From: Halomonas sp. 7T | GTDB taxonomy: Bacteria; Pseudomonadota; Gammaproteobacteria; Pseudomonadales; Halomonadaceae | Reading direction: 5' to 3' | Assembly (NCBI RefSeq): GCF_025643255.1 | Contig: NZ_CP087112.1 | Span: forward strand, 2,356,001-2,420,000 | Length of the DNA: 64,000 nt | Shown here: positions 1-64,000 of the stretch, one piece after another | Numbering within the stretch: position 1 is the stretch's first letter | Layout of the letters: the number at the start of each line of letters is the position of its first letter | Translations under genes and position numbers: made by a program | Notes under the pieces: generated by a model | The model's input: only the letters and a program-made list of their open reading frames with translations | Database searches by the model: none | What the model was told of the DNA's origin: nothing

Positions 1-81
1 TCATTTTTTATAATCAAACAAGCGTTTTTTAGCATAGGACAGAAGTAAAAGGGTGGGAAGCAATGGAGGCGTCTTTTTTGA

Positions 82-789
82 TTGATTAAAAAAGAGGACG
101 TACTTCATGAGCCGCTCTTACGGACAGTTCATTCTGTGATTATGAACGAGTATGACCGCAGCGGCGTTGCAAGCGAGCTGAGACGCGCCACGCAAGAGCA
201 GCGCTTCGATTTTCTCATTATTGACTGGCGATTACCGGATGGCTGCGGCATGGATGTCGTTGCCCATCTACGTCAAAACGATGGCTGGCGTGGCCCGATC
301 CTCTTCATCACTGCAAGCCAAAATGAAGAGGACGTTGTAACAGCGCTGGAGCAAGGCGCCGACGACTTTTTGGCCAAGCCGTTACGTCCAAGAGAATTAA
401 TTGCCCGGGTTAGCGCACTTGGCCGTCGCGTAGGTTACGAGACATCAGCTCATGCCATCGCTTGCCCAGATATATTTGCTATTAATCAGGAAGAGCACAG
501 CATCAGTATCGCGGGAAACTATGTGGCGCTGACCGAACGCGAATATAGATTAGCCATCCTGTTTTTCTCTAAAGTGGGCGAGCTACTGACACGCGCCTAT
601 CTTTTGGAGCTAGTGTGGGGAATCAAAGGCAGTGTTTCTACTCGTACGGTGGATACCCACGTCAGTCGGCTGCGCCGTAAGCTGGAGTTGGATGGGCGTC
701 ATGGCCTACGCCTACGCAGCGTATATCAATCGGGCTATCGCATGGAGGTGTGTAGCATCTCCTCCGTAGAGCAAGCAGCCAATCACTAA
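82..789 (+). CDS. OmpR-family response regulator, receiver N-terminus possibly disrupted
   Basis: Receiver plus winged-helix DNA-binding regulator. Seen: the phospho-acceptor Asp in IIDWRLPDG (residue 48), the switch Thr in FITAS, the conserved Lys in LAKPLRP, and an OmpR-type C-terminal domain ending in SVYQSGYRM. The open frame begins at a TTG at 82 and lacks the usual first beta strand before the acidic pair (Glu5-Asp6). An ATG at 63 with a better ribosome site (GGGTGGGAAG, 51-60) opens a different frame reading MEASFLID and then stops at 87-89. Joining that peptide to EDVLHEPLL would give a canonical start, so a short insertion around 87-93 may have broken the gene. It converges with arfA. 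No partner histidine kinase is visible, but the window starts here. Confidence 0.7.
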   Translation: MIKKEDVLHEPLLRTVHSVIMNEYDRSGVASELRRATQEQRFDFLIIDWRLPDGCGMDVVAHLRQNDGWRGPILFITASQNEEDVVTALEQGADDFLAKPLRPRELIARVSALGRRVGYETSAHAIACPDIFAINQEEHSISIAGNYVALTEREYRLAILFFSKVGELLTRAYLLELVWGIKGSVSTRTVDTHVSRLRRKLELDGRHGLRLRSVYQSGYRMEVCSISSVEQAANH

Positions 790-791
790 AA

Positions 792-812
792 AGCCGACAC
801 ACTCGGTCGGCT
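792..812 (-). terminator. Rho-independent terminator of arfA
   Basis: A 7-bp perfect stem (AGCCGAC/GTCGGCT, loop 799-805) is followed on the minus strand by TTTTT. It lies just beyond the response-regulator stop codon, between the two convergent genes. A hairpin with the same stem sequence recurs at 4270-4292. Confidence 0.8.
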
Positions 813-863
813 AAACTGATGAGAGCTGCTCAGTAAAGCTTGAGCAGTGAGATGCTTGTGGAA

Positions 864-903
864 GGCATCGCCAAAGCGCCTGATTAAGCGGCTTGGCGAT
901 GCC
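864..903 (-). promoter_or_regulatory. Stem-loop across the arfA stop codon (putative RNase III site)
   Basis: On the minus strand GGCATCGCCAAGC (903-891) can pair with GCTTTGGCGATGCC (877-864), a 13-bp stem with a single bulged base. The stop codon 886-884 lies in the 13-base loop. In E. coli a comparable hairpin in arfA mRNA is cut by RNase III, producing a nonstop mRNA whose product is tagged by tmRNA, so ArfA accumulates only when trans-translation fails. The role here is inferred from the structure. Confidence 0.7.
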
Positions 904-1033
904 CTCGCCCAACGGACTTACCTTTACGGGAGTAGCTACCCTTTCCTTTTTTCGGTGTTTGCTGCTGCATTTTGAACATCGGCGTTCGCAGCTGCGCTTT
1001 TAACGCATTGTCGCGAATCTTACGCTGTTTCAT
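884..1033 (-). CDS. arfA: Alternative ribosome-rescue factor A (ArfA)
   Basis: Encodes 49 residues. ArfA recruits RF2 to ribosomes stalled on mRNAs without a stop codon and backs up tmRNA. Seen: an N-terminal RKIRDNALKAQL segment matching the IKDNAIEALL region of E. coli ArfA, followed by the diagnostic KKGKGSYSRKGK motif. The start is set by AGGAG six bases before the ATG at 1033. The protein ends GRGHRQAA, shorter than the unprocessed E. coli protein, so there is almost no hydrophobic tail. The 3' end of the reading frame forms one arm of a hairpin that encloses the stop codon, which fits the known control of arfA by RNase III and tmRNA. Confidence 0.88.
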   Translation of the reverse strand: MKQRKIRDNALKAQLRTPMFKMQQQTPKKGKGSYSRKGKSVGRGHRQAA

Positions 1034-1217
1034 CTCTTTCTCCTGTTATGAATAAGCACTGGCCTGAGTGGGCGCTCACTATGACACCTTCTCGCTTTTA
1101 GCGTTCATTTCTTAGCGCAAGGAGGGTTTCCAAAAATTAGTGAGCAAATGCAAGAATAAGTGACTGACAAAGCCGCTGTCGATATTGCTATGCTTGCCGC
1201 CTGTTGGTGATACAAGC

Positions 1218-2168
1218 ATGGGAGATAACACGTTCGTGAAGACAGAATCCAGCACCCTGGCCTTTTCCGCCTTTATGGCGCTTTTCATTGGCTGTGCGGG
1301 CATCGTGGCTACACTTGCCTCCAACTCTCAAGCCATCCTGCTGGATGGGCTTTTCAACTTGATCTACTTCAGCGTAGCGTTGGTCACCATCAAGGTAAGC
1401 AAACTGGCCAGCCGCCCAGATAGTGACGCTTACCCTTTTGGCTATAGCTATTTTGAGTCGCTGGTCAATCTGTGCAAAGGGCTGCTGATTTTAGGCGTGT
1501 CTATTTTTGCGTTAGTGGATGCTATCGCTGCGCTGCTCACCGGTGGCCGGGAAATCTCTGCTGGTTTAGCTGTTCTGTATGCGCTTTTTGCCACCGCCGC
1601 CTGCTCGCTCACTGCGTGGGTCATGCACCGTAGCCAACGCCATGTGCATAGCCCTCTGATAGCGGCTGACAAGCTCAATTGGGTGGTTAATAGTGTCATC
1701 TCGGCCGCCGTGCTCGCGGCATTCTGTTTGGTGTTGCTGTTTGAGCGCATAGGCTGGCAAGCTATCCTGCCCTACGTCGACTCAGTGCTTGTCATTGCAG
1801 TGGTCATTCTCTGTCTGGGTGTCCCGGTTCGTATGGCCTCTCAAGCGCTACGGGAACTGCTCAATAAAACCCCAGAAGAGTCCTTGGCAGAGCCTGTACG
1901 CCAAGCTGTTGTGCGTGCGCTGGCCGACGTTGATACCCACGAAGTGCGGGTACGCATGGTACGCCCCGGCCGCTTACTGTATGTAATGGTACACGTGGTC
2001 TTACCCGGCGCCTCATCAGAAGCGTCACTGACTCACCAAGACCGGCTGCGCCAGCGCATTGATGAAGTAGTACGCCGCGAATATTCGCCGGTGGTGTGTG
2101 ATGTGGTGTTTACCGCCGATACCCGATGGGCAGCGCCCTCCTGTGGGCTGCTGGTTAAGAAAGCATAA
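1218..2168 (+). CDS. Cation diffusion facilitator (CDF) family transporter
   Basis: Inner-membrane divalent-cation/proton antiporter family. Seen: about six membrane segments, with the acidic TM2 site LLDGLFNL, the YPFGYSYFESL loop equivalent to the HPYGYGRFE loop of CDF proteins, the TM5 site AADKLNWVVNS, and a C-terminal cytoplasmic domain from about residue 215. The usual TM5 HxxxD is changed to DKLNWVVNS, so metal preference cannot be stated. The ATG at 1218 is preferred over an upstream TTG at 1185, which would add 11 non-family residues. No metal-responsive regulator is adjacent. Confidence 0.8.
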   Translation: MGDNTFVKTESSTLAFSAFMALFIGCAGIVATLASNSQAILLDGLFNLIYFSVALVTIKVSKLASRPDSDAYPFGYSYFESLVNLCKGLLILGVSIFALVDAIAALLTGGREISAGLAVLYALFATAACSLTAWVMHRSQRHVHSPLIAADKLNWVVNSVISAAVLAAFCLVLLFERIGWQAILPYVDSVLVIAVVILCLGVPVRMASQALRELLNKTPEESLAEPVRQAVVRALADVDTHEVRVRMVRPGRLLYVMVHVVLPGASSEASLTHQDRLRQRIDEVVRREYSPVVCDVVFTADTRWAAPSCGLLVKKA

Positions 2169-2213
2169 ACTTTCTTAACGCGACTCCATACACAAATAGG
2201 CCCCCGACGATGG

Positions 2214-2987
2214 CTAGCGTTCAACCTCTAGGTCGACCACTAAGTCATCTCGAAATAACGGCGGGTTAAATTCGTCAGGGTAGCCACCTGGATTGGCGAC
2301 GATACGGGTGCCGTTATGCAGCAGATCGACCGGCTCATGGACATGCCCATGCACCCACAGATCCATTTTGCCCATCAATTGCGGCAAGTGCGAAGCAAAG
2401 GCGGGAGAAAGCGCATCACCGAGATATTGTTCAGGAATGCAGCGATGCAGCGGTGCGTGATGACTAATGACTACTTTGTGGCCATCAAAAGGCTCAGCGA
2501 GTTCGCAGCTTAACCAGCGAAGCGCTGCTGCATGCAGTTCCCGGCTAGCTTGGGGCGTAAAAGGCTCCCCAGGTGCCGTTGTAACGATACGAAAATCGGG
2601 CATGTAGCGCAGTGCTTTTGCTTCGGTATCTTGCGGGTTGCGCGTTGGGTCGTCTGCATAGAGTGCAAAATCGGTCCATAGCGTCGTCCCATAAAAGCGC
2701 ACCCCGCCTAGCGTAACGGCCCGGTTATCCAGTAACTCAATCTTATGGCGCGCAGCTTCAAGGGCTAATTCTTCGCGTAATAAAGGCATACATGTGCCAT
2801 AAAACTCATGATTGCCAGGCACATATAAAATAGGTTGCGTTGGAAACTGTTGCCTAGCCCAGGCCAGCCCTTCTGTTTTCCGGTGAATATCTCCAGCTAG
2901 AATGATGATGTCCGCGTCAACCTCTGGCAGTTCGCGGTGACCGTCAAAAAACTCTAAATGAAGATCCGATAAAATTCGTAAGCGCAT
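2214..2987 (-). CDS. Calcineurin-like metallophosphoesterase
   Basis: Cytosolic phosphoesterase of 257 residues with the full di-metal motif set: SDLHLEF (D-x-H), ILAGDIH (GD-x-H), VPGNHEFY (GNHE), VISHHAP and VHGHVHEP (GH-x-H). The substrate cannot be read from the sequence. The start codon follows the stop of the upstream alpha/beta hydrolase by only 18 bases, so the two are probably one transcript. It converges with the CDF transporter. Confidence 0.85.
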   Translation of the reverse strand: MRLRILSDLHLEFFDGHRELPEVDADIIILAGDIHRKTEGLAWARQQFPTQPILYVPGNHEFYGTCMPLLREELALEAARHKIELLDNRAVTLGGVRFYGTTLWTDFALYADDPTRNPQDTEAKALRYMPDFRIVTTAPGEPFTPQASRELHAAALRWLSCELAEPFDGHKVVISHHAPLHRCIPEQYLGDALSPAFASHLPQLMGKMDLWVHGHVHEPVDLLHNGTRIVANPGGYPDEFNPPLFRDDLVVDLEVER

Positions 2988-3005
2988 CGTTATCCTCGCG
3001 TTTGT

Positions 3006-3797
3006 TTATGAACGCACACGGCTCATAAACTGACTGATCAGCTGAACAACAAGCGACTCTGCTTCGCGATGCGGCACGTGATGGATACCGGGTAACAACT
3101 CACAGTGGGCTGGGCCGTTTACATAGCGCGCTATTTGCTCAGGTTGGCGGTGGGAGCCGTACTCATCGTTTTCACCGTGAAGCACCAGCGTGGGGCACAT
3201 GACCCGCTCTAATGCTGGCCTAAGTGACCACTGTTCAAACGCGGGGTGTAACCACGTATCCGTCCAGGCATTTAGCACCCAGCGCGCTTTCTCGCCATGG
3301 TATTTTTCTAACTTGGCAAACTGCTCTGGGGCTTCAAATACAGCCTGAGCGTCCTGTATTCCCTGACGAGTACGGCGTTCGTTAATAGACTGAGCCGCAA
3401 TGGTAATCAGCACAATGCACTGCTCAGCGTAGTGCCCGGCACAGTGCACCGCCATACCGCCGCCCACGCTATGCCCTAAAGCAATGAACTTCTCAAACGG
3501 TAACTCAGCGTGGAGTGCTGCAAAACTTGTCGTCGGCTCATCATCAATAAAACTGTGAAGCGGGGCCGCTGTGCATTGCTCTGAGCGGCCATAGCCCAAT
3601 CGATCATAGGCAATGACTCGCCGCTGAGTGGCGGAGCAAAGCGCGGCAGGAAAGCTGCGCCACAGCTCAACACACCCCAGGGAGTCGTGAAAAAGGATAA
3701 TCGGAATATCGCAGCATGCGGTTTGTGGCTCCCAAGTGCGGGTAAATAAGCGTCCGCCGGGGGCGTTTATCCAGCGGTCATGGGGAGTGGTCGTCAT
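3006..3797 (-). CDS. Alpha/beta-fold hydrolase
   Basis: Encodes 263 residues with an alpha/beta hydrolase core: oxyanion region IILFHDSLG, nucleophile elbow LGHSVGGGM (Ser), acid in LVLHGENDEYG and catalytic His in LLPGIHHVPH. No signal peptide, so cytosolic. Related annotated proteins are esterases or C-C hydrolases, but nothing here fixes the substrate. First gene of a likely two-gene unit with the metallophosphoesterase. Confidence 0.82.
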   Translation of the reverse strand: MTTTPHDRWINAPGGRLFTRTWEPQTACCDIPIILFHDSLGCVELWRSFPAALCSATQRRVIAYDRLGYGRSEQCTAAPLHSFIDDEPTTSFAALHAELPFEKFIALGHSVGGGMAVHCAGHYAEQCIVLITIAAQSINERRTRQGIQDAQAVFEAPEQFAKLEKYHGEKARWVLNAWTDTWLHPAFEQWSLRPALERVMCPTLVLHGENDEYGSHRQPEQIARYVNGPAHCELLPGIHHVPHREAESLVVQLISQFMSRVRS

Positions 3798-4102
3798 GGC
3801 ACAGCCCTTAAACGAGTTAGTTGTTATATGTCATTGCAGTCAACATACCATGCTAAAGACGGCTCGGAGCCTCTAACCGTTGAAGAAATGACGCTATTTA
3901 CGCTCATAAACGACACGGAGCCGCCTCGGATCTTTTTAGTCGCGGTGTCAAAAACGGTACCAAAAACAGTATCAATAACAGCACTAAAGCTTGGCGGCTG
4001 ACCGGTTTCTGTGCTGTCTTGCGTTGGCTGTGGTGAAATCGAATGCTGCAGTGCAACAAAAAGACGCTATACTGCAGGTGTGTCCCTACAGGAGGACCAC
4101 CC
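3798..4102. other. Intergenic region upstream of a small ORF
   Basis: About 305 bases between the divergent hydrolase and the small ORF at 4103. A TATACT at 4068-4073 is a candidate -10 element for the small ORF, without a convincing -35. An open frame at 3780-4001 has no ribosome site and an unconvincing composition. Nothing else was recognised. Confidence 0.4.
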
Positions 4103-4216
4103 ATGATGTTGACACTAACAACCTATCCGCAAGACGATGAAGTTCTCTTTTTTTGGGGTTTACAGGCCCGATGGCAACAAGCCGCTAACGAAGCATTAGC
4201 CGCCTATTACGGCTAA
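4103..4216 (+). CDS. Small ORF, 37 aa, unknown
   Basis: Reads MMLTLTTYPQDDEVLFFWGL at the start and QQAANEALAAYYG at the end. Supported by a strong ribosome site (GGAGG at 4091-4095, seven bases before the ATG), a candidate -10 box at 4068 and a terminator-like hairpin at 4270. The second half is amphipathic and Ala-rich. A second small ORF with a similar helix (QEQRAAFDAVAAYM) lies 300 bases downstream; both have Trp then Gln/Ala-rich sequence then AAY near the C-terminus. No family recognised. Confidence 0.5.
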   Translation: MMLTLTTYPQDDEVLFFWGLQARWQQAANEALAAYYG

Positions 4217-4514
4217 GCTTGGTCGTATTCACCGCTTTTACACCCCTTTAGACGAAAAGATAACTCTCCAAGCCGACGTGATTCGTCGGCTTCTTGGTAT
4301 TATGAAAATCTTTTCCATTCAACAACGTATGAGATTTTTACCCTGATTTGTAAGCCAAAGCTTACGCTTTATAGCAAATCACTTACGTCCTTTGGACTAC
4401 CCATAGGGCTGAAAAACGCCTAATATCTGAGGTTAGAGCTAACTTGCTGCATCGCACAATGTAAGCCGTGTATAACTAAAAATCCCCTTAACCTCCCCAC
4501 TAGGAGTGCTCGCC
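4217..4514. other. Spacer between two small ORFs, with inverted repeats
   Basis: Contains the hairpin at 4270-4292, an inverted repeat GTAAGC/GCTTAC (4350-4355 and 4360-4365) and a CCCATAGGG palindrome inside the block starting about 4400. TGTATAAC near 4470 may be a -10 element for the next small ORF. The palindromes could be regulator sites, but no cognate regulator is identifiable. Confidence 0.35.
4270..4292 (+). terminator. Terminator-like hairpin after the 37-aa ORF
   Basis: 8-bp stem AAGCCGAC/GTCGGCTT with a 7-base loop, followed by CTT. The T-tract is short, so termination may be partial. Confidence 0.6.
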
Positions 4515-4637
4515 ATGCAACACTCAGTTACCCAAGGTCAGGCGATGGAAGTCGATGTCATGGAAGTTTGGGCGAAAAGCGCACAAGAGCAACGCGCCGC
4601 CTTTGATGCGGTTGCCGCGTATATGCGCAACCAATAA
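4515..4637 (+). CDS. Small ORF, 40 aa, unknown
   Basis: Begins MQHSVTQGQAMEVDVMEVWA and ends FDAVAAYMRNQ. An AGGAG at 4502-4506 lies eight bases before the ATG and a perfect 10-bp terminator follows the stop codon, so this looks like a complete monocistronic gene. The protein is soluble and predicted helical, with a mild similarity in its C-terminal half to the 37-aa ORF at 4103. No family recognised. Confidence 0.6.
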   Translation: MQHSVTQGQAMEVDVMEVWAKSAQEQRAAFDAVAAYMRNQ

Positions 4638-4662
4638 GCACGCATGATTGTTAGTGTCCCCA

Positions 4663-4688
4663 CTGCATCGGCTCCCCTGCCGATGCAG
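4663..4688 (+). terminator. Strong Rho-independent terminator
   Basis: Perfect 10-bp stem CTGCATCGGC/GCCGATGCAG with a TCCCCT loop, followed by TTTTCTTCTCTT. Ends the 40-aa ORF transcript. Confidence 0.9.
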
Positions 4689-4736
4689 TTTTCTTCTCTT
4701 CAAAAAGGCTACGCTTTCTTTGCGGCTGTTTGCACT

Positions 4737-5267
4737 CTACTGGTCGTCGTGAAGCTCAGCCAAGTAAGTATCTTGCAAGATATACATTCGCTTTACATCA
4801 CGGTACTTGCCGTTGATGAAAAACTCCTTAACTAAATGCCCTTCTTCGATAAACCCACTCGCTTCGTAAAGATGAATGGCTTTGATGTTATCCACTGCCA
4901 CAATCAGGTACACCTTGTGCAGGTTTAAGATGGTAAACGAGTAATGCAACGCTTGACGGATAAGCGAGCGGGCAAACCCTTTACCTTGATGGTCGGGCGT
5001 AATAATGATCTGAAACTCAGCGCTGCGATGGATATAGTCAATCTCAATTAGCTCTACCAAGCCAATGGCATGCCCTCTGCTATCTTCAGCAACGAAGCGT
5101 CGCTCCGCGTTGTCATGAATATGCTTATTGTAAAGCTCTTCCAGCTCGTCAAAGGATTCGTAAGGCTCTTCAAACCAGTACGACATAATGCTCTGGTTAT
5201 TATTTAGCTCATGAACGAAGCGTAAGTCGTTACGCTCCAGAGCACGTAAATAAAGTTGATGGCTCAT
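4737..5267 (-). CDS. speG: Spermidine N1-acetyltransferase
   Basis: GNAT-fold enzyme transferring acetyl from acetyl-CoA to spermidine or spermine, limiting polyamine toxicity in the cytosol. Very close to E. coli SpeG through [48 protein letters not shown], the acetyl-CoA loop HQGKGFA and the C-terminal [14 protein letters not shown]. Length of 176 residues is normal for the family. Monocistronic, with the upstream FAD oxidoreductase gene in the same direction 63 bases away. Confidence 0.93.
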
Positions 5268-5330
5268 TGCTAATGACTCTTGGTAACGGCACTAAAGACT
5301 GATGATGGAGTGCTTAACGGTGCAATAGGT

Positions 5331-6551
5331 TCACTGCTGACGCGTTAATCGTTGAAAAGAATACAGTTCTGCGAGTGGGTGGTCGTTACCTTCAATGAAC
5401 GCGCGCAACAGCTTGGCCCCTACTGCGCTGTAGGTAATGCCATTGCCCCCATACGCCAGCGCAAAATGCACCCTTGGCCCAAGCGATGTATGGGGGCCAA
5501 AGTAAGGCAGGCCGTCACGCGTTTCCGCAAATGTTCCTGCCCAGCTAAAGGTCGGGTTGATATCTAGCGAAGGCCAAAGCGCTTCAATTTTCGCGGCTAA
5601 CCCTTGGGCCTTTTCTATTACCCTCGCATCACGGCGTTCGGGAAGGTCTTCGTCGTCATCATCGCCACCAACCAGCAGGCGCCCATCCTGAGTAGCACGC
5701 ATATATAAATAAGGGCGTGCCGACTCCCATACCAGAGTATGGCGAAGTGGGCCGAGTGCTTCATTAGCTAACGGGTCAGTCACAAACGCATAGCTACTTC
5801 GGTTAGCCGCCACGGGCTCTGGTAGCCAATTTTGCGACTCGTACCCTGCGGCAATGATGACCTGCTGACAGCGTAGCGAGGCGCCGTTAGTGAGGATCAT
5901 CTCAACGCCTTGCTCGCTGGGTTCCATTCGCTCGACTTGGGTACGGTCGTACACCTCGCCTCCCCGCGCCACTACCTTCTCAAACAGCTGATAAGCCATG
6001 CGATAAGGATCTATGCTGGCAGCCAGTTCGGACAAAATAGCGCCTGGAGCTTCGAACCCATACGTCGACAACACGTCATGGCGTTCAAGCCACGTAACAT
6101 CGAACCCATGCTGCTGGCGTAACGCTAGCTCCGCTTTCAGCGCGGCCACGTCCTCATCGTTGCTTGCGTAATAAAGGCTTTGATGGCGCTCAAAGGCTAC
6201 ATTACCCAGCTCTGCGGCTAAGCTTTCCAGCGTCAAAATGGCATCAGCGCAAGTCTGGTACGCCATGACCGCGTTTGCCTCCCCATACTGCTCGGCCAGG
6301 TCCACCATGTGAGTGTCAATTTCGTACTGCAGCAAAGCAGTGCTGGCCGCCGAGCTGCCCCACCCTATATCACGGCGTTCTACTACTACCACGTGATGGC
6401 CATGGCGGCTTAGCTCGTCAGCGATTAACGCACCGGTTATCCCACCGCCGATCACGACTACTTCGCCTTCGTGGTCTCGGATTAATTGCGGAAACGTCTT
6501 CAATAACCCGTTTTTTACTGCCCAAAACGGGTAGCCACTTTTAAGATCCAT
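5331..6551 (-). CDS. FAD-dependent oxidoreductase (DAO superfamily)
   Basis: Encodes 406 residues. Seen: a Rossmann dinucleotide motif VVVIGGGITGALIADEL near residue 32, the acidic end of strand 2 (VVVVERR), the WGSSAASTALLQYEID segment typical of glycine-oxidase/GlpD-like amine oxidoreductases, and the C-terminal FAD contact FALAYGGNGITYS. There is no Rieske domain and no signal peptide. The substrate is undetermined; small amines or amino acids are usual for the family. It is divergent from ltaE. Confidence 0.83.
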   Translation of the reverse strand: MDLKSGYPFWAVKNGLLKTFPQLIRDHEGEVVVIGGGITGALIADELSRHGHHVVVVERRDIGWGSSAASTALLQYEIDTHMVDLAEQYGEANAVMAYQTCADAILTLESLAAELGNVAFERHQSLYYASNDEDVAALKAELALRQQHGFDVTWLERHDVLSTYGFEAPGAILSELAASIDPYRMAYQLFEKVVARGGEVYDRTQVERMEPSEQGVEMILTNGASLRCQQVIIAAGYESQNWLPEPVAANRSSYAFVTDPLANEALGPLRHTLVWESARPYLYMRATQDGRLLVGGDDDDEDLPERRDARVIEKAQGLAAKIEALWPSLDINPTFSWAGTFAETRDGLPYFGPHTSLGPRVHFALAYGGNGITYSAVGAKLLRAFIEGNDHPLAELYSFQRLTRQQ

Positions 6552-6654
6552 CTCATCACCTATGCGGAGTTATCCTACAGTATGCTGTTAACAATAGTTC
6601 GTTACGGCCATATTGCTCTATTAGCTAGCGACGCATTTAGGCGAGGAGATATAG

Positions 6655-7659
6655 ATGATTGATTTACGCAGCGATACGGTGACCCGCCCTACGGCCGCCA
6701 TGCTGGACGCCATGATGACTGCCCCATTGGGCGATGATGTATGGGGTGACGACCCAACCGTCAATGCTTTTCAAACCAATCTGGCAGAGTTGGCAGGTAA
6801 GGAGGCAGCGCTGCTATTTCCCAGCGGCACCCAAAGCAACTTGGTGGCGCTGATGGCCCACTGCCAGCGGGGCGATGAGTACATTGTTGGGCAATCCGCC
6901 CATACCTACCGGTATGAAGGCGGCGGCGCGGCGGTGTTAGGCAGCATTCAGCCGCAGCCCATTGAGAACGACAACGATGGCAGCCTTCCCCTGGAAAAAA
7001 TTTCTGCGGCCGTAAAAGCCGACGACTTCCACTTTGCCCGCACTCGCCTACTGGCATTGGAAAACACCATTGGCGGTAAGGTATTACCCGCTGCCTATAT
7101 ACAGCAGGCGACCGATTTAGCCCGCGAACATGGTCTAGCAACCCACCTAGATGGCGCTCGGCTGTTTAATGCGGCCGTGGCAACAGGCAGTTCGCTTCAG
7201 CAGCTCTGCCAGCCCTTTGACAGCATATCGCTGTGCTTTTCGAAAGGGCTCGGCACGCCCATGGGGTCTGCACTGGTTGGCTCCCAGGAGTTGATTAATA
7301 AAGCGCGCCGATTACGCAAGATGGTCGGCGGTGGCATGCGCCAATCCGGTATTATTGCTGCGGCTTGCCAGCATGCGCTGAATCACCACGTTGCCGACTT
7401 AGCTTCCGACCATCGCCGGGCAGCCCGCTTGGCAGAAGGGCTCTCGGCCCTCCCTGACGTTGCGGTTACCTCTCAGGCCACCAACATGGTGTTTGCCCGC
7501 TTTCCTGATGAGCATGTGCAGCCACTGGCGGCTTGGCTCAAAAAGCACGGTATTTTAATCGAACTGCTCTATGCAACGCGCCTTGTTGTCCATCGTGATA
7601 TCGATGATGCCGACATTGATCAGGTCATTTCGGTTATGCAGCGCTATTTCGAGCAATAA
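6655..7659 (+). CDS. ltaE: Low-specificity L-threonine aldolase
   Basis: PLP enzyme splitting L-threonine or L-allo-threonine to glycine and acetaldehyde. Seen: N-terminal [12 protein letters not shown] signature, substrate region [19 protein letters not shown] phosphate-binding loop, HLDGARLFN (Asp stacking on PLP) and [10 protein letters not shown] carrying the Schiff-base Lys. Length of 334 residues fits E. coli LtaE. AGGAG precedes the ATG. A hairpin terminator follows directly. Confidence 0.93.
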
Positions 7660-7660
7660 T

Positions 7661-7679
7661 TGCGTCGCCCACAGACGCA
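7661..7679 (+). terminator. Possible terminator of ltaE
   Basis: TGCGTC/GACGCA 6-bp stem with a 7-base loop two bases after the stop codon, followed by TTTA. Modest strength. Confidence 0.5.
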
Positions 7680-8020
7680 TTTAGGCATTAGTCAAAAGTC
7701 TGAACCGCCTCACGCTTTCGCCTCATTAACGTGGGGCTTGGCGCAAAAGGCGTCTACACTTTGTTTTTGCTTTTAGTAAACAAGGGAACTAGCTAATGAC
7801 GCCATGCGTCTGCCCCACCGCTCTTTTTCTAGCCACGTAGACGCTTTTTGGCGCACATTAGCCACTTTTTGGTAACAATATATTACCATCTAGATACAAT
7901 CTGCACTACTATAGGCACTGAAGTAACACTGAGATGATGAAAAACAGCACCTCGGCGTAGGCAAGAAAATTGAGTCAATACGGTTCGGGGCAATACAACT
8001 AGACTACATATCGGAACACT
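7680..8020. other. Intergenic region before the diguanylate cyclase
   Basis: About 340 bases with no convincing open frame. A CTTTTTGG-type segment occurs twice (about 7848 and 7863), and a TATAGG near 7910 could be a -10 element for the cyclase. No RNA gene recognised. Confidence 0.35.
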
Positions 8021-9814
8021 ATGCATGTTTCGGGCTGGGTGACACGCTTTCAGGCGGGTCTTTACATACTCTTGATCTGGTGTTGTCCCGTTGCGGCTAA
8101 TGCGGACACGCTACAGCTGTCGCCCCCTTTTCAAGCGCACTACGCCTTAGGCCCAACGACGAGCTATTGGCACGATGCCCAAGGGCTTCGTTTGCCAGCC
8201 CTATTAGCGCTGGACCCGACATTTGAAAACTCCGAACATAATCGTGCGTTAAACTTCGGCTATACCCAGCGCGATACATGGCTCCGCACTCATATACATA
8301 ACGATTCCGCCGAAGCCACCTCATGGATGGTGCGATTTGAATACCCTTTTTTAGATCACGTAATGCTTTATACGCTGCGAGGCCAACACAGCGAAGCGCA
8401 ACAAAGTGGCAGCGCTCTGCCCGTTCCCATGCGCGCCTTAGCCCATCGCCAAGCCGTCTTTCCACTAACGCTAGCAGCCGGTGAACAGGTCACGCTGTAT
8501 ACCCGGATTAGTGCGTCGGGCAGTAAGTTCTTAAGCTATGATTTGATGGCGCCAGAGGCTTTTTATGCACAAAATGACCGCCATAATTTCTGGCTTGCGA
8601 CCTATTTTGGCATGCTGCTAGCGCTTAGCATTTACAATCTGCTGCTATTTTTTGGGTTGAAAGAGCGGGTATTTCTTTACTATGCGCTATTTGCGTTCGG
8701 CTTTACCTTGGCAATATTGACTTTTAATGGCCTTGGTACGCTGATGTTTTGGAGCTTTTTAGGCGATAGCTCTGCACGGTTAGTCGCATTAGGTTTTACC
8801 TTTGCCTCCACCATGGGCACACTGTTTGCCCAAAGCTTTCTCAATACGGCTCTCTATTGCCCTCGCTGGCACCGTGCTATTACGTATTTCCGGTGGTACT
8901 GCTGGCTGGCGCTTTTTGCTGTATTGCTTTTACCCACGCAACCCGCCCTGCGGCTAATGGACATAACGGGGTTTACGGCATCGTTATTAATGCTGGTGTG
9001 CGGCTTGTATTGCAGCTGGCAGCGGGTGCCCAGTGCCCGCTTGTTCGTCGTTGCTTGGTCGCTATTTTTACTTGGCGCCGCCGTTTTTGCCTTGCGCAAC
9101 CTTGGCGCACTACCCGCTAACTTTATTACGTTACACGGCATACAAATCGGTTCCGCGCTGGAGATGCTGCTGCTTTCGTTTGCGCTTGCGGCGCGTTTTA
9201 ACAAGATGAAGAAACAAAAAGAGCAGGCTCAAGCAGAAACCGTTGCCATGCTGAAGCAGCAGGAAACACTCTTAGAGGCCAAAGTAGCCGAGCGCACCCG
9301 TGCGCTAGAGCGCTTGGCCAATCACGATATGCTTACCGGATTACTCAACCGCAATGGATTGGCCCGAAGTGCTGAACAAGCGCTAGAACGCAGCCACCAG
9401 CAACATATCCCGCTATGCCTGTTTATGTGTGACCTAGATCGGTTCAAGCCGATTAACGATGAGCATGGCCACGAAGCAGGTGATTTTGTACTGCAGCAAG
9501 TTGCTAAGCGGTTAGCACACTTAGCCCGTAACAATGACCGCTGCGCGCGGTTTGGCGGTGATGAGTTTGTGATGCTTTTTGAAGGGCTATGCGACCCAAA
9601 AGCCATTGATGAACTACGCTGCCGCATCGACCAAGCGATTCACCAGCCGATTAAACTTCCTAATGGCACACTGGTCTGCGTAGGCGTAAGCATCGGTGCC
9701 AGCACCAGCCATGGTGTTACGACAACGTTAGAGAGCTTAATGCGCGAAGCTGACCATAATATGTATGCAGTCAAGTCGTGCCAACCGCGCTATCGCTATG
9801 GCTCGGCGGGGTAA
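8021..9814 (+). CDS. Diguanylate cyclase with 7TMR-DISM sensor
   Basis: Makes cyclic di-GMP from two GTP at the inner membrane. Domains in order: signal peptide (residues 1-28, ending VAANA), periplasmic DISMED2-like beta domain (about 40-170), seven membrane segments (about 185-385), a short coiled coil (KKQKEQAQAETVAMLKQQET) and a GGDEF domain (about 430-590). The active-site motif RFGGDEF is intact, and RNND five residues upstream is a product-inhibition I-site (RxxD). The ligand, presumably carbohydrate-like for DISMED2, is unknown. The ribosome site before 8021 is weak. Confidence 0.9.
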   Translation: MHVSGWVTRFQAGLYILLIWCCPVAANADTLQLSPPFQAHYALGPTTSYWHDAQGLRLPALLALDPTFENSEHNRALNFGYTQRDTWLRTHIHNDSAEATSWMVRFEYPFLDHVMLYTLRGQHSEAQQSGSALPVPMRALAHRQAVFPLTLAAGEQVTLYTRISASGSKFLSYDLMAPEAFYAQNDRHNFWLATYFGMLLALSIYNLLLFFGLKERVFLYYALFAFGFTLAILTFNGLGTLMFWSFLGDSSARLVALGFTFASTMGTLFAQSFLNTALYCPRWHRAITYFRWYCWLALFAVLLLPTQPALRLMDITGFTASLLMLVCGLYCSWQRVPSARLFVVAWSLFLLGAAVFALRNLGALPANFITLHGIQIGSALEMLLLSFALAARFNKMKKQKEQAQAETVAMLKQQETLLEAKVAERTRALERLANHDMLTGLLNRNGLARSAEQALERSHQQHIPLCLFMCDLDRFKPINDEHGHEAGDFVLQQVAKRLAHLARNNDRCARFGGDEFVMLFEGLCDPKAIDELRCRIDQAIHQPIKLPNGTLVCVGVSIGASTSHGVTTTLESLMREADHNMYAVKSCQPRYRYGSAG

Positions 9815-9870
9815 CGGCCACTATGCCGGTACGAAAAAGCTTCGTACGAAAGCGATAGCTAGGGCCGTTA
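9812..9870. repeat. Nested inverted repeats between convergent genes
   Basis: Outer arms TAACGGCC (9812-9819) and GGCCGTTA (9863-9870) enclose an inner hairpin GTACGAA/TTCGTAC (9829-9835, 9841-9847). The stop codon of the cyclase is the first base triplet of the outer arm. It probably folds at the 3' ends of both convergent transcripts; no T-tract marks it as a classic terminator. Confidence 0.55.
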
Positions 9871-9880
9871 ATATGCCAGG

Positions 9881-10438
9881 CTAATCGAATAGACTCATAC
9901 GCTTCATCACGTTGTCGCGCTTAATTCGCCAATGGTAAAGCGCTCCCGCCACGTGAAGGGTTAGTAAAGCGAGAATTGCCCACCCCAAGCGTTCATGCCA
10001 CATGAACAGCGCCTCTGAAAGCGCCTTATGTTCGCCTATTAGCCCCGGCAAGTGCCAGTGGAAGAACTCCACAGGGAACCCACCGCTAGCGGTCGCCGCC
10101 CACCCTAGCAGCGGCATGACAATTAATGCCAAATAAAGCAGATGATGCACGCTAGTACTGGCAAACCGTTCAAATCCATTAAGGGGCGGATCATGATCCG
10201 GAACGACAAACGCCAAGCGGGTAATTATGCGCAGCGTCATCAACAGTAAAAGGGCGACACCTAGCGTTTTATGGCTGGTATAGAGAACATTCGTTAACGC
10301 ATTGCCTACTAAGTTGACAGTCCCCTCATAACCTAAAAATCCAAGCGTTAACCCACTCACTAGGGAAAGCAGTACAACCCCTGCCACCAACCAGTGCAGT
10401 ATCCGGTGTGGGTAAATATAGTGATCCAACTCGTGCAT
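9881..10438 (-). CDS. Cytochrome b561 family protein
   Basis: Encodes a 185-residue di-heme membrane electron carrier. Seen: four membrane helices and candidate heme-ligand histidines in PHRILHWLVAG, YTSHKTLGVALL, MWHERLGWAIL and LTLHVAGALYH, which is the CybB-type pattern. Such proteins pass electrons between quinol and periplasmic acceptors (for example superoxide oxidase). No partner gene is adjacent. Confidence 0.85.
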   Translation of the reverse strand: MHELDHYIYPHRILHWLVAGVVLLSLVSGLTLGFLGYEGTVNLVGNALTNVLYTSHKTLGVALLLLMTLRIITRLAFVVPDHDPPLNGFERFASTSVHHLLYLALIVMPLLGWAATASGGFPVEFFHWHLPGLIGEHKALSEALFMWHERLGWAILALLTLHVAGALYHWRIKRDNVMKRMSLFD

Positions 10439-10521
10439 TGAGTGCTCCTAACGGCTAATCACGTGAACTCATCGTGTATGTCATGTGTTAAGCGTAGTTC
10501 AGCCACGAACGTTGTAAGAAT

Positions 10522-11394
10522 TTATAACGCATCCTGTGGCACCGCCAGCTGTTCTCGAATTAATTCACCCAGCCGGCGGGCAGGTTCTGAAGGCCGGTGA
10601 GGGGCACGATGCAAGGCTAGCTCAATCACAGGCAATGCGGGCATCCCGCTGCTCTCATCTAACGGCCGTAGCGAAGGGGTCAGCATACTGCGCGTGACCA
10701 CCACCACGGCTAACCCTGCGGTAACGATAGGCGCAAGGCCCGCCATCGACTGACTCGTATACGCCACTCGCCACGCCCGTCCCGCAGCCTGCAGCGCTTG
10801 CTCTGCTGCGTCACGAAACACATCAGCACCGGGAGAATAGAGAGCAAGCGAAATGGGGTCGCTCAATGAAGGCTGCTGGTGTGTTCCCACGGCCCAATAA
10901 AGCGGCTCTCGGCGAATGACCTCACCGCCCGGCGAATTACGCTGACGCGTGACCAGTGCCAAGTCGATCTTAGCAGCTTTTACCTGCTCAACGAGGTGCG
11001 CACTGGTGCCACAAATAACCGTTAAGCCTACCGCCGGGTAGAGTTGGTGAAAGTAGGCAAATACCGACGGCAGCAGCGAAGCGTAGTCTTCGGGAATACC
11101 CAGTGTTAAATCGCCTGTGACTTGCTGAGCCTGCATATCGCTCCAGGCGTCGTCATTAAGCATTAATAAGCGACGAGCGTGGGTCAGTAAGCGCTCACCT
11201 TCTGAAGTGAAGCGTAAACGTCGTCCTTCGCGTTCATGTAAACGAAGCCCTAACTGCCTTTCTAAACGCTGCAGCTGCATGCTCACCGTGGACTGGGTAT
11301 ACGCCAACCGCTTGGCCGCCGCGGTCACGCTGCCGGTATCCGCGATGGCGACAAAAGTGCGCAAAAGCGCCAGATCTAACGTGGGTGCCCGCAT
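10522..11394 (-). CDS. LysR-family transcriptional regulator
   Basis: Encodes 290 residues. N-terminal winged helix-turn-helix (LALLRTFVAIADTGSVTAAA, then TQSTVSMQLQRLERQLG) and a two-lobe periplasmic-binding-like effector domain from about residue 90. It is divergent from an EamA exporter with about 100 bases between start codons, the usual layout when a LysR protein controls its neighbour. The effector cannot be predicted. Confidence 0.88.
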   Translation of the reverse strand: MRAPTLDLALLRTFVAIADTGSVTAAAKRLAYTQSTVSMQLQRLERQLGLRLHEREGRRLRFTSEGERLLTHARRLLMLNDDAWSDMQAQQVTGDLTLGIPEDYASLLPSVFAYFHQLYPAVGLTVICGTSAHLVEQVKAAKIDLALVTRQRNSPGGEVIRREPLYWAVGTHQQPSLSDPISLALYSPGADVFRDAAEQALQAAGRAWRVAYTSQSMAGLAPIVTAGLAVVVVTRSMLTPSLRPLDESSGMPALPVIELALHRAPHRPSEPARRLGELIREQLAVPQDAL

Positions 11395-11494
11395 ACATCA
11401 CCATTGTTGATATAACCAATCATAAAAGATCGATATTGTGATGAATGATTCCTGAGTATGCTGCGTGGAGTTTATCAAAGGCAAGGAGAACTCC

Positions 11495-12382
11495 ATGTAT
11501 CGCGCTCATTCAACCGTTGCGACACCCTCTTGGTTCAGCATTATCGCAGCGTTAGTGGCCGTGATGCTCTGGAGCGCGGCGCCGCTATTGGCAGCGCTTG
11601 CTCACACCTCGTCTCCACTGCAACTAACCGCACTGACACTGTTGGCAGGTGCACTCGCCACGCTTCCGCTTAGCCGCAGCGTCCCCATGGCAAGGTTGAG
11701 TAAAGGGTGGCAAGCCAGCGTTTGGCTGGGCATTCCACTGCTTATTTTTGGCGCTGTTAGCAGCTACTTTGTGGGAATGCGTTTAGCGCCTGCCGCAGAA
11801 GCAGCGCTCATTACTTATACATGGCCCGTTGTGTTTGTGCTGTTAAGCCAATGGAGTCGTTTAAGAACACTGCGCCTATCGGGGGTCATCGGCGCACTCA
11901 TCGCATTTTCCGGCGCTGCGTTACTGCTGCTCCCTCAAGCGCTCAACGACGGTCTTGGCGGGGCAGCCAACGGCTATGCCTTAGCCCTACTCGCGGCTTG
12001 TTGCTGGGCACTTTACTCTTGGTTAGGCCAAACGGCGCCGGTAGCTTTAACGCCGCTGCTACCCCGCTTGCTTCTGGTGGCTTGCGCTATTGCTGCCGCT
12101 GCCAGCTTGCTAGTGGAAGGTAGCCCTAAGGCACTCAGTAGCGAAGCCTTGTTAGCAGGCATCGCCTTAGGATTGGGGCCTTATGGCATAGCCATGGTTG
12201 CTTGGGACAAAGCGCTGCGTTTGGGACAAGCCAGTATCGTTGGCAGCCTTGCCTATGGCGTACCGATTCTAGCGGCCGCATTGCTAGTAGTCGCAGGAAT
12301 GAGTGTGCTGGACTGGCGACTGCCCTGCGCCGCTATATTAGTGGTGGTCGGTTGTTGCAGCGCAGGGCGTCGTGATGGCTGA
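11495..12382 (+). CDS. EamA/DMT-family exporter
   Basis: About ten hydrophobic helices arranged as two EamA repeats; residues 15-145 and 160-290. It resembles amino-acid or metabolite exporters of the YddG type, but the substrate is open. The start is the ATG at 11495 because AGGAG (11484-11488) precedes it by six bases; an in-frame GTG at 11465 would put the ribosome site inside the gene. Likely target of the divergent LysR regulator. It ends 11 bases before the convergent repeat-protein gene. Confidence 0.85.
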   Translation: MYRAHSTVATPSWFSIIAALVAVMLWSAAPLLAALAHTSSPLQLTALTLLAGALATLPLSRSVPMARLSKGWQASVWLGIPLLIFGAVSSYFVGMRLAPAAEAALITYTWPVVFVLLSQWSRLRTLRLSGVIGALIAFSGAALLLLPQALNDGLGGAANGYALALLAACCWALYSWLGQTAPVALTPLLPRLLLVACAIAAAASLLVEGSPKALSSEALLAGIALGLGPYGIAMVAWDKALRLGQASIVGSLAYGVPILAAALLVVAGMSVLDWRLPCAAILVVVGCCSAGRRDG

Positions 12383-12392
12383 ACGTCAGCGT

Positions 12393-13799
12393 TTAGGTCG
12401 TCGGCTGGATATCTGCTGGCGCGGTACTCACCTGAAGCTCAAACATTCCACTACCGCTGGCACTAAAACCCCGTGCACTCACGGTATAGGTACCCGGCAG
12501 CAGCGATGTCTCCAGCAAAGAATCGGTGCCATTGCCACCATCATCATTGCTGTGGGAAACACCTTCACCGTATAGCTCAATGTAAGTGTCAAAATCGCTG
12601 GAACGCATGGCGAGCGTAACGTGCGTGCTCTCTTCCAGCGTAAGTTCGTAGGTAAGCGGTTCGCCACTGTACCAACCGTTTAAAGTTTCGTTAGGCGTCA
12701 AAGCACCTTCATTGCGTAGTTCGATACCGTTCGACAGATCACGCGGCGTGACGGAAAGAGAAAACAACCCACTGTCGTTACCAAAGGCGGTTCGCGCAGT
12801 GACCTGGTAAACGCCAGGGGCTAAAAAATCCGCGATTCGCGCATCTAAGCTGCCCGCGCTGTCATCATCTTCGCGAAAATACCCGTTAGGTCCCTCTAAT
12901 TCTAGGTAGGCATCCACATCGTTAGAACTCATCTCGATTTGGTACATGCCCGCTTCTTCAATGTCCAATTCATAGTGAAGCGTCTGACCGCTGTACCAGC
13001 CATTTAACGCCTCGTTTGGCGCAATCGCGCCATCGTTACGCAGCTCACCGTTTCCCGGCAACGCTTTTGGTTCAGCGGTTAACGTAAATAAGCCATTGCC
13101 GTCGCCGTAGGCTGCGCGTGCGGTTAACTGGTAGTCGCCAGGGGCGAGAAAATCGGCAATTCGAGCGTTGAGGTTGCCAGCACTATCGTCGTCTTCACGA
13201 TAGTAGCCATTCGGGCCTTCCATTTCTAAGTAAGCGTCAAAGTCATCGGCGAGCATTTCAATTTGATACATGCCGGCCTCTTCTACCGTAAGCGTTAGCT
13301 CTCGTGAGGCACCCTCAAGCCAGCTATCAATGGGGGTATCGATAGTGAGGGTATCTGAATCGCTTAGCTCAATGGCGCGGCTATTAATGCTAAAGGGGCC
13401 ATAGCTATGCTCATCGGCGCCACTAACCACTACGATGTACTCGCCGCCCTCTTTAATAGGCTGACGTAGGGTCGGTGCGCTCCCCAATAGTGCTAGCTGA
13501 TCGTCATACAGTGCCACCACGCCTTGTAACGCACCACGCAGTGAGAACTCGACCAGCGCTCCTTCTTCCAGGTTAATGGCATAGCGTAAAAATCGGCTGC
13601 CATCTTTACCGTTCAATTCGCTGGCTGAGGTGATTTCACCGTTCGCTCGCTCGCCCAGCGTTAAGCTTTCCAGCGTGTTTTGTGGCTGCGGTTCTTCGGT
13701 ATCAAACATGGAACTTGTAAACGTTTGCGCTGCTAAAAAACCAACGGCAGCACCGCCAACAGCAACAACAATAAGCGACAAAGGAGAAGACTTAGCCAT
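12393..13799 (-). CDS. Membrane-anchored protein with tandem PPC-like beta repeats
   Basis: Encodes 468 acidic residues: one N-terminal hydrophobic segment (8-28, no clear cleavage site) and then repeated beta domains of about 105 residues at 145-243, 251-352 and 359-458, with a more diverged copy at about 45-140. The first two share AGMYQIEM, DAYLE-EGPNGY and REDDDSAG; the third is degenerate at those sites. The D-x-D-x-Y and EDDDSAG patterns resemble bacterial pre-peptidase C-terminal (PPC) domains, which may bind calcium. Probably periplasmic or surface exposed; no catalytic domain is present. Function unknown. Confidence 0.65.
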   Translation of the reverse strand: MAKSSPLSLIVVAVGGAAVGFLAAQTFTSSMFDTEEPQPQNTLESLTLGERANGEITSASELNGKDGSRFLRYAINLEEGALVEFSLRGALQGVVALYDDQLALLGSAPTLRQPIKEGGEYIVVVSGADEHSYGPFSINSRAIELSDSDTLTIDTPIDSWLEGASRELTLTVEEAGMYQIEMLADDFDAYLEMEGPNGYYREDDDSAGNLNARIADFLAPGDYQLTARAAYGDGNGLFTLTAEPKALPGNGELRNDGAIAPNEALNGWYSGQTLHYELDIEEAGMYQIEMSSNDVDAYLELEGPNGYFREDDDSAGSLDARIADFLAPGVYQVTARTAFGNDSGLFSLSVTPRDLSNGIELRNEGALTPNETLNGWYSGEPLTYELTLEESTHVTLAMRSSDFDTYIELYGEGVSHSNDDGGNGTDSLLETSLLPGTYTVSARGFSASGSGMFELQVSTAPADIQPTT

Positions 13800-14112
13800 G
13801 GGGCATCCTTATGAGTGGTAATAAGACACGAGCGATAACGAAACTAAATTATATATTGCTTACATGCACAAAGAGAGCACTTAAAAAATATTGCAGCGCA
13901 CAAAAACATTGTTTGATTATCAATCGGCCTGAAGACAGTAACTGACTGAATCCCAAGGCCAACCGCAAAAAATTAAAAAAATCGCAATTATGAAGCCATT
14001 TGCATCGATCTTCTTAAAGCTTGCTGACTCAAAACGAGCGCGTTACTATCGGGAAGCCTCATTAGGCCCTCATCGATAAATGATCCGCAATATGAAAAAC
14101 TGAGGTACTCCC
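13800..14112. other. AT-rich intergenic region
   Basis: 313 bases between divergent genes. AT-rich stretches at 13850-13985 and no believable open frame. Presumably holds the promoters for the repeat protein and the RlpA-like gene; no operator stands out. Confidence 0.35.
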
Positions 14113-14493
14113 ATGGGAGCCCATAAGCGACTGATTCGAACGAGCTGTTTAGCAGCATTATTGATAGCTTGCACGGCAACAACCGCCGTTGCCCATGAGT
14201 TAGAAACCGAGCGCGGCGTCGCCTCTTTTTATAGTGACCGCTTTCAAGGTGCTACCACTGCTAGCGGTGAACGATTTGATCAGCAGGAATTAACGGCAGC
14301 TCACCCAAGCTTACCGTTCGGCACCAAAGTCTTGGTCACCCGCCCAGATACAGGGCAAGAAGTCGAGGTACTGATCAATGATCGCGGCCCCTTCGTTCAA
14401 GGACGTGTCATTGACCTTTCAAAGCGAGCGGCAATGAAACTTGGCATGATTCGCCGTGGCACGGCGCCGGTTCTACTGACTCTGCTGGATTAG
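14113..14493 (+). CDS. RlpA-like double-psi beta-barrel protein
   Basis: Signal peptide (residues 1-28, ending TTAVAHE) followed by a single DPBB domain with the family motifs [33 protein letters not shown] and [18 protein letters not shown]. The conserved Asp and His positions of RlpA-type lytic transglycosylases are present. It lacks the SPOR domain of full-length septal RlpA and has no lipobox Cys at the processing site, so it is a short periplasmic relative rather than RlpA itself. Confidence 0.85.
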
Positions 14494-14802
14494 TCCTGCT
14501 GGTCTAGCCCAATGGCATGGACGGCATAGCGAGTTAACGGATAGCACACCCGCAAGTGTGTGATACCCCTTAAACGATCAACTCAATACATCTGGTTCCG
14601 TTACACCTATCTAGCGCGGCTTCTGGGCCGCGCTTTTTATTGGAACCATGCTTTATGACGAGCATTTTTCAAAAAAAATAGGTTTCCACTGTGCTTTGCA
14701 GCCTCAGTTCAATTTCCTCTTTCTGAGTGGCGAACTTGCGAGCATGCTAACAGTCTCTATCCTGCTAGAAGGAAATTCACTTCGCATCAGCAGGAGGCAC
14801 AC
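14494..14802. other. Intergenic region with terminator
   Basis: 309 bases holding a strong terminator at 14613-14634 and the ribosome site GCAGGAGG just before 14803. A CACAC/GTGTG inverted repeat lies near 14546-14563. No tRNA-like fold or ORF recognised. Confidence 0.4.
14613..14634 (+). terminator. Rho-independent terminator
   Basis: Perfect 8-bp stem AGCGCGGC/GCCGCGCT, loop TTCTGG, then TTTTATT. It lies 120 bases after the RlpA-like gene. Confidence 0.88.
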
Positions 14803-15791
14803 ATGCAATCCCACTTCTTTACCTTAACGGGCTACCCCACAGGCCTTCCCGAACGCGAACTGTTTTCGCTACAAAGCCAGGAACTTCCGGATCTCAGCGA
14901 AGGCGAAGTTCGCATTCGCAACCACTGGCTGTCTGTAGACCCCTATATGCGTGGCCGAATGACCGGCATGCACACCTATAGCTCGGCCAACCCATGGAAG
15001 GCGGCGCTATTGGAGAGGTCATCGAGTCCAATGACTCACGGCTTAAAGTGGGAGACACGGTGAGTCATATGGGTGGCTGGCGAGATATTGCGCAGATTTC
15101 TGCTGAAGGCGTCACACCGCTCCCTGATAGTGATGTGCCAGAGCAGGCCTATTTAGGCGTGTTGGGCATGCCAGGTATGACCGCCTGGACAGGCTTGAAC
15201 CTCATTGCTGAGTGCAAACCCGGCGATAACGTATTAGTCAGTGCCGCCAGCGGTGCTGTTGGGTCGTTGGCGGTTCAACTTGCCAAAGCAAAAGGGTGTC
15301 ATGTAGTGGGCATTGCCGGGTCGGCCAATAAGCTTGCCTGGTTGGAGTCGCTGGGTGTCGAACCGGTTAGCTATCGTGACCGCACGGCTCAAGAACTAAG
15401 CGATGCCATCAAGCTGGCGAGTCCGAATGGTATTGATGTCTATTTTGAAAATGTGGGCGGCATCTGCCTTGAAGCAGCGCTTAGCCAGCTTAATGAAGGC
15501 GCGCGAATTGCTGTTTGCGGCATGATTGATAGCTACAATGCCCAAACGCCGCCACCGGGTCCTCGCAACTTGGCGCAGCTGGTGGTGCGCAAAGCCAAAA
15601 TGCAGGGCTTTATAGTGGCGGATCACTGGGCCAGCTACCGCTATTTTCTCAACGAAGTAGCGCCACAGGTTGCAAAAGGCAGCATCAGCTATAAAGAAAC
15701 GGTCAAGGAAGGGCTTGAAAGCACGCCTGATGCATTTTTAGCGCTTTTTGAAGGCGCCAACACCGGTAAAATGCTCGTCAAACTGGTGTAA
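14803..15791 (+). pseudogene. CurA-like NADPH-dependent reductase, frameshifted
   Basis: Medium-chain reductase family acting on enals and enones (E. coli CurA and related leukotriene-B4/alkenal reductases). Frame one gives residues up to VDPYMRGRMTGMHTYSS; frame three then gives LGQPMEGGAIGEVIES and continues intact through AASGAVGSLAVQLAK (cofactor fold), ENVGG and SYNAQTPPPGPRNL to KMLVKLV. In relatives about five residues separate the TY and LGQP positions; here only two bases do. That suggests an out-of-frame deletion of about 13 bases near 14980. A start within the second part (14994) would lack the N-terminal catalytic fold, so the gene is probably inactive unless this is an assembly error. 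Confidence 0.8.
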
Positions 15792-15859
15792 ATATTGGCA
15801 GGGCAGCCTCGGAGCTGCCCTGTTTATCAAAATACAAACCAAGCGTTAACAAGCGTACT

Positions 15860-17908
15860 TTAAAAACTGACCTCTATCCCACCATATACGCTGCGCCCTG
15901 GCGCGGGTTCATAGTAGCGGCCAAAAGTACCGTTCAAACGCACATTGTCAAAATATGCTTCATCAAACAGGTTCCGGACGCCTACATAAGCGTTTAAGCG
16001 CGTATCGCCGCCTATTTGCCAACCGTCCCCAAATCGCAGGTTGACCAACCAGTAGCTACCCACCTCTGTCTCATTGGCGTTATCCGCTACCAAATCGCCC
16101 ACATAGTGCGTTTCCAGCGTTGCAAAGCGCTCATCGCCCCCTTGCCACGTGAATTGGTTTATCCAAGTTTGCTCGGGCAAGCCTGGGATGCGATTACCAT
16201 CGAAGCGCTCGTTTGGGGTGGCAAAGCTATCAAACTCATAGCGCGCCAGCGTTAAAGCGCTATCCAAGCGCCACTGGTCGGCCAGCTGCCAGCCAAGCGC
16301 CAGTTCCACACCCTCGCGGCTAGTATCACCAGCGTTTTGGTAGAAGGTGCGGCCACCATCATCAAAAGGCACCAGCTCGTCACGCACACGCACTGAAAAT
16401 AGCGCCACATCGTAGTCCATCGCTAGCGGAGCAATATAGCCACGCGCCCCTACTTCTCGGTTCCACGCTTTTTGCGGCTCCACCGTAGGGTTAAAGCCAC
16501 CGCCTACAGGGTTAGCAAACTCTGCGAACGTTGGCGTTTCAAAGGCGGTACCAGTATTCGCGTAAACCTGATGCTGAGGCCGATAGCGATAGCTCAGCCC
16601 CGCCGAACCGCTCCACTCATTAAAGGTGCGCTCGCCACTTTGGTCGCCATCTTTAACATAGCGGTCATCTACCTCCAGCGTCACGCGGTCAAAACGAGCG
16701 CCAAGAGACAACGTCACTTGCTCGCTAAACGCCAAATCCCCCTGGGCAAACACCCCGGTCGCGGTCGCCGTTTGCGTCTCTTCCGCCGACTGCGTGCCAA
16801 CCACGCCTTGAGTGTTAACATTGTTACGAAAGCGCTCATCCTCTTGGCGCGCCACGTCAGCGCCCACAATGTAGTTTAGCGGTAGGCTGCCCAAGGTGAT
16901 CTCGTGGTGATATTCGCTGCTTGCGCCGGCATAATCGCGCTGATAGCCCAACCGGCTATCACCGACAAAAGGCAACTGTTGCTCAAAGCCCCGCCGAGCA
17001 ATGAACCCTTTGAGATAAAACGCACCAGGGCCAGCGGATAAGTCTTCGTACTGAAGGCCAAGTAACTGTTGGTCTACGCGTTGCCTTGCATCTAACGTCC
17101 TTGCGTTTGGCGCTGCTTGATCACGACGACGGACTACTTCGCGCGCGTTGAGCGCGCCGGGGTCTTCGGAGCGAGGGTTTTCGAGAAGATTGATGATCGT
17201 GGTTAACGCCCGGCCGCTGCCCAACTCACGGCGCAGCTTTGCATTTAATAAGTACTTCTCAGTGGAGCTTTGTTCCCGGTAACCGTCCACACCGAGCGCT
17301 GAAACGCTCACGTGGTGCGACCAATCCCCTTGAGCGCCACCTGTCTGCACGACTGCTTTACGATAGCCGTCGTTTCCCATCTCCATGCGCACACTGGAAC
17401 CAGGATCATCGCGACCATCGAAGGTGGTGACATCAATGACCCCACCCGCTGCGTTGCCATAAAGCACCGAGGAAGGCCCGCGAATCACCTCAATACGCTC
17501 GGCGCTGTCCAGGTCAATGGCGTCTAGCTGAGCCTGCCCATCAGGCAGGGTATAAGGAATACCATCAACCATCACCGTGATACCGCGCACCCCAAACGGC
17601 GCGCGAGCCCCAAACCCTCGAATGGCAACACGCTGCCCCTGGGCAAAGTTATCGCGGTTCTGCAGGAACACACCCGGCACTCTCGTCAGCGACTCATCCA
17701 GCCGCGTGCGCTGCTGGCCTTGGGCAATCGTGACGCGGTCAACTGTTGAGACAGCCGCTGGCGTAGCGTAAAGCTCACGCGCCAAACGCGGGGCACTTAC
17801 CTCTAGCGTAGGCAGCACTGCGTCTTCACTGTTAGACACTTGCGCCCACGCAGGGCTGACGAGAAAAGCGCTAACCAGCAGGAGTGAGGGCAGTGAAGTC
17901 GAAGACAT
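15860..17908 (-). CDS. TonB-dependent receptor, PqqU/YncD-like
   Basis: Outer-membrane gated transporter of 682 residues. Signal peptide (1-22, ending PAWA), then a plug domain and a 22-stranded barrel ending in GGIEVSF with terminal Phe. The plug segment DESLTRVPGVFLQNR, RGFGARAPFGVRG and VDGIPYTLPDGQAQ matches E. coli YncD, described as the pyrroloquinoline-quinone receptor PqqU; the barrel also matches at FETPTFAEF, GRTFYQNAG and NGTFGRYYEPAPGR. PQQ as substrate is an inference. No energising or PQQ-dependent gene lies nearby. Transcribed alone, with GAGGAAAGG before the ATG. Confidence 0.78.
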   Translation of the reverse strand: MSSTSLPSLLLVSAFLVSPAWAQVSNSEDAVLPTLEVSAPRLARELYATPAAVSTVDRVTIAQGQQRTRLDESLTRVPGVFLQNRDNFAQGQRVAIRGFGARAPFGVRGITVMVDGIPYTLPDGQAQLDAIDLDSAERIEVIRGPSSVLYGNAAGGVIDVTTFDGRDDPGSSVRMEMGNDGYRKAVVQTGGAQGDWSHHVSVSALGVDGYREQSSTEKYLLNAKLRRELGSGRALTTIINLLENPRSEDPGALNAREVVRRRDQAAPNARTLDARQRVDQQLLGLQYEDLSAGPGAFYLKGFIARRGFEQQLPFVGDSRLGYQRDYAGASSEYHHEITLGSLPLNYIVGADVARQEDERFRNNVNTQGVVGTQSAEETQTATATGVFAQGDLAFSEQVTLSLGARFDRVTLEVDDRYVKDGDQSGERTFNEWSGSAGLSYRYRPQHQVYANTGTAFETPTFAEFANPVGGGFNPTVEPQKAWNREVGARGYIAPLAMDYDVALFSVRVRDELVPFDDGGRTFYQNAGDTSREGVELALGWQLADQWRLDSALTLARYEFDSFATPNERFDGNRIPGLPEQTWINQFTWQGGDERFATLETHYVGDLVADNANETEVGSYWLVNLRFGDGWQIGGDTRLNAYVGVRNLFDEAYFDNVRLNGTFGRYYEPAPGRSVYGGIEVSF

Positions 17909-18107
17909 GGCGTCCTTTCCTCGTCAGTATTCAGTGGGGCCTGTAAAAACACGCTCTCTGGCAGAGAGGCGATGAGAGAAAAACTTTACACCTAAGTCGT
18001 AATAGTTCGCGAAGCGCAACTGCTATGACTACACTCACGGTTGTGCCATCAACATATTGATATCAAACCGCTATCAAAACACTGGTTATGTAAGCAAAGG
18101 AGGCTTT

Positions 18108-18281
18108 ATGGCATTTACCGCGACGGACCCGATTAAAATGATCTTTGCCGTTATTCTGCCCCCCTTAGGGGTATTTTTTGAGGTCGGCTTCAAAGGACAT
18201 TTCTGGCTGAATATCATTCTGACGCTATTTGGTTTTGTACCAGGTATCATCCATGCCTTTTATGTCATATTGAAACACTAG
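18108..18281 (+). CDS. Pmp3/YqaE-family small membrane protein
   Basis: 57 residues with two membrane helices and the family sequence ILPPLGVFFEVG then the second helix FVPGIIHAFYVI. Members are induced by salt or cold and affect membrane potential. The ATG at 18108 has AAAGGAGG upstream and starts where the family does; a TTG at 18057 would add 17 unrelated residues. Confidence 0.9.
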   Translation: MAFTATDPIKMIFAVILPPLGVFFEVGFKGHFWLNIILTLFGFVPGIIHAFYVILKH

Positions 18282-18322
18282 ACATACTAGAACACTGATG
18301 TCGTTTTTGTACGCAACGATTC

Positions 18323-18353
18323 AACACCGCCTTATTAAATATAGGGCGGTGTT
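18323..18353 (+). terminator. Terminator between pmp3-like and deaminase genes
   Basis: 9-bp stem AACACCGCC/GGCGGTGTT with a 13-base loop, followed by TTGC. Placed between convergent genes; may serve both. Confidence 0.65.
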
Positions 18354-18369
18354 TTGCAATCAGCGCTAC

Positions 18370-18861
18370 TTATTTAGAGGAAAAGTCAGCTTCTCTACGG
18401 CGACGATGTAAGGCATGCACCTGCTCATCCAACCCGGGAACCGGGCCATCGACAGCCAAATGGGGCACCACCGCATTAATTGGCAGCGTAGCAACGGGCG
18501 GTGGCGCTACGCCAAGTTCGGATAGCCACACACCCAACTGTTCAGAAGAACTGACGTAAACGATACGACCTAGCCCTACCCAGCCATGAGCTGCCGCACA
18601 CATCGGGCAATGCTCTCCAGACGTATACACAGTCGCCTTCGCACGTTCATCAGGCGTCATATGATTCGCTGCCCAACGAGCCAGCGCAAACTCCGGATGC
18701 TGAGTCGCGTCTCCACCGGCAATACGGTTGCGGTCTTCCGCTAACACCTTGCCCTCGGCATTTACCAGCACGCTGCCAAATGGCTCATCCCCAGCATTTA
18801 AAGCTTCTTCAGCCAAAGCCACGGCGCGTTTTAAGTAGCCCCATTCGTGTTCCGCAATCAT
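18370..18861 (-). CDS. Nucleoside/guanine deaminase-type cytidine deaminase fold protein
   Basis: Zinc hydrolase with the CDA signature: HPEFALARW (zinc His and catalytic Glu) and EHCPMCAAAHGW (the two zinc Cys). Length and the SGEHCPMCA motif suit guanine or nucleoside deaminases rather than tRNA TadA. The ATG at 18861 is chosen because GGAG precedes it by seven bases; an upstream in-frame ATG at 18903 would place that site inside the gene. Substrate not determined. Confidence 0.83.
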   Translation of the reverse strand: MIAEHEWGYLKRAVALAEEALNAGDEPFGSVLVNAEGKVLAEDRNRIAGGDATQHPEFALARWAANHMTPDERAKATVYTSGEHCPMCAAAHGWVGLGRIVYVSSSEQLGVWLSELGVAPPPVATLPINAVVPHLAVDGPVPGLDEQVHALHRRRREADFSSK

Positions 18862-18994
18862 AAGACACTCCTCTATTTTGACAACGTGCTTGAGTGGCCC
18901 CATTGTCTTTTCAAAGATGCTCTACCAACGATACCATTTTTACCGATAGCACTCTGAGCTACCGTAAAAGCGCCACTACTTCTGGAGCATCCTC

Positions 18995-19210
18995 ATGAAC
19001 ACCATCAACCCGAACAAGCTTTACAACAGCAAATGGACGGCCACCCAGCCGCGTAATAAAGAGAAGCACTTTATCGTCACGAAACTTTTGCGCAATGAAG
19101 AAGAGCAGGTGGTGGAAGTGGTCATCGAAGCGGTTCACTCAAACCGCGAGATCACTCTTGCCTGGCAAGAGCTAACGGACGCTAGCGTTTGGAAAATGGG
19201 ATGGAAATGA
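18995..19210 (+). CDS. TIGR02450-type Trp-rich small protein
   Basis: 71 residues: NPNKLYNSKWTA, PRNKEKHFIVTKL and a Trp-rich tail ending VWKMGWK, a pattern I recognise from the TIGR02450 conserved family. It has no known function. TGGAGCATCC precedes the ATG. Stands alone upstream of the cold-shock gene. Confidence 0.8.
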   Translation: MNTINPNKLYNSKWTATQPRNKEKHFIVTKLLRNEEEQVVEVVIEAVHSNREITLAWQELTDASVWKMGWK

Positions 19211-19429
19211 AGGCCGCCCTGGCCCCCCTAGAAAATATTCATGAAAGGCTTTGACCCAGCAAAAAAAACATGGCACTGTAGCGTCAGTTGGTTAGCAAGC
19301 GGCATGGTTTCAGAAGTGTACGATCTTTTTCGGCAGCCTGATATTGTATTCCTTGTTTCACCCGCTACTTAAATCTGGGTAATACCAGGAACTTTATTAC
19401 GGCGCTTTTAGCGCGAAAGGATCTAGACA

Positions 19430-19636
19430 ATGGCAACTGGCACAGTTAAATGGTTTAACGACACTAAAGGTTTTGGTTTCATCGCTCCTTCTGACGGCGG
19501 CGACGACCTTTTTGCTCATTTCTCTGAAATTCAGTCTGACGGTTTCAAAACCCTTCAAGAAGGTGCTAACGTTTCTTTTGACGTTACCCAGGGTAAGAAA
19601 GGCCTTCAGGCTTCTAACATCAAGCAAATCTCCTAA
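19430..19636 (+). CDS. Cold-shock protein, CspA family
   Basis: 68-residue OB-fold RNA chaperone with RNP1 KGFGFI and RNP2 DLFAHF, and the start [25 protein letters not shown] lies ahead of the ATG, preceded by GGCGCTTTTAGCGC, which can form a hairpin. About 220 bases of untranslated-looking sequence lie upstream, in keeping with the long leaders of csp mRNAs. Confidence 0.95.
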
Positions 19637-19679
19637 GCTCTAAGCTTTAGAGTTTGCCCAGGTCTTTCGAGATCTGGAT

Positions 19680-19707
19680 AACAAGGCCCGCTTATGCGGG
19701 CCTTGTT
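19680..19707 (+). terminator. Terminator of the cold-shock gene
   Basis: Perfect 12-bp stem AACAAGGCCCGC/GCGGGCCTTGTT with a TTAT loop, followed by GCGTTT. Very stable. Confidence 0.88.
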
Positions 19708-19752
19708 GCGTTTAGGCGCCCGCCTTATGGGTGCCCACCGTAGATACGCGAC

Positions 19753-20610
19753 TCATACTCGCAAATAAGCCACTAAGCGTACATCGACCGTTAGTGTTAG
19801 CGTTTCCAGCGCTGCCGCACGCGCACGCCCTTCAGCACTCGCTCGGTAAAAATGCGGCGTCATGGCCAGCAAATCAGCTATCTTCTCGCCCCCCTCTAGC
19901 AATAACTCATAACAACACGATAGAGTTTGCTGATGCGCGAAGCCCTCAGGCATGTTTGGCGCCATAGAGCGCTCTGGCTTTAACGTGGGGTAAATCACCT
20001 CCCGCAATTCACGCAAATGGTTTGGCCCAGCCTCAACCTGCAATAGCAGGCCACCTGGCTTCAATACCCGGGCAAACTCCCCCGCTACCGGAAAACCAAA
20101 CATGCACAGAACGCAATCAAGCGCCGCCGACTGTACGGGCAAATGGGCATTGCTGCCAACCACCCAACTTGCTGAATGCGTCTCTTGCTTGGCGGCGGCT
20201 AACACTGCCCATTTAGAAATATCTAAGCCCATTAATGATAAAGGCGATGAATCGGATACCGCTGCTGCCAATTGGCGCAGGTAATACCCTTCGCCACACC
20301 CTGCATCCAGGCAGCTATAAGGGGCATGAGACAAACCCGAACGCGCGCGATGCGCTTCCACAATGCTATTCGCTGCGTCTGCGATAGCGTCATAATAACC
20401 ACTATTAAGAAACCGCTGACGAGCGGCCACCATAGCTTTACTATCGCCGGGATCATGGGAGCGTTTGTGCTGAACGGGCAACAGGTTGACGTAACCCTGC
20501 TTGGCGATATCGAAACTATGTCCTGCCGCACAACGCCACGTGCTGCCTAACATCTCTAACGGCTCGCCATCTAACGGGCAAGCCATTGCCTTGAAAGGAA
20601 TGCTACTCAT
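19753..20610 (-). CDS. rlmA: 23S rRNA (guanine-N1)-methyltransferase RlmA-type
   Basis: SAM-dependent methylation of G745 (or G748) in 23S rRNA helix 35. Seen: N-terminal zinc knuckle (CPLDGEPL, then WRCAAGHSFD), the RlmA signature HKRSHDPGDSKAMVAARQRFL, and the SAM-binding motif CLDAGCGEGYYL around residue 105. Length of 285 residues is close to E. coli RlmA. Converges with the cold-shock gene. Confidence 0.9.
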   Translation of the reverse strand: MSSIPFKAMACPLDGEPLEMLGSTWRCAAGHSFDIAKQGYVNLLPVQHKRSHDPGDSKAMVAARQRFLNSGYYDAIADAANSIVEAHRARSGLSHAPYSCLDAGCGEGYYLRQLAAAVSDSSPLSLMGLDISKWAVLAAAKQETHSASWVVGSNAHLPVQSAALDCVLCMFGFPVAGEFARVLKPGGLLLQVEAGPNHLRELREVIYPTLKPERSMAPNMPEGFAHQQTLSCCYELLLEGGEKIADLLAMTPHFYRASAEGRARAAALETLTLTVDVRLVAYLRV

Positions 20611-20673
20611 AACGACGTAAACTCATGAAATTGGGCTTATCAACATAGAAATGCATACAAAATCAGCGGCTCA

Positions 20674-21429
20674 TTAAGGGCTTTTTGCCTTGTATCCAGC
20701 ACGGGCAATATCTTTAAACAGCGTGGACTGCCACTGGCGCACCGCTAGTACTGAGGTAGTACCAAAACGCTGATGAATGGGCAGCCCGCTCTCTCGTTCG
20801 CATAACGCATGAAACTCGTTCGCTAGGCGCTGCATGATTTGCTGCCACTCTGCATTACCTGCCTGAGAGAGCAACCCATTAAGTACCGTTAGCTTTTCAT
20901 TGTCGCTATCGAAACGGGAGTGAAAAAATTCTGTCGCGATATGCTGCTGGAAAAAGCTCTGAATAGGTCCGCCAGGCCGCCAACGAAAATTTGCCGCCAC
21001 GCGCCGCCGAATACGGTTACCTGGCAATAGATCAATTAGTTTTAACCGCTCTAGCGCCAGCAACTGCCGAATACACTGTGCTTCGCTGAGCTGGTACTGA
21101 TGATGAATTTCATCAAAGCTGTACCCGTTAATTACACACACCGCGACTAGGAATAGCTCTCGGTCATCAACAATACGCTGCTCTTGCGCCTGGGTTAGCT
21201 CCTGCAAACGGTGCTCTTCTGCATGCATGGCCTGCACCAGCTCGGAAAACTCAAGGTTAAGCTGGTCGCAAATGCGCTCTAGCCGCTCTAAGGTAAGATG
21301 CTGCTCGGCGAACAGCCGCTTTACCGAGGCCTCGCTTAGCTCAAGCCATCTCGCCACATCGGCATAGGTTTTACCCTGAGCACGCAGCTGGCGTTTTAAG
21401 GTATCGATTAATGCATTCGTCTGAGACAC
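20674..21429 (-). CDS. XRE-type helix-turn-helix regulator
   Basis: N-terminal helix-turn-helix (TYADVARWLELSEASVKRLFAE) followed by a long C-terminal region with a second winged-helix-like segment (ELFLVAVCVINGYSFDEI onward). The GTG at 21429 is preferred: GGAGG lies four bases upstream and the protein then starts MSQTNALIDTL, directly before the HTH. An in-frame upstream ATG at 21486 would add 19 residues. Divergent from the LplT-Aas-like gene, which it may control. Effector unknown. Confidence 0.78.
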   Translation of the reverse strand: MSQTNALIDTLKRQLRAQGKTYADVARWLELSEASVKRLFAEQHLTLERLERICDQLNLEFSELVQAMHAEEHRLQELTQAQEQRIVDDRELFLVAVCVINGYSFDEIHHQYQLSEAQCIRQLLALERLKLIDLLPGNRIRRRVAANFRWRPGGPIQSFFQQHIATEFFHSRFDSDNEKLTVLNGLLSQAGNAEWQQIMQRLANEFHALCERESGLPIHQRFGTTSVLAVRQWQSTLFKDIARAGYKAKSP

Positions 21430-21562
21430 GTAACCTCCAGACCCCAAAGTAGCGTATAACGATACCGAAAAGCCCATATAACACAACTTTATCTAACCAA
21501 GTTGCAGTGATACCCATATATAACGAAAGTGCCCTCACTTCAGGTTTATAAGGCGACACACC

Positions 21563-24500
21563 ATGCAACCATTGTTGCGCATTGCAGGCGCTTGGCCCTA
21601 CTTGATTGCCATTTTTCTAAACGCTTTCGTGGATTTAGGGCATAAGATCGTTATTCAAAATACCGTGTTCAAAAGTTATGACGGCACGACCCAGGTGGTG
21701 CTAACTGCGCTGGTGAACGGGCTCATCTTACTGCCGTTTATTTTACTGTTTAGCCCAGCAGGCCACGTCGCCGATAGCTACCCGAAGGTGCGCATTTTGC
21801 GGGTTTCCGCTTGGGCCGCTGTCGCCGTGTCTTTGGGCATCACCACCGCTTACTATCAAGGCTGGTTTTGGCTGGCATTTGCCATGACGCTACTGCTGGC
21901 AATTCAATCAGCTTTCTACTCGCCAGCTAAATATGGTTTGGTAAAAGGGCTGTTTGGCAAGCCGCGTTTAGCAGAAGCCAATGGGTTGATCCAGGCCGTG
22001 ACCATTGGCGCCATTCTGGTGGGTACCGTGGCGTTTACCGCACTGTTTGAAAGCTGGGTGACGCCTGATGCTAAAACACCCAATCAGTTGTTGCGCCAAA
22101 TAGCTCCCCTAGGTTGGCTGCTAGTGCTTAATAGCATCATTCAGGTTACCACGCTGTATCGCCTCCCGCTGGATAGCACCACAGGCTCAGAGACGCCGCT
22201 AACCTGGCAGCGCTACATTAAAGGCGCAGCCTTGAAAGACAACCTGCGGATCATCGCGCGTCGCCCCGTCATTAGGCTTTCGATTATTGGCCTTGCGACC
22301 TTCTGGTCCGTGGGTCAGGTGCTGCTAGCAGCCTTCCCTGCCTACGCCAAAGATGCCCTTCGTATTGATAACACTTTAGTGCTGCAAGGCATTCTTGCGG
22401 CCAGCGGTATTGGTATTGCGCTGGGCTCTTTGCTTGCCAGCAAGCTTTCTCATAACCGGATTGAAACCGGCTTAATTCCCGTAGGGGCTCTCGGGGTGGC
22501 GCTGGGGCTATGGTGCCTACCGTTATTCACTACGCCCATCGGACAAGCCGTGAACTTCGTCTTTATTGGCATGATGGGCGGGCTATTTATTGTGCCGCTC
22601 AATGCGCTGATACAGTTTCACGCCGCTGATAACGAGCTAGGCACCGTGCTGGCAGCCAATAACTGGATTCAAAACCTCGCTATGCTGGGCTTTTTGGTGC
22701 TCACAGCCCTGTTTGCATTGGCAGGTGTCGATAGCCTCTACCTGCTACTGCTGATTGCCAGCGTCGCGATGGTAGGCGGCGGTTACACCGTCGTAAAGTT
22801 GCCGCAAAGCTTGGTGCGTTTTCTGCTGAGCTTCTTGATGACGCGCCGTTACCGGGTCGATGTTCACGGGCTGGAAAACCTGCCGGCCCAAGGCGGCGTA
22901 TTATTATTGGGCAATCATATTAGCTGGGTGGATTGGGCCATGGTACAGATTGCCAGCCCTCGCCCAGTACGTTTTGTGATGCTGAAGTCCGTTTATCAGC
23001 GTTGGTACCTTCGCAGTTTTCTCAAAGCGCTCGGCTGTATTCCCATCGAACGCGGCAGTGCCGCTGAACATGCCCTAGCCACAGTTGCAGAACAGCTGAA
23101 CGCCGGTGAAGTGGTGTGCCTGTTTCCTGAAGGCGCCATTAGCCGCACTGGCCAGCTGGGCGAATTCCGCCGCGGCTATGAACGGGCCTGCAAAATGGCC
23201 AATCCCGATGTCAAAATCGTGCCCTTCTACCTGCGTGGGCTATGGGGCAGCCAGTTTTCACGCTCCTCTAGCAAGCTTAAAGCGTTGCGTAACGCCCCGC
23301 TGCACCGGTCGGTTGTGGTCGCCTTTGGCAAGCCGCTAGTGAAAGACACCCCTGCCGATGTCCTCAAGCGGCGCATTTTTGAACAAGCCACCCACTCTTG
23401 GCAGCACGCCATCGATGAACTCTCCACGCTACCCGACGCCTGGATACGCAGTGTAAAGCGTGCCCCAACCGCTCGGGCGCTTACCGACGCTAATCACTCA
23501 CTCAAGGCAAGCCAAGCGCTTACCAGCAGCCTGTTGCTGGCGAGACGTATTCGTCAACTTGCCCCTGGCCAAAAAAACATCGGGTTACTGCTACCAAGCA
23601 GTAGCGCTGGCGTACTCGCCAACATGGCAACGCTCTTAGCTGGCAAAACGCTGGTAAACCTTAACTACACCGCCAGTCAGACAGCGCTTGAATCAGCACT
23701 CACCCAAGCTGAGATCGGTACCGTGCTTACCTCCCGCCACTTTGTTGAAACGCTGCAGCAACAAGGGCTAAACGTCAGCCTGCTGCTTACCAATATTCAG
23801 GCAGTTTACTTGGAAGACCTGCAGTCATCGATAAGCCGCACTGAACGCCTCTGCACCTGGCTGAGCGTTCGTTTACTGCCTACGGGGATACTGACGCGCC
23901 TGTTCTGCGGCAACCAAGATGCCGACACTACCGCCGCCATTGTGTTTAAAAACGGCAGTGGAGGCCAACCAAAGGGCGTAATGCTCAGCCACCGTAACCT
24001 GATGGCTAATATCAAGCAGACTTCCGATGTGCTTAATACACAGAGTAACGATGTGGTCATGGGATCGCTGCCGCTCTTCCATGCCTTTGGGCTAACGGTA
24101 ACCCAGCTGCTGCCACTTATCGAAGGGCTGCCACTGGTTTGCCACGCGACCCCCGACGACGCACCTGGCATTGCTAGCGCTATAGCCAAGCACCAAGCCA
24201 CGATTATGTTCGGTACATCGCATTTTCTAGCCCTATTACACCGTAGCCAGGAGGTGCAACCGTTAATGCTGGAAAGCCTGCGCGCAGTGGTTATCAGTGC
24301 GGAATCATTGGATGAACGTGTATGCCAAGACTTCACGCGCACGTTCCAAACGCCTATCTACATAGGCTATGGCGCCACAGAAACCGCGCCCGTTGCCTCG
24401 GTCAACCTGCCCGATGCCACAGGAGCCAACTACCAGCACATTCAAAAGGGCAATAAATCAGGCACTGTCGGCATGCCACTGCCCGGCACCAGCTTCAAAA

Positions 24501-24703
24501 TCGTTGACCCAGAACGCTTTGAAGAGCTGCCTACCGGTCAAGCCGGCATAATTCTGATCAGCGGCCCTCAAGTCATGCAGGGTTACCTCAACGACCCAGC
24601 CCGCACGGCCGCTGCCATTAAACAGCTCGACAGCAGCCGTTGGTACGTTACGGGTGACACCGGTTTTATCGATGCAGATGGCTTTTTGACGCTGTGTACA
24701 TAG
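21563..24703 (+). CDS. Fused LplT-Aas-like protein (MFS + PlsC + acyl-ACP/CoA ligase), C-terminus missing
   Basis: Membrane protein for lysophospholipid import and re-acylation. Domains: major-facilitator flippase like LplT (1-410), PlsC acyltransferase (about 420-620; NHISWVDW, LFPEGAISRTG), and an AMP-forming ligase (about 630-1046; FKNGSGGQPKGVMLSH, YIGYGATETAPV, WYVTGDTGFIDADGFLTL). The frame stops three residues after that last motif, before the hinge and C-terminal ligase subdomain with its catalytic Lys. Fused relatives continue by roughly 90-100 residues. None of the three downstream frames restores them, so a deletion ended the gene. Transport and acyltransfer could persist; ligation probably not. 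Confidence 0.85.
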   Translation: MQPLLRIAGAWPYLIAIFLNAFVDLGHKIVIQNTVFKSYDGTTQVVLTALVNGLILLPFILLFSPAGHVADSYPKVRILRVSAWAAVAVSLGITTAYYQGWFWLAFAMTLLLAIQSAFYSPAKYGLVKGLFGKPRLAEANGLIQAVTIGAILVGTVAFTALFESWVTPDAKTPNQLLRQIAPLGWLLVLNSIIQVTTLYRLPLDSTTGSETPLTWQRYIKGAALKDNLRIIARRPVIRLSIIGLATFWSVGQVLLAAFPAYAKDALRIDNTLVLQGILAASGIGIALGSLLASKLSHNRIETGLIPVGALGVALGLWCLPLFTTPIGQAVNFVFIGMMGGLFIVPLNALIQFHAADNELGTVLAANNWIQNLAMLGFLVLTALFALAGVDSLYLLLLIASVAMVGGGYTVVKLPQSLVRFLLSFLMTRRYRVDVHGLENLPAQGGVLLLGNHISWVDWAMVQIASPRPVRFVMLKSVYQRWYLRSFLKALGCIPIERGSAAEHALATVAEQLNAGEVVCLFPEGAISRTGQLGEFRRGYERACKMANPDVKIVPFYLRGLWGSQFSRSSSKLKALRNAPLHRSVVVAFGKPLVKDTPADVLKRRIFEQATHSWQHAIDELSTLPDAWIRSVKRAPTARALTDANHSLKASQALTSSLLLARRIRQLAPGQKNIGLLLPSSSAGVLANMATLLAGKTLVNLNYTASQTALESALTQAEIGTVLTSRHFVETLQQQGLNVSLLLTNIQAVYLEDLQSSISRTERLCTWLSVRLLPTGILTRLFCGNQDADTTAAIVFKNGSGGQPKGVMLSHRNLMANIKQTSDVLNTQSNDVVMGSLPLFHAFGLTVTQLLPLIEGLPLVCHATPDDAPGIASAIAKHQATIMFGTSHFLALLHRSQEVQPLMLESLRAVVISAESLDERVCQDFTRTFQTPIYIGYGATETAPVASVNLPDATGANYQHIQKGNKSGTVGMPLPGTSFKIVDPERFEELPTGQAGIILISGPQVMQGYLNDPARTAAAIKQLDSSRWYVTGDTGFIDADGFLTLCT

Positions 24704-24723
24704 CTCACGGCTCAGTCAACCCA

Positions 24724-24743
24724 GCAGCGGCGCTGGCCGCTGC
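24724..24743 (+). terminator. Terminator after the LplT-Aas-like gene
   Basis: 8-bp stem GCAGCGGC/GCCGCTGC, loop GCTG, then CTTTTC. It starts only 20 bases after the premature stop, as expected if a deletion joined the gene body to its original 3' flank. Confidence 0.75.
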
Positions 24744-24785
24744 CTTTTCAAAAGGGCTTATTAACGGATATTCACGACTGTTTAT

Positions 24786-26534
24786 TCACGACGGCTGTTC
24801 ACCACTATCAGAGGGCTGCTCATCGGCACTATTCGCTTTCTGCGAGCGTTTTCCTTGAATTTCTCCCCGTGCAATATCCTCATGGCTGATAACCATGATT
24901 TCCCTAGGCCACCACTCTGGATGGTTATTGCGGATAAAGGCTAGCAGTTTCTCGCGCAAGTTCATCTCGGCTGTCCAGCCAGCCATGGGGTCTGACGTCA
25001 TCAAGTAGCAGGTGATGGTTTGGGCCGTGCCGGTTTGCGCTGTCACGTAACACAACAGCTTATGGTGCTCGATTACGCTATCTTCCTCTTTAGCGAATTC
25101 GAGGAATTTATCTCTTAGCAGCCCTATATCGGCGCTTAGGTGAAGTGTCAGCACCAAGGATCGGTACAATTTAGTACTCTTCACCGACAAATTATCGAAA
25201 GGCTTAGAGGTAAAGTAGGTGACGGGAACAATCAAACGTCGCTCGTCCCATGATCTCAGTCGAATAAAGGTATAAAAGATGCCTTCCACATAACACCACT
25301 CACCTTCAAAGATCACCAGGTCGCCAATACGAATAGGCTTGGCAAACGATAACTGAAAGGAGGCGAGAATATTACCCAGCACCGCCTGGCCCGCCACACC
25401 CACTAATACTGCCAATACGCTGGCAGACGCCAGAATAGACAAGCCAAGGGTTTCGAAGAGCTTAACCTGGCCTAGGATATAGACCGATACGCCGGTCACA
25501 GCAATCAGAATAATGGCGCGGCGCAAGGCGTATAGAGAGGTTAGCAGCCTGCGCTGATCTTTAGGCTTCGTGTCGTCAATTTCGCCTACCAGGCGTCGCG
25601 TTAAGCGCAGCATGATCGTGTCGACCAAGCGCAACGCAATGACACCTGCTCCCCAGGCCATAATTGAGATCAACAGTACGCGGAATGTTGTCGTCGCAAT
25701 CGCGGAAAACGATACGACATAGTCCAGCAGCATCTGCGTGACCAGCGACATAACAATCATCGCCACGGGCATGCCAATTTGATCGGCAAAAATAGTAGAC
25801 ACGCCCGAAGGTAGTATGCGAGCCACAAGACCAACAGCGTAGTAAGTGATCACACCCACCATGCCAATGACGATTAAAAAAACCGGGATCGCTAACCACT
25901 CCCAGATTTTTAACATGCCAAACGATGCCTTTAACCGATCGGGAATATAGCGCTCCAACATTGAAGGCCCGTACTCTTCGTAGAGAGCGGGAATAAACGA
26001 CACGCTCTCTGGCATCACTAACCAAACAGGATCCTCTTCCCCCACACGATAACGGCCTAGCCGGACATCGTAGGCTTGGCCATCGACCGTTAGGGCTGCC
26101 AGCTCAATATTGCGCTGGGGCTCGCCTGCTTGCGGGTTCTGACCAGAAGCGTCTTCAATCGCCGCGTCTTGACGACCGGACATATTAGACGCATTCAACC
26201 ACTCTCCACGCTTTAATACCTCAGCCAATTGCATAGCGAACTCGGCACCCTGTGCCGGCTGTTCGCCCGGGTCAATATTGTTGAGATTAAGCAAGTGCGC
26301 CGCAGCAGCGTAATTTTCGCTTTCGGTGAGCGATAAAAAACTGCGAACCATATCCCGTGGCGACTTGCGCCTCACCTCTTCAGGCGGATCGTCTAACCCT
26401 GTATTAAGCGCATCAATGGCATACCATCGTTCATTCTCGCTCTCATCTCCTTGAGATTGCGCCGCACAGAGGTTAGTAAAAGCAAGTGTGATAACCAGTA
26501 CTAACCATACTGGCCATGAATAATTGATGTTCAT
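24786..26534 (-). CDS. MscS-family mechanosensitive channel
   Basis: Encodes 582 residues: signal peptide (MNINYSWPVWLVLVITLAF start), a periplasmic acidic domain to about residue 200, several membrane helices, and an MscS core with the pore helix region AVLVGVAGQAVLGNILAS and beta domain (RIGDLVIFEGEW). It releases osmolytes on hypo-osmotic shock. The long periplasmic domain distinguishes it from small MscS. The ATG at 26534 is chosen since it begins the signal peptide; a longer frame to 26651 adds 39 residues unlike a secretion signal. Confidence 0.88.
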   Translation of the reverse strand: MNINYSWPVWLVLVITLAFTNLCAAQSQGDESENERWYAIDALNTGLDDPPEEVRRKSPRDMVRSFLSLTESENYAAAAHLLNLNNIDPGEQPAQGAEFAMQLAEVLKRGEWLNASNMSGRQDAAIEDASGQNPQAGEPQRNIELAALTVDGQAYDVRLGRYRVGEEDPVWLVMPESVSFIPALYEEYGPSMLERYIPDRLKASFGMLKIWEWLAIPVFLIVIGMVGVITYYAVGLVARILPSGVSTIFADQIGMPVAMIVMSLVTQMLLDYVVSFSAIATTTFRVLLISIMAWGAGVIALRLVDTIMLRLTRRLVGEIDDTKPKDQRRLLTSLYALRRAIILIAVTGVSVYILGQVKLFETLGLSILASASVLAVLVGVAGQAVLGNILASFQLSFAKPIRIGDLVIFEGEWCYVEGIFYTFIRLRSWDERRLIVPVTYFTSKPFDNLSVKSTKLYRSLVLTLHLSADIGLLRDKFLEFAKEEDSVIEHHKLLCYVTAQTGTAQTITCYLMTSDPMAGWTAEMNLREKLLAFIRNNHPEWWPREIMVISHEDIARGEIQGKRSQKANSADEQPSDSGEQPS

Positions 26535-26884
26535 ATATGCCTTATTGCTCAAGGTGAGCCAAGTTAACATTCGTCCAAGCACGCCCCCTACAAGCCTGTC
26601 TTTAATAGCGGGCCTTCCATGGCGGCGGTAAGACCAAGTACAGCCCACCATCGTTGATCAGGCAAGAAGTGTGATGGCGTGGCAGTCCGTGACACATTTG
26701 TGAACATTGCGCGATACACTCTATTACTAACTCTCTATTACTAACTCTCTATTCCTAGCTCGCTAACTCAATTCCCAACACTCTATTTCCCAGTGAACCT
26801 CCCGTGATAGTGCACTGCGAAGATGGCCGCTGAATCCACCCGTCCATTTGATGACACGCCCTCACAGGCTAGAGCCAAGAAGTT
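26535..26884. other. Intergenic region between MscS and two-component genes
   Basis: 350 bases between divergent genes. Holds the 14-bp tandem repeat at 26719-26760. GCCAAGAAG precedes the response-regulator start. No other gene seen. Confidence 0.4.
26719..26760. repeat. 14-bp tandem repeat, three copies
   Basis: CTCTATTACTAACT at 26719-26732 and 26733-26746 is exact; the third copy at 26747-26760 (CTCTATTCCTAGCT) has two changes. A further ACTCTATT occurs near 26780. It could be a slippage array or a set of regulator sites upstream of the two-component operon. Confidence 0.8.
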
Positions 26885-27586
26885 ATGACACGACACGTAC
26901 TGATTATTGAGGACAACCCAGGCATCCGAGAACTCGTCCGGATGCACGTGGCCGAGCTGGGTATGACACCCCTTCTTTGTGAACGAGGGGATGCTGGGCT
27001 AGCGCGCTTTCGCGAAGGCGGAATCGATTTAGTGATACTCGATCTGATGCTACCCGGCTTGGATGGGCTTTCCGTATGTCGCGAGATCCGCACCGCCCCT
27101 GGCTACGTGCCGGTACTGATGCTGACGGCAAAAAGCACCGAGCTTGACCGGGTGCTGGGCCTGGAAATGGGGGCCGATGACTACCTCACCAAACCCTTCA
27201 GCGTGGCAGAACTCACGGCAAGGATAAAAGCCCTGTTTCGGCGCGTGGATGCCATGTCGTCTGTCGCTGTTACAGAAACCCGCAGTGCTGAACTGACCGC
27301 CAATGGCCTGCGGATCGATCCCGCTCGCCGTCGGGTGTTTATCAAGGAGCAGCCGGTCGAGCTCACCGCGCGCGAGTTCGATCTACTTTGGCACTTTGCC
27401 AGCCATCCGGGGCGGGTCTTCAGCCGTGCCCAGCTACTAGATACCGTGTGGGGTTACAGCCACGAAGGCTATGAGCATACCGTGAACACCCACATCAATC
27501 GCCTGCGCGGGAAGATTGAAAACGATCCCGCTCGGCCGGAATTTATTCAAACCGTCTGGGGAGTGGGCTACCGTTTCCGTGAGTAA
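26885..27586 (+). CDS. OmpR-family response regulator, likely HprR-like
   Basis: Complete receiver (acidic pair IIEDN, phospho-Asp in VILDLMLPGLDG, Thr in MLTAK, Lys in TKPFS) and winged-helix domain ending in VWGVGYRFRE. Located three bases before its histidine kinase and upstream of msrPQ. In E. coli the HprR-HprS (YedWV) system next to msrP-msrQ responds to reactive chlorine; the same role is inferred here from the arrangement only. Confidence 0.88.
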   Translation: MTRHVLIIEDNPGIRELVRMHVAELGMTPLLCERGDAGLARFREGGIDLVILDLMLPGLDGLSVCREIRTAPGYVPVLMLTAKSTELDRVLGLEMGADDYLTKPFSVAELTARIKALFRRVDAMSSVAVTETRSAELTANGLRIDPARRRVFIKEQPVELTAREFDLLWHFASHPGRVFSRAQLLDTVWGYSHEGYEHTVNTHINRLRGKIENDPARPEFIQTVWGVGYRFRE

Positions 27587-27589
27587 ATT

Positions 27590-29155
27590 ATGCTAAAAAC
27601 ACTCTATACACGGCTCTCTCTCGGGCTGTTTTTACTGCTGCTGGCCGTTGGGCTGCTGTATACCTTTATCAGCCTCTATTCGCTGCGCGGATACAGCGCC
27701 TCAGTCAGCCAAGCATTGCATCAGGATTTGGCGCAAACCTTGGTCTCCGACCGAAACTTAGTCAGCGACGGCGGCCTTAATCCCGGCGCCCTGGAAGAGC
27801 TTTTCTCCCTGTATATGGCCATCAACCCCAGCATTGAAATCTATCTGCTGGATTTAGATGGCGCCATTCTGTCCTACTCGGCCAACCCCACGCAGATCAA
27901 ACGTAACCACGTGTCGCTGACCCCCATACATCAACTGATAGAGGACAGGAGCCTTTACCCACTGCTCGGCGATGACCCCCGCAGCCACGACCGGCAGAAA
28001 GTCTTTTCCGTTACCCCAGTGCCCTCGACAGATAACCCACAAGGGTACCTCTACGTGGTGCTACGCGGAGAGCAGTACGATGCGGCGGAAACCATGGCCC
28101 GTGGCGGCAAAGTCCTTGAGATGAGCGCCTGGGCACTACTGGTGAGCCTCGCTGTTGCGATGGTAGGCGGGTTGGCGATCTTCCACCTGCTCACCCGCCG
28201 CCTAAGATCGCTCACGCGACTAGTGGCGGAATTTGAAAACAGTGATAAGCGCCAGCCTCTCCCTTCCCATCACCCTAGCGCTCTCCAGCACTCTCACCCC
28301 TCAGAGGCCAGCGTAGCGCACTTCAGCAATACCCGATGGCGCAACAAGCAACCGGTAGTGCGTGATGAGATCGACTATTTGGGCGCCTCCTTCGACGACA
28401 TGGCCCGGCGGATTGCCTCTCAGATTGAACAACTCAAAGAGAAAGACGCCCAGCGCCGCCAGCTAATCGCCCAGGTGTCCCATGACCTGCGTACCCCGCT
28501 AGCCTCCATGCAAGGCTACATCGAAAGCCTACAATTACGGCGTGACCGTTTAAGCCCCGAGGAGCAGGATCGCTTTCTCACTATCGCCCTCAAAGAGGGC
28601 CGCCGTTTAAGCCGCTTGGTGGATGAACTCTTTGAGCTTGCCGCTCTTGAGGCAAGAGAGAAACAGCCGGTGCCAGAACCCTTCCCACTAGCGGAACTTG
28701 TCCACGATGTGGTTCAGAAACATCGCCCAGCCGCTTATGAGAGCCAGTTAACGCTATCGCTAAGTGGCGACCCGGAACTGCCTCTCGCCTATGCCGATTT
28801 AGCCATGACGGAACGCGTGCTAGATAACCTGATCAGCAATGCCATTGCTTACAGTCCTGCGGGTAGCGGTATTAACGTGGTAGTGGGCCAAACAGGGGGC
28901 GAACCCGAGGTATGCGTAAAGGACAGCGGCCCGGGCATTGCAGAACAAGACCTCCCGCATATTTTCGAGCCTTTTTATCGCGGTGACGCCTCTGGCGACT
29001 CCGGTCACGCAGGCCTCGGGCTGGCGATTGCGCGCAGAATTATGATGCTTCAGGGCGGTGATATCCGCGTGGAAAACCTGGCTACCGGCGGCGCCTGCTT
29101 CTGCATACGTTTGCCGGTAAAAGCCGCTTTCTCACCCGGCGTTATAAATACGTAA
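27590..29155 (+). CDS. Sensor histidine kinase paired with the upstream regulator
   Basis: Encodes 521 residues: TM1 (8-30), periplasmic sensor (30-180), TM2 (about 183-202), HAMP, DHp with QVSHDLRTPLASMQGY (phospho-His), and HATPase with NLISNAIAYS, DSGPGI and GLGLAIARR. A low-complexity insert rich in His, Ser and Pro (about 222-250) interrupts the HAMP-DHp linker. Likely signals oxidative damage in the periplasm given its msrPQ neighbours; the ligand is not visible. Confidence 0.88.
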   Translation: MLKTLYTRLSLGLFLLLLAVGLLYTFISLYSLRGYSASVSQALHQDLAQTLVSDRNLVSDGGLNPGALEELFSLYMAINPSIEIYLLDLDGAILSYSANPTQIKRNHVSLTPIHQLIEDRSLYPLLGDDPRSHDRQKVFSVTPVPSTDNPQGYLYVVLRGEQYDAAETMARGGKVLEMSAWALLVSLAVAMVGGLAIFHLLTRRLRSLTRLVAEFENSDKRQPLPSHHPSALQHSHPSEASVAHFSNTRWRNKQPVVRDEIDYLGASFDDMARRIASQIEQLKEKDAQRRQLIAQVSHDLRTPLASMQGYIESLQLRRDRLSPEEQDRFLTIALKEGRRLSRLVDELFELAALEAREKQPVPEPFPLAELVHDVVQKHRPAAYESQLTLSLSGDPELPLAYADLAMTERVLDNLISNAIAYSPAGSGINVVVGQTGGEPEVCVKDSGPGIAEQDLPHIFEPFYRGDASGDSGHAGLGLAIARRIMMLQGGDIRVENLATGGACFCIRLPVKAAFSPGVINT

Positions 29156-29239
29156 TAACTTTGAGAGTTGTTTGTGATAACTCTGATGCAAACTGCTTTT
29201 TATATTCATACCAACCGTTTTCCCTCGTGGAGGCATCCA

Positions 29240-30256
29240 TTGCTTATCAAGATTGCCAAACCCAGTGACCTACGCGAATCTGATGTAACGCCGGAATCTA
29301 TCTACCTCTCCAGGCGGCGCTTTATGGGCGGCATGGTGGGGCTAGGCGCGGGCCTCGCCCTCTCCGGCAACGCACACGCCAATGCCGATTATTCGGATGT
29401 CTCTGAAGGGAATGGGCCGGCATGGCTAAAGGAAAAAATCAGCGATACCCAATGGCGCGCGATTACCCCAAGCAACCCCGAGAAGGACAAGATCGCCCCC
29501 TTCGATGACGCCAGTGGCTACAACAATTTCTACGAATTTGGCACCGGCAAAACCGACCCCGCCCGACATGCTGGCAGCCTGGAAACCCAGCCCTGGAGCG
29601 TGGTGGTGGATGGCGAAGTGAATAATGGCGGGCGCTTTACCCTGGAGGACTTTGCCAAACCTTCTCAGTTTGAAGAGCGCATTTACCGGCTGCGCTGTGT
29701 TGAGGCGTGGTCGATGGTGATTCCCTGGCTGGGCATTCCGCTGGCTGACGTTATCAAACGCGCCGACCCCACCAGTAACGCTAAATACGTGCGCTTTGAA
29801 ACCCTGGTCGACCCCGAACAGATGCCCGGGCAGCGCTCTTCGTTTTCACTGATCGACTGGCCTTATGTGGAAGGCTTGCGCTTAGATGAAGCCATGAACC
29901 CGTTAACGCTGCTGGCCATGGGCATGTACGGCCGCGAACTGCCCAACCAAAACGGCGCACCTTTGCGCTTAGTCGTGCCCTGGAAATACGGCTTTAAGAG
30001 CATCAAATCGATTGTACGTATCTCTCTAGTAGAAGAGCAGCCGGTCAACACGTGGCAGCTCATCGCCCCAAATGAGTACGGTTTCTACGCCAACGTTAAC
30101 CCCCAAGTCGATCACCCCCGCTGGAGCCAAGCGACGGAGCGACGGCTACCTAATAGCCTGTTCAGCCCAAACACCATCGATACCCTGATGTTTAACGGCT
30201 ACGCCGACGAGGTCGCTGAGATGTATGCGGGGTTGGATTTGAGGGCAAACTACTAA
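29240..30256 (+). CDS. msrP: Protein-methionine-sulfoxide reductase, molybdopterin subunit
   Basis: Periplasmic Mo-enzyme repairing oxidised methionines, fed by MsrQ. Seen: twin-arginine signal [15 protein letters not shown], the [13 protein letters not shown] lead-in, [11 protein letters not shown], the Mo-ligand Cys in [12 protein letters not shown] and the tail [20 protein letters not shown]. Nearly every conserved block of E. coli MsrP is present. I place the start at TTG 29240: GGAGG lies six bases before it, and the protein begins as family members do; upstream in-frame codons add 24 unlikely residues. It overlaps msrQ by one base. Confidence 0.92.
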
Positions 30257-30876
30257 TGGCCACGCCAAAAAAGTGGCTAGCGTGGCGTGTCGGTGTCTTT
30301 CTGGCGGCGCTGGCGCCGCTGCTGCTCTGGAGCTGGCAGGTCGCCAATAACGCTGCTGGCCCCGAGCCAGGTAACTACCTGTTGCTGAACATCGGCATTG
30401 GCGGGCTATGGATGCTGCTTCTCACACTCAGCCTTACCCCACTCACTAAACTCACCCGGTGGAAAGGCTTTGCCCTCATCCGCCGCCAGCTTGGCCTCTG
30501 GGCGCTCGCCTATGCCACCCTGCATATGCTCTGCTATGTTCTGTTTATTTTAGGCCTTAACTGGGCGCAGCTGGGTAGCGAACTGGTCAAGCGGCCCTAC
30601 ATTATTGTGGGCATGCTAGCGCTGCTTGGCCTTGCCGTACTGGGCGCCACTTCCAACCGCTGGTCGATGAAGCGCCTCGGCAAACGCTGGAAGCCGCTGC
30701 ACAAATTTTCCTACCCCATTTTGGGCTTGGTGCTGCTGCACTTTTTCTGGGTAGTTCGCGCAGATATGCAAGAGTGGGCGATGTATGCTGCTATTGCTGC
30801 GCTCATCATGGTCACCCGCTTGCCCCCGATTGCCCGCACGCTGCCTACGTTACGCTATCGGCTCAGCCGTGGTTAA
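30256..30876 (+). CDS. msrQ: MsrQ heme-binding membrane subunit
   Basis: Six-helix inner-membrane b-type cytochrome that passes quinone-pool electrons to MsrP. Seen: RRQLGLWALAYATLHMLCY with heme His, KRLGKRWKPLHKFSYPILGL and LLHFFWVVRADM. Its ATG overlaps the msrP stop (TAATG), so translation is coupled. Confidence 0.9.
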   Translation: MATPKKWLAWRVGVFLAALAPLLLWSWQVANNAAGPEPGNYLLLNIGIGGLWMLLLTLSLTPLTKLTRWKGFALIRRQLGLWALAYATLHMLCYVLFILGLNWAQLGSELVKRPYIIVGMLALLGLAVLGATSNRWSMKRLGKRWKPLHKFSYPILGLVLLHFFWVVRADMQEWAMYAAIAALIMVTRLPPIARTLPTLRYRLSRG

Positions 30877-31045
30877 AAACCGCTAACGCTGACACATCGT
30901 GACCGGGGAACAGCAGCGACGCATAGAGACATAGATTTCAGCTTGTGCAATGCATTGCCTCACTATAATTTATTTCTATCCACGGCTCAGCATTACTGCG
31001 TTTATGTTGCTTAACGCTTAAACAAAACTGACAAAGGTGTCGTCT

Positions 31046-32515
31046 ATGCCCCCCGCCGCCCCCTCACCACACGCTCCATTACTGCACCACCATGGCCATG
31101 GCGCTTGCTGCTGTGGCTCACCGCTGCTTCAGCGCTTCCATGAACGCATAATGGCCGAGATCACCCGTCGCCAATTACTCGGTGGTGCCGCTGCGGTGAT
31201 GGCGCTTTTTGCGGGCCTACATGCCCCCATGTCGATCGCTAACCAACCCAAGCGACAAGATGGACCGCTACTGCTGACCAACCTTGCCCTATTCGATGGT
31301 AACGGCACTGCGCTGCGCGACGGCGTGACCGTGCGCATCGAAGAGGGCCGCATTCAGGCCATTTTGCCCCAGGACGCCCCCGCAGAAGGCGCCGAAGTGA
31401 TTGATTGCGGCGGCCGCGTACTCATGCCGGGGTTGATCGACGCCCACTGGCACACCACCTTAGCGGCGATTAGCCAGGTCGCCGCCATGACCTCAGACGT
31501 AGGCTACGTGCATTTGGTGGCCGCTCAGGAAGCAGAGCGCACGCTGATGCGCGGCATTACGTCGGTGCGGGATGTGGGCGGGCCTTCGTTTGCGCTAAAG
31601 CGCGCTATCGATGAAGGCATTGTGGCCGGGCCGCGTATTTTTCCTGCTGGCGCCATGATCTCCCAAACCTCGGGCCACGGCGATTTCCGCATGCGCCATG
31701 AAGTACCTCGGGGTAGCACGACCCCCTTGAGCGAACAGGAGCGCCAAGGGGTAGCCGCCATCGCCGACGGCGAAGCCGAAGTGCTACGGCGCACCCGTGA
31801 GCAGCTGATGCTGGGAGCATCGCAGATCAAATTAATGGCGGGTGGCGGAGTCGCTTCCACCTACGATCCACTGGATAGCACCCAATTCACCGAGCGCGAA
31901 CTACGCGCAGCGGTTGAAGCAGCGGAAGACTGGGGCACCTACGTTATGGTGCATGTGTATACCCCCCGGGGCATTCAACGGGCGCTGAGGGCTGGCGTTA
32001 AATCAATCGAGCACGGCCAACTGGCCGATGAAGAAACCGCCCGAATGATGGCAGGCGAAGGCGCATGGTGGAGCCTGCAACCCTTCCTCCAGGATGAAGA
32101 TGCCAACGTTTACCCCGATGCCGCTCGTCGCGAGGCCCAGCGCCAAGTGGCAGAAGGCACGGTGCGGGCCTATGAGCTCGCCCAGCGTTTCGATATTAAA
32201 ACCGCCTGGGGCACCGACATTCTGTTTAGCCCGCAAAATACGCCCAATCAACTGCGCCAGCTAGCCAAACTGACCCGCTTTTACGACCCCTTAACGGTCC
32301 TGGCTATGGCCACAGGACGCAACGGCGAAATGCTCGCGCTTTCTGGCCCGCGTAACCCCTACCCTGGCACGCTTGGCAAAATTGAGACAGGCGCGCTTGC
32401 CGACCTGCTCCTAGTCGATGGCGACCCCACCCAAAACCTTGATTTTCTTCATGACCCAGAACGTAACTTACGCCTGATTATGAAAGGTGGGCGCATCTAC
32501 AAAGACACCCGATAA
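31046..32515 (+). CDS. Secreted amidohydrolase with His/Cys-rich N-terminus
   Basis: Metal-dependent hydrolase of the imidazolonepropionase/Xaa-Pro dipeptidase-like branch. Seen: metal site DAHWHTT, the carboxylatable Lys region QIKLMAGGG, metal His in MVHVYT and SIEHGQ, Asp in AWGTDILF, and the beta-sandwich ends. A twin-arginine-like motif EITRRQLLGGAAAVMALFAG follows an odd leader, HHHGHGACCC, which could bind a metal. ATG 31046 is preferred to the GTG at 31037 for its AAAGGTG spacing; an ATG at 31151 starts just before the Tat motif but lacks a ribosome site. Followed nine bases later by an outer-membrane protein. Substrate unknown. Confidence 0.8.
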   Translation: MPPAAPSPHAPLLHHHGHGACCCGSPLLQRFHERIMAEITRRQLLGGAAAVMALFAGLHAPMSIANQPKRQDGPLLLTNLALFDGNGTALRDGVTVRIEEGRIQAILPQDAPAEGAEVIDCGGRVLMPGLIDAHWHTTLAAISQVAAMTSDVGYVHLVAAQEAERTLMRGITSVRDVGGPSFALKRAIDEGIVAGPRIFPAGAMISQTSGHGDFRMRHEVPRGSTTPLSEQERQGVAAIADGEAEVLRRTREQLMLGASQIKLMAGGGVASTYDPLDSTQFTERELRAAVEAAEDWGTYVMVHVYTPRGIQRALRAGVKSIEHGQLADEETARMMAGEGAWWSLQPFLQDEDANVYPDAARREAQRQVAEGTVRAYELAQRFDIKTAWGTDILFSPQNTPNQLRQLAKLTRFYDPLTVLAMATGRNGEMLALSGPRNPYPGTLGKIETGALADLLLVDGDPTQNLDFLHDPERNLRLIMKGGRIYKDTR

Positions 32516-32523
32516 GGATAATC

Positions 32524-33267
32524 ATGATGCCTACATCACGCTCACTGGTTGCCGCCATTGGCCTTATCGCTGCAGGCGTTGCCACTCAATCTCCTGCGCA
32601 GGAAAGCAGCTGGCGTTACCAGCTAACCCCCTATGGATGGATGACCGGATTATCCGGTGACCTGCGCCCACTGGACAATGCCCCCACTGTCAGTACCTCA
32701 CGCTCGTTTAGCAACGTGATGGATGACCTGGAAGGCGCATTTTTTATGGCGGGTAGCGCCCGAAAAGACCGCTGGGTACTGTTTGGCGATATTACCTGGG
32801 CCTCTCTTAGCCATGAGAGCATGCTATTGTCGGGCGTTGTGGTAGAAGGCAACCTGCGCCAGCGTTCACTAACCGCTGCCGCCGGTTATCAAGTGGTCAG
32901 CACGCCGACCCAATACCTTGATCTACTAGCAGGCGCACGCGCTTGGCGGATCGAAGCCGACGTAAAGGTGCCCGCCTTAGGGGTTAGCGCCAGCGCAACA
33001 GAACGCTGGGTCGACCCGCTCCTTGCCGCTCGCCTGCGCTCCACGTGGTCGCCTAAGTGGTCAACGCTAGTGCATGTTGATACCGGCGGTTTCGGCGTGG
33101 GTTCTGATAGCACCTGGCAGGCAGTCGCTACCGCCAACTACCTGATCAATGACACCTTACATCTCTCAGCGGGCTTTCGACACTTAGCCGTAGACCGCGA
33201 TGAAAATGGCACCCGCATCGATGTATCGATGAGCGGCCCACTACTCGGTGCCACTTGGAGGTTTTAA
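32524..33267 (+). CDS. Outer-membrane beta-barrel-like protein
   Basis: Encodes 247 residues with a signal peptide (1-25, ending QSPAQE), alternating amphipathic strands from about residue 30, and a C-terminal aromatic end (LLGATWRF), as in outer-membrane barrels. The length suggests 8-12 strands. It begins nine bases after the amidohydrolase, so the two probably form one transcript and may act together in the envelope. No specific family named. Confidence 0.7.
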   Translation: MMPTSRSLVAAIGLIAAGVATQSPAQESSWRYQLTPYGWMTGLSGDLRPLDNAPTVSTSRSFSNVMDDLEGAFFMAGSARKDRWVLFGDITWASLSHESMLLSGVVVEGNLRQRSLTAAAGYQVVSTPTQYLDLLAGARAWRIEADVKVPALGVSASATERWVDPLLAARLRSTWSPKWSTLVHVDTGGFGVGSDSTWQAVATANYLINDTLHLSAGFRHLAVDRDENGTRIDVSMSGPLLGATWRF

Positions 33268-33324
33268 TGAAGCGTTGACGTCACAGCGCACCTCGTCAAA
33301 GCTGCCTCCAAAAAGCTCAGAGAT

Positions 33325-34095
33325 TTATTCGTCTCCTGAGTAGACGCGTTTCTTCTGAAACGCATCGCTAAACGCCGCCGCTAAAATGCCGGTGGGCATG
33401 GCGATAATTCCGATGCCTGCGACTGCCGTTAGGCCTGCAAAAAACTTACCGATTGCAGTTATCGGCGTAACATCGCCATAACCCACCGTGGTCAGCGTGG
33501 CGATACTCCACCATAACGCCCGGGGTACGCTGCCAAAGGCGTCCGGCTGGGCAGCCGCTTCCACCACATATAAGCAGCTAGAAGAAAACAGCAGCAGCAG
33601 GCCTGCCACCCCAACACTTAACAACAGCTCATGACAACGGGTTTTCAGCGCATCCGCCAACGCCGACCATGCTTGGCTAAACCTGCCCAATCGCGCAAGA
33701 CGTAGCATGCGAAGCAAACGAAACAGCCGTACCAAAAAGGCATTATCTTGAGCCATAAAACCCAGAAAGTACGGCAAGATAGCGATCAAATCGACCAAGG
33801 CCCAGAACGAGAAAATATAGCGGATTCGGCCCCTGACACCACGATAGCGTGGCTCTTCGCCAATGGCGTACAGCCGTAGCAAATACTCCCCTATAAAGAG
33901 CACCACAAACACGGTTTCTAAGATGGGAAAAAGGTGTGGTGACAGCGCGCGTAGCGTTGGCTCAGTCTCCAAAATGGCCGTCAGTGATGCCAACAAAATC
34001 AACACACAAATAGTGCGATTAGTTACCGACAACCCAAGCTGCAAGCGGGTTTCTGGCGCTAACTGTCGATACAGGGCAACTCTCGAAATTTTCAT
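33325..34095 (-). CDS. Voltage-gated-type potassium channel
   Basis: Encodes 256 residues with six membrane segments. The S4-like stretch RLFRLLRMLRLARLGR carries regularly spaced arginines, and the filter TLTTVGYGDVTP is a K-selective signature. It matches prokaryotic Kv-like ion transporters. Monocistronic; converges with the outer-membrane protein gene. Confidence 0.9.
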   Translation of the reverse strand: MKISRVALYRQLAPETRLQLGLSVTNRTICVLILLASLTAILETEPTLRALSPHLFPILETVFVVLFIGEYLLRLYAIGEEPRYRGVRGRIRYIFSFWALVDLIAILPYFLGFMAQDNAFLVRLFRLLRMLRLARLGRFSQAWSALADALKTRCHELLLSVGVAGLLLLFSSSCLYVVEAAAQPDAFGSVPRALWWSIATLTTVGYGDVTPITAIGKFFAGLTAVAGIGIIAMPTGILAAAFSDAFQKKRVYSGDE

Positions 34096-34160
34096 GCGTT
34101 GGAAGGCTTCAGTTATGTGACGCTTCAGTTATATGGCGTTAGAAAGCAAGCACTATACGC

Positions 34161-35198
34161 TTAAAACCCTAACAACCGCTTACGAACAGGCCGAATAGCG
34201 ACCAGTACCAGGACGACTAAGGCTAACCACTCGACAGAGGCCGGTAGCAGCTCCTGCACTTGGCTGGCCTGTTGAACCGGGTTCCAGCCCGTCATCGCCA
34301 GCGTTTTATCAAACACCCAGCCGATCAGCACCGTCACCAGCAGAATGCTACCCAGGTAAACCGCCAAAGCTTGGCTGCCAAACTCACGCCGCAGAATGGC
34401 TAGGGTGGCCAGGCTCGTCACAGGGCCAGCCAGTAGAAAAACTAACGCCATTCCCGGCGAAATGCCCGCCAATAGCAAACCCGCGGCAACCGGCGTGGCG
34501 GCGGTCGCGCAGATATACAAGGGAATGCCAATCACCGCCATGAGAATAAGCGCCAGCAGCCCACCCGAAAAACCTACCAGGGTTTCTGGCGGCACAAAGG
34601 TCACCAACACCCCTGCCAGCAATAAACCAGCAAACATCCAACGGCTGATGTCATCCAGTAAGTCACTAAAGGCATACTTTAACCCTGCCGTTACCCCCGT
34701 CGCTTCAGCGGCAGCGCCTGTTTCATCGCTCACCTCTTTAGATTCACAGCCTTTTGATGCACAGCAGCTGCTAACAGGGGTATTGTTCGGCACTGCTGAT
34801 TGTCCGGTAAAGCCCACTAAAATGCCCGTTACTATCGCGGTTACCAAGGCCCCTAGCACCCGCGCCAACGCCATTAATGGGCCTAACAGCACACTGGTAA
34901 TGAGCATGGAATCCACGCCAACACCCGGTGTACTAATCAGAAAAGACGTGGTGGGGCCACGGCCCGCCCCACCCCGGTGCAAGGCCAGCGCAGTGGGAAT
35001 CGCCCCACAGGAACACAGCGGCAACGGCATTCCAATGAACGCTCCGCGAGTAATACTGCCCAGCCCGCGTCCCCCCATCCAACGCTGAAGTAAGTGCTCC
35101 GGCATCCATGCCTTAATCAGCCCTGCAATCCCCAACCCCAGCAGCAGCCAAGGGGCAGCGGTCAAAGCAATACTTAACAGTTCATTGATCAACGTCAT
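34161..35198 (-). CDS. SO_0444/ArsP-like metal permease
   Basis: Inner-membrane permease of 345 residues with about eight to ten helices. Conserved PLPLCSCGAIPTALAL and repeat TPGVGVDS mark the family; a cytosolic loop carries SSCCASKGCES, a probable metal-binding cysteine cluster. Relatives export metals such as zinc or copper. Divergent from a MerR regulator with a perfect operator between them, so metal-inducible expression is likely. Metal identity is inferred from the regulator. Confidence 0.85.
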   Translation of the reverse strand: MTLINELLSIALTAAPWLLLGLGIAGLIKAWMPEHLLQRWMGGRGLGSITRGAFIGMPLPLCSCGAIPTALALHRGGAGRGPTTSFLISTPGVGVDSMLITSVLLGPLMALARVLGALVTAIVTGILVGFTGQSAVPNNTPVSSCCASKGCESKEVSDETGAAAEATGVTAGLKYAFSDLLDDISRWMFAGLLLAGVLVTFVPPETLVGFSGGLLALILMAVIGIPLYICATAATPVAAGLLLAGISPGMALVFLLAGPVTSLATLAILRREFGSQALAVYLGSILLVTVLIGWVFDKTLAMTGWNPVQQASQVQELLPASVEWLALVVLVLVAIRPVRKRLLGF

Positions 35199-35236
35199 CG
35201 TCGGTTACCTGCTTGTTAACTCACAAAGTAACGACT

Positions 35237-35267
35237 AGCCTAAACCCTGTAACTGTTACAGGGTCAA
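35237..35267 (-). promoter_or_regulatory. MerR-type promoter and operator for the permease
   Basis: Minus-strand -35 TTGACC (35267-35262) and -10 TAGGCT (35242-35237) are separated by 19 bases, the overlong spacing that MerR proteins correct. Within the spacer lies a perfect palindrome ACCCTGTAAC-T-GTTACAGGGT (35244-35264). The merR start codon is only five bases from the -35, so the same site may repress merR. Confidence 0.88.
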
Positions 35268-35271
35268 GCTG

Positions 35272-35718
35272 ATGAAACGCCACTATCGTATTGGGGAAGT
35301 TGCCAGCCGAACCGGATGCTCGCCGGAGAGTATTCGCCATTATGAAAAACTCGGATTACTCACGCCGCCACAGCGGGGGGAGCAAGGCTATCGCTCTTAT
35401 GATCAAGCAGCACTGGAACGCATTGGCTTTATTCGCCATGGCCGCAGCCTGGGGCTAGACCTGCACAGCATTCAGGAACTGTTAGCGCTTTCCGACAACC
35501 CCGATACCGACTGCACCGCCGCCGATGACATCGCCAGCCGCCATCTTGAACATTTGGAAGAACGCATCGCTGCTTTACAAGCACTGGCAGGCGAGCTGCG
35601 CCAAGTGGTTCATCAATGCCGAGGCGGCAAGGCGGCTAACTGCCAGATTATTCAAACACTGTACGACCACCAACCCGCGTGTAGTGAACGGGGCTGTGGA
35701 GAAGTGAAAGCGTTATAA
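35272..35718 (+). CDS. MerR-family metal-responsive regulator (ZntR/CadR-like)
   Basis: 148 residues: HTH (RIGEVASRTGCSPESIRHYE), hinge, dimer helix and C-terminal metal loop. Cys81, Cys116 and Cys124 fit the ZntR-type metal site, with extra Cys137 and Cys142 in a CSERGC tail like CadR. This suggests Zn, Cd or Pb sensing; the choice among them is not certain. It controls the divergent permease through the palindrome at 35244-35264. Confidence 0.88.
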   Translation: MKRHYRIGEVASRTGCSPESIRHYEKLGLLTPPQRGEQGYRSYDQAALERIGFIRHGRSLGLDLHSIQELLALSDNPDTDCTAADDIASRHLEHLEERIAALQALAGELRQVVHQCRGGKAANCQIIQTLYDHQPACSERGCGEVKAL

Positions 35719-35787
35719 CCCTTGCCACGCCGACGTTCAGCCAACCGCCGGTAACGGTGATGTCAGCCTCTTAAAAAGGAACGCCGC

Positions 35788-36315
35788 ATGATCGAGACAC
35801 GGGAAGAACTCGACGCTATTAAAGCGTCATGCTATGCGATGGTGACCAAAAGCGCAGGGATCTCGGCGGGCGCCGCTGTTGTTCCGATTCCTGGGATGGA
35901 TATCGGCTCAGATGTCGCCATCTTAATGCGCCTAATTCCTAACATTAATGCCCAGTTTGGCTTAACTCCCGAACAAATCGAAAGCCTGGATACCGAAACC
36001 AAGCTCTTTGTGATGACCACCATTTCCAATACCGGAAGCAAGCTAGCCGGTAAGTACATCACCCAGAAATTAATCGTCACGCTGCTGCAAAAGATGGGCG
36101 TTAAGGTCGCCGCCAAAGGGGTCTCTAAGTTTGTGCCCTTCATTGGCAGCGCCGTCGCAGGCGGCATCAGCTTTACCGCCATGAAATACATGGGCAACAG
36201 CCATATCGACGATTGCTACAAGATTGCCCTCGCCACGCTGGAAAATAAGCCGCGAGAACCCGAGACGAAAGCGCAGAGCGATACCGCAACCGACGCCCCC
36301 AACAATATCGATTAA
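35788..36315 (+). CDS. DUF697-like protein
   Basis: 175 residues: helical, with two hydrophobic segments (residues 25-40, GAAVVPIPGMDIGSDVAI, and 108-126, FVPFIGSAVAGGISFTA) and a P-I-P-G-x-D motif typical of the YcjF/DUF697 group, which associates with dynamin-like or small GTPases. The C-terminus is disordered and acidic. AAAAGGA precedes the ATG. No GTPase gene is adjacent, so the role is unknown. Confidence 0.68.
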   Translation: MIETREELDAIKASCYAMVTKSAGISAGAAVVPIPGMDIGSDVAILMRLIPNINAQFGLTPEQIESLDTETKLFVMTTISNTGSKLAGKYITQKLIVTLLQKMGVKVAAKGVSKFVPFIGSAVAGGISFTAMKYMGNSHIDDCYKIALATLENKPREPETKAQSDTATDAPNNID

Positions 36316-36398
36316 CCCCATCGCTGCGGGCAGCGTGTGTTGGCAATGTTATGCTTTAGCCGCTTTTGATCGTGTTTATAGTCCGCCAGGAGAAAGGA

Positions 36399-36695
36399 AT
36401 GCCCGCTTACATCGTACTAACCCGTGAACACACCCACGACAGCGAAGAGATGAAGCGCTACAGCGAAAAAGCCAAAGCCGCACGTGAAGGCCACGACCCA
36501 CAGCCGATTGCCTTTTATGGCGATTTTGAAGTGCTGGAAGGCAGCGCCATGGAAGGGGCAGTGATTCTACGTTTCCCCGACATGGCCGCCGCCCGCGCTT
36601 GGTACGAAAGCCCCGCCTACCAGGAAGCCCGCAAGCACCGTTTCCTAGGGGCCGATTACCGGGTATTTTTAGTAGATGGCATCGAAGAGGCATGA
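36399..36695 (+). CDS. DUF1330 family protein
   Basis: 98-residue ferredoxin-like alpha+beta domain with the pattern MPAYIVLTREHTHD, VLEGSAMEGAVILRFPD and ARAWYESPAYQEAR, characteristic of DUF1330. Enzymatic role unknown. The ATG at 36399 is preceded by AGGAGAAAGG; an upstream in-frame start at 36366 would include that site. Confidence 0.85.
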   Translation: MPAYIVLTREHTHDSEEMKRYSEKAKAAREGHDPQPIAFYGDFEVLEGSAMEGAVILRFPDMAAARAWYESPAYQEARKHRFLGADYRVFLVDGIEEA

Positions 36696-36717
36696 TGTTC
36701 TTTTAGATGACCGAAGC

Positions 36718-36745
36718 ATCGCACTCAGTGAGTTCTGAGTGCGAT
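36718..36745 (+). terminator. Hairpin after the DUF1330 gene
   Basis: 11-bp perfect stem ATCGCACTCAG/CTGAGTGCGAT, six-base loop. No T-tract follows, so it may protect the 3' end rather than terminate alone. Confidence 0.55.
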
Positions 36746-36781
36746 TGAATGCCTGCCTTGACGTTAAAAAACTGCAAAAAC

Positions 36782-36810
36782 CTATTCGGCTCACTTATTG
36801 AGCCGAATAG
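36782..36810 (-). terminator. Terminator of the phzF-like gene
   Basis: 12-bp perfect stem CTATTCGGCTCA/TGAGCCGAATAG, five-base loop; on the minus strand it is followed by GTTTTTGCAGTTTTTT. A further ATTCGGCTCA copy lies ten bases away at about 36819. Confidence 0.85.
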
Positions 36811-36847
36811 CCGCTGTATTCGGCTCAGCCACGTGGTTAATCTCACC

Positions 36848-37639
36848 TCAGGCGTTAGGCAGCATAATCTGCCCGGTTAAATAAGGCGCCACACGCCCTT
36901 TAATAACCACCCGATCGCCCTCTACCACACAGCTTAGCGCTCCTTTACGTGCCCCGCCCTGGCGGGCAGTAAGCGCTTGCTTACCCAAACGCACCGCCCA
37001 GTAAGGGGCAAGCGACGTATGCGCCGAGCCAGTCACCGGGTCTTCCTCCACGCCCACCTTGGGGCCAAACCAACGCGACACAAAGTCCACATCATCGCCT
37101 TTCGCGGTAACCGCCAAGCCACGCCCCGGCAGCTGTTTAAGCCGCTGCATATCCGGTGCAAGGTGCTCAATCACGCTCGCCTCTTCAACCACCACCACAA
37201 TGTCATCCGAGATCAGCAGCTCCTCAATCTCGATACCGCCGAGGGCTGCGGCCACCTCCGCGTGCATGTCTAGCGGCGCTAGCGTTTTCGCAGGGAAATC
37301 CATCGCCAGTTCATCGCCCTCACGCTGCACTAATAGCGGCCCGCTACGCGTTTCAAACTGCAGGGTTTCTGCGCTATCGCCCAGCACATTAAAGATCACC
37401 CACGCCGCCGCCAGCGTGGCATGGCCGCATAAATCCACCTCCACCGAAGGCGTAAACCAGCGCAGGTGGTAGCCCGCTTCCGTGGGTACAAAGAAAGCGG
37501 TTTCGGAAAGATTATTCTCTGCGGCAATGGCCTGCAGCATCGCATCCTCCAACCAGGCATCCAGCGGGCACACCGCCGCTGGGTTGCCTTCAAAGGGTTG
37601 TGAGGCAAAAGCATCTACTTGGTATAGATCTATTTTCAT
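36848..37639 (-). CDS. PhzF-family isomerase-like protein
   Basis: 263 residues of the PhzF/diaminopimelate-epimerase fold. Seen: YQVDAFASQPFEGNPAAV, the catalytic Glu region ENNLSETAFFV, LCGHATLAAAWV and EEDPVTGSAHTSLAPYW. No phenazine genes are nearby, so this is a generic member with unknown substrate. Confidence 0.88.
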   Translation of the reverse strand: MKIDLYQVDAFASQPFEGNPAAVCPLDAWLEDAMLQAIAAENNLSETAFFVPTEAGYHLRWFTPSVEVDLCGHATLAAAWVIFNVLGDSAETLQFETRSGPLLVQREGDELAMDFPAKTLAPLDMHAEVAAALGGIEIEELLISDDIVVVVEEASVIEHLAPDMQRLKQLPGRGLAVTAKGDDVDFVSRWFGPKVGVEEDPVTGSAHTSLAPYWAVRLGKQALTARQGGARKGALSCVVEGDRVVIKGRVAPYLTGQIMLPNA

Positions 37640-37763
37640 GGCATCCCACTTAATAAATAAGCGTTTGAAGACAGCAGCCTATCAAGAAACATAAGGCTGC
37701 TTCCTCCGTGAATAACAGTTGCAGATAGTAAAGCGCATAGCTGCTGGGACGGAGCGCTTCTCT

Positions 37764-38702
37764 TCACGCATCAGATGCTATCCGTGCCAGAACCTGCTCA
37801 AGTTCATGGCGATCCGCTTGGCGCTTGGCCTTCGAGCGACGGGTAAGGTTTTGCAGCTTTCGCCCTACCCCTGGTAATGCTGCCACTCCCTCTAGTTCAA
37901 TCAATGCAAAATCAGGCTGCTCATCTTCAACGGACCATAGAAAGTCACATGACGGCTTATCCAGCTTTTTGGATATCCATCGCAGTAAATGTGCTCTGTT
38001 CTCCAGCAATTGCACCACGGTCACCGGCTTGGCGGTCATTCCCTTGAAGTGGGAATCAAAGATAGCTTCAAAATCCACCGGCTCTCTGGGAGCCAAAAGT
38101 TCCCAGGCTGGTTTAGGGCTGCACGCTAGATACACCAGAAAGGTTTGCCACAATGTCGCATCAGCGCGTTCATCTTCCAGCATCAAGCCAATGTCGAACA
38201 GGTCCCTGGGATGCTGGCGAGACAAGGCCGCCGCCAATTTTCCAGCGTAGAGATCGGCAAAACTAAGCACCTGTGTTGAAGCAAAGCCGAAGGCCTGCTC
38301 GACTTCTGGCTGGACCACCATTGTTCGAACCGGATGTACTGTGCCTCGCATCACCGGGGTGGTTTCGATCTGCACACGTGCACGGCCGCGGCTGCAAATC
38401 AACCGCGTGATGCCCCCGGTATTCGCGCCACCCGATGTTTGCACGTGTAACTGCAAAGGGCGGGCACGCAATGTCTCCGCCAACTGCTCCAATGCCGCTG
38501 CAATTTCCGCCACGCCTGTCTCAAAGTCCTGCACAGGCAGCCAAGTTAGGTCGATATCCACTGACAGCCTGGGAAGATTATGCTCAAACAAGTTGATGGC
38601 GGTTCCACCCTTCAGTGCAAATCGGGTTTCCTTTGCCAGTACCGGCAGGATATCTACCAGCAATTGCACTCGGTCGCTGTAGCGTTTATCCCAACTGCTC
38701 AT
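37764..38702 (-). CDS. abiEii: AbiEii-type nucleotidyltransferase toxin
   Basis: Type IV toxin of an abortive-infection pair. Seen: the DNA polymerase-beta-like signature ALKGGTAINLF and LPRLSVDIDLTW (G-G and S-x-D-x-D), then motif SFADLYAGKLAAALSRQHPRDLFDI with the conserved Lys and Asp. Members are proposed to add nucleotides to RNA (for example tRNA ends) and stop growth. The ATG at 38702 has GGGAG seven bases before it; upstream codons to 38894 belong to the antitoxin gene in another frame. It overlaps abiEi by 17 bases. Confidence 0.85.
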   Translation of the reverse strand: MSSWDKRYSDRVQLLVDILPVLAKETRFALKGGTAINLFEHNLPRLSVDIDLTWLPVQDFETGVAEIAAALEQLAETLRARPLQLHVQTSGGANTGGITRLICSRGRARVQIETTPVMRGTVHPVRTMVVQPEVEQAFGFASTQVLSFADLYAGKLAAALSRQHPRDLFDIGLMLEDERADATLWQTFLVYLACSPKPAWELLAPREPVDFEAIFDSHFKGMTAKPVTVVQLLENRAHLLRWISKKLDKPSCDFLWSVEDEQPDFALIELEGVAALPGVGRKLQNLTRRSKAKRQADRHELEQVLARIASDA

Positions 38703-39504
38703 CAAGGTCTCCCGGTAGAACAATTTGATACTTGGAATGCAAACGGCCACCGGGAACCAGCGATCGCTTGCCACGACCAAGATCCACATCCTTGGTCGAT
38801 AGATGCGAAAACCAAGCGTGCCCATGACGTTCGGCCAGCGCGAGAAACAGACGCTTAGCCTTGATGCTTTGGCAATGGCGCAACAGCATTTCAAGCCGCT
38901 TTGGACGCAGGGTAGCCATGCCCTGCATCAATGCATCCACCTCGTAGACCCCGCCTGCTTCAGACGCCTCAGTACACAACTCCAGCATGGCGCGCTCCGG
39001 TGTCGAACACACCAGCATACCGCTCGGCACTGCTTCACGCCGTTCCAGCCCTTGGTTCAGCAGCGCCTGATCCGTTGTCTCCTCAGTAAACGGAATCACT
39101 GGCAGATCAAAAGGCCCCTTGCCGCAGTATTCAAAACGCTCCACCAACGGCAACTGGTACACCCACCCCGGCACACGATCCGTCCCATAGAGTGTGACCA
39201 CTTCGGCTTCGCCCAGCCGCAGGTAGTGCTCATGCCCCAGCCAAGCCAACGCAAAGCGCCCACCTACATGCAGCGACAAACCCTCCCTCCGTTGCAGTGT
39301 GCTTACAACCCCTTCCCACTGCAGTGAGCCGCCTTTGCGCATGTATACACCACGCGCTGGGGACACCAGCCAGCCACTGGCGACATAGCGGGCCAACAAG
39401 CTACTGTAATAGCCATGCGCGCTTAGCCACCGGCTGGAAACGACGCCGGTATCACTTAACCCAGTCAGCAGGCGGTTTAATTTACTTTCATTTTGATCAC
39501 TCAT
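38686..39504 (-). CDS. abiEi: AbiEi antitoxin/autorepressor
   Basis: 272 residues: N-terminal winged helix (LNRLLTGLSDTGVVSSRWLS...GYYSSLLARYVASGWL) and a C-terminal antitoxin domain, in the order usual for AbiE (antitoxin first). It opposes AbiEii and represses its own operon. ATG 39504 is chosen; a TTG at 39534 is an alternative. The ATG sits at the centre of an inverted repeat and has no good ribosome site, so a leaderless or very short-leader mRNA is possible. Confidence 0.83.
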   Translation of the reverse strand: MSDQNESKLNRLLTGLSDTGVVSSRWLSAHGYYSSLLARYVASGWLVSPARGVYMRKGGSLQWEGVVSTLQRREGLSLHVGGRFALAWLGHEHYLRLGEAEVVTLYGTDRVPGWVYQLPLVERFEYCGKGPFDLPVIPFTEETTDQALLNQGLERREAVPSGMLVCSTPERAMLELCTEASEAGGVYEVDALMQGMATLRPKRLEMLLRHCQSIKAKRLFLALAERHGHAWFSHLSTKDVDLGRGKRSLVPGGRLHSKYQIVLPGDLDEQLG

Positions 39505-39586
39505 AGTGACTAAAATACACTTTCTATAAACCAATACAATGGCCTGGGTTTAATAAATAACAAAAAAAGTCACTCAAGGTGACTTT
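39497..39586 (-). promoter_or_regulatory. Paired inverted repeats controlling abiE
   Basis: Two palindromes share TCACTCA: TCACT-CAT-AGTGA (39497-39509, with the start codon at its centre) and AAAGTCAC-TCAAG-GTGACTTT (39566-39586). Their centres are 73 bases apart, about seven helical turns, so two AbiEi copies would face the same side of DNA. The 57-base interval is AT-rich and must hold the promoter; TTGTAT and TATTTT are candidate -35/-10 with 16-base spacing. Confidence 0.7.
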
Positions 39587-39661
39587 ATAAGGAGATTTAT
39601 AAACCTCACCAGCAGGTACCTTATGCACATTCCATGGTATAGAGGCTTTGTGTACTCTCCA

Positions 39662-40795
39662 CTAAAAGGTGCTATTCACTGTTCGCCCAAGTAACACCGT
39701 ATAGCGCGTGCTGCGCCCACCGCCGGGTAGCTTGGAAAGGCAGCCTTTTTCCATCAGTTCTGCCAAATCCCGCGTGGCGGTGGCTTTACTCACCTTGGCA
39801 AGCGACTGGTACTTACGAGCATTGATACCCTGCGCAAACTCCTCCCCTGCGGTATCCAACAAACGGTTCAACACCTTAATTTGCCGTTCGTTCAGCACGG
39901 TTGTCGCATGGCGCTGCCAGAAGGTGGCCTTTATAAGCACACGATCGATCCTTAACAGCGCCTGCTCAAGCGCTTCTTTCAGCGTATCGAGGAACCACAA
40001 CAGCCAAGGTGTAATATCGAGGCTGCCTTTCTGGGTGCTTTCGAGATAATCGTAGTAAGCGCTGCGACGCGCCATGATCGCCGTACTTAGAGAGTAGAAA
40101 CGCACCGACTGCCGCTCTGCCTGCGCGAGCGCCCGGTCGGTGACGGCACGAGTGACGCGCCCATTGCCATCATCAAAGGGGTGCAAGGTGATCAACCATA
40201 AATGGGTTATGCCAGCTCGAACCAACGCATCCAGCCCCTGTGGTGGATGGTTGAACCACGTCAGAAACGCATCTAATTCGGCATCTAGCTGTTCACGGGG
40301 CGGCGCTTCAAAATGAACGGTAGGCCGATCAAGTCGCCCCGATACCAACTGCATGGGATGATCACCACGCAACTCCCCCACCCGTATCTGACTAATCAGG
40401 CCAGGGCCTTGCACAAACAGCATGGACTGCCAAAGACACAACCGCTCATGGGTAAGCGGTTCATCCAATTGACGCGTAGATTGCAGCAATAGCTCGACCA
40501 GCGCTTCAGATTCAGGTGTTGTTCTGCCAGACATACCGGCCGGCTCGATGCCCAACTGGCGAGCCACGGAAGACCTCACGGAGCCAACATCCAGGCGTTC
40601 GCCTTCGATTTCGCTGGTACGAAGTGCATTCTGGATCAGCGCATCCATCTCCACATCCAGATCTGCCTGCCCAGGCGCTGCCTCAGTTTTACCCAACACA
40701 TGCCCCTGCAGCAGCCGCACGGCATCTAACGTAGGTCGCAGCGCGGACTCGTCCCACTCAAAATGCGGCCAATGTGGCTGTTCCCAGATATACAT
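39662..40795 (-). CDS. Fic-domain protein with N-terminal inhibitory helix
   Basis: 377 residues. The Fic core carries the complete AMPylation motif HPFDDGNGRVTR (about residue 205-216). An upstream TSEIEGERL segment is the [S/T]xxxE(G/N) inhibition helix of class II Fic proteins, which blocks ATP until relieved. A DUF4172-like N-terminus and a C-terminal winged helix (YQSLAKVSKATATRDLAELM) complete it. Probably transfers AMP to a cellular target; the target is unknown. Sits in a defence-like cluster beside AbiE. Confidence 0.87.
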   Translation of the reverse strand: MYIWEQPHWPHFEWDESALRPTLDAVRLLQGHVLGKTEAAPGQADLDVEMDALIQNALRTSEIEGERLDVGSVRSSVARQLGIEPAGMSGRTTPESEALVELLLQSTRQLDEPLTHERLCLWQSMLFVQGPGLISQIRVGELRGDHPMQLVSGRLDRPTVHFEAPPREQLDAELDAFLTWFNHPPQGLDALVRAGITHLWLITLHPFDDGNGRVTRAVTDRALAQAERQSVRFYSLSTAIMARRSAYYDYLESTQKGSLDITPWLLWFLDTLKEALEQALLRIDRVLIKATFWQRHATTVLNERQIKVLNRLLDTAGEEFAQGINARKYQSLAKVSKATATRDLAELMEKGCLSKLPGGGRSTRYTVLLGRTVNSTF

Positions 40796-40858
40796 GAGCC
40801 GGTTGCCCTGCCTATTCAGATCATATTATGAGCCGATTATGGTTGATATTTGGCTCAT
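40794..40858 (-). promoter_or_regulatory. Repeated half-sites upstream of the fic gene
   Basis: ATGAGCC occurs at 40794-40800 (overlapping the start codon) and 40828-40834, with the inverse GGCTCAT at 40852-40858, giving an inverted repeat with 17-base spacing plus a third half-site. The C-terminal winged helix of the Fic protein suggests autoregulation here; that is inference. Confidence 0.5.
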
Positions 40859-41121
40859 GGGCTAGTAAGGGGATTGATTCGGATGGGAAAATTGTTGCAG
40901 AAGAGAATGAATATTGAGGCTGAGCGTATAATCCTAAGATAACCTGTAAAAACAGTTTTAAAAGCTTCTTTAATTTTGCGATCTTTCAGTGGTAATGGCT
41001 CCGAAATTTGAATACTTATAAAAAGCCAATATAGGTTTTAATTAAAAAACGACACTACAAAACCATTATAATCGTATAAAAATGAGCCTAAATCACATCT
41101 CAATGTTAAATATTTGAAGAT
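40859..41121. other. AT-rich spacer in the defence-like region
   Basis: Together with the fic upstream sites this makes a gene-free stretch of 326 bases. Very AT-rich from about 40930, like the module at 41122-42707. A TTTGAA-GA-TTCAAA palindrome (about 41111-41124) lies at the end of the membrane-protein gene. No ORF seen. Confidence 0.4.
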
Positions 41122-41643
41122 TCAAACATCATTATCAGCTTCACGCTCTTCTCTTTTGGTATGAAGCTCGTTAATAAACATGACATTACTATACATAACA
41201 TAAAAAACAGACTCTAACTGCAAAAAAGTAAGAACAATCACTAAAGAAACAGCCAACTGCTTAATATTCAAAAAATATTCACTATCAATCAAGAAAAATC
41301 CAAATACTAACTCTCCCAAAAATATAAGCACCACTGCTGTTACTACAAAAGCAGATTTGAGCACACTGGCAACCAACCCTTCCAACCGCCTAGTTTCATT
41401 AAGAGAATCATTAAAATCTGCATACTCCACTTTTTTAGGGTTAACTATTTTACTTAAAGCATTAGGATACAAGAAAGCTATCCATATACCCATAATAGTA
41501 AAGACCATAGCAGAGACTGTCAGCAGTGACTCCATATATTCTTTAAGCTCGGAATATTCATAATCAAAATCTACAGTATGAAAAATTATAAACAAGCAAA
41601 AAAGAAATGCCATGTATATTAAAATTTTAGTAAAAATCTTCAT
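41122..41643 (-). CDS. Four-helix membrane protein, RexB-like topology, unknown
   Basis: 173 residues with predicted helices at about 5-22, 41-60, 95-117 and 128-150. A polar linker of 35 residues (PNALSKIVNPKK... ETRRLEG) lies between helices 2 and 3, and a charged tail ends NELHTKREEREADNDV. Its ATG overlaps the stop of the upstream gene by one base (TAATG), so the two are coupled. Strikingly AT-rich relative to neighbours. Topology, the TM2-to-linker sequence and the charged tail recall lambda RexB (144 aa, four helices), but identity is too low to claim homology by eye. Confidence 0.6.
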   Translation of the reverse strand: MKIFTKILIYMAFLFCLFIIFHTVDFDYEYSELKEYMESLLTVSAMVFTIMGIWIAFLYPNALSKIVNPKKVEYADFNDSLNETRRLEGLVASVLKSAFVVTAVVLIFLGELVFGFFLIDSEYFLNIKQLAVSLVIVLTFLQLESVFYVMYSNVMFINELHTKREEREADNDV

Positions 41644-42707
41644 TATACGGCCTCCGAAATAGAGCTCCGCAAAGAAGATTCTTCCTTTAATTTAGCCACA
41701 TAATTATGCCTACCGTCTTTAATTTTATTATGAAGCTCTTTTGCGCTTATTAAATCTTTTTTGCGATTAATGAATTTTACTGTATTTTTTAGCCTATATT
41801 TGTCGACCCAAACTATCCCAGCTTCCGTTTCAAAACCAACATTATCCCAGTTGTTTTTAGAACGACCCTCTTTCGCTGTTTTCTCAACAATCTCACGAAT
41901 TTCTTCTACCGAAGGTTTAGCTTCGGCCTTTATTTCTATTTTTCTAGATTTAGATTTAGATTTCACAGAAACATATGGCACTAAATCAGTAAATTTCTTA
42001 ACCCATTCTGCACGCGCGTCCTGTGAGTCAACACGAACAGTTTCTCTTTTCACGATGTGCGTTACTCTTTTAGAAAGTTCTTGAAAGCCTACACTAGCAG
42101 TCTCCATAATTTTTAGTGACATGGAGAATGAGAAACGATACTTTTCGTCACTTTTTCCCACAAATGCCAACCTGACATGCCCTTGCTCTGTATATGTTCT
42201 TTCTCGATTCGGATGCTTAACTCTATTACTTATACATGAAGTAACAAAATCTTGGAAAAGCTGGGCATCACAAACAGAATGATCAAATTTAATTGAGACT
42301 ATGACATTATATTCCGGAATCACCCAGTAGTAACACGGCCTTCCCCAAATCACTTTTTTCCCTCGGTGCTTACCATTATGCTTAACAACTTGGCTTCCGG
42401 AACCAGCTTCATCTTCGGGAACACCCCATAACCCTTCCACCCCACCTGGATCAGACTTCCATAAAACTATAAAGAAATCACCGGTAGCATCATCTTTAAA
42501 GATATCTTTGCAATAAGCACTAGGCTTATTAGATTTAGCCTCTTGCGCGTCCCATGGTATGGTACTCGCAAACGGGCGACCGTCTAACCAGCTTGAAATT
42601 AGGGAAAATGTTTCATCAACCTCACAGCCATATGTTTTGTTACCACCTGCGCGATACAAGCCACATCGATCTATTTTAAAAAAATTCATATGACCTGTAT
42701 CAGACAT
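41643..42707 (-). CDS. Soluble partner of the four-helix protein, unknown, RexA-like position
   Basis: 354 residues, no signal or membrane segment. Features: N-terminal beta-rich domain (IDRCGLYRAGG, DFFIVLWKSDPGGVEGLWG, CYYWVIPEYNVIVSIKF), a central conserved-looking RLAFVG then RFSFSMSL block, a Lys-rich hinge (VKSKSKSRKIEIKAEAK at about 250-266) and a helical C-terminus. No known nuclease or NTPase motif. An alternative start is the Met at residue 7, which has AGG at a good distance. First gene of a coupled pair with a membrane effector, as in sensor-effector abortive-infection systems. Family not recognised. Confidence 0.6.
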   Translation of the reverse strand: MSDTGHMNFFKIDRCGLYRAGGNKTYGCEVDETFSLISSWLDGRPFASTIPWDAQEAKSNKPSAYCKDIFKDDATGDFFIVLWKSDPGGVEGLWGVPEDEAGSGSQVVKHNGKHRGKKVIWGRPCYYWVIPEYNVIVSIKFDHSVCDAQLFQDFVTSCISNRVKHPNRERTYTEQGHVRLAFVGKSDEKYRFSFSMSLKIMETASVGFQELSKRVTHIVKRETVRVDSQDARAEWVKKFTDLVPYVSVKSKSKSRKIEIKAEAKPSVEEIREIVEKTAKEGRSKNNWDNVGFETEAGIVWVDKYRLKNTVKFINRKKDLISAKELHNKIKDGRHNYVAKLKEESSLRSSISEAV

Positions 42708-42755
42708 AATATCAACACCGATTTTTAAATTTAACTAGGATATTAACTGAAATTA

Positions 42756-42781
42756 AAAGGCCCGCCTAGGGGCGGGCCTTT
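42756..42781 (-). terminator. Terminator of guaA
   Basis: 11-bp stem AAAGGCCCGCC/GGCGGGCCTTT with a four-base loop; minus strand continues TTAATTT. It separates guaA from the AT-rich module, which therefore needs its own promoter in the 50 bases between. Confidence 0.9.
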
Positions 42782-42820
42782 AATAGGGATATATTCTAAC
42801 TTTAGTTCTATACGACACCC

Positions 42821-44398
42821 TCACTCCCACTCAATCGTAGCAGGCGGCTTGCTGCTTACATCGTAGGTAACCCGAGAAACCCCTTCCAACTCGTTGATAA
42901 TGCGGTTGGACACCTTCTCCAGCAGCTCGTAGGGCAGGTGCGCCCAGCGGGCGGTCATGAAGTCGATGGTTTCGACGGCGCGTAGCGCAATGACCCACTC
43001 GTAGCGGCGGCCGTCGCCGACGACCCCTACGGATTTCACCGGCAGGAACACGGCGAATGCTTGGCTGGTTTTTTCGTACCAGCCAGAGGCGCGTAGCTCT
43101 TCGATGAAGATGGCGTCGGCATCGCGGAGGATATCGGCGTAGTCCTTTTTCACTTCACCCAGAATGCGCACGCCTAGGCCGGGGCCAGGGAACGGGTGGC
43201 GGTAGACCATATCGTAGGGCAAGCCGAGTTCGAGGCCGAGTTTGCGCACTTCGTCTTTAAACAGTTCGCGCAGCGGCTCGACCAGCTTGAGCTTCATGGT
43301 TTCCGGCAGGCCACCCACGTTGTGGTGGGACTTGATCACGTGCGCCTTGCCGGTTTTGGAGGCGGCGGACTCGATCACGTCAGGGTAGATGGTGCCCTGG
43401 GCCAGGAAGTCGACGCCATCGATTTTGCTGGCTTCTTCATCGAACACGTCGATAAAGGTGTTGCCGATGATTTTGCGCTTGGCTTCCGGGTCTTTCTCGC
43501 CTTCCAGCTTGCCGAGGAACAGCTCTTCGGCATCTACGCGAATCACTTTCACGCCCATGTGCTTAGCGAAGGTTTCCATCACTTGGTCGCCTTCGTTCTT
43601 ACGCAGCAGGCCGTTATCCACAAACACGCAGGTTAGCTGGTCGCCAATCGCTTTGTGCAGCAGTGCGGCTACTACAGAAGAGTCGACACCGCCAGAAAGG
43701 CCGAGCAGTACGTGGCGATCGCCTACTTGCTCGCGTACGCGCTGTACTTGGTCTTCGATGATTTGTGCCGGTGTCCACAGCTTTTCGGCACCGCAAATAT
43801 CCAGCACGAAGTGCTCAAGAATGCGCTGGCCTTGCAGGGTGTGGGTCACTTCCGGGTGGAACTGTACGCCATAGAACTGCTTTTCTTCCCAGGCCATGGC
43901 GGCAATCGGGCAGCTCGGGGTAGAGGCCGTCACGGTGAAGGTGTCAGGTACTTGGGCGACTTTGTCACCGTGGCTCATCCACACATCCAGCAGCGCGTTG
44001 CCAGAAGCAGCGTCTACGTGGTCTTTAATGTCTTTGAACAGTGCGTTTTCAGCGTCGATTTGAATTTGGGCATAGCCAAATTCGCGCTGGTTAGAGCCTT
44101 CGACTTTACCGCCCAGCTGCTCGGCCATGGTTTGCATGCCATAGCAGATACCCAATACCGGCAGGCCCATTTCAAACACGCACTGTGGGGCACGCGGGGA
44201 ATCCAGCTCGGTCACAGATTCCGGGCCACCGGCCAGGATGATGCCGTTAGGGTTGTATTCGCGAATCTCTTCCTCGGTGATATCGAAGGCGCGGATTTCA
44301 GAGAATACGCCGATTTCACGTACCCGGCGGGCGATCAGCTGGGTGTACTGGGAGCCGAAGTCGAGAATCAGAATCTTATGGGCGTGAATGTCACTCAT
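42821..44398 (-). CDS. guaA: GMP synthase (glutamine-hydrolysing)
   Basis: Converts XMP to GMP with ATP and glutamine. Seen: class I glutaminase with LGICYGMQ (nucleophile Cys) and FHPEVTHT (His, Glu), the ATP pyrophosphatase loop [10 protein letters not shown], and the C-terminal dimer domain ending PATIEWE. From the ATG at 44398 the protein is 525 residues, the same as E. coli GuaA; an open frame extends further upstream but adds non-family sequence. Downstream of guaB, 98 bases away. Confidence 0.96.
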
Positions 44399-44450
44399 GG
44401 CAGGGTCTCGGTTAAGCGGTGCGGGTGCCGCTGGTAAGGCCAAAAAGCAA

Positions 44451-44474
44451 GCGGCGAGCTGCAATGCTCGCCGC
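44451..44474 (-). terminator. Intercistronic hairpin between guaB and guaA
   Basis: Perfect 9-bp stem GCGGCGAGC/GCTCGCCGC with six-base loop, followed on the minus strand by TTGCTTTTTGG. It has the form of a terminator or attenuator and would set the guaA:guaB ratio. Confidence 0.7.
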
Positions 44475-44496
44475 GCCATTTAATAAAACGTGCTGG

Positions 44497-46008
<1,512 letters not shown>

Positions 46009-46070
46009 TTAATCCCCTATTATAACGTTTGGAGGGGTGTACCAGCAATGCGATGGGAGCATATACAAAA

Positions 46071-46099
46071 CAAGCAGCCCCCCTAAAGGGAGCTGCTTG
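46071..46099 (-). terminator. Terminator of the phosphate-transport operon
   Basis: CAAGCAGCTCCC/GGGGGGCTGCTTG stem (one mismatch region) with a TTTA loop, followed by TTTTG on the minus strand, 20 bases after the PhoU-like stop codon. Confidence 0.8.
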
Positions 46100-46120
46100 T
46101 CTGTTTCAAGCTAGACGACG

Positions 46121-46807
46121 TTAATCCAGCGCGCGGTCGTCTTCTTCACTGGGGAAGTCCAGATCCTCCAAACGCCCGGTCACCGCCGTGGCGATATTGG
46201 CCAAGTGCGAAGAAACCCGCTTGTAGTGGCGCGCGAGCAGCGAGTACGCCACGGCTTCATGAAATTCAACCGCCTCTTCTTCACCCAGCAGCGCTTCAAT
46301 GAGGTCATCGCAGATGCCGCCAATTTCGCGAGCGGCGGTGATGATGCGATGGGCCTGGGCTTCGTCTGAGTCCCGCGTAGCCGTGATCAACTCTTTAAAC
46401 AGACCGGATAGACGCTCGGAGATCTTATCCAAGGGCTTCTGATAGCGATCAACATGAAAGCCCTCACTGTAGAAAGCGCCAACTTCAAAGACGTTTTTAC
46501 AGTAATCGCCGATGCGCTCAGCATCTTTTGCAACGCTCATCAACGCCAGGCAGATAGAAACATCATGGCCGGGATTAACGGTCAGGTGGCGCAGTACTTT
46601 ACGGCGGATAGAGCGCTCAAGCTCGTTGACCGCCACATCCCGCTGATAAAGCGGCTGGCGCACGTCTTCGGCCGGCACCGTGCTGTAAAGCACCTCGTTA
46701 GCACGTGCGAACATCCAGGCACCATGCTCCAGCATTTTGGTCAGATCCGCGTAGGCCTGATCAATGCTGGTTTCCGAGGTAAGCGCACTATAAAGCTGTT
46801 TGAACAT
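46121..46807 (-). CDS. PhoU-domain (DUF47/TIGR00153-like) protein
   Basis: 228 residues, all helical, with the PhoU-like metal-site pattern CLALMSVAKDAERIGDYCKNV (E/D-x-x-R-I-x-D). Such proteins regulate phosphate uptake by their partner transporter. It follows the Na/Pi symporter by 24 bases in the same operon. In many bacteria symporter and PhoU domain are one polypeptide; here they are separate. Confidence 0.82.
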   Translation of the reverse strand: MFKQLYSALTSETSIDQAYADLTKMLEHGAWMFARANEVLYSTVPAEDVRQPLYQRDVAVNELERSIRRKVLRHLTVNPGHDVSICLALMSVAKDAERIGDYCKNVFEVGAFYSEGFHVDRYQKPLDKISERLSGLFKELITATRDSDEAQAHRIITAAREIGGICDDLIEALLGEEEAVEFHEAVAYSLLARHYKRVSSHLANIATAVTGRLEDLDFPSEEDDRALD

Positions 46808-46831
46808 GATAAACCCCTCGGTTGGCCGCGC

Positions 46832-48031
46832 TTAGCGCAGGCGCATGAACAATTCGGTTAAGGTAATGCCGACCACCGGCACCACCAGGAATACGCCTAT
46901 CAGGAACATGAAGGCGTAGCGGATCTGCTTACCAGCCAAGCGGCCATACCACGTGGCAATACGCAGCGGGATCACCCTCAGCGGCCACCAAATAACCGTA
47001 CCAGTTAAGTTAAAAATAACGTGAAACAGCGCCACCGTCATCGCCGCAGCGATAGGGTTAGCAGTCGCCGCCAGTACGCTGGTAATAGTGGTGCCCAGGT
47101 TAGCTCCCATCATAAAGGGTAGCACTCGGCGTAGGCGCACCACGCCCGCACCCGCCAGGGGCACCATCAGGCTGCTGGTAATAGAGCTAGACTGCACCAG
47201 CACCGTAGACACCACCCCGACACCGTAGGCCCGCGCATCGGTACGGAAGAAATAGGTACGGAAGAGGCCATCCATATGGCGCAGCAGCGCACCGCGCAGA
47301 TTCTTCACCATAAAGACCAGCGCTGTGAACATCAGCAGCAGGCCCAACCCTGCGACGAACAGGCCCGCAGAGGCCACGCTAGGCATCAGAGCGTTACCTA
47401 GCCAACTGGCAACATCAACAATGGGGGCAGTGATTACCTTAATCGGACTACTGGGCTTGGCAACTTCCTCCAAGCCAATCAGGTCCGCTAACCAACCGGC
47501 TAGCCGTGTAAAGATGCCGTAACCATTCTCATGGAACATTCCCGTCAGCCACTCCACCGGGAAGACCAGCAAGACCGTGAGAATATTGAATAAGTCATGC
47601 ATCAGCGCCGCAGTAAACGAGCGGCGGAAGTTACGTTTGATCCGCACGTTCGCCAGAGCCACGATGACGCCGGTAACGGCGGTGCCGATATTGGCGCCCA
47701 TGATGGCGAAAACCGCCGTGCCCAGCGTCATTTCGCCGCTAGCCACCAAGGTGACAATCAGCGCCGACGTGAACGACGAGCTCTGCACGATCATGGTGAC
47801 CAACACCCCAGCCATTAAGGCAATAAAGGGGTTCGCACCAAGCGCGAAGGCACGGGCTAACAGGTCGCTATCGCTACCGAACGTACCCAGGCCAGCGCCC
47901 AGTACGTTAAGTGCAGCCAAGAACAGGTAAAGGCACAGGCCGGCGTAAATACCGCGCAACCACGCGGGCACCTCACGCGGCACCTCGCGAGCTAGAGCAG
48001 GACGATCGGTTGAAGGTCCGAGATTCGACAT
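46832..48031 (-). CDS. Na/Pi cotransporter family protein
   Basis: 399 residues, about eight to ten helices. The duplicated QSSS signatures (MIVQSSSFTSALIV and VLVQSSSITSSLMV) with GANIGTAVTG and GANLGTTITS identify a NptA/PNaS-type sodium-phosphate symporter. First gene of an operon with the PhoU-like protein; two PHO-box-like sites lie upstream. Uses the marine sodium gradient to import phosphate. Confidence 0.9.
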   Translation of the reverse strand: MSNLGPSTDRPALAREVPREVPAWLRGIYAGLCLYLFLAALNVLGAGLGTFGSDSDLLARAFALGANPFIALMAGVLVTMIVQSSSFTSALIVTLVASGEMTLGTAVFAIMGANIGTAVTGVIVALANVRIKRNFRRSFTAALMHDLFNILTVLLVFPVEWLTGMFHENGYGIFTRLAGWLADLIGLEEVAKPSSPIKVITAPIVDVASWLGNALMPSVASAGLFVAGLGLLLMFTALVFMVKNLRGALLRHMDGLFRTYFFRTDARAYGVGVVSTVLVQSSSITSSLMVPLAGAGVVRLRRVLPFMMGANLGTTITSVLAATANPIAAAMTVALFHVIFNLTGTVIWWPLRVIPLRIATWYGRLAGKQIRYAFMFLIGVFLVVPVVGITLTELFMRLR

Positions 48032-48064
48032 AAGTGGTCTGCCGTGTTGGTGGACAATCTATGT

Positions 48065-48132
48065 ATGACGCTTTGATGACAGTTTTGTGTCGGCGAGCAA
48101 CTTAGCACGGTTATGTGACAATTTGATGACGA
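48065..48132 (-). promoter_or_regulatory. Two PHO-box-like sites
   Basis: Minus strand: CTGTCAT-CAAA-GCGTCAT at 48082-48065 and TCGTCAT-CAAA-TTGTCAC at 48132-48115. Each is a pair of seven-base TGTCA-type repeats with a four-base spacer, the form bound by PhoB. They start 34 and 84 bases upstream of the symporter ATG. Confidence 0.72.
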
Positions 48133-48303
48133 AAACAAAACAATCTAGTGAATAACCGAGGCACGGCGGTCTCTCCCTGCCCCCATTGCAAAGACCCTCT
48201 CGAAGACCAACGCGAAGACCGTCGCAAAGAGCATTGCTGATACACGTTATCGTATTGTCTAATGATCATCTCCCTTCATTGATGACCGCACTGCAAGCGT
48301 TGG

Positions 48304-49662
48304 ATGACACCTGCCTCCATGACCGCCTCAAACAGCACTATCTTCTCAGTCAGCGAACTCAACCTCAAGGCGCGCAAGGCGCTAGAGCGAGACATGGGCG
48401 AAGTATGGGTCGAGGGCGAGCTGTCTAACGTTTCTCGCCCTGCGTCGGGGCATATCTACTTCACACTTAAAGATGATCGCGCGCAAATACGCTGCGCGCT
48501 GTTTCGTCAGCGGGCGCGGTTTGTAGCCGCCCCCATGCGCGATGGCGACCAGGTCAAACTACGCGGGCGCGTATCGTTATTTGAGCCGCGGGGCGACTAT
48601 CAATTAATTGCCGAAGCGGTGCAGGCAGCGGGCCTAGGCGAACTGCTAGCTGCCTTTGAGCGTCTGAAAGCGCAGCTGGAAGGTGAAGGCGTGTTTGCCA
48701 ATACCCGCCCCCTGCCCTTTCCGCCTCGCAAAATTTTGATTTTAAGCTCTGCCAGCGGCGCGGCCATTCGCGATGTACTGGCCGTGTTTGAAGCACGCTG
48801 GCCGTTGGCGGATGTGACGCTAATTCCAGTGCCTGTTCAAGGGGCTGATGCGGCACCGGCGATGATTTCGGCGTTGGGCCTGTTAAACCGCCAAACACGC
48901 CTCGACCCCGAGCAGGATATCGTGCTGCTGACTCGTGGTGGCGGCAGCCTTGAAGACCTATGGGCTTTCAATAATGAACATCTCGCCCGGGCGATTTTTC
49001 ACTCCCGCTTGCCGGTGATGTCGGCGGTGGGCCACGAAGTGGATGTCACCCTAGCGGATTTTGCGGCGGATATGCGCGCTCCAACCCCTTCCGCCGCCGC
49101 CGAGCGCTTAGTGCCCGACCAAAAGACCCTGAAGCGCCAGCTGGAACAGGCGGAAAACCGCCTGCACCGCGCCATGCAGTCACGCTTAGAGCGCGACAGC
49201 CAACGCCTAGATACCCTACGCGCCCGCCTACGCCACCCCGGCGAGCAGCTCAACCGCCAGCGTCAACACCTCACCGCCCTTACACAGCGGCTGCAGCGCG
49301 CGATGCAGCACATACTCCTCCAGCAACACGCCCGCGTCACGCAATTAGAACGGCGTTTAGCCAGCCAGGATATGGCACGGCTGTATCGCGCTGAGCAGGA
49401 GCGCCTATTCAGCTTACAGCGCCGCTTGGGCAGTGCCATGCAGCGCGCCGTGGAAGTACGGCAAATGCGCCTCAATAGCGCCGCCCGTGAATTAAACGCG
49501 GTTAGTCCGCTTGCGGTATTAGGGCGCGGCTACGCCATCGCCCAGGACGAAAAAGGCCACATTATTCGTCGCGCAGACGACACCGCCCCTGGCCAAAAGC
49601 TCTCGCTACGGCTAGGTGAAGGAAAACTCAGCGTGGAAGTAAAACGGCGCTACAAAAAGTAG
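48304..49662 (+). CDS. xseA: Exodeoxyribonuclease VII large subunit
   Basis: Catalytic subunit of the single-strand exonuclease made with XseB. Seen: OB-fold N-terminus (SVSELNLKARKALERDMG, VEGELSN, FTLKDDRAQIRC), catalytic domain with LLTRGGGSLEDLWAFN and SAVGHEVDVTLADFAADMRAPTPS, and a long coiled coil to residue 400. 452 residues is normal. ATG 48304 or 48319 could start; neither has a strong ribosome site. xseB is not in the window. Confidence 0.93.
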   Translation: MTPASMTASNSTIFSVSELNLKARKALERDMGEVWVEGELSNVSRPASGHIYFTLKDDRAQIRCALFRQRARFVAAPMRDGDQVKLRGRVSLFEPRGDYQLIAEAVQAAGLGELLAAFERLKAQLEGEGVFANTRPLPFPPRKILILSSASGAAIRDVLAVFEARWPLADVTLIPVPVQGADAAPAMISALGLLNRQTRLDPEQDIVLLTRGGGSLEDLWAFNNEHLARAIFHSRLPVMSAVGHEVDVTLADFAADMRAPTPSAAAERLVPDQKTLKRQLEQAENRLHRAMQSRLERDSQRLDTLRARLRHPGEQLNRQRQHLTALTQRLQRAMQHILLQQHARVTQLERRLASQDMARLYRAEQERLFSLQRRLGSAMQRAVEVRQMRLNSAARELNAVSPLAVLGRGYAIAQDEKGHIIRRADDTAPGQKLSLRLGEGKLSVEVKRRYKK

Positions 49663-49667
49663 CGCCG
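49645..49667. terminator. Bidirectional hairpin at the end of xseA
   Basis: 9-bp stem CGGCGCTAC/GTAGCGCCG with AAAAA loop; the xseA stop codon is in the 3' arm. On the minus strand it is followed by TTTTACTT, making a terminator for the small gene at 49694. Confidence 0.75.
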
Positions 49668-49693
49668 CGAATGTTGGGCTAGCCAACACACAT

Positions 49694-49855
49694 CTATTTG
49701 CGATCTTTCTTGTCGGATGAATCGCCGTCGCTATCGGGATTAACATGATGCGTATCCGGCATCGGATTGGCGTCGTCGTGATGGTCATCACGCTGGTCTT
49801 TCTTAGGGTCGTCTTTATCGGGGTGCGCACTTGCGGCAGAAAATTCGCTGTTCAT
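49694..49855 (-). CDS. Small Asp/His/Lys-rich protein, 53 aa, unknown
   Basis: Starts MNSEFSAASAHPDKDDPKKD and ends SSDKKDRK; about a third is Asp, with many His and Lys and no hydrophobic core, so likely disordered. The start is firm: TAGGAGGTAAT directly before the ATG at 49855. It has its own terminator at 49645. The stress-type SDR gene is the next one, on the other strand. No family recognised. Confidence 0.6.
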   Translation of the reverse strand: MNSEFSAASAHPDKDDPKKDQRDDHHDDANPMPDTHHVNPDSDGDSSDKKDRK

Positions 49856-50270
49856 ATTACCTCCTACTCCATGGTGGTAGTCATAGGGTAGCGGTGTAGA
49901 TGGAACGTTAAACAACCTCCACTACGAACCACAGCCTAAGAGCTAACCGTGATTATCAATTAGCTCTGCTCACTATAGTCGCTCTTCTCTTTCTTGCCAT
50001 TTCCCATCCCGGCAAGGCAATCAGTTGCTACCCCACCCGCCTGATTAAAAAATATTAAAAATATCATTAGCTTTTACTAACAGCGCTGCAGAAAACAACA
50101 ACTATCAGGGTTTTAAATAAGACTTATAACGTGTGGCGATACCTTGCCCTTGGCGGTTAGTCAGTTCGTGTTTGCCCTTCAGCAAACGCCTGGACTACGT
50201 TGAAATTGGACAGGCACCAGAAAGCACGGGTGCCCGTTGAACCAATGTGCTAACAAAGGAGTGACCGCAC
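49856..50270. other. Intergenic region between the 53-aa gene and SDR
   Basis: 415 bases. AT-rich between about 50040 and 50120, GC-normal elsewhere. Presumably contains both promoters; AAAGGAG at 50258 is the SDR ribosome site. No ORF, repeat or RNA recognised. Confidence 0.4.
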
Positions 50271-51125
50271 ATGAGCAAACAGCAACAGCCACCCCAGCAT
50301 CAAACCAAGCAGCCAGGCGACGAGCACGCTATGCATCCCGAACCGGAATACATCCGCGATAGCTACCGAGGCGCTGAAAAGTTGCAGGATAAAGTCGCGA
50401 TTATTACCGGCGGTGACAGCGGCATTGGCCGTGCGGTGGCAGTGCACTTCGCCCGGGAAGGCGCCGACAGCGTGATTGTGCACTTAAAAGAGGATAAAGA
50501 TGCCGAAGCAACCAAACGACTGGTGGAAGCGGAAGGCCGCCGCTGCCTGGTACTAAAAGGCGATGTGGCAGAGCCCAGTTTTTGCCGTGAAATAGTAGAG
50601 CGAACGCTGCAAGCGTTTGGCAAGCTGAACATTGTCATTAATAACGCTGCCGAGCAGTACGATTGGGAAGATATAACCGATATTCCTGACGACCAACTGC
50701 TGCGCACGTTTCAAACCAATCTATTCAGTCATTTTTACTTAACAAAAGCAGCGCTGCCTCATTTAAGCGAGGGCGATACCATTATCGCCACGTCTTCCAT
50801 TAACGCGTTTAAAGGCAACGATACGTTAATTGACTACACCGCTACCAAAGGGGCCGTTCAAGGGTTAGTGCGCTCGCTGGCAATCTCGTTGATAGATCGG
50901 GGCATTCGTGTCAACGCCGTGGCGCCTGGGCCCGTGTGGACGCCGCTCATTCCGGCAAGCTTTGATAAAGAGAAAGTCGCCGCGTTTGGTAATCAAGTGC
51001 CTATGAAACGTCCCGGCCAGCCCAGCGAAATGGGGCCAGCCTATGTGTACCTCGCCAGTGAGGAGTCATCCTACATGAGCGGCCAAACGCTGCACCTAAA
51101 TGGCGGGGTTATCCTGAATACCTAA
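50271..51125 (+). CDS. Short-chain dehydrogenase, YghA/YdaD-type stress SDR
   Basis: 284 residues, cytosolic NAD(P)-dependent oxidoreductase. A hydrophilic N-terminal extension (KQQQPPQHQTKQPGDEHAM) precedes the Rossmann motif TGGDSGIGRAVA; NNAAEQ, the catalytic Ser-Tyr-Lys (TSSINAF, DYTATKGA) and the APGPVWTPLIP loop follow. The extension plus this loop are typical of general-stress SDRs. Substrate unknown. Confidence 0.88.
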   Translation: MSKQQQPPQHQTKQPGDEHAMHPEPEYIRDSYRGAEKLQDKVAIITGGDSGIGRAVAVHFAREGADSVIVHLKEDKDAEATKRLVEAEGRRCLVLKGDVAEPSFCREIVERTLQAFGKLNIVINNAAEQYDWEDITDIPDDQLLRTFQTNLFSHFYLTKAALPHLSEGDTIIATSSINAFKGNDTLIDYTATKGAVQGLVRSLAISLIDRGIRVNAVAPGPVWTPLIPASFDKEKVAAFGNQVPMKRPGQPSEMGPAYVYLASEESSYMSGQTLHLNGGVILNT

Positions 51126-51142
51126 CGGTGAAGAGGCACGGC

Positions 51143-52027
51143 TTAACGCGCTTCCAGCAGAAACGGCAGCGCCTCATCCAGCAGGATATCGGGTATCTCT
51201 TCGGCGATGTAGTGGCCGCACGGGAGTGCTTTGCCTTCCACCTGGGTCGCTACTTTGCGCCATTCGGCAAGCGCATCAAAACACGCCTCTATCGCCCCTT
51301 CGACCCCCCACATCACGTTTAATGGGCAGGTAAGTTTAACGCCAGCGTCTATATCTGCTTGATCGTGAATCAAATCAATACTGGCGCTGGCGCGGTAATC
51401 ACCGCAAATACCCGTTGCGGCGCCAGGAAGCAAAAGGCAGCGCTCGTACTCCGCGAGCGCTTCTGAGGCGAAAGGCGCCATGCCTGCACTGCGCGCCCCC
51501 ATCACGCTTTTTAAATACTGGGCGGGGTCACTGTTAATCAGCATTTCCGGCAGCGGTTGGGGACGAATGAGAAAAAACCAGTGCCAGTAGGCGCGCGCAA
51601 AGGCTTCGGTAGTGCCGCGATACATGGCCAGGGTGGGGGCAATGTCCAACAGCACCATACGCTCAACGCGCTCCGCGTGGTCTATGCCCAAGCGATGGGC
51701 CACCCGCGCCCCGCGGTCGTGGGCCAGTACCTTAAAGCGCTCAAAACCCAACGCGCTCATTAACGCAGCCATGTCGTTAGCCATGGTGCGCTTGGCGTAG
51801 TTGAGGTGCTCTGGGTCGTCGTCGGGTTTAGCGCTATCGCCGTAACCACGTAGGTCCGCCGCCACAACGGTGAAGTGCTGGGCCAGGGTAGCCGCCACGT
51901 TATGCCAAATCACATGGGTTTGCGGGTGACCGTGAAGCAGCAGTAGCCCAGGGCCGCTACCGCCCAGGCGAAAGGCAATATCCACGCCATTAACCTGGCG
52001 CGTGTGCTTCTCAAACCCTTTAAACAT
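51143..52027 (-). CDS. Alpha/beta hydrolase, fluoroacetate/haloacid dehalogenase type
   Basis: 294 residues. All residues of the fluoroacetate dehalogenase site are present at a constant offset of six from the Rhodopseudomonas enzyme: nucleophile Asp104 with Arg105 and Arg108 (HDRGAR), Asp128 (LLDIAPT), His149-Trp150 (YWHW), Tyr211 (GDYR, offset eight) and His272 (CGHYIAEE). The Asp nucleophile and arginine pair argue against a serine esterase. Defluorination itself is not proven. ATG 52027 follows GGGGTGAAAG; an ATG at 52045 is in frame. Next to a TetR gene in the same direction. Confidence 0.8.
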   Translation of the reverse strand: MFKGFEKHTRQVNGVDIAFRLGGSGPGLLLLHGHPQTHVIWHNVAATLAQHFTVVAADLRGYGDSAKPDDDPEHLNYAKRTMANDMAALMSALGFERFKVLAHDRGARVAHRLGIDHAERVERMVLLDIAPTLAMYRGTTEAFARAYWHWFFLIRPQPLPEMLINSDPAQYLKSVMGARSAGMAPFASEALAEYERCLLLPGAATGICGDYRASASIDLIHDQADIDAGVKLTCPLNVMWGVEGAIEACFDALAEWRKVATQVEGKALPCGHYIAEEIPDILLDEALPFLLEAR

Positions 52028-52072
52028 ACTTTCACCCCACTGCATGCTCTAACGTGGCTGTGCCAGAGATGT

Positions 52073-52678
52073 TTAAGCGCTGATGGGCGACTCTGCCTTT
52101 AATACCTGCTCGAACAAAATCGCCTCAAAGTGCTCCATCGGTGCGACAGATTTGAGCGTTTTAGCGCGTAAAATCGCGCCTTCCCAACCAGAAAGCACAA
52201 AGCTCGCCAGGGCGTCTGGCGCAATCGTCGTACTGACGGCGCCTTCGGCTTGGGCATCGCGCAGGCAGGTCACCAGGCGTTTTTCCCAGCGCTGGAACAC
52301 AAGGTTAAGCGCATCGCGGAAGGTATCGCTCTGGCCGGAAAGCTCTTGCCCCAGATTGCCAATTAAACAGCCGGTTGTATGATCGCATTCGCGCATGTGC
52401 GCACGGCCAGCGGCAAAATAACGGCGCAGCCGCTCTAACGGCGGTAAGGTGGCGTCTTCAAGCAGCATGGCCAAGTTATCATCGTACTCTGTGGCAAAGC
52501 GCTCTATCACCGCCAAGCCAAAATCTTCCTTGCTGGAGAAGTAGTGATAAAACGAGCCTTTGGGCACACCGCAGGATTTTAGAACGGCATTAATACCCGT
52601 CGCGTTATAGCCCTGTTGGGCAATAAGTGCAGCGCCAGTTTCAATTAACTTATCGCGGGTCGCGGTGTTTTTTATCAT
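52073..52678 (-). CDS. TetR-family regulator
   Basis: 201 residues. N-terminal HTH (GINAVLKSCGVPKGSFYHYFSSKEDFG) and a helical ligand domain with CDHTTGCLIGNLGQELS, a TetR_C-type motif shared with NemR/AcuR-like sensors of reactive electrophiles; Cys residues there may sense. An inverted repeat lies seven bases upstream of its start. Could regulate the hydrolase downstream, the divergent efflux operon, or itself. Confidence 0.87.
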   Translation of the reverse strand: MIKNTATRDKLIETGAALIAQQGYNATGINAVLKSCGVPKGSFYHYFSSKEDFGLAVIERFATEYDDNLAMLLEDATLPPLERLRRYFAAGRAHMRECDHTTGCLIGNLGQELSGQSDTFRDALNLVFQRWEKRLVTCLRDAQAEGAVSTTIAPDALASFVLSGWEGAILRAKTLKSVAPMEHFEAILFEQVLKAESPISA

Positions 52679-52684
52679 GTGACG

Positions 52685-52699
52685 TAGACCAGTAGTCTA
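52685..52699. promoter_or_regulatory. Putative TetR operator
   Basis: Inverted repeat TAGAC-CAGTA-GTCTA directly upstream of the tetR start codon, in the region shared with the divergent efflux operon. TAGACC-type arms resemble sites of the NemR/AcuR group, from memory. Confidence 0.6.
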
Positions 52700-52885
52700 A
52701 TGATGTTCAAATACAGTGAGCGGTCGTTCTTTTTACGACGCTATTAGGTAACGCCATGCCGGGCAAGCGTGTTGCACATAAATTGCACATTACTTACCTA
52801 ATCGCTGCTTAGGAATCGTAGATGCTAGCATGATACGCCTAATGACCTGGAACTTTCGCCCCTAGCCAACGGATGACGCCCGTTA

Positions 52886-54121
52886 ATGACCCCTTCTCGC
52901 TATTACGCTTCACTTCAACAAGGCCGCATTCATTTCGGCGCCCTAGCCGCGCTGCTGGTATTCGCCGGCGGGCTGGCGCTGGCCTGGTGGATTATTAGCC
53001 AGCCGCCCCGCATTGAACGGCGCCCACCGCCGCCAACACCACCGCCGGTGGTGGATGTCATCAGCGTAGAAGAGCGCCTCCAAGCGCCGCAACTCAGCGG
53101 TTTTGGCCGGGTAGAGGCAGAAAAATCCACCCTATTGGCCAGCCGCGTTGCTGGCCAGCTGGAACGTTTTGGGCAAGGCGTCCTCCCCGGCCAAGTGGTG
53201 GAGCAGGATGCCCCCCTGGTATATATCGACCAAGCAGACCTACAGCTAGCGCTTGAAGACGCTGAGGCGCAGCTGGCTAACGCCCAAGCGCTGCTCGCCT
53301 TAGAACAGGCGGAACAGCAGCGCGCCCGCAGTGAATATGAATCCTTTGGTCGCCAGCTTTCCGCTGAGCGCCGCGCCTTGGTACTGCGCGAGCCCCAGCT
53401 GCGTCAGGCCCAGGCGCAGCTTACCCAGGCACGCGTAGCGCGTGATCAGGCGGCATTAAATTTAGAGCGCGCTACATTAAAAGCGCCCTGGCGGGCCATG
53501 ATTCAAGACCGCTTAGTCGGCGCAGGCAGCCTGCTCAGCCAAGGCACGGAAGTGCTTAGCTTGGTGGGGGTTGAGCAGTTTTGGGTACGCGCCTCGCTAC
53601 CTGGGGAGACCCTGGCGTGGCTACAGCCGGGCGACACCGTGACGCTGACCAGCCAAGGCTGGCCAGAAGGCGCCTCACGGGAAGGCCGTCTGCTATCAAT
53701 ACTGCCCAACCTGGAGGAGAACGGTTTACAAGCGCAGCTGCTAATCGCGGTGGATGATCCTCTCGCCCTTGAAAGTGACACTCTTGAGAACAGCGCTCTT
53801 GAAAACAACACCCCCGCCCTGCGCCTGGGCGATGTGGTGCGTATTCGCTACCACACCACGGCTATGGAAACGCTGATTGCCCTGCCCTCTGCGGCGCTGC
53901 GCCCTGGCGAGCAGGTGTGGTGGGTTGATGAGGATGAGCGCTTACGCAGCACCACCATTACGTTGGCCTACCGCGGCCAGGAAGAGGCGCTGGTACGCAG
54001 TGGCCTAGAGGCAGGCCAGCGCGTCGTGGTGGCCGGGCTTGCCCAGCCACGCGAAGGCCAGCAGGTACGGATACGCCAGCGAGGCGACACCCCTGCACGT
54101 GATGATGGAGCCACCCAATGA
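52886..54121 (+). CDS. RND efflux periplasmic adaptor subunit
   Basis: 411 residues, membrane-fusion protein. One N-terminal helix (18-40), a Pro-rich stretch (PPPPTPPP), lipoyl/barrel-sandwich halves flanking a coiled coil (about 115-200, DAEAQLANAQALLALEQAEQ), then beta-barrel and membrane-proximal domains. No lipobox, so anchored by the helix. First gene of a four-gene operon with pump, kinase and regulator; the stop overlaps the pump start (ATGA). Confidence 0.88.
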   Translation: MTPSRYYASLQQGRIHFGALAALLVFAGGLALAWWIISQPPRIERRPPPPTPPPVVDVISVEERLQAPQLSGFGRVEAEKSTLLASRVAGQLERFGQGVLPGQVVEQDAPLVYIDQADLQLALEDAEAQLANAQALLALEQAEQQRARSEYESFGRQLSAERRALVLREPQLRQAQAQLTQARVARDQAALNLERATLKAPWRAMIQDRLVGAGSLLSQGTEVLSLVGVEQFWVRASLPGETLAWLQPGDTVTLTSQGWPEGASREGRLLSILPNLEENGLQAQLLIAVDDPLALESDTLENSALENNTPALRLGDVVRIRYHTTAMETLIALPSAALRPGEQVWWVDEDERLRSTTITLAYRGQEEALVRSGLEAGQRVVVAGLAQPREGQQVRIRQRGDTPARDDGATQ

Positions 54122-57100
54122 CCCGCCGCGGCCCGCTGGCATGGATGGTCGACCACGGTGTAGCGCCCAACCTGCTGATGGTGCTGTTTATTGTTGGCGG
54201 CCTCTTTGCGTCTTTCGCGATCAAAAAAGAGGTCTTTCCTGAGTTTGAGACGGAAATTGTCCAAGTCACCATTAGCTACCCCGGCGCGACCCCGGAAGAT
54301 GTCGAACAGAGCCTGCTTCTGCCTGTAGAAGCGGCCATTGCCAACGTTGAAGGCATTGATGAACTCACCGCCAGCGCCAGCGAAGGCAGCGCCAGCGTGC
54401 GCGCAACCCTAACCGATGGCGTCGACGTTATGCGCGCCTATCAGGATATCCAGCAGGCAGTGAACGCGATTACCACCCTGCCCAGCGCCGCCGACCCACC
54501 GCGCTTCACCCTGGCGGGCCGCTCGCGCAGCGTGGTCAGCCTGCAGGTCTATGGCACGGTGGGTTTAGCAGCGCTCCACGACGCCGCAGAGGACGTGCGC
54601 GCCGAGCTTCAGGCCACCAGCGGCATCTCTCGTGTCGAGCTCTCCGGCAACCGAGATCGCGAAATTCAGGTGCACCTGGACGACGAAGCCATTGAACGCT
54701 ATGGATTGGATCACCAGCAGTTAGCCAGCCGCATCGCCGCTGAAGCGCTGGACTTAGCCAGTGGCCAGCTCACCACCGCCGAAGGCGAGTGGCTAATCCG
54801 CTATCAAGGGCGGCGTAACAGCGCCACTGAATTCGCTGAACTGCCCATCCTCACCACCCCGCAGGGTGCTCACGTTGTGTTGGGCGATATAGCCCGCGTG
54901 AGCGAAGGCTTTGCCGAAACCGACCGCGAGGAGTTCTACAACGGCCTGCCGGGGCTTTCAGTGGATGTTTACCAGGTGGGCACGCAAACCCCCACCAGCC
55001 TTTCCACAGCCGTGCATGACGAGCTTGAGCGGCTGCGCACGACGCTGCCAGAAGGCGTGAGCCTGGACGTGTCCCGAGACAGCTCTGTGGTATACCAAGA
55101 CCGCCTTAGCCTACTGTTGAAAAACGCCTGGATGGGCCTAGCGCTTGTCATGATCCTGATGGCGCTGTTTCTGGAAGCACGGCTGGCGTTTTGGGTAACG
55201 CTGGGTATACCCACCGCGTTTTTAGGCGCCATGCTGTTCCTGCCATGGGTGGGCGTCTCCTTGAACCTCATGTCGATGTTCGCTTTTATTATTGCGCTCG
55301 GCATTGTGGTAGATGACGCCATTATGGTGGGTGAAAACATCTACAGCTACCGCGAGGAGGGCTACTCGCTGCGCGATGCGGCGGTGAAGGGCGCGGGGGA
55401 AATCGCAGTGCCACTCACCTTTGCCATCCTATCTAATATTGTGGCGTTTTTGCCGCTGCTGTTTTTACCCGGTTTTTTAGGGCTAATTTTCGCCACGGTG
55501 CCGGTGGTGGTGATTACCGTGTTCTTAATCTCCTGGGTGGAAGCGCTGTTTATTCTTCCCGCCCACCTTGCCCACAGCCGAAAGCCGCGCCAAACACCGG
55601 CGTGGCAGCGCCCCCTTGAAGCGGTGCGTCAGCGCATGCAGGGTGGCTTGCACCACTTCACCTACCAGCAGTTCGAGCCATTTTTGCAACGCGCACTCAA
55701 CCAGCGCCTGCTCTCAGTAGCGCTCGGGGTGGCGATACTCTCGATAGCCCTGGCCTGGGCAATGAGTGGTCGGCTGGGGTTTTCACTCATGCCACGCGTG
55801 GAGTCCGACCAAGTGCAAGCCAGCGTGACGCTTCCCATTGGTAGCCACATCAGCATTAGCCGAGAACTTAGCCAGCAGCTGCTCAACGCCGCTGAGCAGC
55901 TTAGCGAGCGTGAAGAGACCCTCAGCTTTAGCAGTTCGCGCAGCCGCCTGGACGGTGAAAGCCTTTCGGTGCGTTTGGATATCGCCAGAGAGAGTCTGGA
56001 CGCCTGGCCGCCTTCCCGTATTGCCGGGGAGTGGCGGGAGCTCACCGGCGATTTAGTCGGCGCACAGTCCGTCCGTTTTGAGTCTGACGTGGGTGGCCCT
56101 GGCAGCGGTGCGGCGCTGAGCCTGCGCCTCTCTCATCCCGACACCTTGGTGTTGGAAGCCGCCGCCACCCGGCTGGCAGAGCTGCTGGGAGAGTACGGGT
56201 TAACCGATATCGACAGCGGCTTAGGCGATGGCAAGCCGCAGCTTGAAATGCGCCTTTCCGCCGAAGGGCGGGCGCTGGGCTTAACCGGCAGCGACTTGGC
56301 CCAGGCGCTGCGCGGCCCCCTACAAGGCGCCACCGCCGTTGAGCAGTTTATAGGTCGGCGGGAAGTCAGCGTGGAAGTCCGCCTACCCGAGCAGGCGCGC
56401 GATAGCTTAAACGAGCTATATCGCCTGCCCATACGCACCCCAGACGGGCTCAGCGTACCGCTATCACGGGTCGCCGATATCACCCTCAGTCAGGCGTCCA
56501 GCAGTTTGCAGCGTATTGATGGCCGCCGGATTATCACCGTGACCGCCGATACGGAAGGCGATGGGTCGATTAACCAAGTGCTTGCCACCCTTCAAGAGGA
56601 CGTTTTCCCCACCCTCAGCAATACGTGGCCGGGGCTTGAGGTCAGCATGGGCGGGCGCCAGCAGGACACCGCTGACAACTTAGCCACCCTACGTACCGCG
56701 ATGTGGTTAATGCTCGCAGCGCTCTATGCACTGCTCGCTATTCCGTTTAGAAGCTACCTGCAGCCGCTGCTGGTACTCGCCGCCATTCCCTTTGGCATTG
56801 TGGGTGCCGTGGCTGGGCATATGATTATGGGCTTTGGGCTTTCGATTATCAGCCTGTTAGGCATGCTGGCGCTCTCAGGCGTGGTCATTAACGATGCTCT
56901 GGTATTAATCGACTACGCTAACCGCAAGCGCCGCGAAGGCATGGCCCCACGAGAAGCCATTGTGGCCGCCGCGACGCGGCGTCTACGGCCGATTATGATG
57001 ACCACGTTAACGACCTTTTTAGGCCTTGCCCCGATGATCCTTGAAACCTCCCGCCAAGCACGCTTTATGATCCCTATGGCGATTTCGCTGGGGTTTGGCA

Positions 57101-57216
57101 TGCTGTTTGCCACGGTTATCCTGCTGGTGCTGGTGCCCTGCCTTTACCTTGGCCTTGAGAATCTGCGCGAACGACTGAGCAAGCCACACTCGCCAAGCCC
57201 AGAAGGAGCACGCTGA
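54118..57216 (+). CDS. RND efflux pump, inner-membrane subunit
   Basis: 1032 residues with twelve membrane helices and two large periplasmic loops. Seen: VFPEFETEIVQVTISYPGATPEDVE, the TM4 proton-relay region IALGIVVDDAIMVGENIY with Asp pair, and the repeated GVVINDALVLIDY segment. HAE-type drug/organic exporter rather than heavy-metal type by its loop motifs. Only one pump gene, unlike mdtBC. No outer-membrane channel gene is adjacent, so it would borrow a TolC elsewhere. Confidence 0.9.
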   Translation: MTRRGPLAWMVDHGVAPNLLMVLFIVGGLFASFAIKKEVFPEFETEIVQVTISYPGATPEDVEQSLLLPVEAAIANVEGIDELTASASEGSASVRATLTDGVDVMRAYQDIQQAVNAITTLPSAADPPRFTLAGRSRSVVSLQVYGTVGLAALHDAAEDVRAELQATSGISRVELSGNRDREIQVHLDDEAIERYGLDHQQLASRIAAEALDLASGQLTTAEGEWLIRYQGRRNSATEFAELPILTTPQGAHVVLGDIARVSEGFAETDREEFYNGLPGLSVDVYQVGTQTPTSLSTAVHDELERLRTTLPEGVSLDVSRDSSVVYQDRLSLLLKNAWMGLALVMILMALFLEARLAFWVTLGIPTAFLGAMLFLPWVGVSLNLMSMFAFIIALGIVVDDAIMVGENIYSYREEGYSLRDAAVKGAGEIAVPLTFAILSNIVAFLPLLFLPGFLGLIFATVPVVVITVFLISWVEALFILPAHLAHSRKPRQTPAWQRPLEAVRQRMQGGLHHFTYQQFEPFLQRALNQRLLSVALGVAILSIALAWAMSGRLGFSLMPRVESDQVQASVTLPIGSHISISRELSQQLLNAAEQLSEREETLSFSSSRSRLDGESLSVRLDIARESLDAWPPSRIAGEWRELTGDLVGAQSVRFESDVGGPGSGAALSLRLSHPDTLVLEAAATRLAELLGEYGLTDIDSGLGDGKPQLEMRLSAEGRALGLTGSDLAQALRGPLQGATAVEQFIGRREVSVEVRLPEQARDSLNELYRLPIRTPDGLSVPLSRVADITLSQASSSLQRIDGRRIITVTADTEGDGSINQVLATLQEDVFPTLSNTWPGLEVSMGGRQQDTADNLATLRTAMWLMLAALYALLAIPFRSYLQPLLVLAAIPFGIVGAVAGHMIMGFGLSIISLLGMLALSGVVINDALVLIDYANRKRREGMAPREAIVAAATRRLRPIMMTTLTTFLGLAPMILETSRQARFMIPMAISLGFGMLFATVILLVLVPCLYLGLENLRERLSKPHSPSPEGAR

Positions 57217-58646
57217 TGGCACGGCTCGCGTTATTGCGCCAGTGGCAGCCTTCGCGGCTCGGGTTAAAGTTGTTTGTGGTGATTTTGAGCGTCAACGTCG
57301 CCATTGCGGCCAGCATATTTCTGGCGGTCTCCTACAGCATCGATCGCGGCTTTTTAGATTACCTGAACCAAGCCCAGGAGCGTCGGGCGACACTGCTCGC
57401 CGATGGGCTGATTACCCGTTGGGAAACCCAAGGCAGCTGGGAGTGGCTGGAACAGTCCCCGGAACGCTGGCCGTTTATTGTGCGTTTCGAGCTTGGCCAG
57501 GAGCACCGCGACCGCCCCTCCTCGCTGGGCGAAGCGAGTGATTTTGCCCTACGCGACGCAGAGGGCAATGACGTTATCGCACCGAGCGGCCGTCGCCTTG
57601 GCCCGAGTGAGTGGCGCTGGCTCACGCTCTATAGCGACATGACGGGCAACGGCGATAACCACGCCATTGGCGCTCTTGGGTTTCGACCGCCGCAGCATAT
57701 GATGGAGCGGATGGAGAGCCGCTTTTTAGAGCGCCAGCAACGCAATCTAGTGGTTATTGTGGTCTCACTGGTGCTGGCATCCTTACTGCTGGCGGGAGGA
57801 ATCTCCTGGTGGTTAGGCCGACGAACCCGCGCCTTAGCGGGCGCCACTCTGCGACTCACCGAAGGGGATTACCACACTCGCCTAGCGGTTAAGGGCCGGG
57901 ATGAACTTTCTCGCCTCGCGCGGGACTTCAACGTACTAGCGGCCACCCTGGAGGCCAGCCGTGACGCCCGGGCGCGCTGGGTTTCCGATACGGCTCACGA
58001 ACTGCGTACGCCGCTGGCGGTGCTGCGCGGTGAAATTGAAGCGATGCAGGACGGTATTCGCCCTCTCGACCAGGAGAACCTTGCCTCGTTAGCCCAGGAG
58101 GTCGCCCAGCTTGAGCGGTTAGTGACCGACCTGCGCCTGCTCTCCCAAAGCGATGCAGGCGCGCTGGATATTCAGCTCGCGCCCATGAACCTGAGCGAAT
58201 GCTTGAGCGGCCGCTTAAGCGATGCCGACCGCTGGCTTGAGGAGAGCCGCTTGACGCTGATTACCCACATAAGCCCTGAGGTAATGATTCGCGGTGATGC
58301 CCAGCGTCTGCGCCAGCTGTGGAGTAACCTGCTCGATAACAGCTGCGCCTATACGCAGCCCCCTGGCGAATTACAGGTCACCCTAAGCGTCGCGAATAAG
58401 CACGCGGTGATCGAATGGCAGGACAGCGCTCCGGGCGTACCTGAGAGCGAGCTTACGCGACTCACCGAGCGCCTTTACCGCGTTGAAGGTTCGCGCAACC
58501 GCGCCAGCGGCGGTAGTGGCTTAGGGCTTTCCATTGCCAGCGCGCTGGTGAGTGCCCATGGCGGTACGCTGGAGGCCAGCGCTTCGCCCTTGGGCGGTCT
58601 AAAGTGGACGCTGCGCTTCCCTCTATTAACGTCTACCCCTATCTAG
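57216..58646 (+). CDS. BaeS-like sensor histidine kinase
   Basis: 476 residues: TM1 (about 17-40), periplasmic sensor, TM2 (about 175-195), HAMP, DHp SDTAHELRTPLAVLRGE, HATPase NLLDNSCAYT and GLGLSIASA. It overlaps the pump gene by one base, as expected for a sensor controlling the efflux operon it belongs to. BaeS responds to envelope-toxic compounds in E. coli. Confidence 0.87.
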   Translation: MARLALLRQWQPSRLGLKLFVVILSVNVAIAASIFLAVSYSIDRGFLDYLNQAQERRATLLADGLITRWETQGSWEWLEQSPERWPFIVRFELGQEHRDRPSSLGEASDFALRDAEGNDVIAPSGRRLGPSEWRWLTLYSDMTGNGDNHAIGALGFRPPQHMMERMESRFLERQQRNLVVIVVSLVLASLLLAGGISWWLGRRTRALAGATLRLTEGDYHTRLAVKGRDELSRLARDFNVLAATLEASRDARARWVSDTAHELRTPLAVLRGEIEAMQDGIRPLDQENLASLAQEVAQLERLVTDLRLLSQSDAGALDIQLAPMNLSECLSGRLSDADRWLEESRLTLITHISPEVMIRGDAQRLRQLWSNLLDNSCAYTQPPGELQVTLSVANKHAVIEWQDSAPGVPESELTRLTERLYRVEGSRNRASGGSGLGLSIASALVSAHGGTLEASASPLGGLKWTLRFPLLTSTPI

Positions 58647-58656
58647 CGAGCTGACG

Positions 58657-59367
58657 ATGACCTCACAAGATACGCCTCCCACCCGCTCATTACTGATTGT
58701 TGAAGATGAGCCGAAAATTGCCCGACTAATGGCCGACTACTTAACCAGCCACAGCTTCGACACCACCATCATTAGTCATGGCGACGACGTTATGCCGTGG
58801 TTAAGCCAGCATGTTCCGGCCCTGGTGCTGCTGGACGTTATGCTGCCGGGTAAAGATGGCTTAACGCTCTGCCGAGAAATTCGCCAGCAGTGGCCAACGC
58901 TGCCGATTATTATGGTCACCGCCAAAGTAGAAGAGGTCGACCGCCTGCTAGGGCTGGAACTGGGTGCCGATGACTATATTTGCAAACCGTTTAGCCCCCG
59001 CGAAGTAGTCGCCCGGGTGAAGGCCGTGCTACGCCGCAGCCAAGCGGCCGTTGAGCCGACAGAGGCGGGGGGCCAAGCGCCCGTCACGCTGGATGAAGAG
59101 GGCTGGCAGGCATTGGCCCACGGCCAGGATCTCGGCCTGACTGCGGTTGAGTTTCAGCTGCTCCGCGTCATGATGCAGTCGCCGGGGCGCATCTTCAGCC
59201 GCGAGCAGCTGATGGATCACATGTACCGCGACAACCGCATCGTTTCCGAGCGCACCGTGGACAGCCATATCAAAAAACTGCGCAAGAAAATCCACGAAGC
59301 GCTGCCGGAGCTGGAAATCATCCGCTCGGTGTATGGCGTTGGCTATAAGTACCAGCCAGAGGGATAA
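58657..59367 (+). CDS. BaeR-like response regulator
   Basis: 236 residues. Matches E. coli BaeR over the whole length: LLIVEDEPKIARLMADYL, ISHGD, LLDVMLPGKDGLTLCREIR, IMVTAKVEEVDRLLGLELG, ADDYICKPFSPREVVARVK and the DNA-binding end VYGVGYKYQ. Last gene of the efflux operon and its probable activator. Confidence 0.88.
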   Translation: MTSQDTPPTRSLLIVEDEPKIARLMADYLTSHSFDTTIISHGDDVMPWLSQHVPALVLLDVMLPGKDGLTLCREIRQQWPTLPIIMVTAKVEEVDRLLGLELGADDYICKPFSPREVVARVKAVLRRSQAAVEPTEAGGQAPVTLDEEGWQALAHGQDLGLTAVEFQLLRVMMQSPGRIFSREQLMDHMYRDNRIVSERTVDSHIKKLRKKIHEALPELEIIRSVYGVGYKYQPEG

Positions 59368-59376
59368 ATGCTGGGG

Positions 59377-60291
59377 CTAGGGCATTACCTGCCGGTTAAG
59401 AAACGCGATGCCTGCATCAATAGCGCTGCCGCGTAGCAAAAAGCTGCCAAAGTGGCCGCGAAAGCGTTGCAAGTAAAGCTCGCTCTCGATGTTGTTGTCC
59501 TGCAGCGCCTGATAGAAATCGGTGGCGTGGTCGACAGGCACCAACTGATCCCACTTGCCGTGAAAGAGGAAAAACGGCGGTGCCTCTGGGGTGATCTGCC
59601 GAATGGGGGATGCTAATCGATAGGCTTCATTTTTTTCAGCACGGGTACCCCCAATGAAATCCACCACAAGCCGGCCATCGTTAAACTTAAGCAGATCGCT
59701 CGGCAAGCCGCCGGCCAACACAGCCGCTAATCGCGTACGCTCGCCGCCATAAGGGTCGGCTAATGGCCCCTCTTCCCCCGCCAGGGCCAACAAGCTCACT
59801 AGGTGCGCCCCGGATGAGAACCCAACGCCTACGATTCGCTGTGTATCAATGTTCCACGCTGCCGCATTGGCATGAACCCATGCCATTGCCTGCTGTAAAT
59901 CATGCAGCTGGGCGGGAAAACGGTATTCAGGGGCAAAACGGTGCTCGATATTCACCGCGACATACCCTTGCGCCGCTAATTGTTCAGCGATGCCCTCCAT
60001 ATCGTCTGGGCCGCGATTACGCCAGCCGCCGCCGTGAACCACCAGCGCGGCGGGTCGCCGTTCAGCCCCCGGTGTTGTGGGCAGCAGCACTCGGGCCTCT
60101 AATGCCTGGGGCCAATCCGCCGGGGTGAAGCGCTGAGGCGGTAAACGGGTAAAGGGGATGCTCCTCTGCTGGAGCGAGGCTTGTTCAATGGCTGGGACGG
60201 TGGTGCTTTGATGGGTGGCCCCGCAGCCGCTGATCAATAGTACAAGGGCGCTTAGGCTAAGGTAGTGACGTACAGCGCGTAGAGCTGGCAT
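59377..60291 (-). CDS. Esterase-type alpha/beta hydrolase lipoprotein
   Basis: 304 residues. A lipoprotein signal with lipobox LISGCG (lipid-bearing Cys at about 23) targets it to the envelope. HGGGW is the oxyanion loop of the hormone-sensitive-lipase/carboxylesterase group; GFSSGAH holds the nucleophile Ser; Asp in KWDQLVP and His in RGHFGSF complete the triad. Converges with the efflux operon. Confidence 0.85.
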   Translation of the reverse strand: MPALRAVRHYLSLSALVLLISGCGATHQSTTVPAIEQASLQQRSIPFTRLPPQRFTPADWPQALEARVLLPTTPGAERRPAALVVHGGGWRNRGPDDMEGIAEQLAAQGYVAVNIEHRFAPEYRFPAQLHDLQQAMAWVHANAAAWNIDTQRIVGVGFSSGAHLVSLLALAGEEGPLADPYGGERTRLAAVLAGGLPSDLLKFNDGRLVVDFIGGTRAEKNEAYRLASPIRQITPEAPPFFLFHGKWDQLVPVDHATDFYQALQDNNIESELYLQRFRGHFGSFLLRGSAIDAGIAFLNRQVMP

Positions 60292-60476
60292 TCATGTCTC
60301 CTCATTCAACTAGCGAACGATTAACCGGGCCCCCACCCTGACGCTATGACCCCCTAGCGCCTCAAATGATCATGATTGTTGCACACTTCATGCAAACGGT
60401 TTGCACGCGTCTCAACCATACTGACACTGTCTCATTAGCTATTTAGAACGCTAAACCCTTATTGAGAGGTATTTTT

Positions 60477-60872
60477 ATGTCACTTCGCCAACTATTTGCC
60501 CCCGCTCTCCTGGCCGTCGCATTAACGCCGTTAGCGTTTACCGTACAGGCAGGCCAGCATGAAGATCGCGTCTATGATCGCGAGCACATGGTAGAACGCA
60601 TGGAAGAGCGCCGCCAGGAAGTGTTTCAGCGTGCCGGGTTAAGCGAAGAGCAGCAAGCAGCGCTGACCGAAATCCACGCTGAACACCGTGAGGCCGTCCA
60701 AGCCTTACAAGAGGAACACCATGCGCGTGTCGCTGACATTCTTAGCGAAGAAGAGCAGCAGGCAGTGCGCGAAGCGATGCGTGAGATTCATCAAGAGTAC
60801 CGTGGCGAACGTGGACACGGTAAGCGTGGCGCGCATCATAACGGTACTGAAGAGGACAGTGCTGCAGAGTAA
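60477..60872 (+). CDS. Spy/CpxP-like periplasmic protein
   Basis: 131 residues: signal peptide (1-25, ending TVQAG), then helical sequence with RAGLSEEQQAAL and ADILSEEEQQAVREAM, the LTxxQ-type repeats of the Spy/CpxP chaperones, and a His/Arg-rich end. Probable envelope-stress chaperone; the BaeSR-like genes just upstream fit since BaeR controls spy in E. coli. ATG 60477 follows GAGAGG. Confidence 0.82.
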   Translation: MSLRQLFAPALLAVALTPLAFTVQAGQHEDRVYDREHMVERMEERRQEVFQRAGLSEEQQAALTEIHAEHREAVQALQEEHHARVADILSEEEQQAVREAMREIHQEYRGERGHGKRGAHHNGTEEDSAAE

Positions 60873-60929
60873 AACGCTACTCAGTTAGCAATGACTGTCA
60901 GCAATTACTCACCGTTTAGTTTCGATGAC

Positions 60930-60950
60930 ATGCCCGGCTTTGCCGGGCAT
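60930..60950 (+). terminator. Terminator of the Spy-like gene
   Basis: 9-bp stem ATGCCCGGC/GCCGGGCAT, three-base loop, then TTCTGTTT. Confidence 0.85.
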
Positions 60951-61021
60951 TTCTGTTTCTACACGCCTAAAAACACCCAGGGTTGAGAAGGCGTTGACTT
61001 GAACTGGGCGTCGAAACCACG

Positions 61022-61050
61022 TATTTTATTTGAACGTTCATTCAAAATAA
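61022..61050. promoter_or_regulatory. BetI-like operator upstream of betT
   Basis: Perfect palindrome TGAACGTTCA at 61031-61040, within a longer imperfect palindrome (TATTTTATTTGAACG through TTCAAAATAAATA). It resembles BetI sites with TGAACGTTCA cores; choline would relieve repression. No betI, betB or betA gene lies in the window. Confidence 0.68.
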
Positions 61051-61090
61051 ATATTCCCCTTACCTTGTCTAACAACAGGAGTCCGCCTCC

Positions 61091-63139
61091 ATGGCGAAAG
61101 ACAATTCCGTTCTTCCCTCCCGCGACCGGCTGAATCCCGTGGTTTTTCACGGCAGCGTAGCTGGCATTCTCGTGTTTCTTATCCTAACGATGCTGTTCAC
61201 AGAACAAGCGGGCGCTTTTTTTGATGCTGGCCTCGCCTGGGTAAGCAAAACGTTTGGCTGGTATTACATGCTAGCGATTGTGGCTTACCTACTGTTCGTA
61301 GTAGTGATTGGCATGTCCCGCTTTGGCAGCATACGGTTAGGGCCTGACCATTCTCGCCCAGAGTTTTCGCTGCTCTCCTGGTCGGCGATGCTGTTTGCCG
61401 CCGGGATCGGTATCGACCTGCTTTTCTTCAGCGTGGCTGAACCCGTGGCGCACTACCTGGCACCGCCAGATTTAACCCCAGAAAGCCAGGAGGCAATGCG
61501 CAACGCCGTCGTTCAAACCTATCTGCACTGGGGGCTCTCTGGGTGGGGGCTGTACGTGTTGATGGGTATGGCGCTGGCCTACTTCAGCTACCGTCACCGC
61601 CTGCCGCTGGCGATCCGTAGCGCGCTCTATCCACTGCTGGGCAAGCGTATCCACGGCCCTATTGGTAATGCGGTGGACATTACAGCGGTCATCTCTACCG
61701 TCTTTGGTATCGCGACCAGCCTGGGTATCGGGGTCATGCAGTTGAACTATGGCCTGGCCTATATGTTCGACGTGCCTGAGTCGCTCACGGTACAGGTTAT
61801 TTTGATCGCCCTTGTGGTGGTGCTTGCGACGATTTCAGTGGTGACGGGTGTTGAGAAAGGCATCCGTCGCTTGTCTGAATTCAACATGCTGTTAGCGCTC
61901 GCGCTGATGCTATTTGTGCTGTTCTCTGGCGATACGCTGGTACTGCTGGATAAAGTGGTGAATAACGCCGGTGACTATCTATCAGGCTTTGTGGCAGCAA
62001 GCTTTGACACCTACGCCTTTGCTGATGAAGGCGCTCAAGAGTGGAAGATGTGGTGGACGATCTTCTTCTGGGGCTGGTGGATTGCCTGGACACCGTTTGT
62101 CGGTCTTTTCTTGGCGCGTATTTCACGCGGCCGCACTATTCGCCAGTTTGTTGCAGGCGCCCTGTTTATTCCGCTCTCCTTCATGATGGTCTGGATGTCA
62201 GTGTTTGGTAATAGCGGCATTGAGCTGGTGGCTAACCAAGGCGTTGTCGAACTGGGTGAACAAGCCTTGAATACTCCGCAAACCACGCTCTACACGCTGC
62301 TTGAGTACTACCCCTATGTAGGTATTACGGCAGCGGTCGTGACCGTACTCGGCATTGTGTTCTTTATTACCTCGGCAGACTCTGGTGCGCTGGTACTGGC
62401 TAACTTCACTTCTATATTGAGCGACGTTAACCACGATGCGCCGGTGAAGCTGCGTATTTTCTGGTCCGCGGTCATTGGCTTAATTACTATCGCGCTATTG
62501 ATGGCAGGCGGGCTGGCCGCACTGCAGAGCGCCGTGGTGATTACGGCCCTGCCCTTCTCGCTGGTGATTTTCGCCATTATGGTCGGCACCTATAAAGCGC
62601 TGAAGCTGGAAGGCAGTAAAGCAGATGCCCGGCGCATGATTGCGGGAAGCGCCCCCGGCGGCGACTGGCGCGAGCGGTTGGATCGCGCGTTAGACACCTC
62701 TAACCGTGCCGGTGCGGCCGCCACGATTGAGCACTCAATCCGCCCCGCCATGACGCAGTTTGCCCAGGAACTTGAGAGCCGTGGACAGACGGCCAACGTG
62801 ACCGAAGAGCATGTTGAGGGAGAGTCACTGCCCAACCTGATGCTGCAGGTCGATTTTGGCGATGCAACGAGCTTTGTTTACCAAGTGTGTCCGCACCGCA
62901 TGCGTACCCCAAGCTTCATCCCCGCTGATGATGACTTCTACGTGCGCTTGGATGTGTTTTTAGCCGAGGGTGGCCAAGATAAAGACCTGAACGGTTACAC
63001 CCGAGGCCAAGTGATTGGCGACTTAGTAGCGGAGTATGAACGCCATCTACACTTCCTCACCCTGGCAGGCCAGCAGATGGGCCATGTGCAAGCGATGCCC
63101 GGTACCATCGGCGAACCACCTGAAGATGCGCAGATGTAA
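61091..63139 (+). CDS. betT: BCCT-family choline transporter
   Basis: 682 residues, twelve helices. Carries the BCCT signature (WTIFFWGWWIAWTPFVGLFLARISRGR) with the aromatic substrate box, and a long cytosolic C-terminal domain from about residue 500, as in E. coli BetT (677 residues). Imports choline for glycine-betaine synthesis under salt stress. AGGAG lies ten bases before the ATG, downstream of a BetI-like site. Confidence 0.9.
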   Translation: MAKDNSVLPSRDRLNPVVFHGSVAGILVFLILTMLFTEQAGAFFDAGLAWVSKTFGWYYMLAIVAYLLFVVVIGMSRFGSIRLGPDHSRPEFSLLSWSAMLFAAGIGIDLLFFSVAEPVAHYLAPPDLTPESQEAMRNAVVQTYLHWGLSGWGLYVLMGMALAYFSYRHRLPLAIRSALYPLLGKRIHGPIGNAVDITAVISTVFGIATSLGIGVMQLNYGLAYMFDVPESLTVQVILIALVVVLATISVVTGVEKGIRRLSEFNMLLALALMLFVLFSGDTLVLLDKVVNNAGDYLSGFVAASFDTYAFADEGAQEWKMWWTIFFWGWWIAWTPFVGLFLARISRGRTIRQFVAGALFIPLSFMMVWMSVFGNSGIELVANQGVVELGEQALNTPQTTLYTLLEYYPYVGITAAVVTVLGIVFFITSADSGALVLANFTSILSDVNHDAPVKLRIFWSAVIGLITIALLMAGGLAALQSAVVITALPFSLVIFAIMVGTYKALKLEGSKADARRMIAGSAPGGDWRERLDRALDTSNRAGAAATIEHSIRPAMTQFAQELESRGQTANVTEEHVEGESLPNLMLQVDFGDATSFVYQVCPHRMRTPSFIPADDDFYVRLDVFLAEGGQDKDLNGYTRGQVIGDLVAEYERHLHFLTLAGQQMGHVQAMPGTIGEPPEDAQM

Positions 63140-63183
63140 GTAGCGCTTTAAGCACAACGCTAAGTACAAAGCGTAGAACGAAG

Positions 63184-63207
63184 AATCCCGGCCACGCGGC
63201 CGGGATT
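63184..63207. terminator. Terminator between betT and adhP
   Basis: 10-bp stem AATCCCGGCC/GGCCGGGATT, ACGC loop, then TTTTTAT on the plus strand. Lies between convergent genes. Confidence 0.85.
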
Positions 63208-63226
63208 TTTTATGCACGCTTGGCGT

Positions 63227-64000
63227 TTAGCCCGCCATGTCTAACACAATACGCCCCTCGATTTTACCGTCTATCATGCGCTGGAAAACATCGTTGATAT
63301 TGTCCAGTGTATCCGTTGCAACGGTGGCCTCCACTTTGCCCTCTGCCGCAAAATCGAGCGCTTCCTGAAGGTCGCTACGCGTGCCGACAATCGAACCACG
63401 AATAGTGATGCCGTTGAGCACGGTGCTAAAGATAGGCAGTGGAAAATCGCCTGGTGGTAAGCCATTAAGGACCAGCGTACCGCCACGGCGCAGCATATTT
63501 TGCGCCTGATCGAAGGCCTTCGGCGACACCGCCGTGACCAGCGCACCATGGGCGCCGCCAATGGTCTTTTTCAGGTATGCCGCGGGGTCAGTTTTCATGG
63601 CGTTTACCGTGACCGTCGCGCCCAAGCGCTCAGCCAGCGCCAGCTTGCCGTCGTCAATATCGACAGCCGCTACGTTAAGCCCCATGGCTTTGGCATATTG
63701 CACTGCCATGTGGCCTAGGCCACCAATGCCCGAAATCACCACCCACTGGCCGGGACGGGTATCGGTCATTTTTAAACCTTTATAAACCGTTACGCCGGCA
63801 CACAGCACCGGGGCCAGCTCGACAAAGCCAACGTTATCAGGCAGCCGCCCCACATACCCCGCGTCGGCCAAGGTATAGTCAGCAAACCCACCGTTAACGC
63901 TGTAACCGGTATTTTGTTGGGATTCACATAAGGTTTCCCAGCCGCCTAGGCAGTGTTCGCAAAAACCGCAGGCCGAGTAGAGCCAAGGAACACCGATACG
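63227..64000 (-). CDS. adhP: Zinc-dependent alcohol dehydrogenase, AdhP-like (5' end outside window)
   Basis: 258 residues visible; the frame stays open to the window edge with no start. Structural-zinc cysteines in [18 protein letters not shown], then [15 protein letters not shown], a Rossmann fold [18 protein letters not shown] and the cap loops match propanol-preferring AdhP. Catalytic-zinc residues lie before the visible part. Oxidises short alcohols with NAD. Confidence 0.87.

Follow-up and report, generated by a model that had tools for sequence, protein, structure and literature searches.

What do two overlapping, unusually AT-rich genes do between guaA and a cluster of Fic and AbiE genes? 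An earlier note had read them as a possible distant relative of the RexA/RexB system of phage lambda. Our results suggest that this horizontally acquired pair, a candidate suicide switch against phages, is a mobile defence module of two genes that belongs to PDC-M18 and most likely works as lambda RexAB is thought to work (probability about 0.7), and that it very probably serves phage defence.

The gene pair and the variable slot beside guaA

Within the window, the whole 64-kb stretch of DNA that was analysed, a soluble protein of the M18A type is followed by a membrane protein of the M18B type (Table 1). According to the sequence and the list of open reading frames (ORFs), the TAA of M18A runs onto the ATG of M18B with an overlap of one base; the 354-aa soluble and 173-aa four-helix frames described earlier were both recovered in place. 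The claimed sharp AT-richness was borne out by a GC content of 36.4% in the pair against 54.4% in the window. The pair is the lowest-GC region of the window: only 5 of 625 sliding 1586-bp segments had as little GC or less, and all segments below 45% GC start at 40100-41700, at or beside the pair. Hydropathy peaks of M18B near residues 3-21, 40-58, 101-119 and 123-150 agree with its AlphaFold model (pLDDT 88.1; helices 3-24, 30-67, 77-118 and 124-172) on the four-helix topology that had been proposed, and the 3 K/R and 6 D/E in residues 150-173, after the last helix, form the charged tail noticed before. The described setting between guaA and Fic/AbiE genes also held, guaA being identified by translation and SoFic, AbiEi and AbiEii by PADLOC. 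The AbiEii ORF as listed has a TTG start and its profile match begins only at residue 69, so its true start probably lies about 65 codons further in.

Table 1. Features at and around the gene pair, in window positions
Feature	Position	Strand	Basis or proposed role
AbiEii	37764-38894	(-)	PADLOC 8.4e-107; not claimed as pair component
AbiEi	38686-39534	(-)	PADLOC 1.3e-88; not claimed as pair component
Fic-family protein (SoFic)	39662..40795	(-)	PADLOC SoFic 3.3e-41; not claimed as pair component
M18B-type membrane protein, 173 aa	41122..41643	(-)	four helices, charged C-terminal tail; proposed membrane effector
M18A-type soluble protein, 354 aa	41643..42707	(-)	predicted RexA/RdgC-type fold; proposed DNA-bound infection sensor
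AT-rich leader (36% GC), between guaA and pair	42708..42820	(-)	sequence by eye; GC count
guaA (GMP synthase)	42821..44479	(-)	translation; fixed edge of variable slot

The leader is presumed to be the promoter region of the pair, and a GC-rich hairpin within it, seen by eye at about 42755-42782, looks like the guaA terminator. A consensus scan, in which promoter-like and terminator-like sites stayed below shuffled means, found neither promoter nor terminator in the leader. No convincing direct repeats flank the pair as marks of an integrated element, and no tRNA gene lies within the window.

Of 82 genomes of the genus, counting the window's own, 79 have a match to the last 600 bases of guaA, and the sequence right after guaA was unlike that of the window in all 29 relatives compared by eye; it is AT-rich in many, and some relatives are alike among themselves. 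The 3′ flank of guaA (window 42707-42821; loci L083-L112 and L137-L150) is in this sense a variable slot. The 20 kb after guaA was compared by BLAST for 14 of these 29 relatives: the pair's stretch had no match in any of them, and matches of at least 1.2 kb over the Fic gene occurred in 4 of the 14 stretches (L138, L140, L142, L148).

PADLOC was run on one or two of the first three ORFs after guaA in each of the 14 relatives (20 proteins; E ≤ 1e-5), and 15 proteins from 12 relatives gave matches, namely to PD-Lambda-4, Lamassu LmuA/LmuB, PDC-M71A/B, DNA methyltransferases (two), type I restriction-modification (three), an HEC-06/Orf5-like protein, TIR/PDC-S60 and, more weakly, 'cll' (two). No match at this threshold came from the slot ORFs tested in L139, which looks integrase-like by eye, or in L143. 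As a control, ten other genes of the window yielded two partial matches, a MerR-like regulator and one small protein. This difference, 12 of 14 relatives against 2 of 10 partial control matches, indicates that the pair's slot mostly holds defence-type genes in this genus, and the guaA 3′ flank resembles a defence hotspot in which new systems could be sought. In two relatives (L141, 2461-4458; L142, 2277-4298) a methyltransferase is followed, two ORFs on, by a protein of 666 or 674 aa in which a P-loop-like motif can be seen by eye; neither large protein matched a PADLOC model at 1e-5, and these loci are possibly undescribed methylation-linked defence operons.

The PDC-M18 family and its genomic settings

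The pair belongs to PDC-M18. M18A matched the PADLOC model PDC-M18A (PDLC04494, 6.2e-35, residues 1-335 on profile positions 1-333 of 339), and M18B matched PDC-M18B (PDLC04500, 8.4e-19, residues 1-171 on positions 1-163 of 174). The window's M18A lies far from the core of its model, with 119 bits compared with 461 for Pseudomonas phage Ps59. PADLOC-DB 2.0.0 holds PDC-M18 as a two-part candidate system and gives no function or description; PDC we take to stand for 'phage defence candidate'. In PHROGs, M18A falls into phrog_24371 (5.8e-55) and M18B into phrog_37654 (7.9e-20), both of unknown function, and neither protein had a Pfam or NCBIfam match above cut-off. Protein searches gave 202 relatives of M18A and 227 of M18B at E ≤ 1e-3, and among the matches listed (the best 120 of each) most were from Gammaproteobacteria and Betaproteobacteria where an organism was named. 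PDC-M18 is named in none of the 5.39 million open-access papers whose text was searched. The family itself is already catalogued as a candidate; its link to the RexA fold is added here and was not found in that literature.

HMMs built from 87 M18A rows and 77 M18B rows were scanned over 66 loci. All 65 loci with M18A carried M18B immediately downstream on the same strand, and the 66th, the lambda rex region, contained neither. The earlier note had proposed a survey of co-occurrence, and in it the two genes stayed together: after removal of repeats, all 41 M18A records (15 cellular genomes, 22 viral contigs, 3 phage records and 1 plasmid) were paired with an adjacent M18B, a set that is biased towards detectable M18A since nearly all records were recovered by an M18A search, and that includes near-identical copies (L037-L041) and two couples with identical scores (L009/L017 and L012/L046), probably one place each in two collections, which would leave 39 records. 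In the reverse direction, M18B-seeded loci on viral contigs had M18A directly upstream in 18 of 18 cases, only four of the contigs being new. In L044 and L074 the M18A gene is interrupted and split over two frames. Because both families are large and yet stay paired, the pairing is more than chance.

Among 82 genomes of the genus, and again among 369 sampled across the class, the window's own was the single one with M18A; of 298 Pseudomonas genomes, searched with PDLC04494 and a wide M18A profile, 6 had it (two of the six, L008 and L009, were already known). In E. coli, one satellite version is carried by 29 and another by 7 of 5,426 genomes. Such scattered occurrence is the pattern of mobile defence genes.

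In P4-like satellites (L070, L074, L081) the pair lies downstream of psu, as assigned by PHROGs, and before an integrase-like gene on the opposite strand (PHROGs-confirmed in L070, by eye in L074 and L081; with one extra intervening ORF in L070 and L074), and in E. coli F11 the L081 version is flanked by the integrase at tRNA-Sec and a gene annotated as polarity suppression protein. This psu-int locus of P4 satellites is described as a hotspot of anti-phage systems (PMC9122126, excerpt). In Providencia phage PSTCR3 the pair is placed between antitermination protein Q and lysozyme, with one hypothetical gene on each side; in Pseudomonas phage Ps59, which carries a transposase gene, it directly precedes the holin; and in prophage-like contigs it stands beside tail genes (L036, L042) or behind a replication-nicking gene (L082). 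On Vibrio plasmid pAM7 it is near type I restriction-modification genes, in Pseudomonas fuscovaginae (L010) it has AbiEi, AbiEii and a Fic-like gene nearby, and in Undibacterium (L002) a Fic gene. Neighbours were run through PADLOC in 3 of the 10 named genome loci (L002, L003, L010), with no match for the single neighbour in L003, and in several other loci, e.g., L001 and L006, they look by eye like ordinary genes. P. fuscovaginae (4504-9561) and the window (37764-42707) thus share a grouping of the M18 pair with AbiE and a Fic-like gene, which could be chance within defence islands or a recurrent association.

These settings bear on two other explanations. The pair might chiefly be a prophage regulatory or superinfection-immunity module, in which M18A binds phage DNA and tunes lysis-lysogeny or excludes the cognate phage, other protection being secondary or absent. 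Lambda RexA alone biases the bistable switch (PMC11077077, excerpt), the annotated order in Vibrio phage 10N.222.45.E8_PE002 (CI repressor, M18A, M18B, Septu genes, type IV restriction enzyme) repeats the cI-rexA-rexB order of lambda, and a CI or repressor-like gene is directly upstream in L046 and in viral contig L025. However, the pair stands away from repressors at psu-int of P4-like satellites and near lysis or tail genes of phages, and the window's copy occupies a chromosomal slot beside guaA, Fic and AbiE, so that we consider such a primary role very unlikely. Even more improbable is an ordinary horizontally acquired toxin-antitoxin or membrane-stress module without an anti-phage role; the adjoining AbiE and Fic genes are toxin-type modules and no defence phenotype for PDC-M18 was found in the open-access literature, but the recurrent placement in phages, satellites and defence-type slots argues against it.

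Relation to RexA/RexB, RdgC and other Rex-like pairs

Rex-like systems combine a sensor of RexA/RdgC-type fold with an adjacent partner of four membrane helices. In structure comparison the M18A model had RexA as its top match and RdgC as the second and third, and M18B, by hydropathy and AlphaFold, is such a four-helix neighbour. The earlier reading of the pair as a distant Rex-like system was therefore supported by the predicted fold, and on the basis of this model M18A is, with good confidence, a true RexA-fold sensor. RdgC, the recombination-associated protein of E. coli, shares a predicted fold likeness with M18A; it is a housekeeping protein that is not known to have a membrane partner. 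At 9-13% identity, three unnamed phage proteins in BFVD (A0A8S5S8L2, A0A8S5MSR5, A0A8S5QGP5) gave high-probability matches to the M18A model, and could be further distant relatives.

As in lambda, a sensor gene precedes a four-helix membrane gene, with 354/173 aa compared with 279/144 aa; the lambda sizes quoted earlier were right (rexA 840 nt, rexB 435 nt in the lambda record). Unlike the lambda pair, the window's pair is chromosomal beside guaA rather than behind CI, M18A is 75 aa longer, and there is no detectable sequence relation. The comparison with RexA and RexB hence stood in its structural half for M18A, whereas sequence profiles gave no significant match for either protein. The RexA/RexB models (PF15969, PF15968; PDLC02339, PDLC02340) had no Pfam or PADLOC match to M18A or M18B up to E 5, with lambda RexA and RexB reaching 1e-97 and 8.5e-92 as Pfam positive controls. 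Hhalign found no significant match to lambda RexA/RexB as single sequences, nor between wide alignments (95 M18A and 85 M18B rows) and those of 5 RexA, a shallow one, and 4 RexB sequences. M18B against RexB gave 0.2-0.3% in profile comparison and no informative structural match, helical bundles matching widely. A 12-residue local similarity (M18A 217-228, RexA 150-161) had a probability of 0.7% and was discarded. Since neither models nor profiles match, the pair is outside the lambda RexA/RexB sequence families, and it may be a member of a wider, fold-defined Rex-like class.

Two further Rex-like pairs, CarolAnn gp44/gp43 and Sbash gp30/gp31 (PMC6426606, PMC6426596, excerpts), likewise join a sensor to a four-helix partner, CarolAnn at sizes close to those of M18A/M18B (370/178 aa), and in both pairs the two proteins are required for defence (PMC12894663, excerpt). 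CarolAnn gp44/gp43 had no sequence relation to M18A/M18B in profile comparison and no PADLOC match, and the same profile method found no link between this validated pair and RexA/RexB. As it also missed CarolAnn, the method cannot decide a Rex relation, and the lack of sequence similarity, which CarolAnn shares, was not counted against one. The same point bears on the possibility of a new abortive-infection sensor-effector pair unrelated to Rex, in which M18A would have a fold of its own and another trigger (a phage protein or RNA), its RexA likeness would be coincidental and M18B would still be a membrane effector. Against it also stands the structural top match, a protein named beforehand, followed by RdgC, the structural homologue of RexA (PMC11077077, excerpt), and we regard this option as unlikely.

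In the P. putida system RexABpp (PP_5643-PP_5644, prophage P1), surplus RexA leads to RexB-dependent growth arrest and membrane leakage with no detectable depolarisation (PMC12894663, excerpt). Its sensor is recognisable as RexA by HHpred according to the same excerpt, whereas M18A is not by the profile comparisons used. M18B proteins among the matches listed and the loci, including six Pseudomonas genomes, had at most three of the seven RexBpp residues given in PMC12894663, and the Pfam RexA profile had a match in two of the 298 Pseudomonas genomes at E ≤ 0.5, none over the cut-off. If RexABpp were a PDC-M18 member, part of the link between PDC-M18 and the RexA fold would already be experimental. 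A DUF4747 motif in RexA is described in the mBio papers on Sbash and CarolAnn (PMC6426606, PMC6426596, excerpts), and DUF4747 was tried as a bridge between M18A and RexA and rejected, as it occurs in 4 of 199 Pseudomonas genomes with no profile link to either. In all four (L151-L154) an ORF of 186-218 aa that looks by eye like a membrane protein comes after the DUF4747 protein, possibly a further Rex-like family; PADLOC gave no match for the pairs in L151 and L152.

Sbash gp31 is defence-defective when R70 or D73, in the loop that joins helices 2 and 3 on the cytoplasmic side, is changed to alanine (PMC6426606, PMC6426596, excerpts). Among 77 near relatives of M18B, the matching loop has D76 and F77 without exception, and R86, L87 and E88 in at least 90%; in the tail, N153 and F156 are invariant and H161 and R164 reach at least 90%. 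Given this conservation and the defects of the Sbash mutants, loop and tail residues are predicted contacts. Once the most distant M18B proteins are included, in a set of 22 sequences, invariance is confined to L40, F48, W54 and P60; the loop is not conserved in those distant proteins, so the contact, if present, has diverged.

Proposed mechanism and meaning for phage defence

By analogy with lambda (as told in an excerpt of PMC12894663), RexABpp, Sbash and CarolAnn, we infer that M18A probably forms dimers and binds DNA regardless of its sequence, as RexA and RdgC do, and that it could react to a feature of infection, e.g., phage replication or recombination intermediates. DNA-bound M18A would then activate M18B in the inner membrane, with the helix 2-3 loop and the C-terminal tail as the likely contact, and activated M18B might permeabilise the membrane or stop growth, so that infection would abort and protection would follow. 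That M18B is a membrane-damaging effector we hold to be rather likely.

We also lean, somewhat more cautiously, towards PDC-M18 being a broad second RexAB branch, whose DNA clamp, of RdgC fold, would gate a membrane effector of four helices. The range of the proposed branch would take in satellites of the P4 type and phages of the P2 type, prophages whose tail genes are lambda-like, a transposable phage of Pseudomonas, a plasmid of Vibrio and defence slots in chromosomes. Only five RexAB-like systems have been described so far (PMC12894663, excerpt), and how RexA senses infection in lambda is still unsolved after decades. If the proposal is true, rII exclusion by lambda, 70 years old as a system, would turn out to be an outlier within a widespread class of mobile defence, and the trigger could be sought in many independent systems rather than one. 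With about 200 protein clusters for each protein, some of them in E. coli satellites, a Rex-type PDC-M18 would make trigger, DNA binding and effector testable, and an unexplained entry of a standard defence annotation database would gain a testable mechanism.
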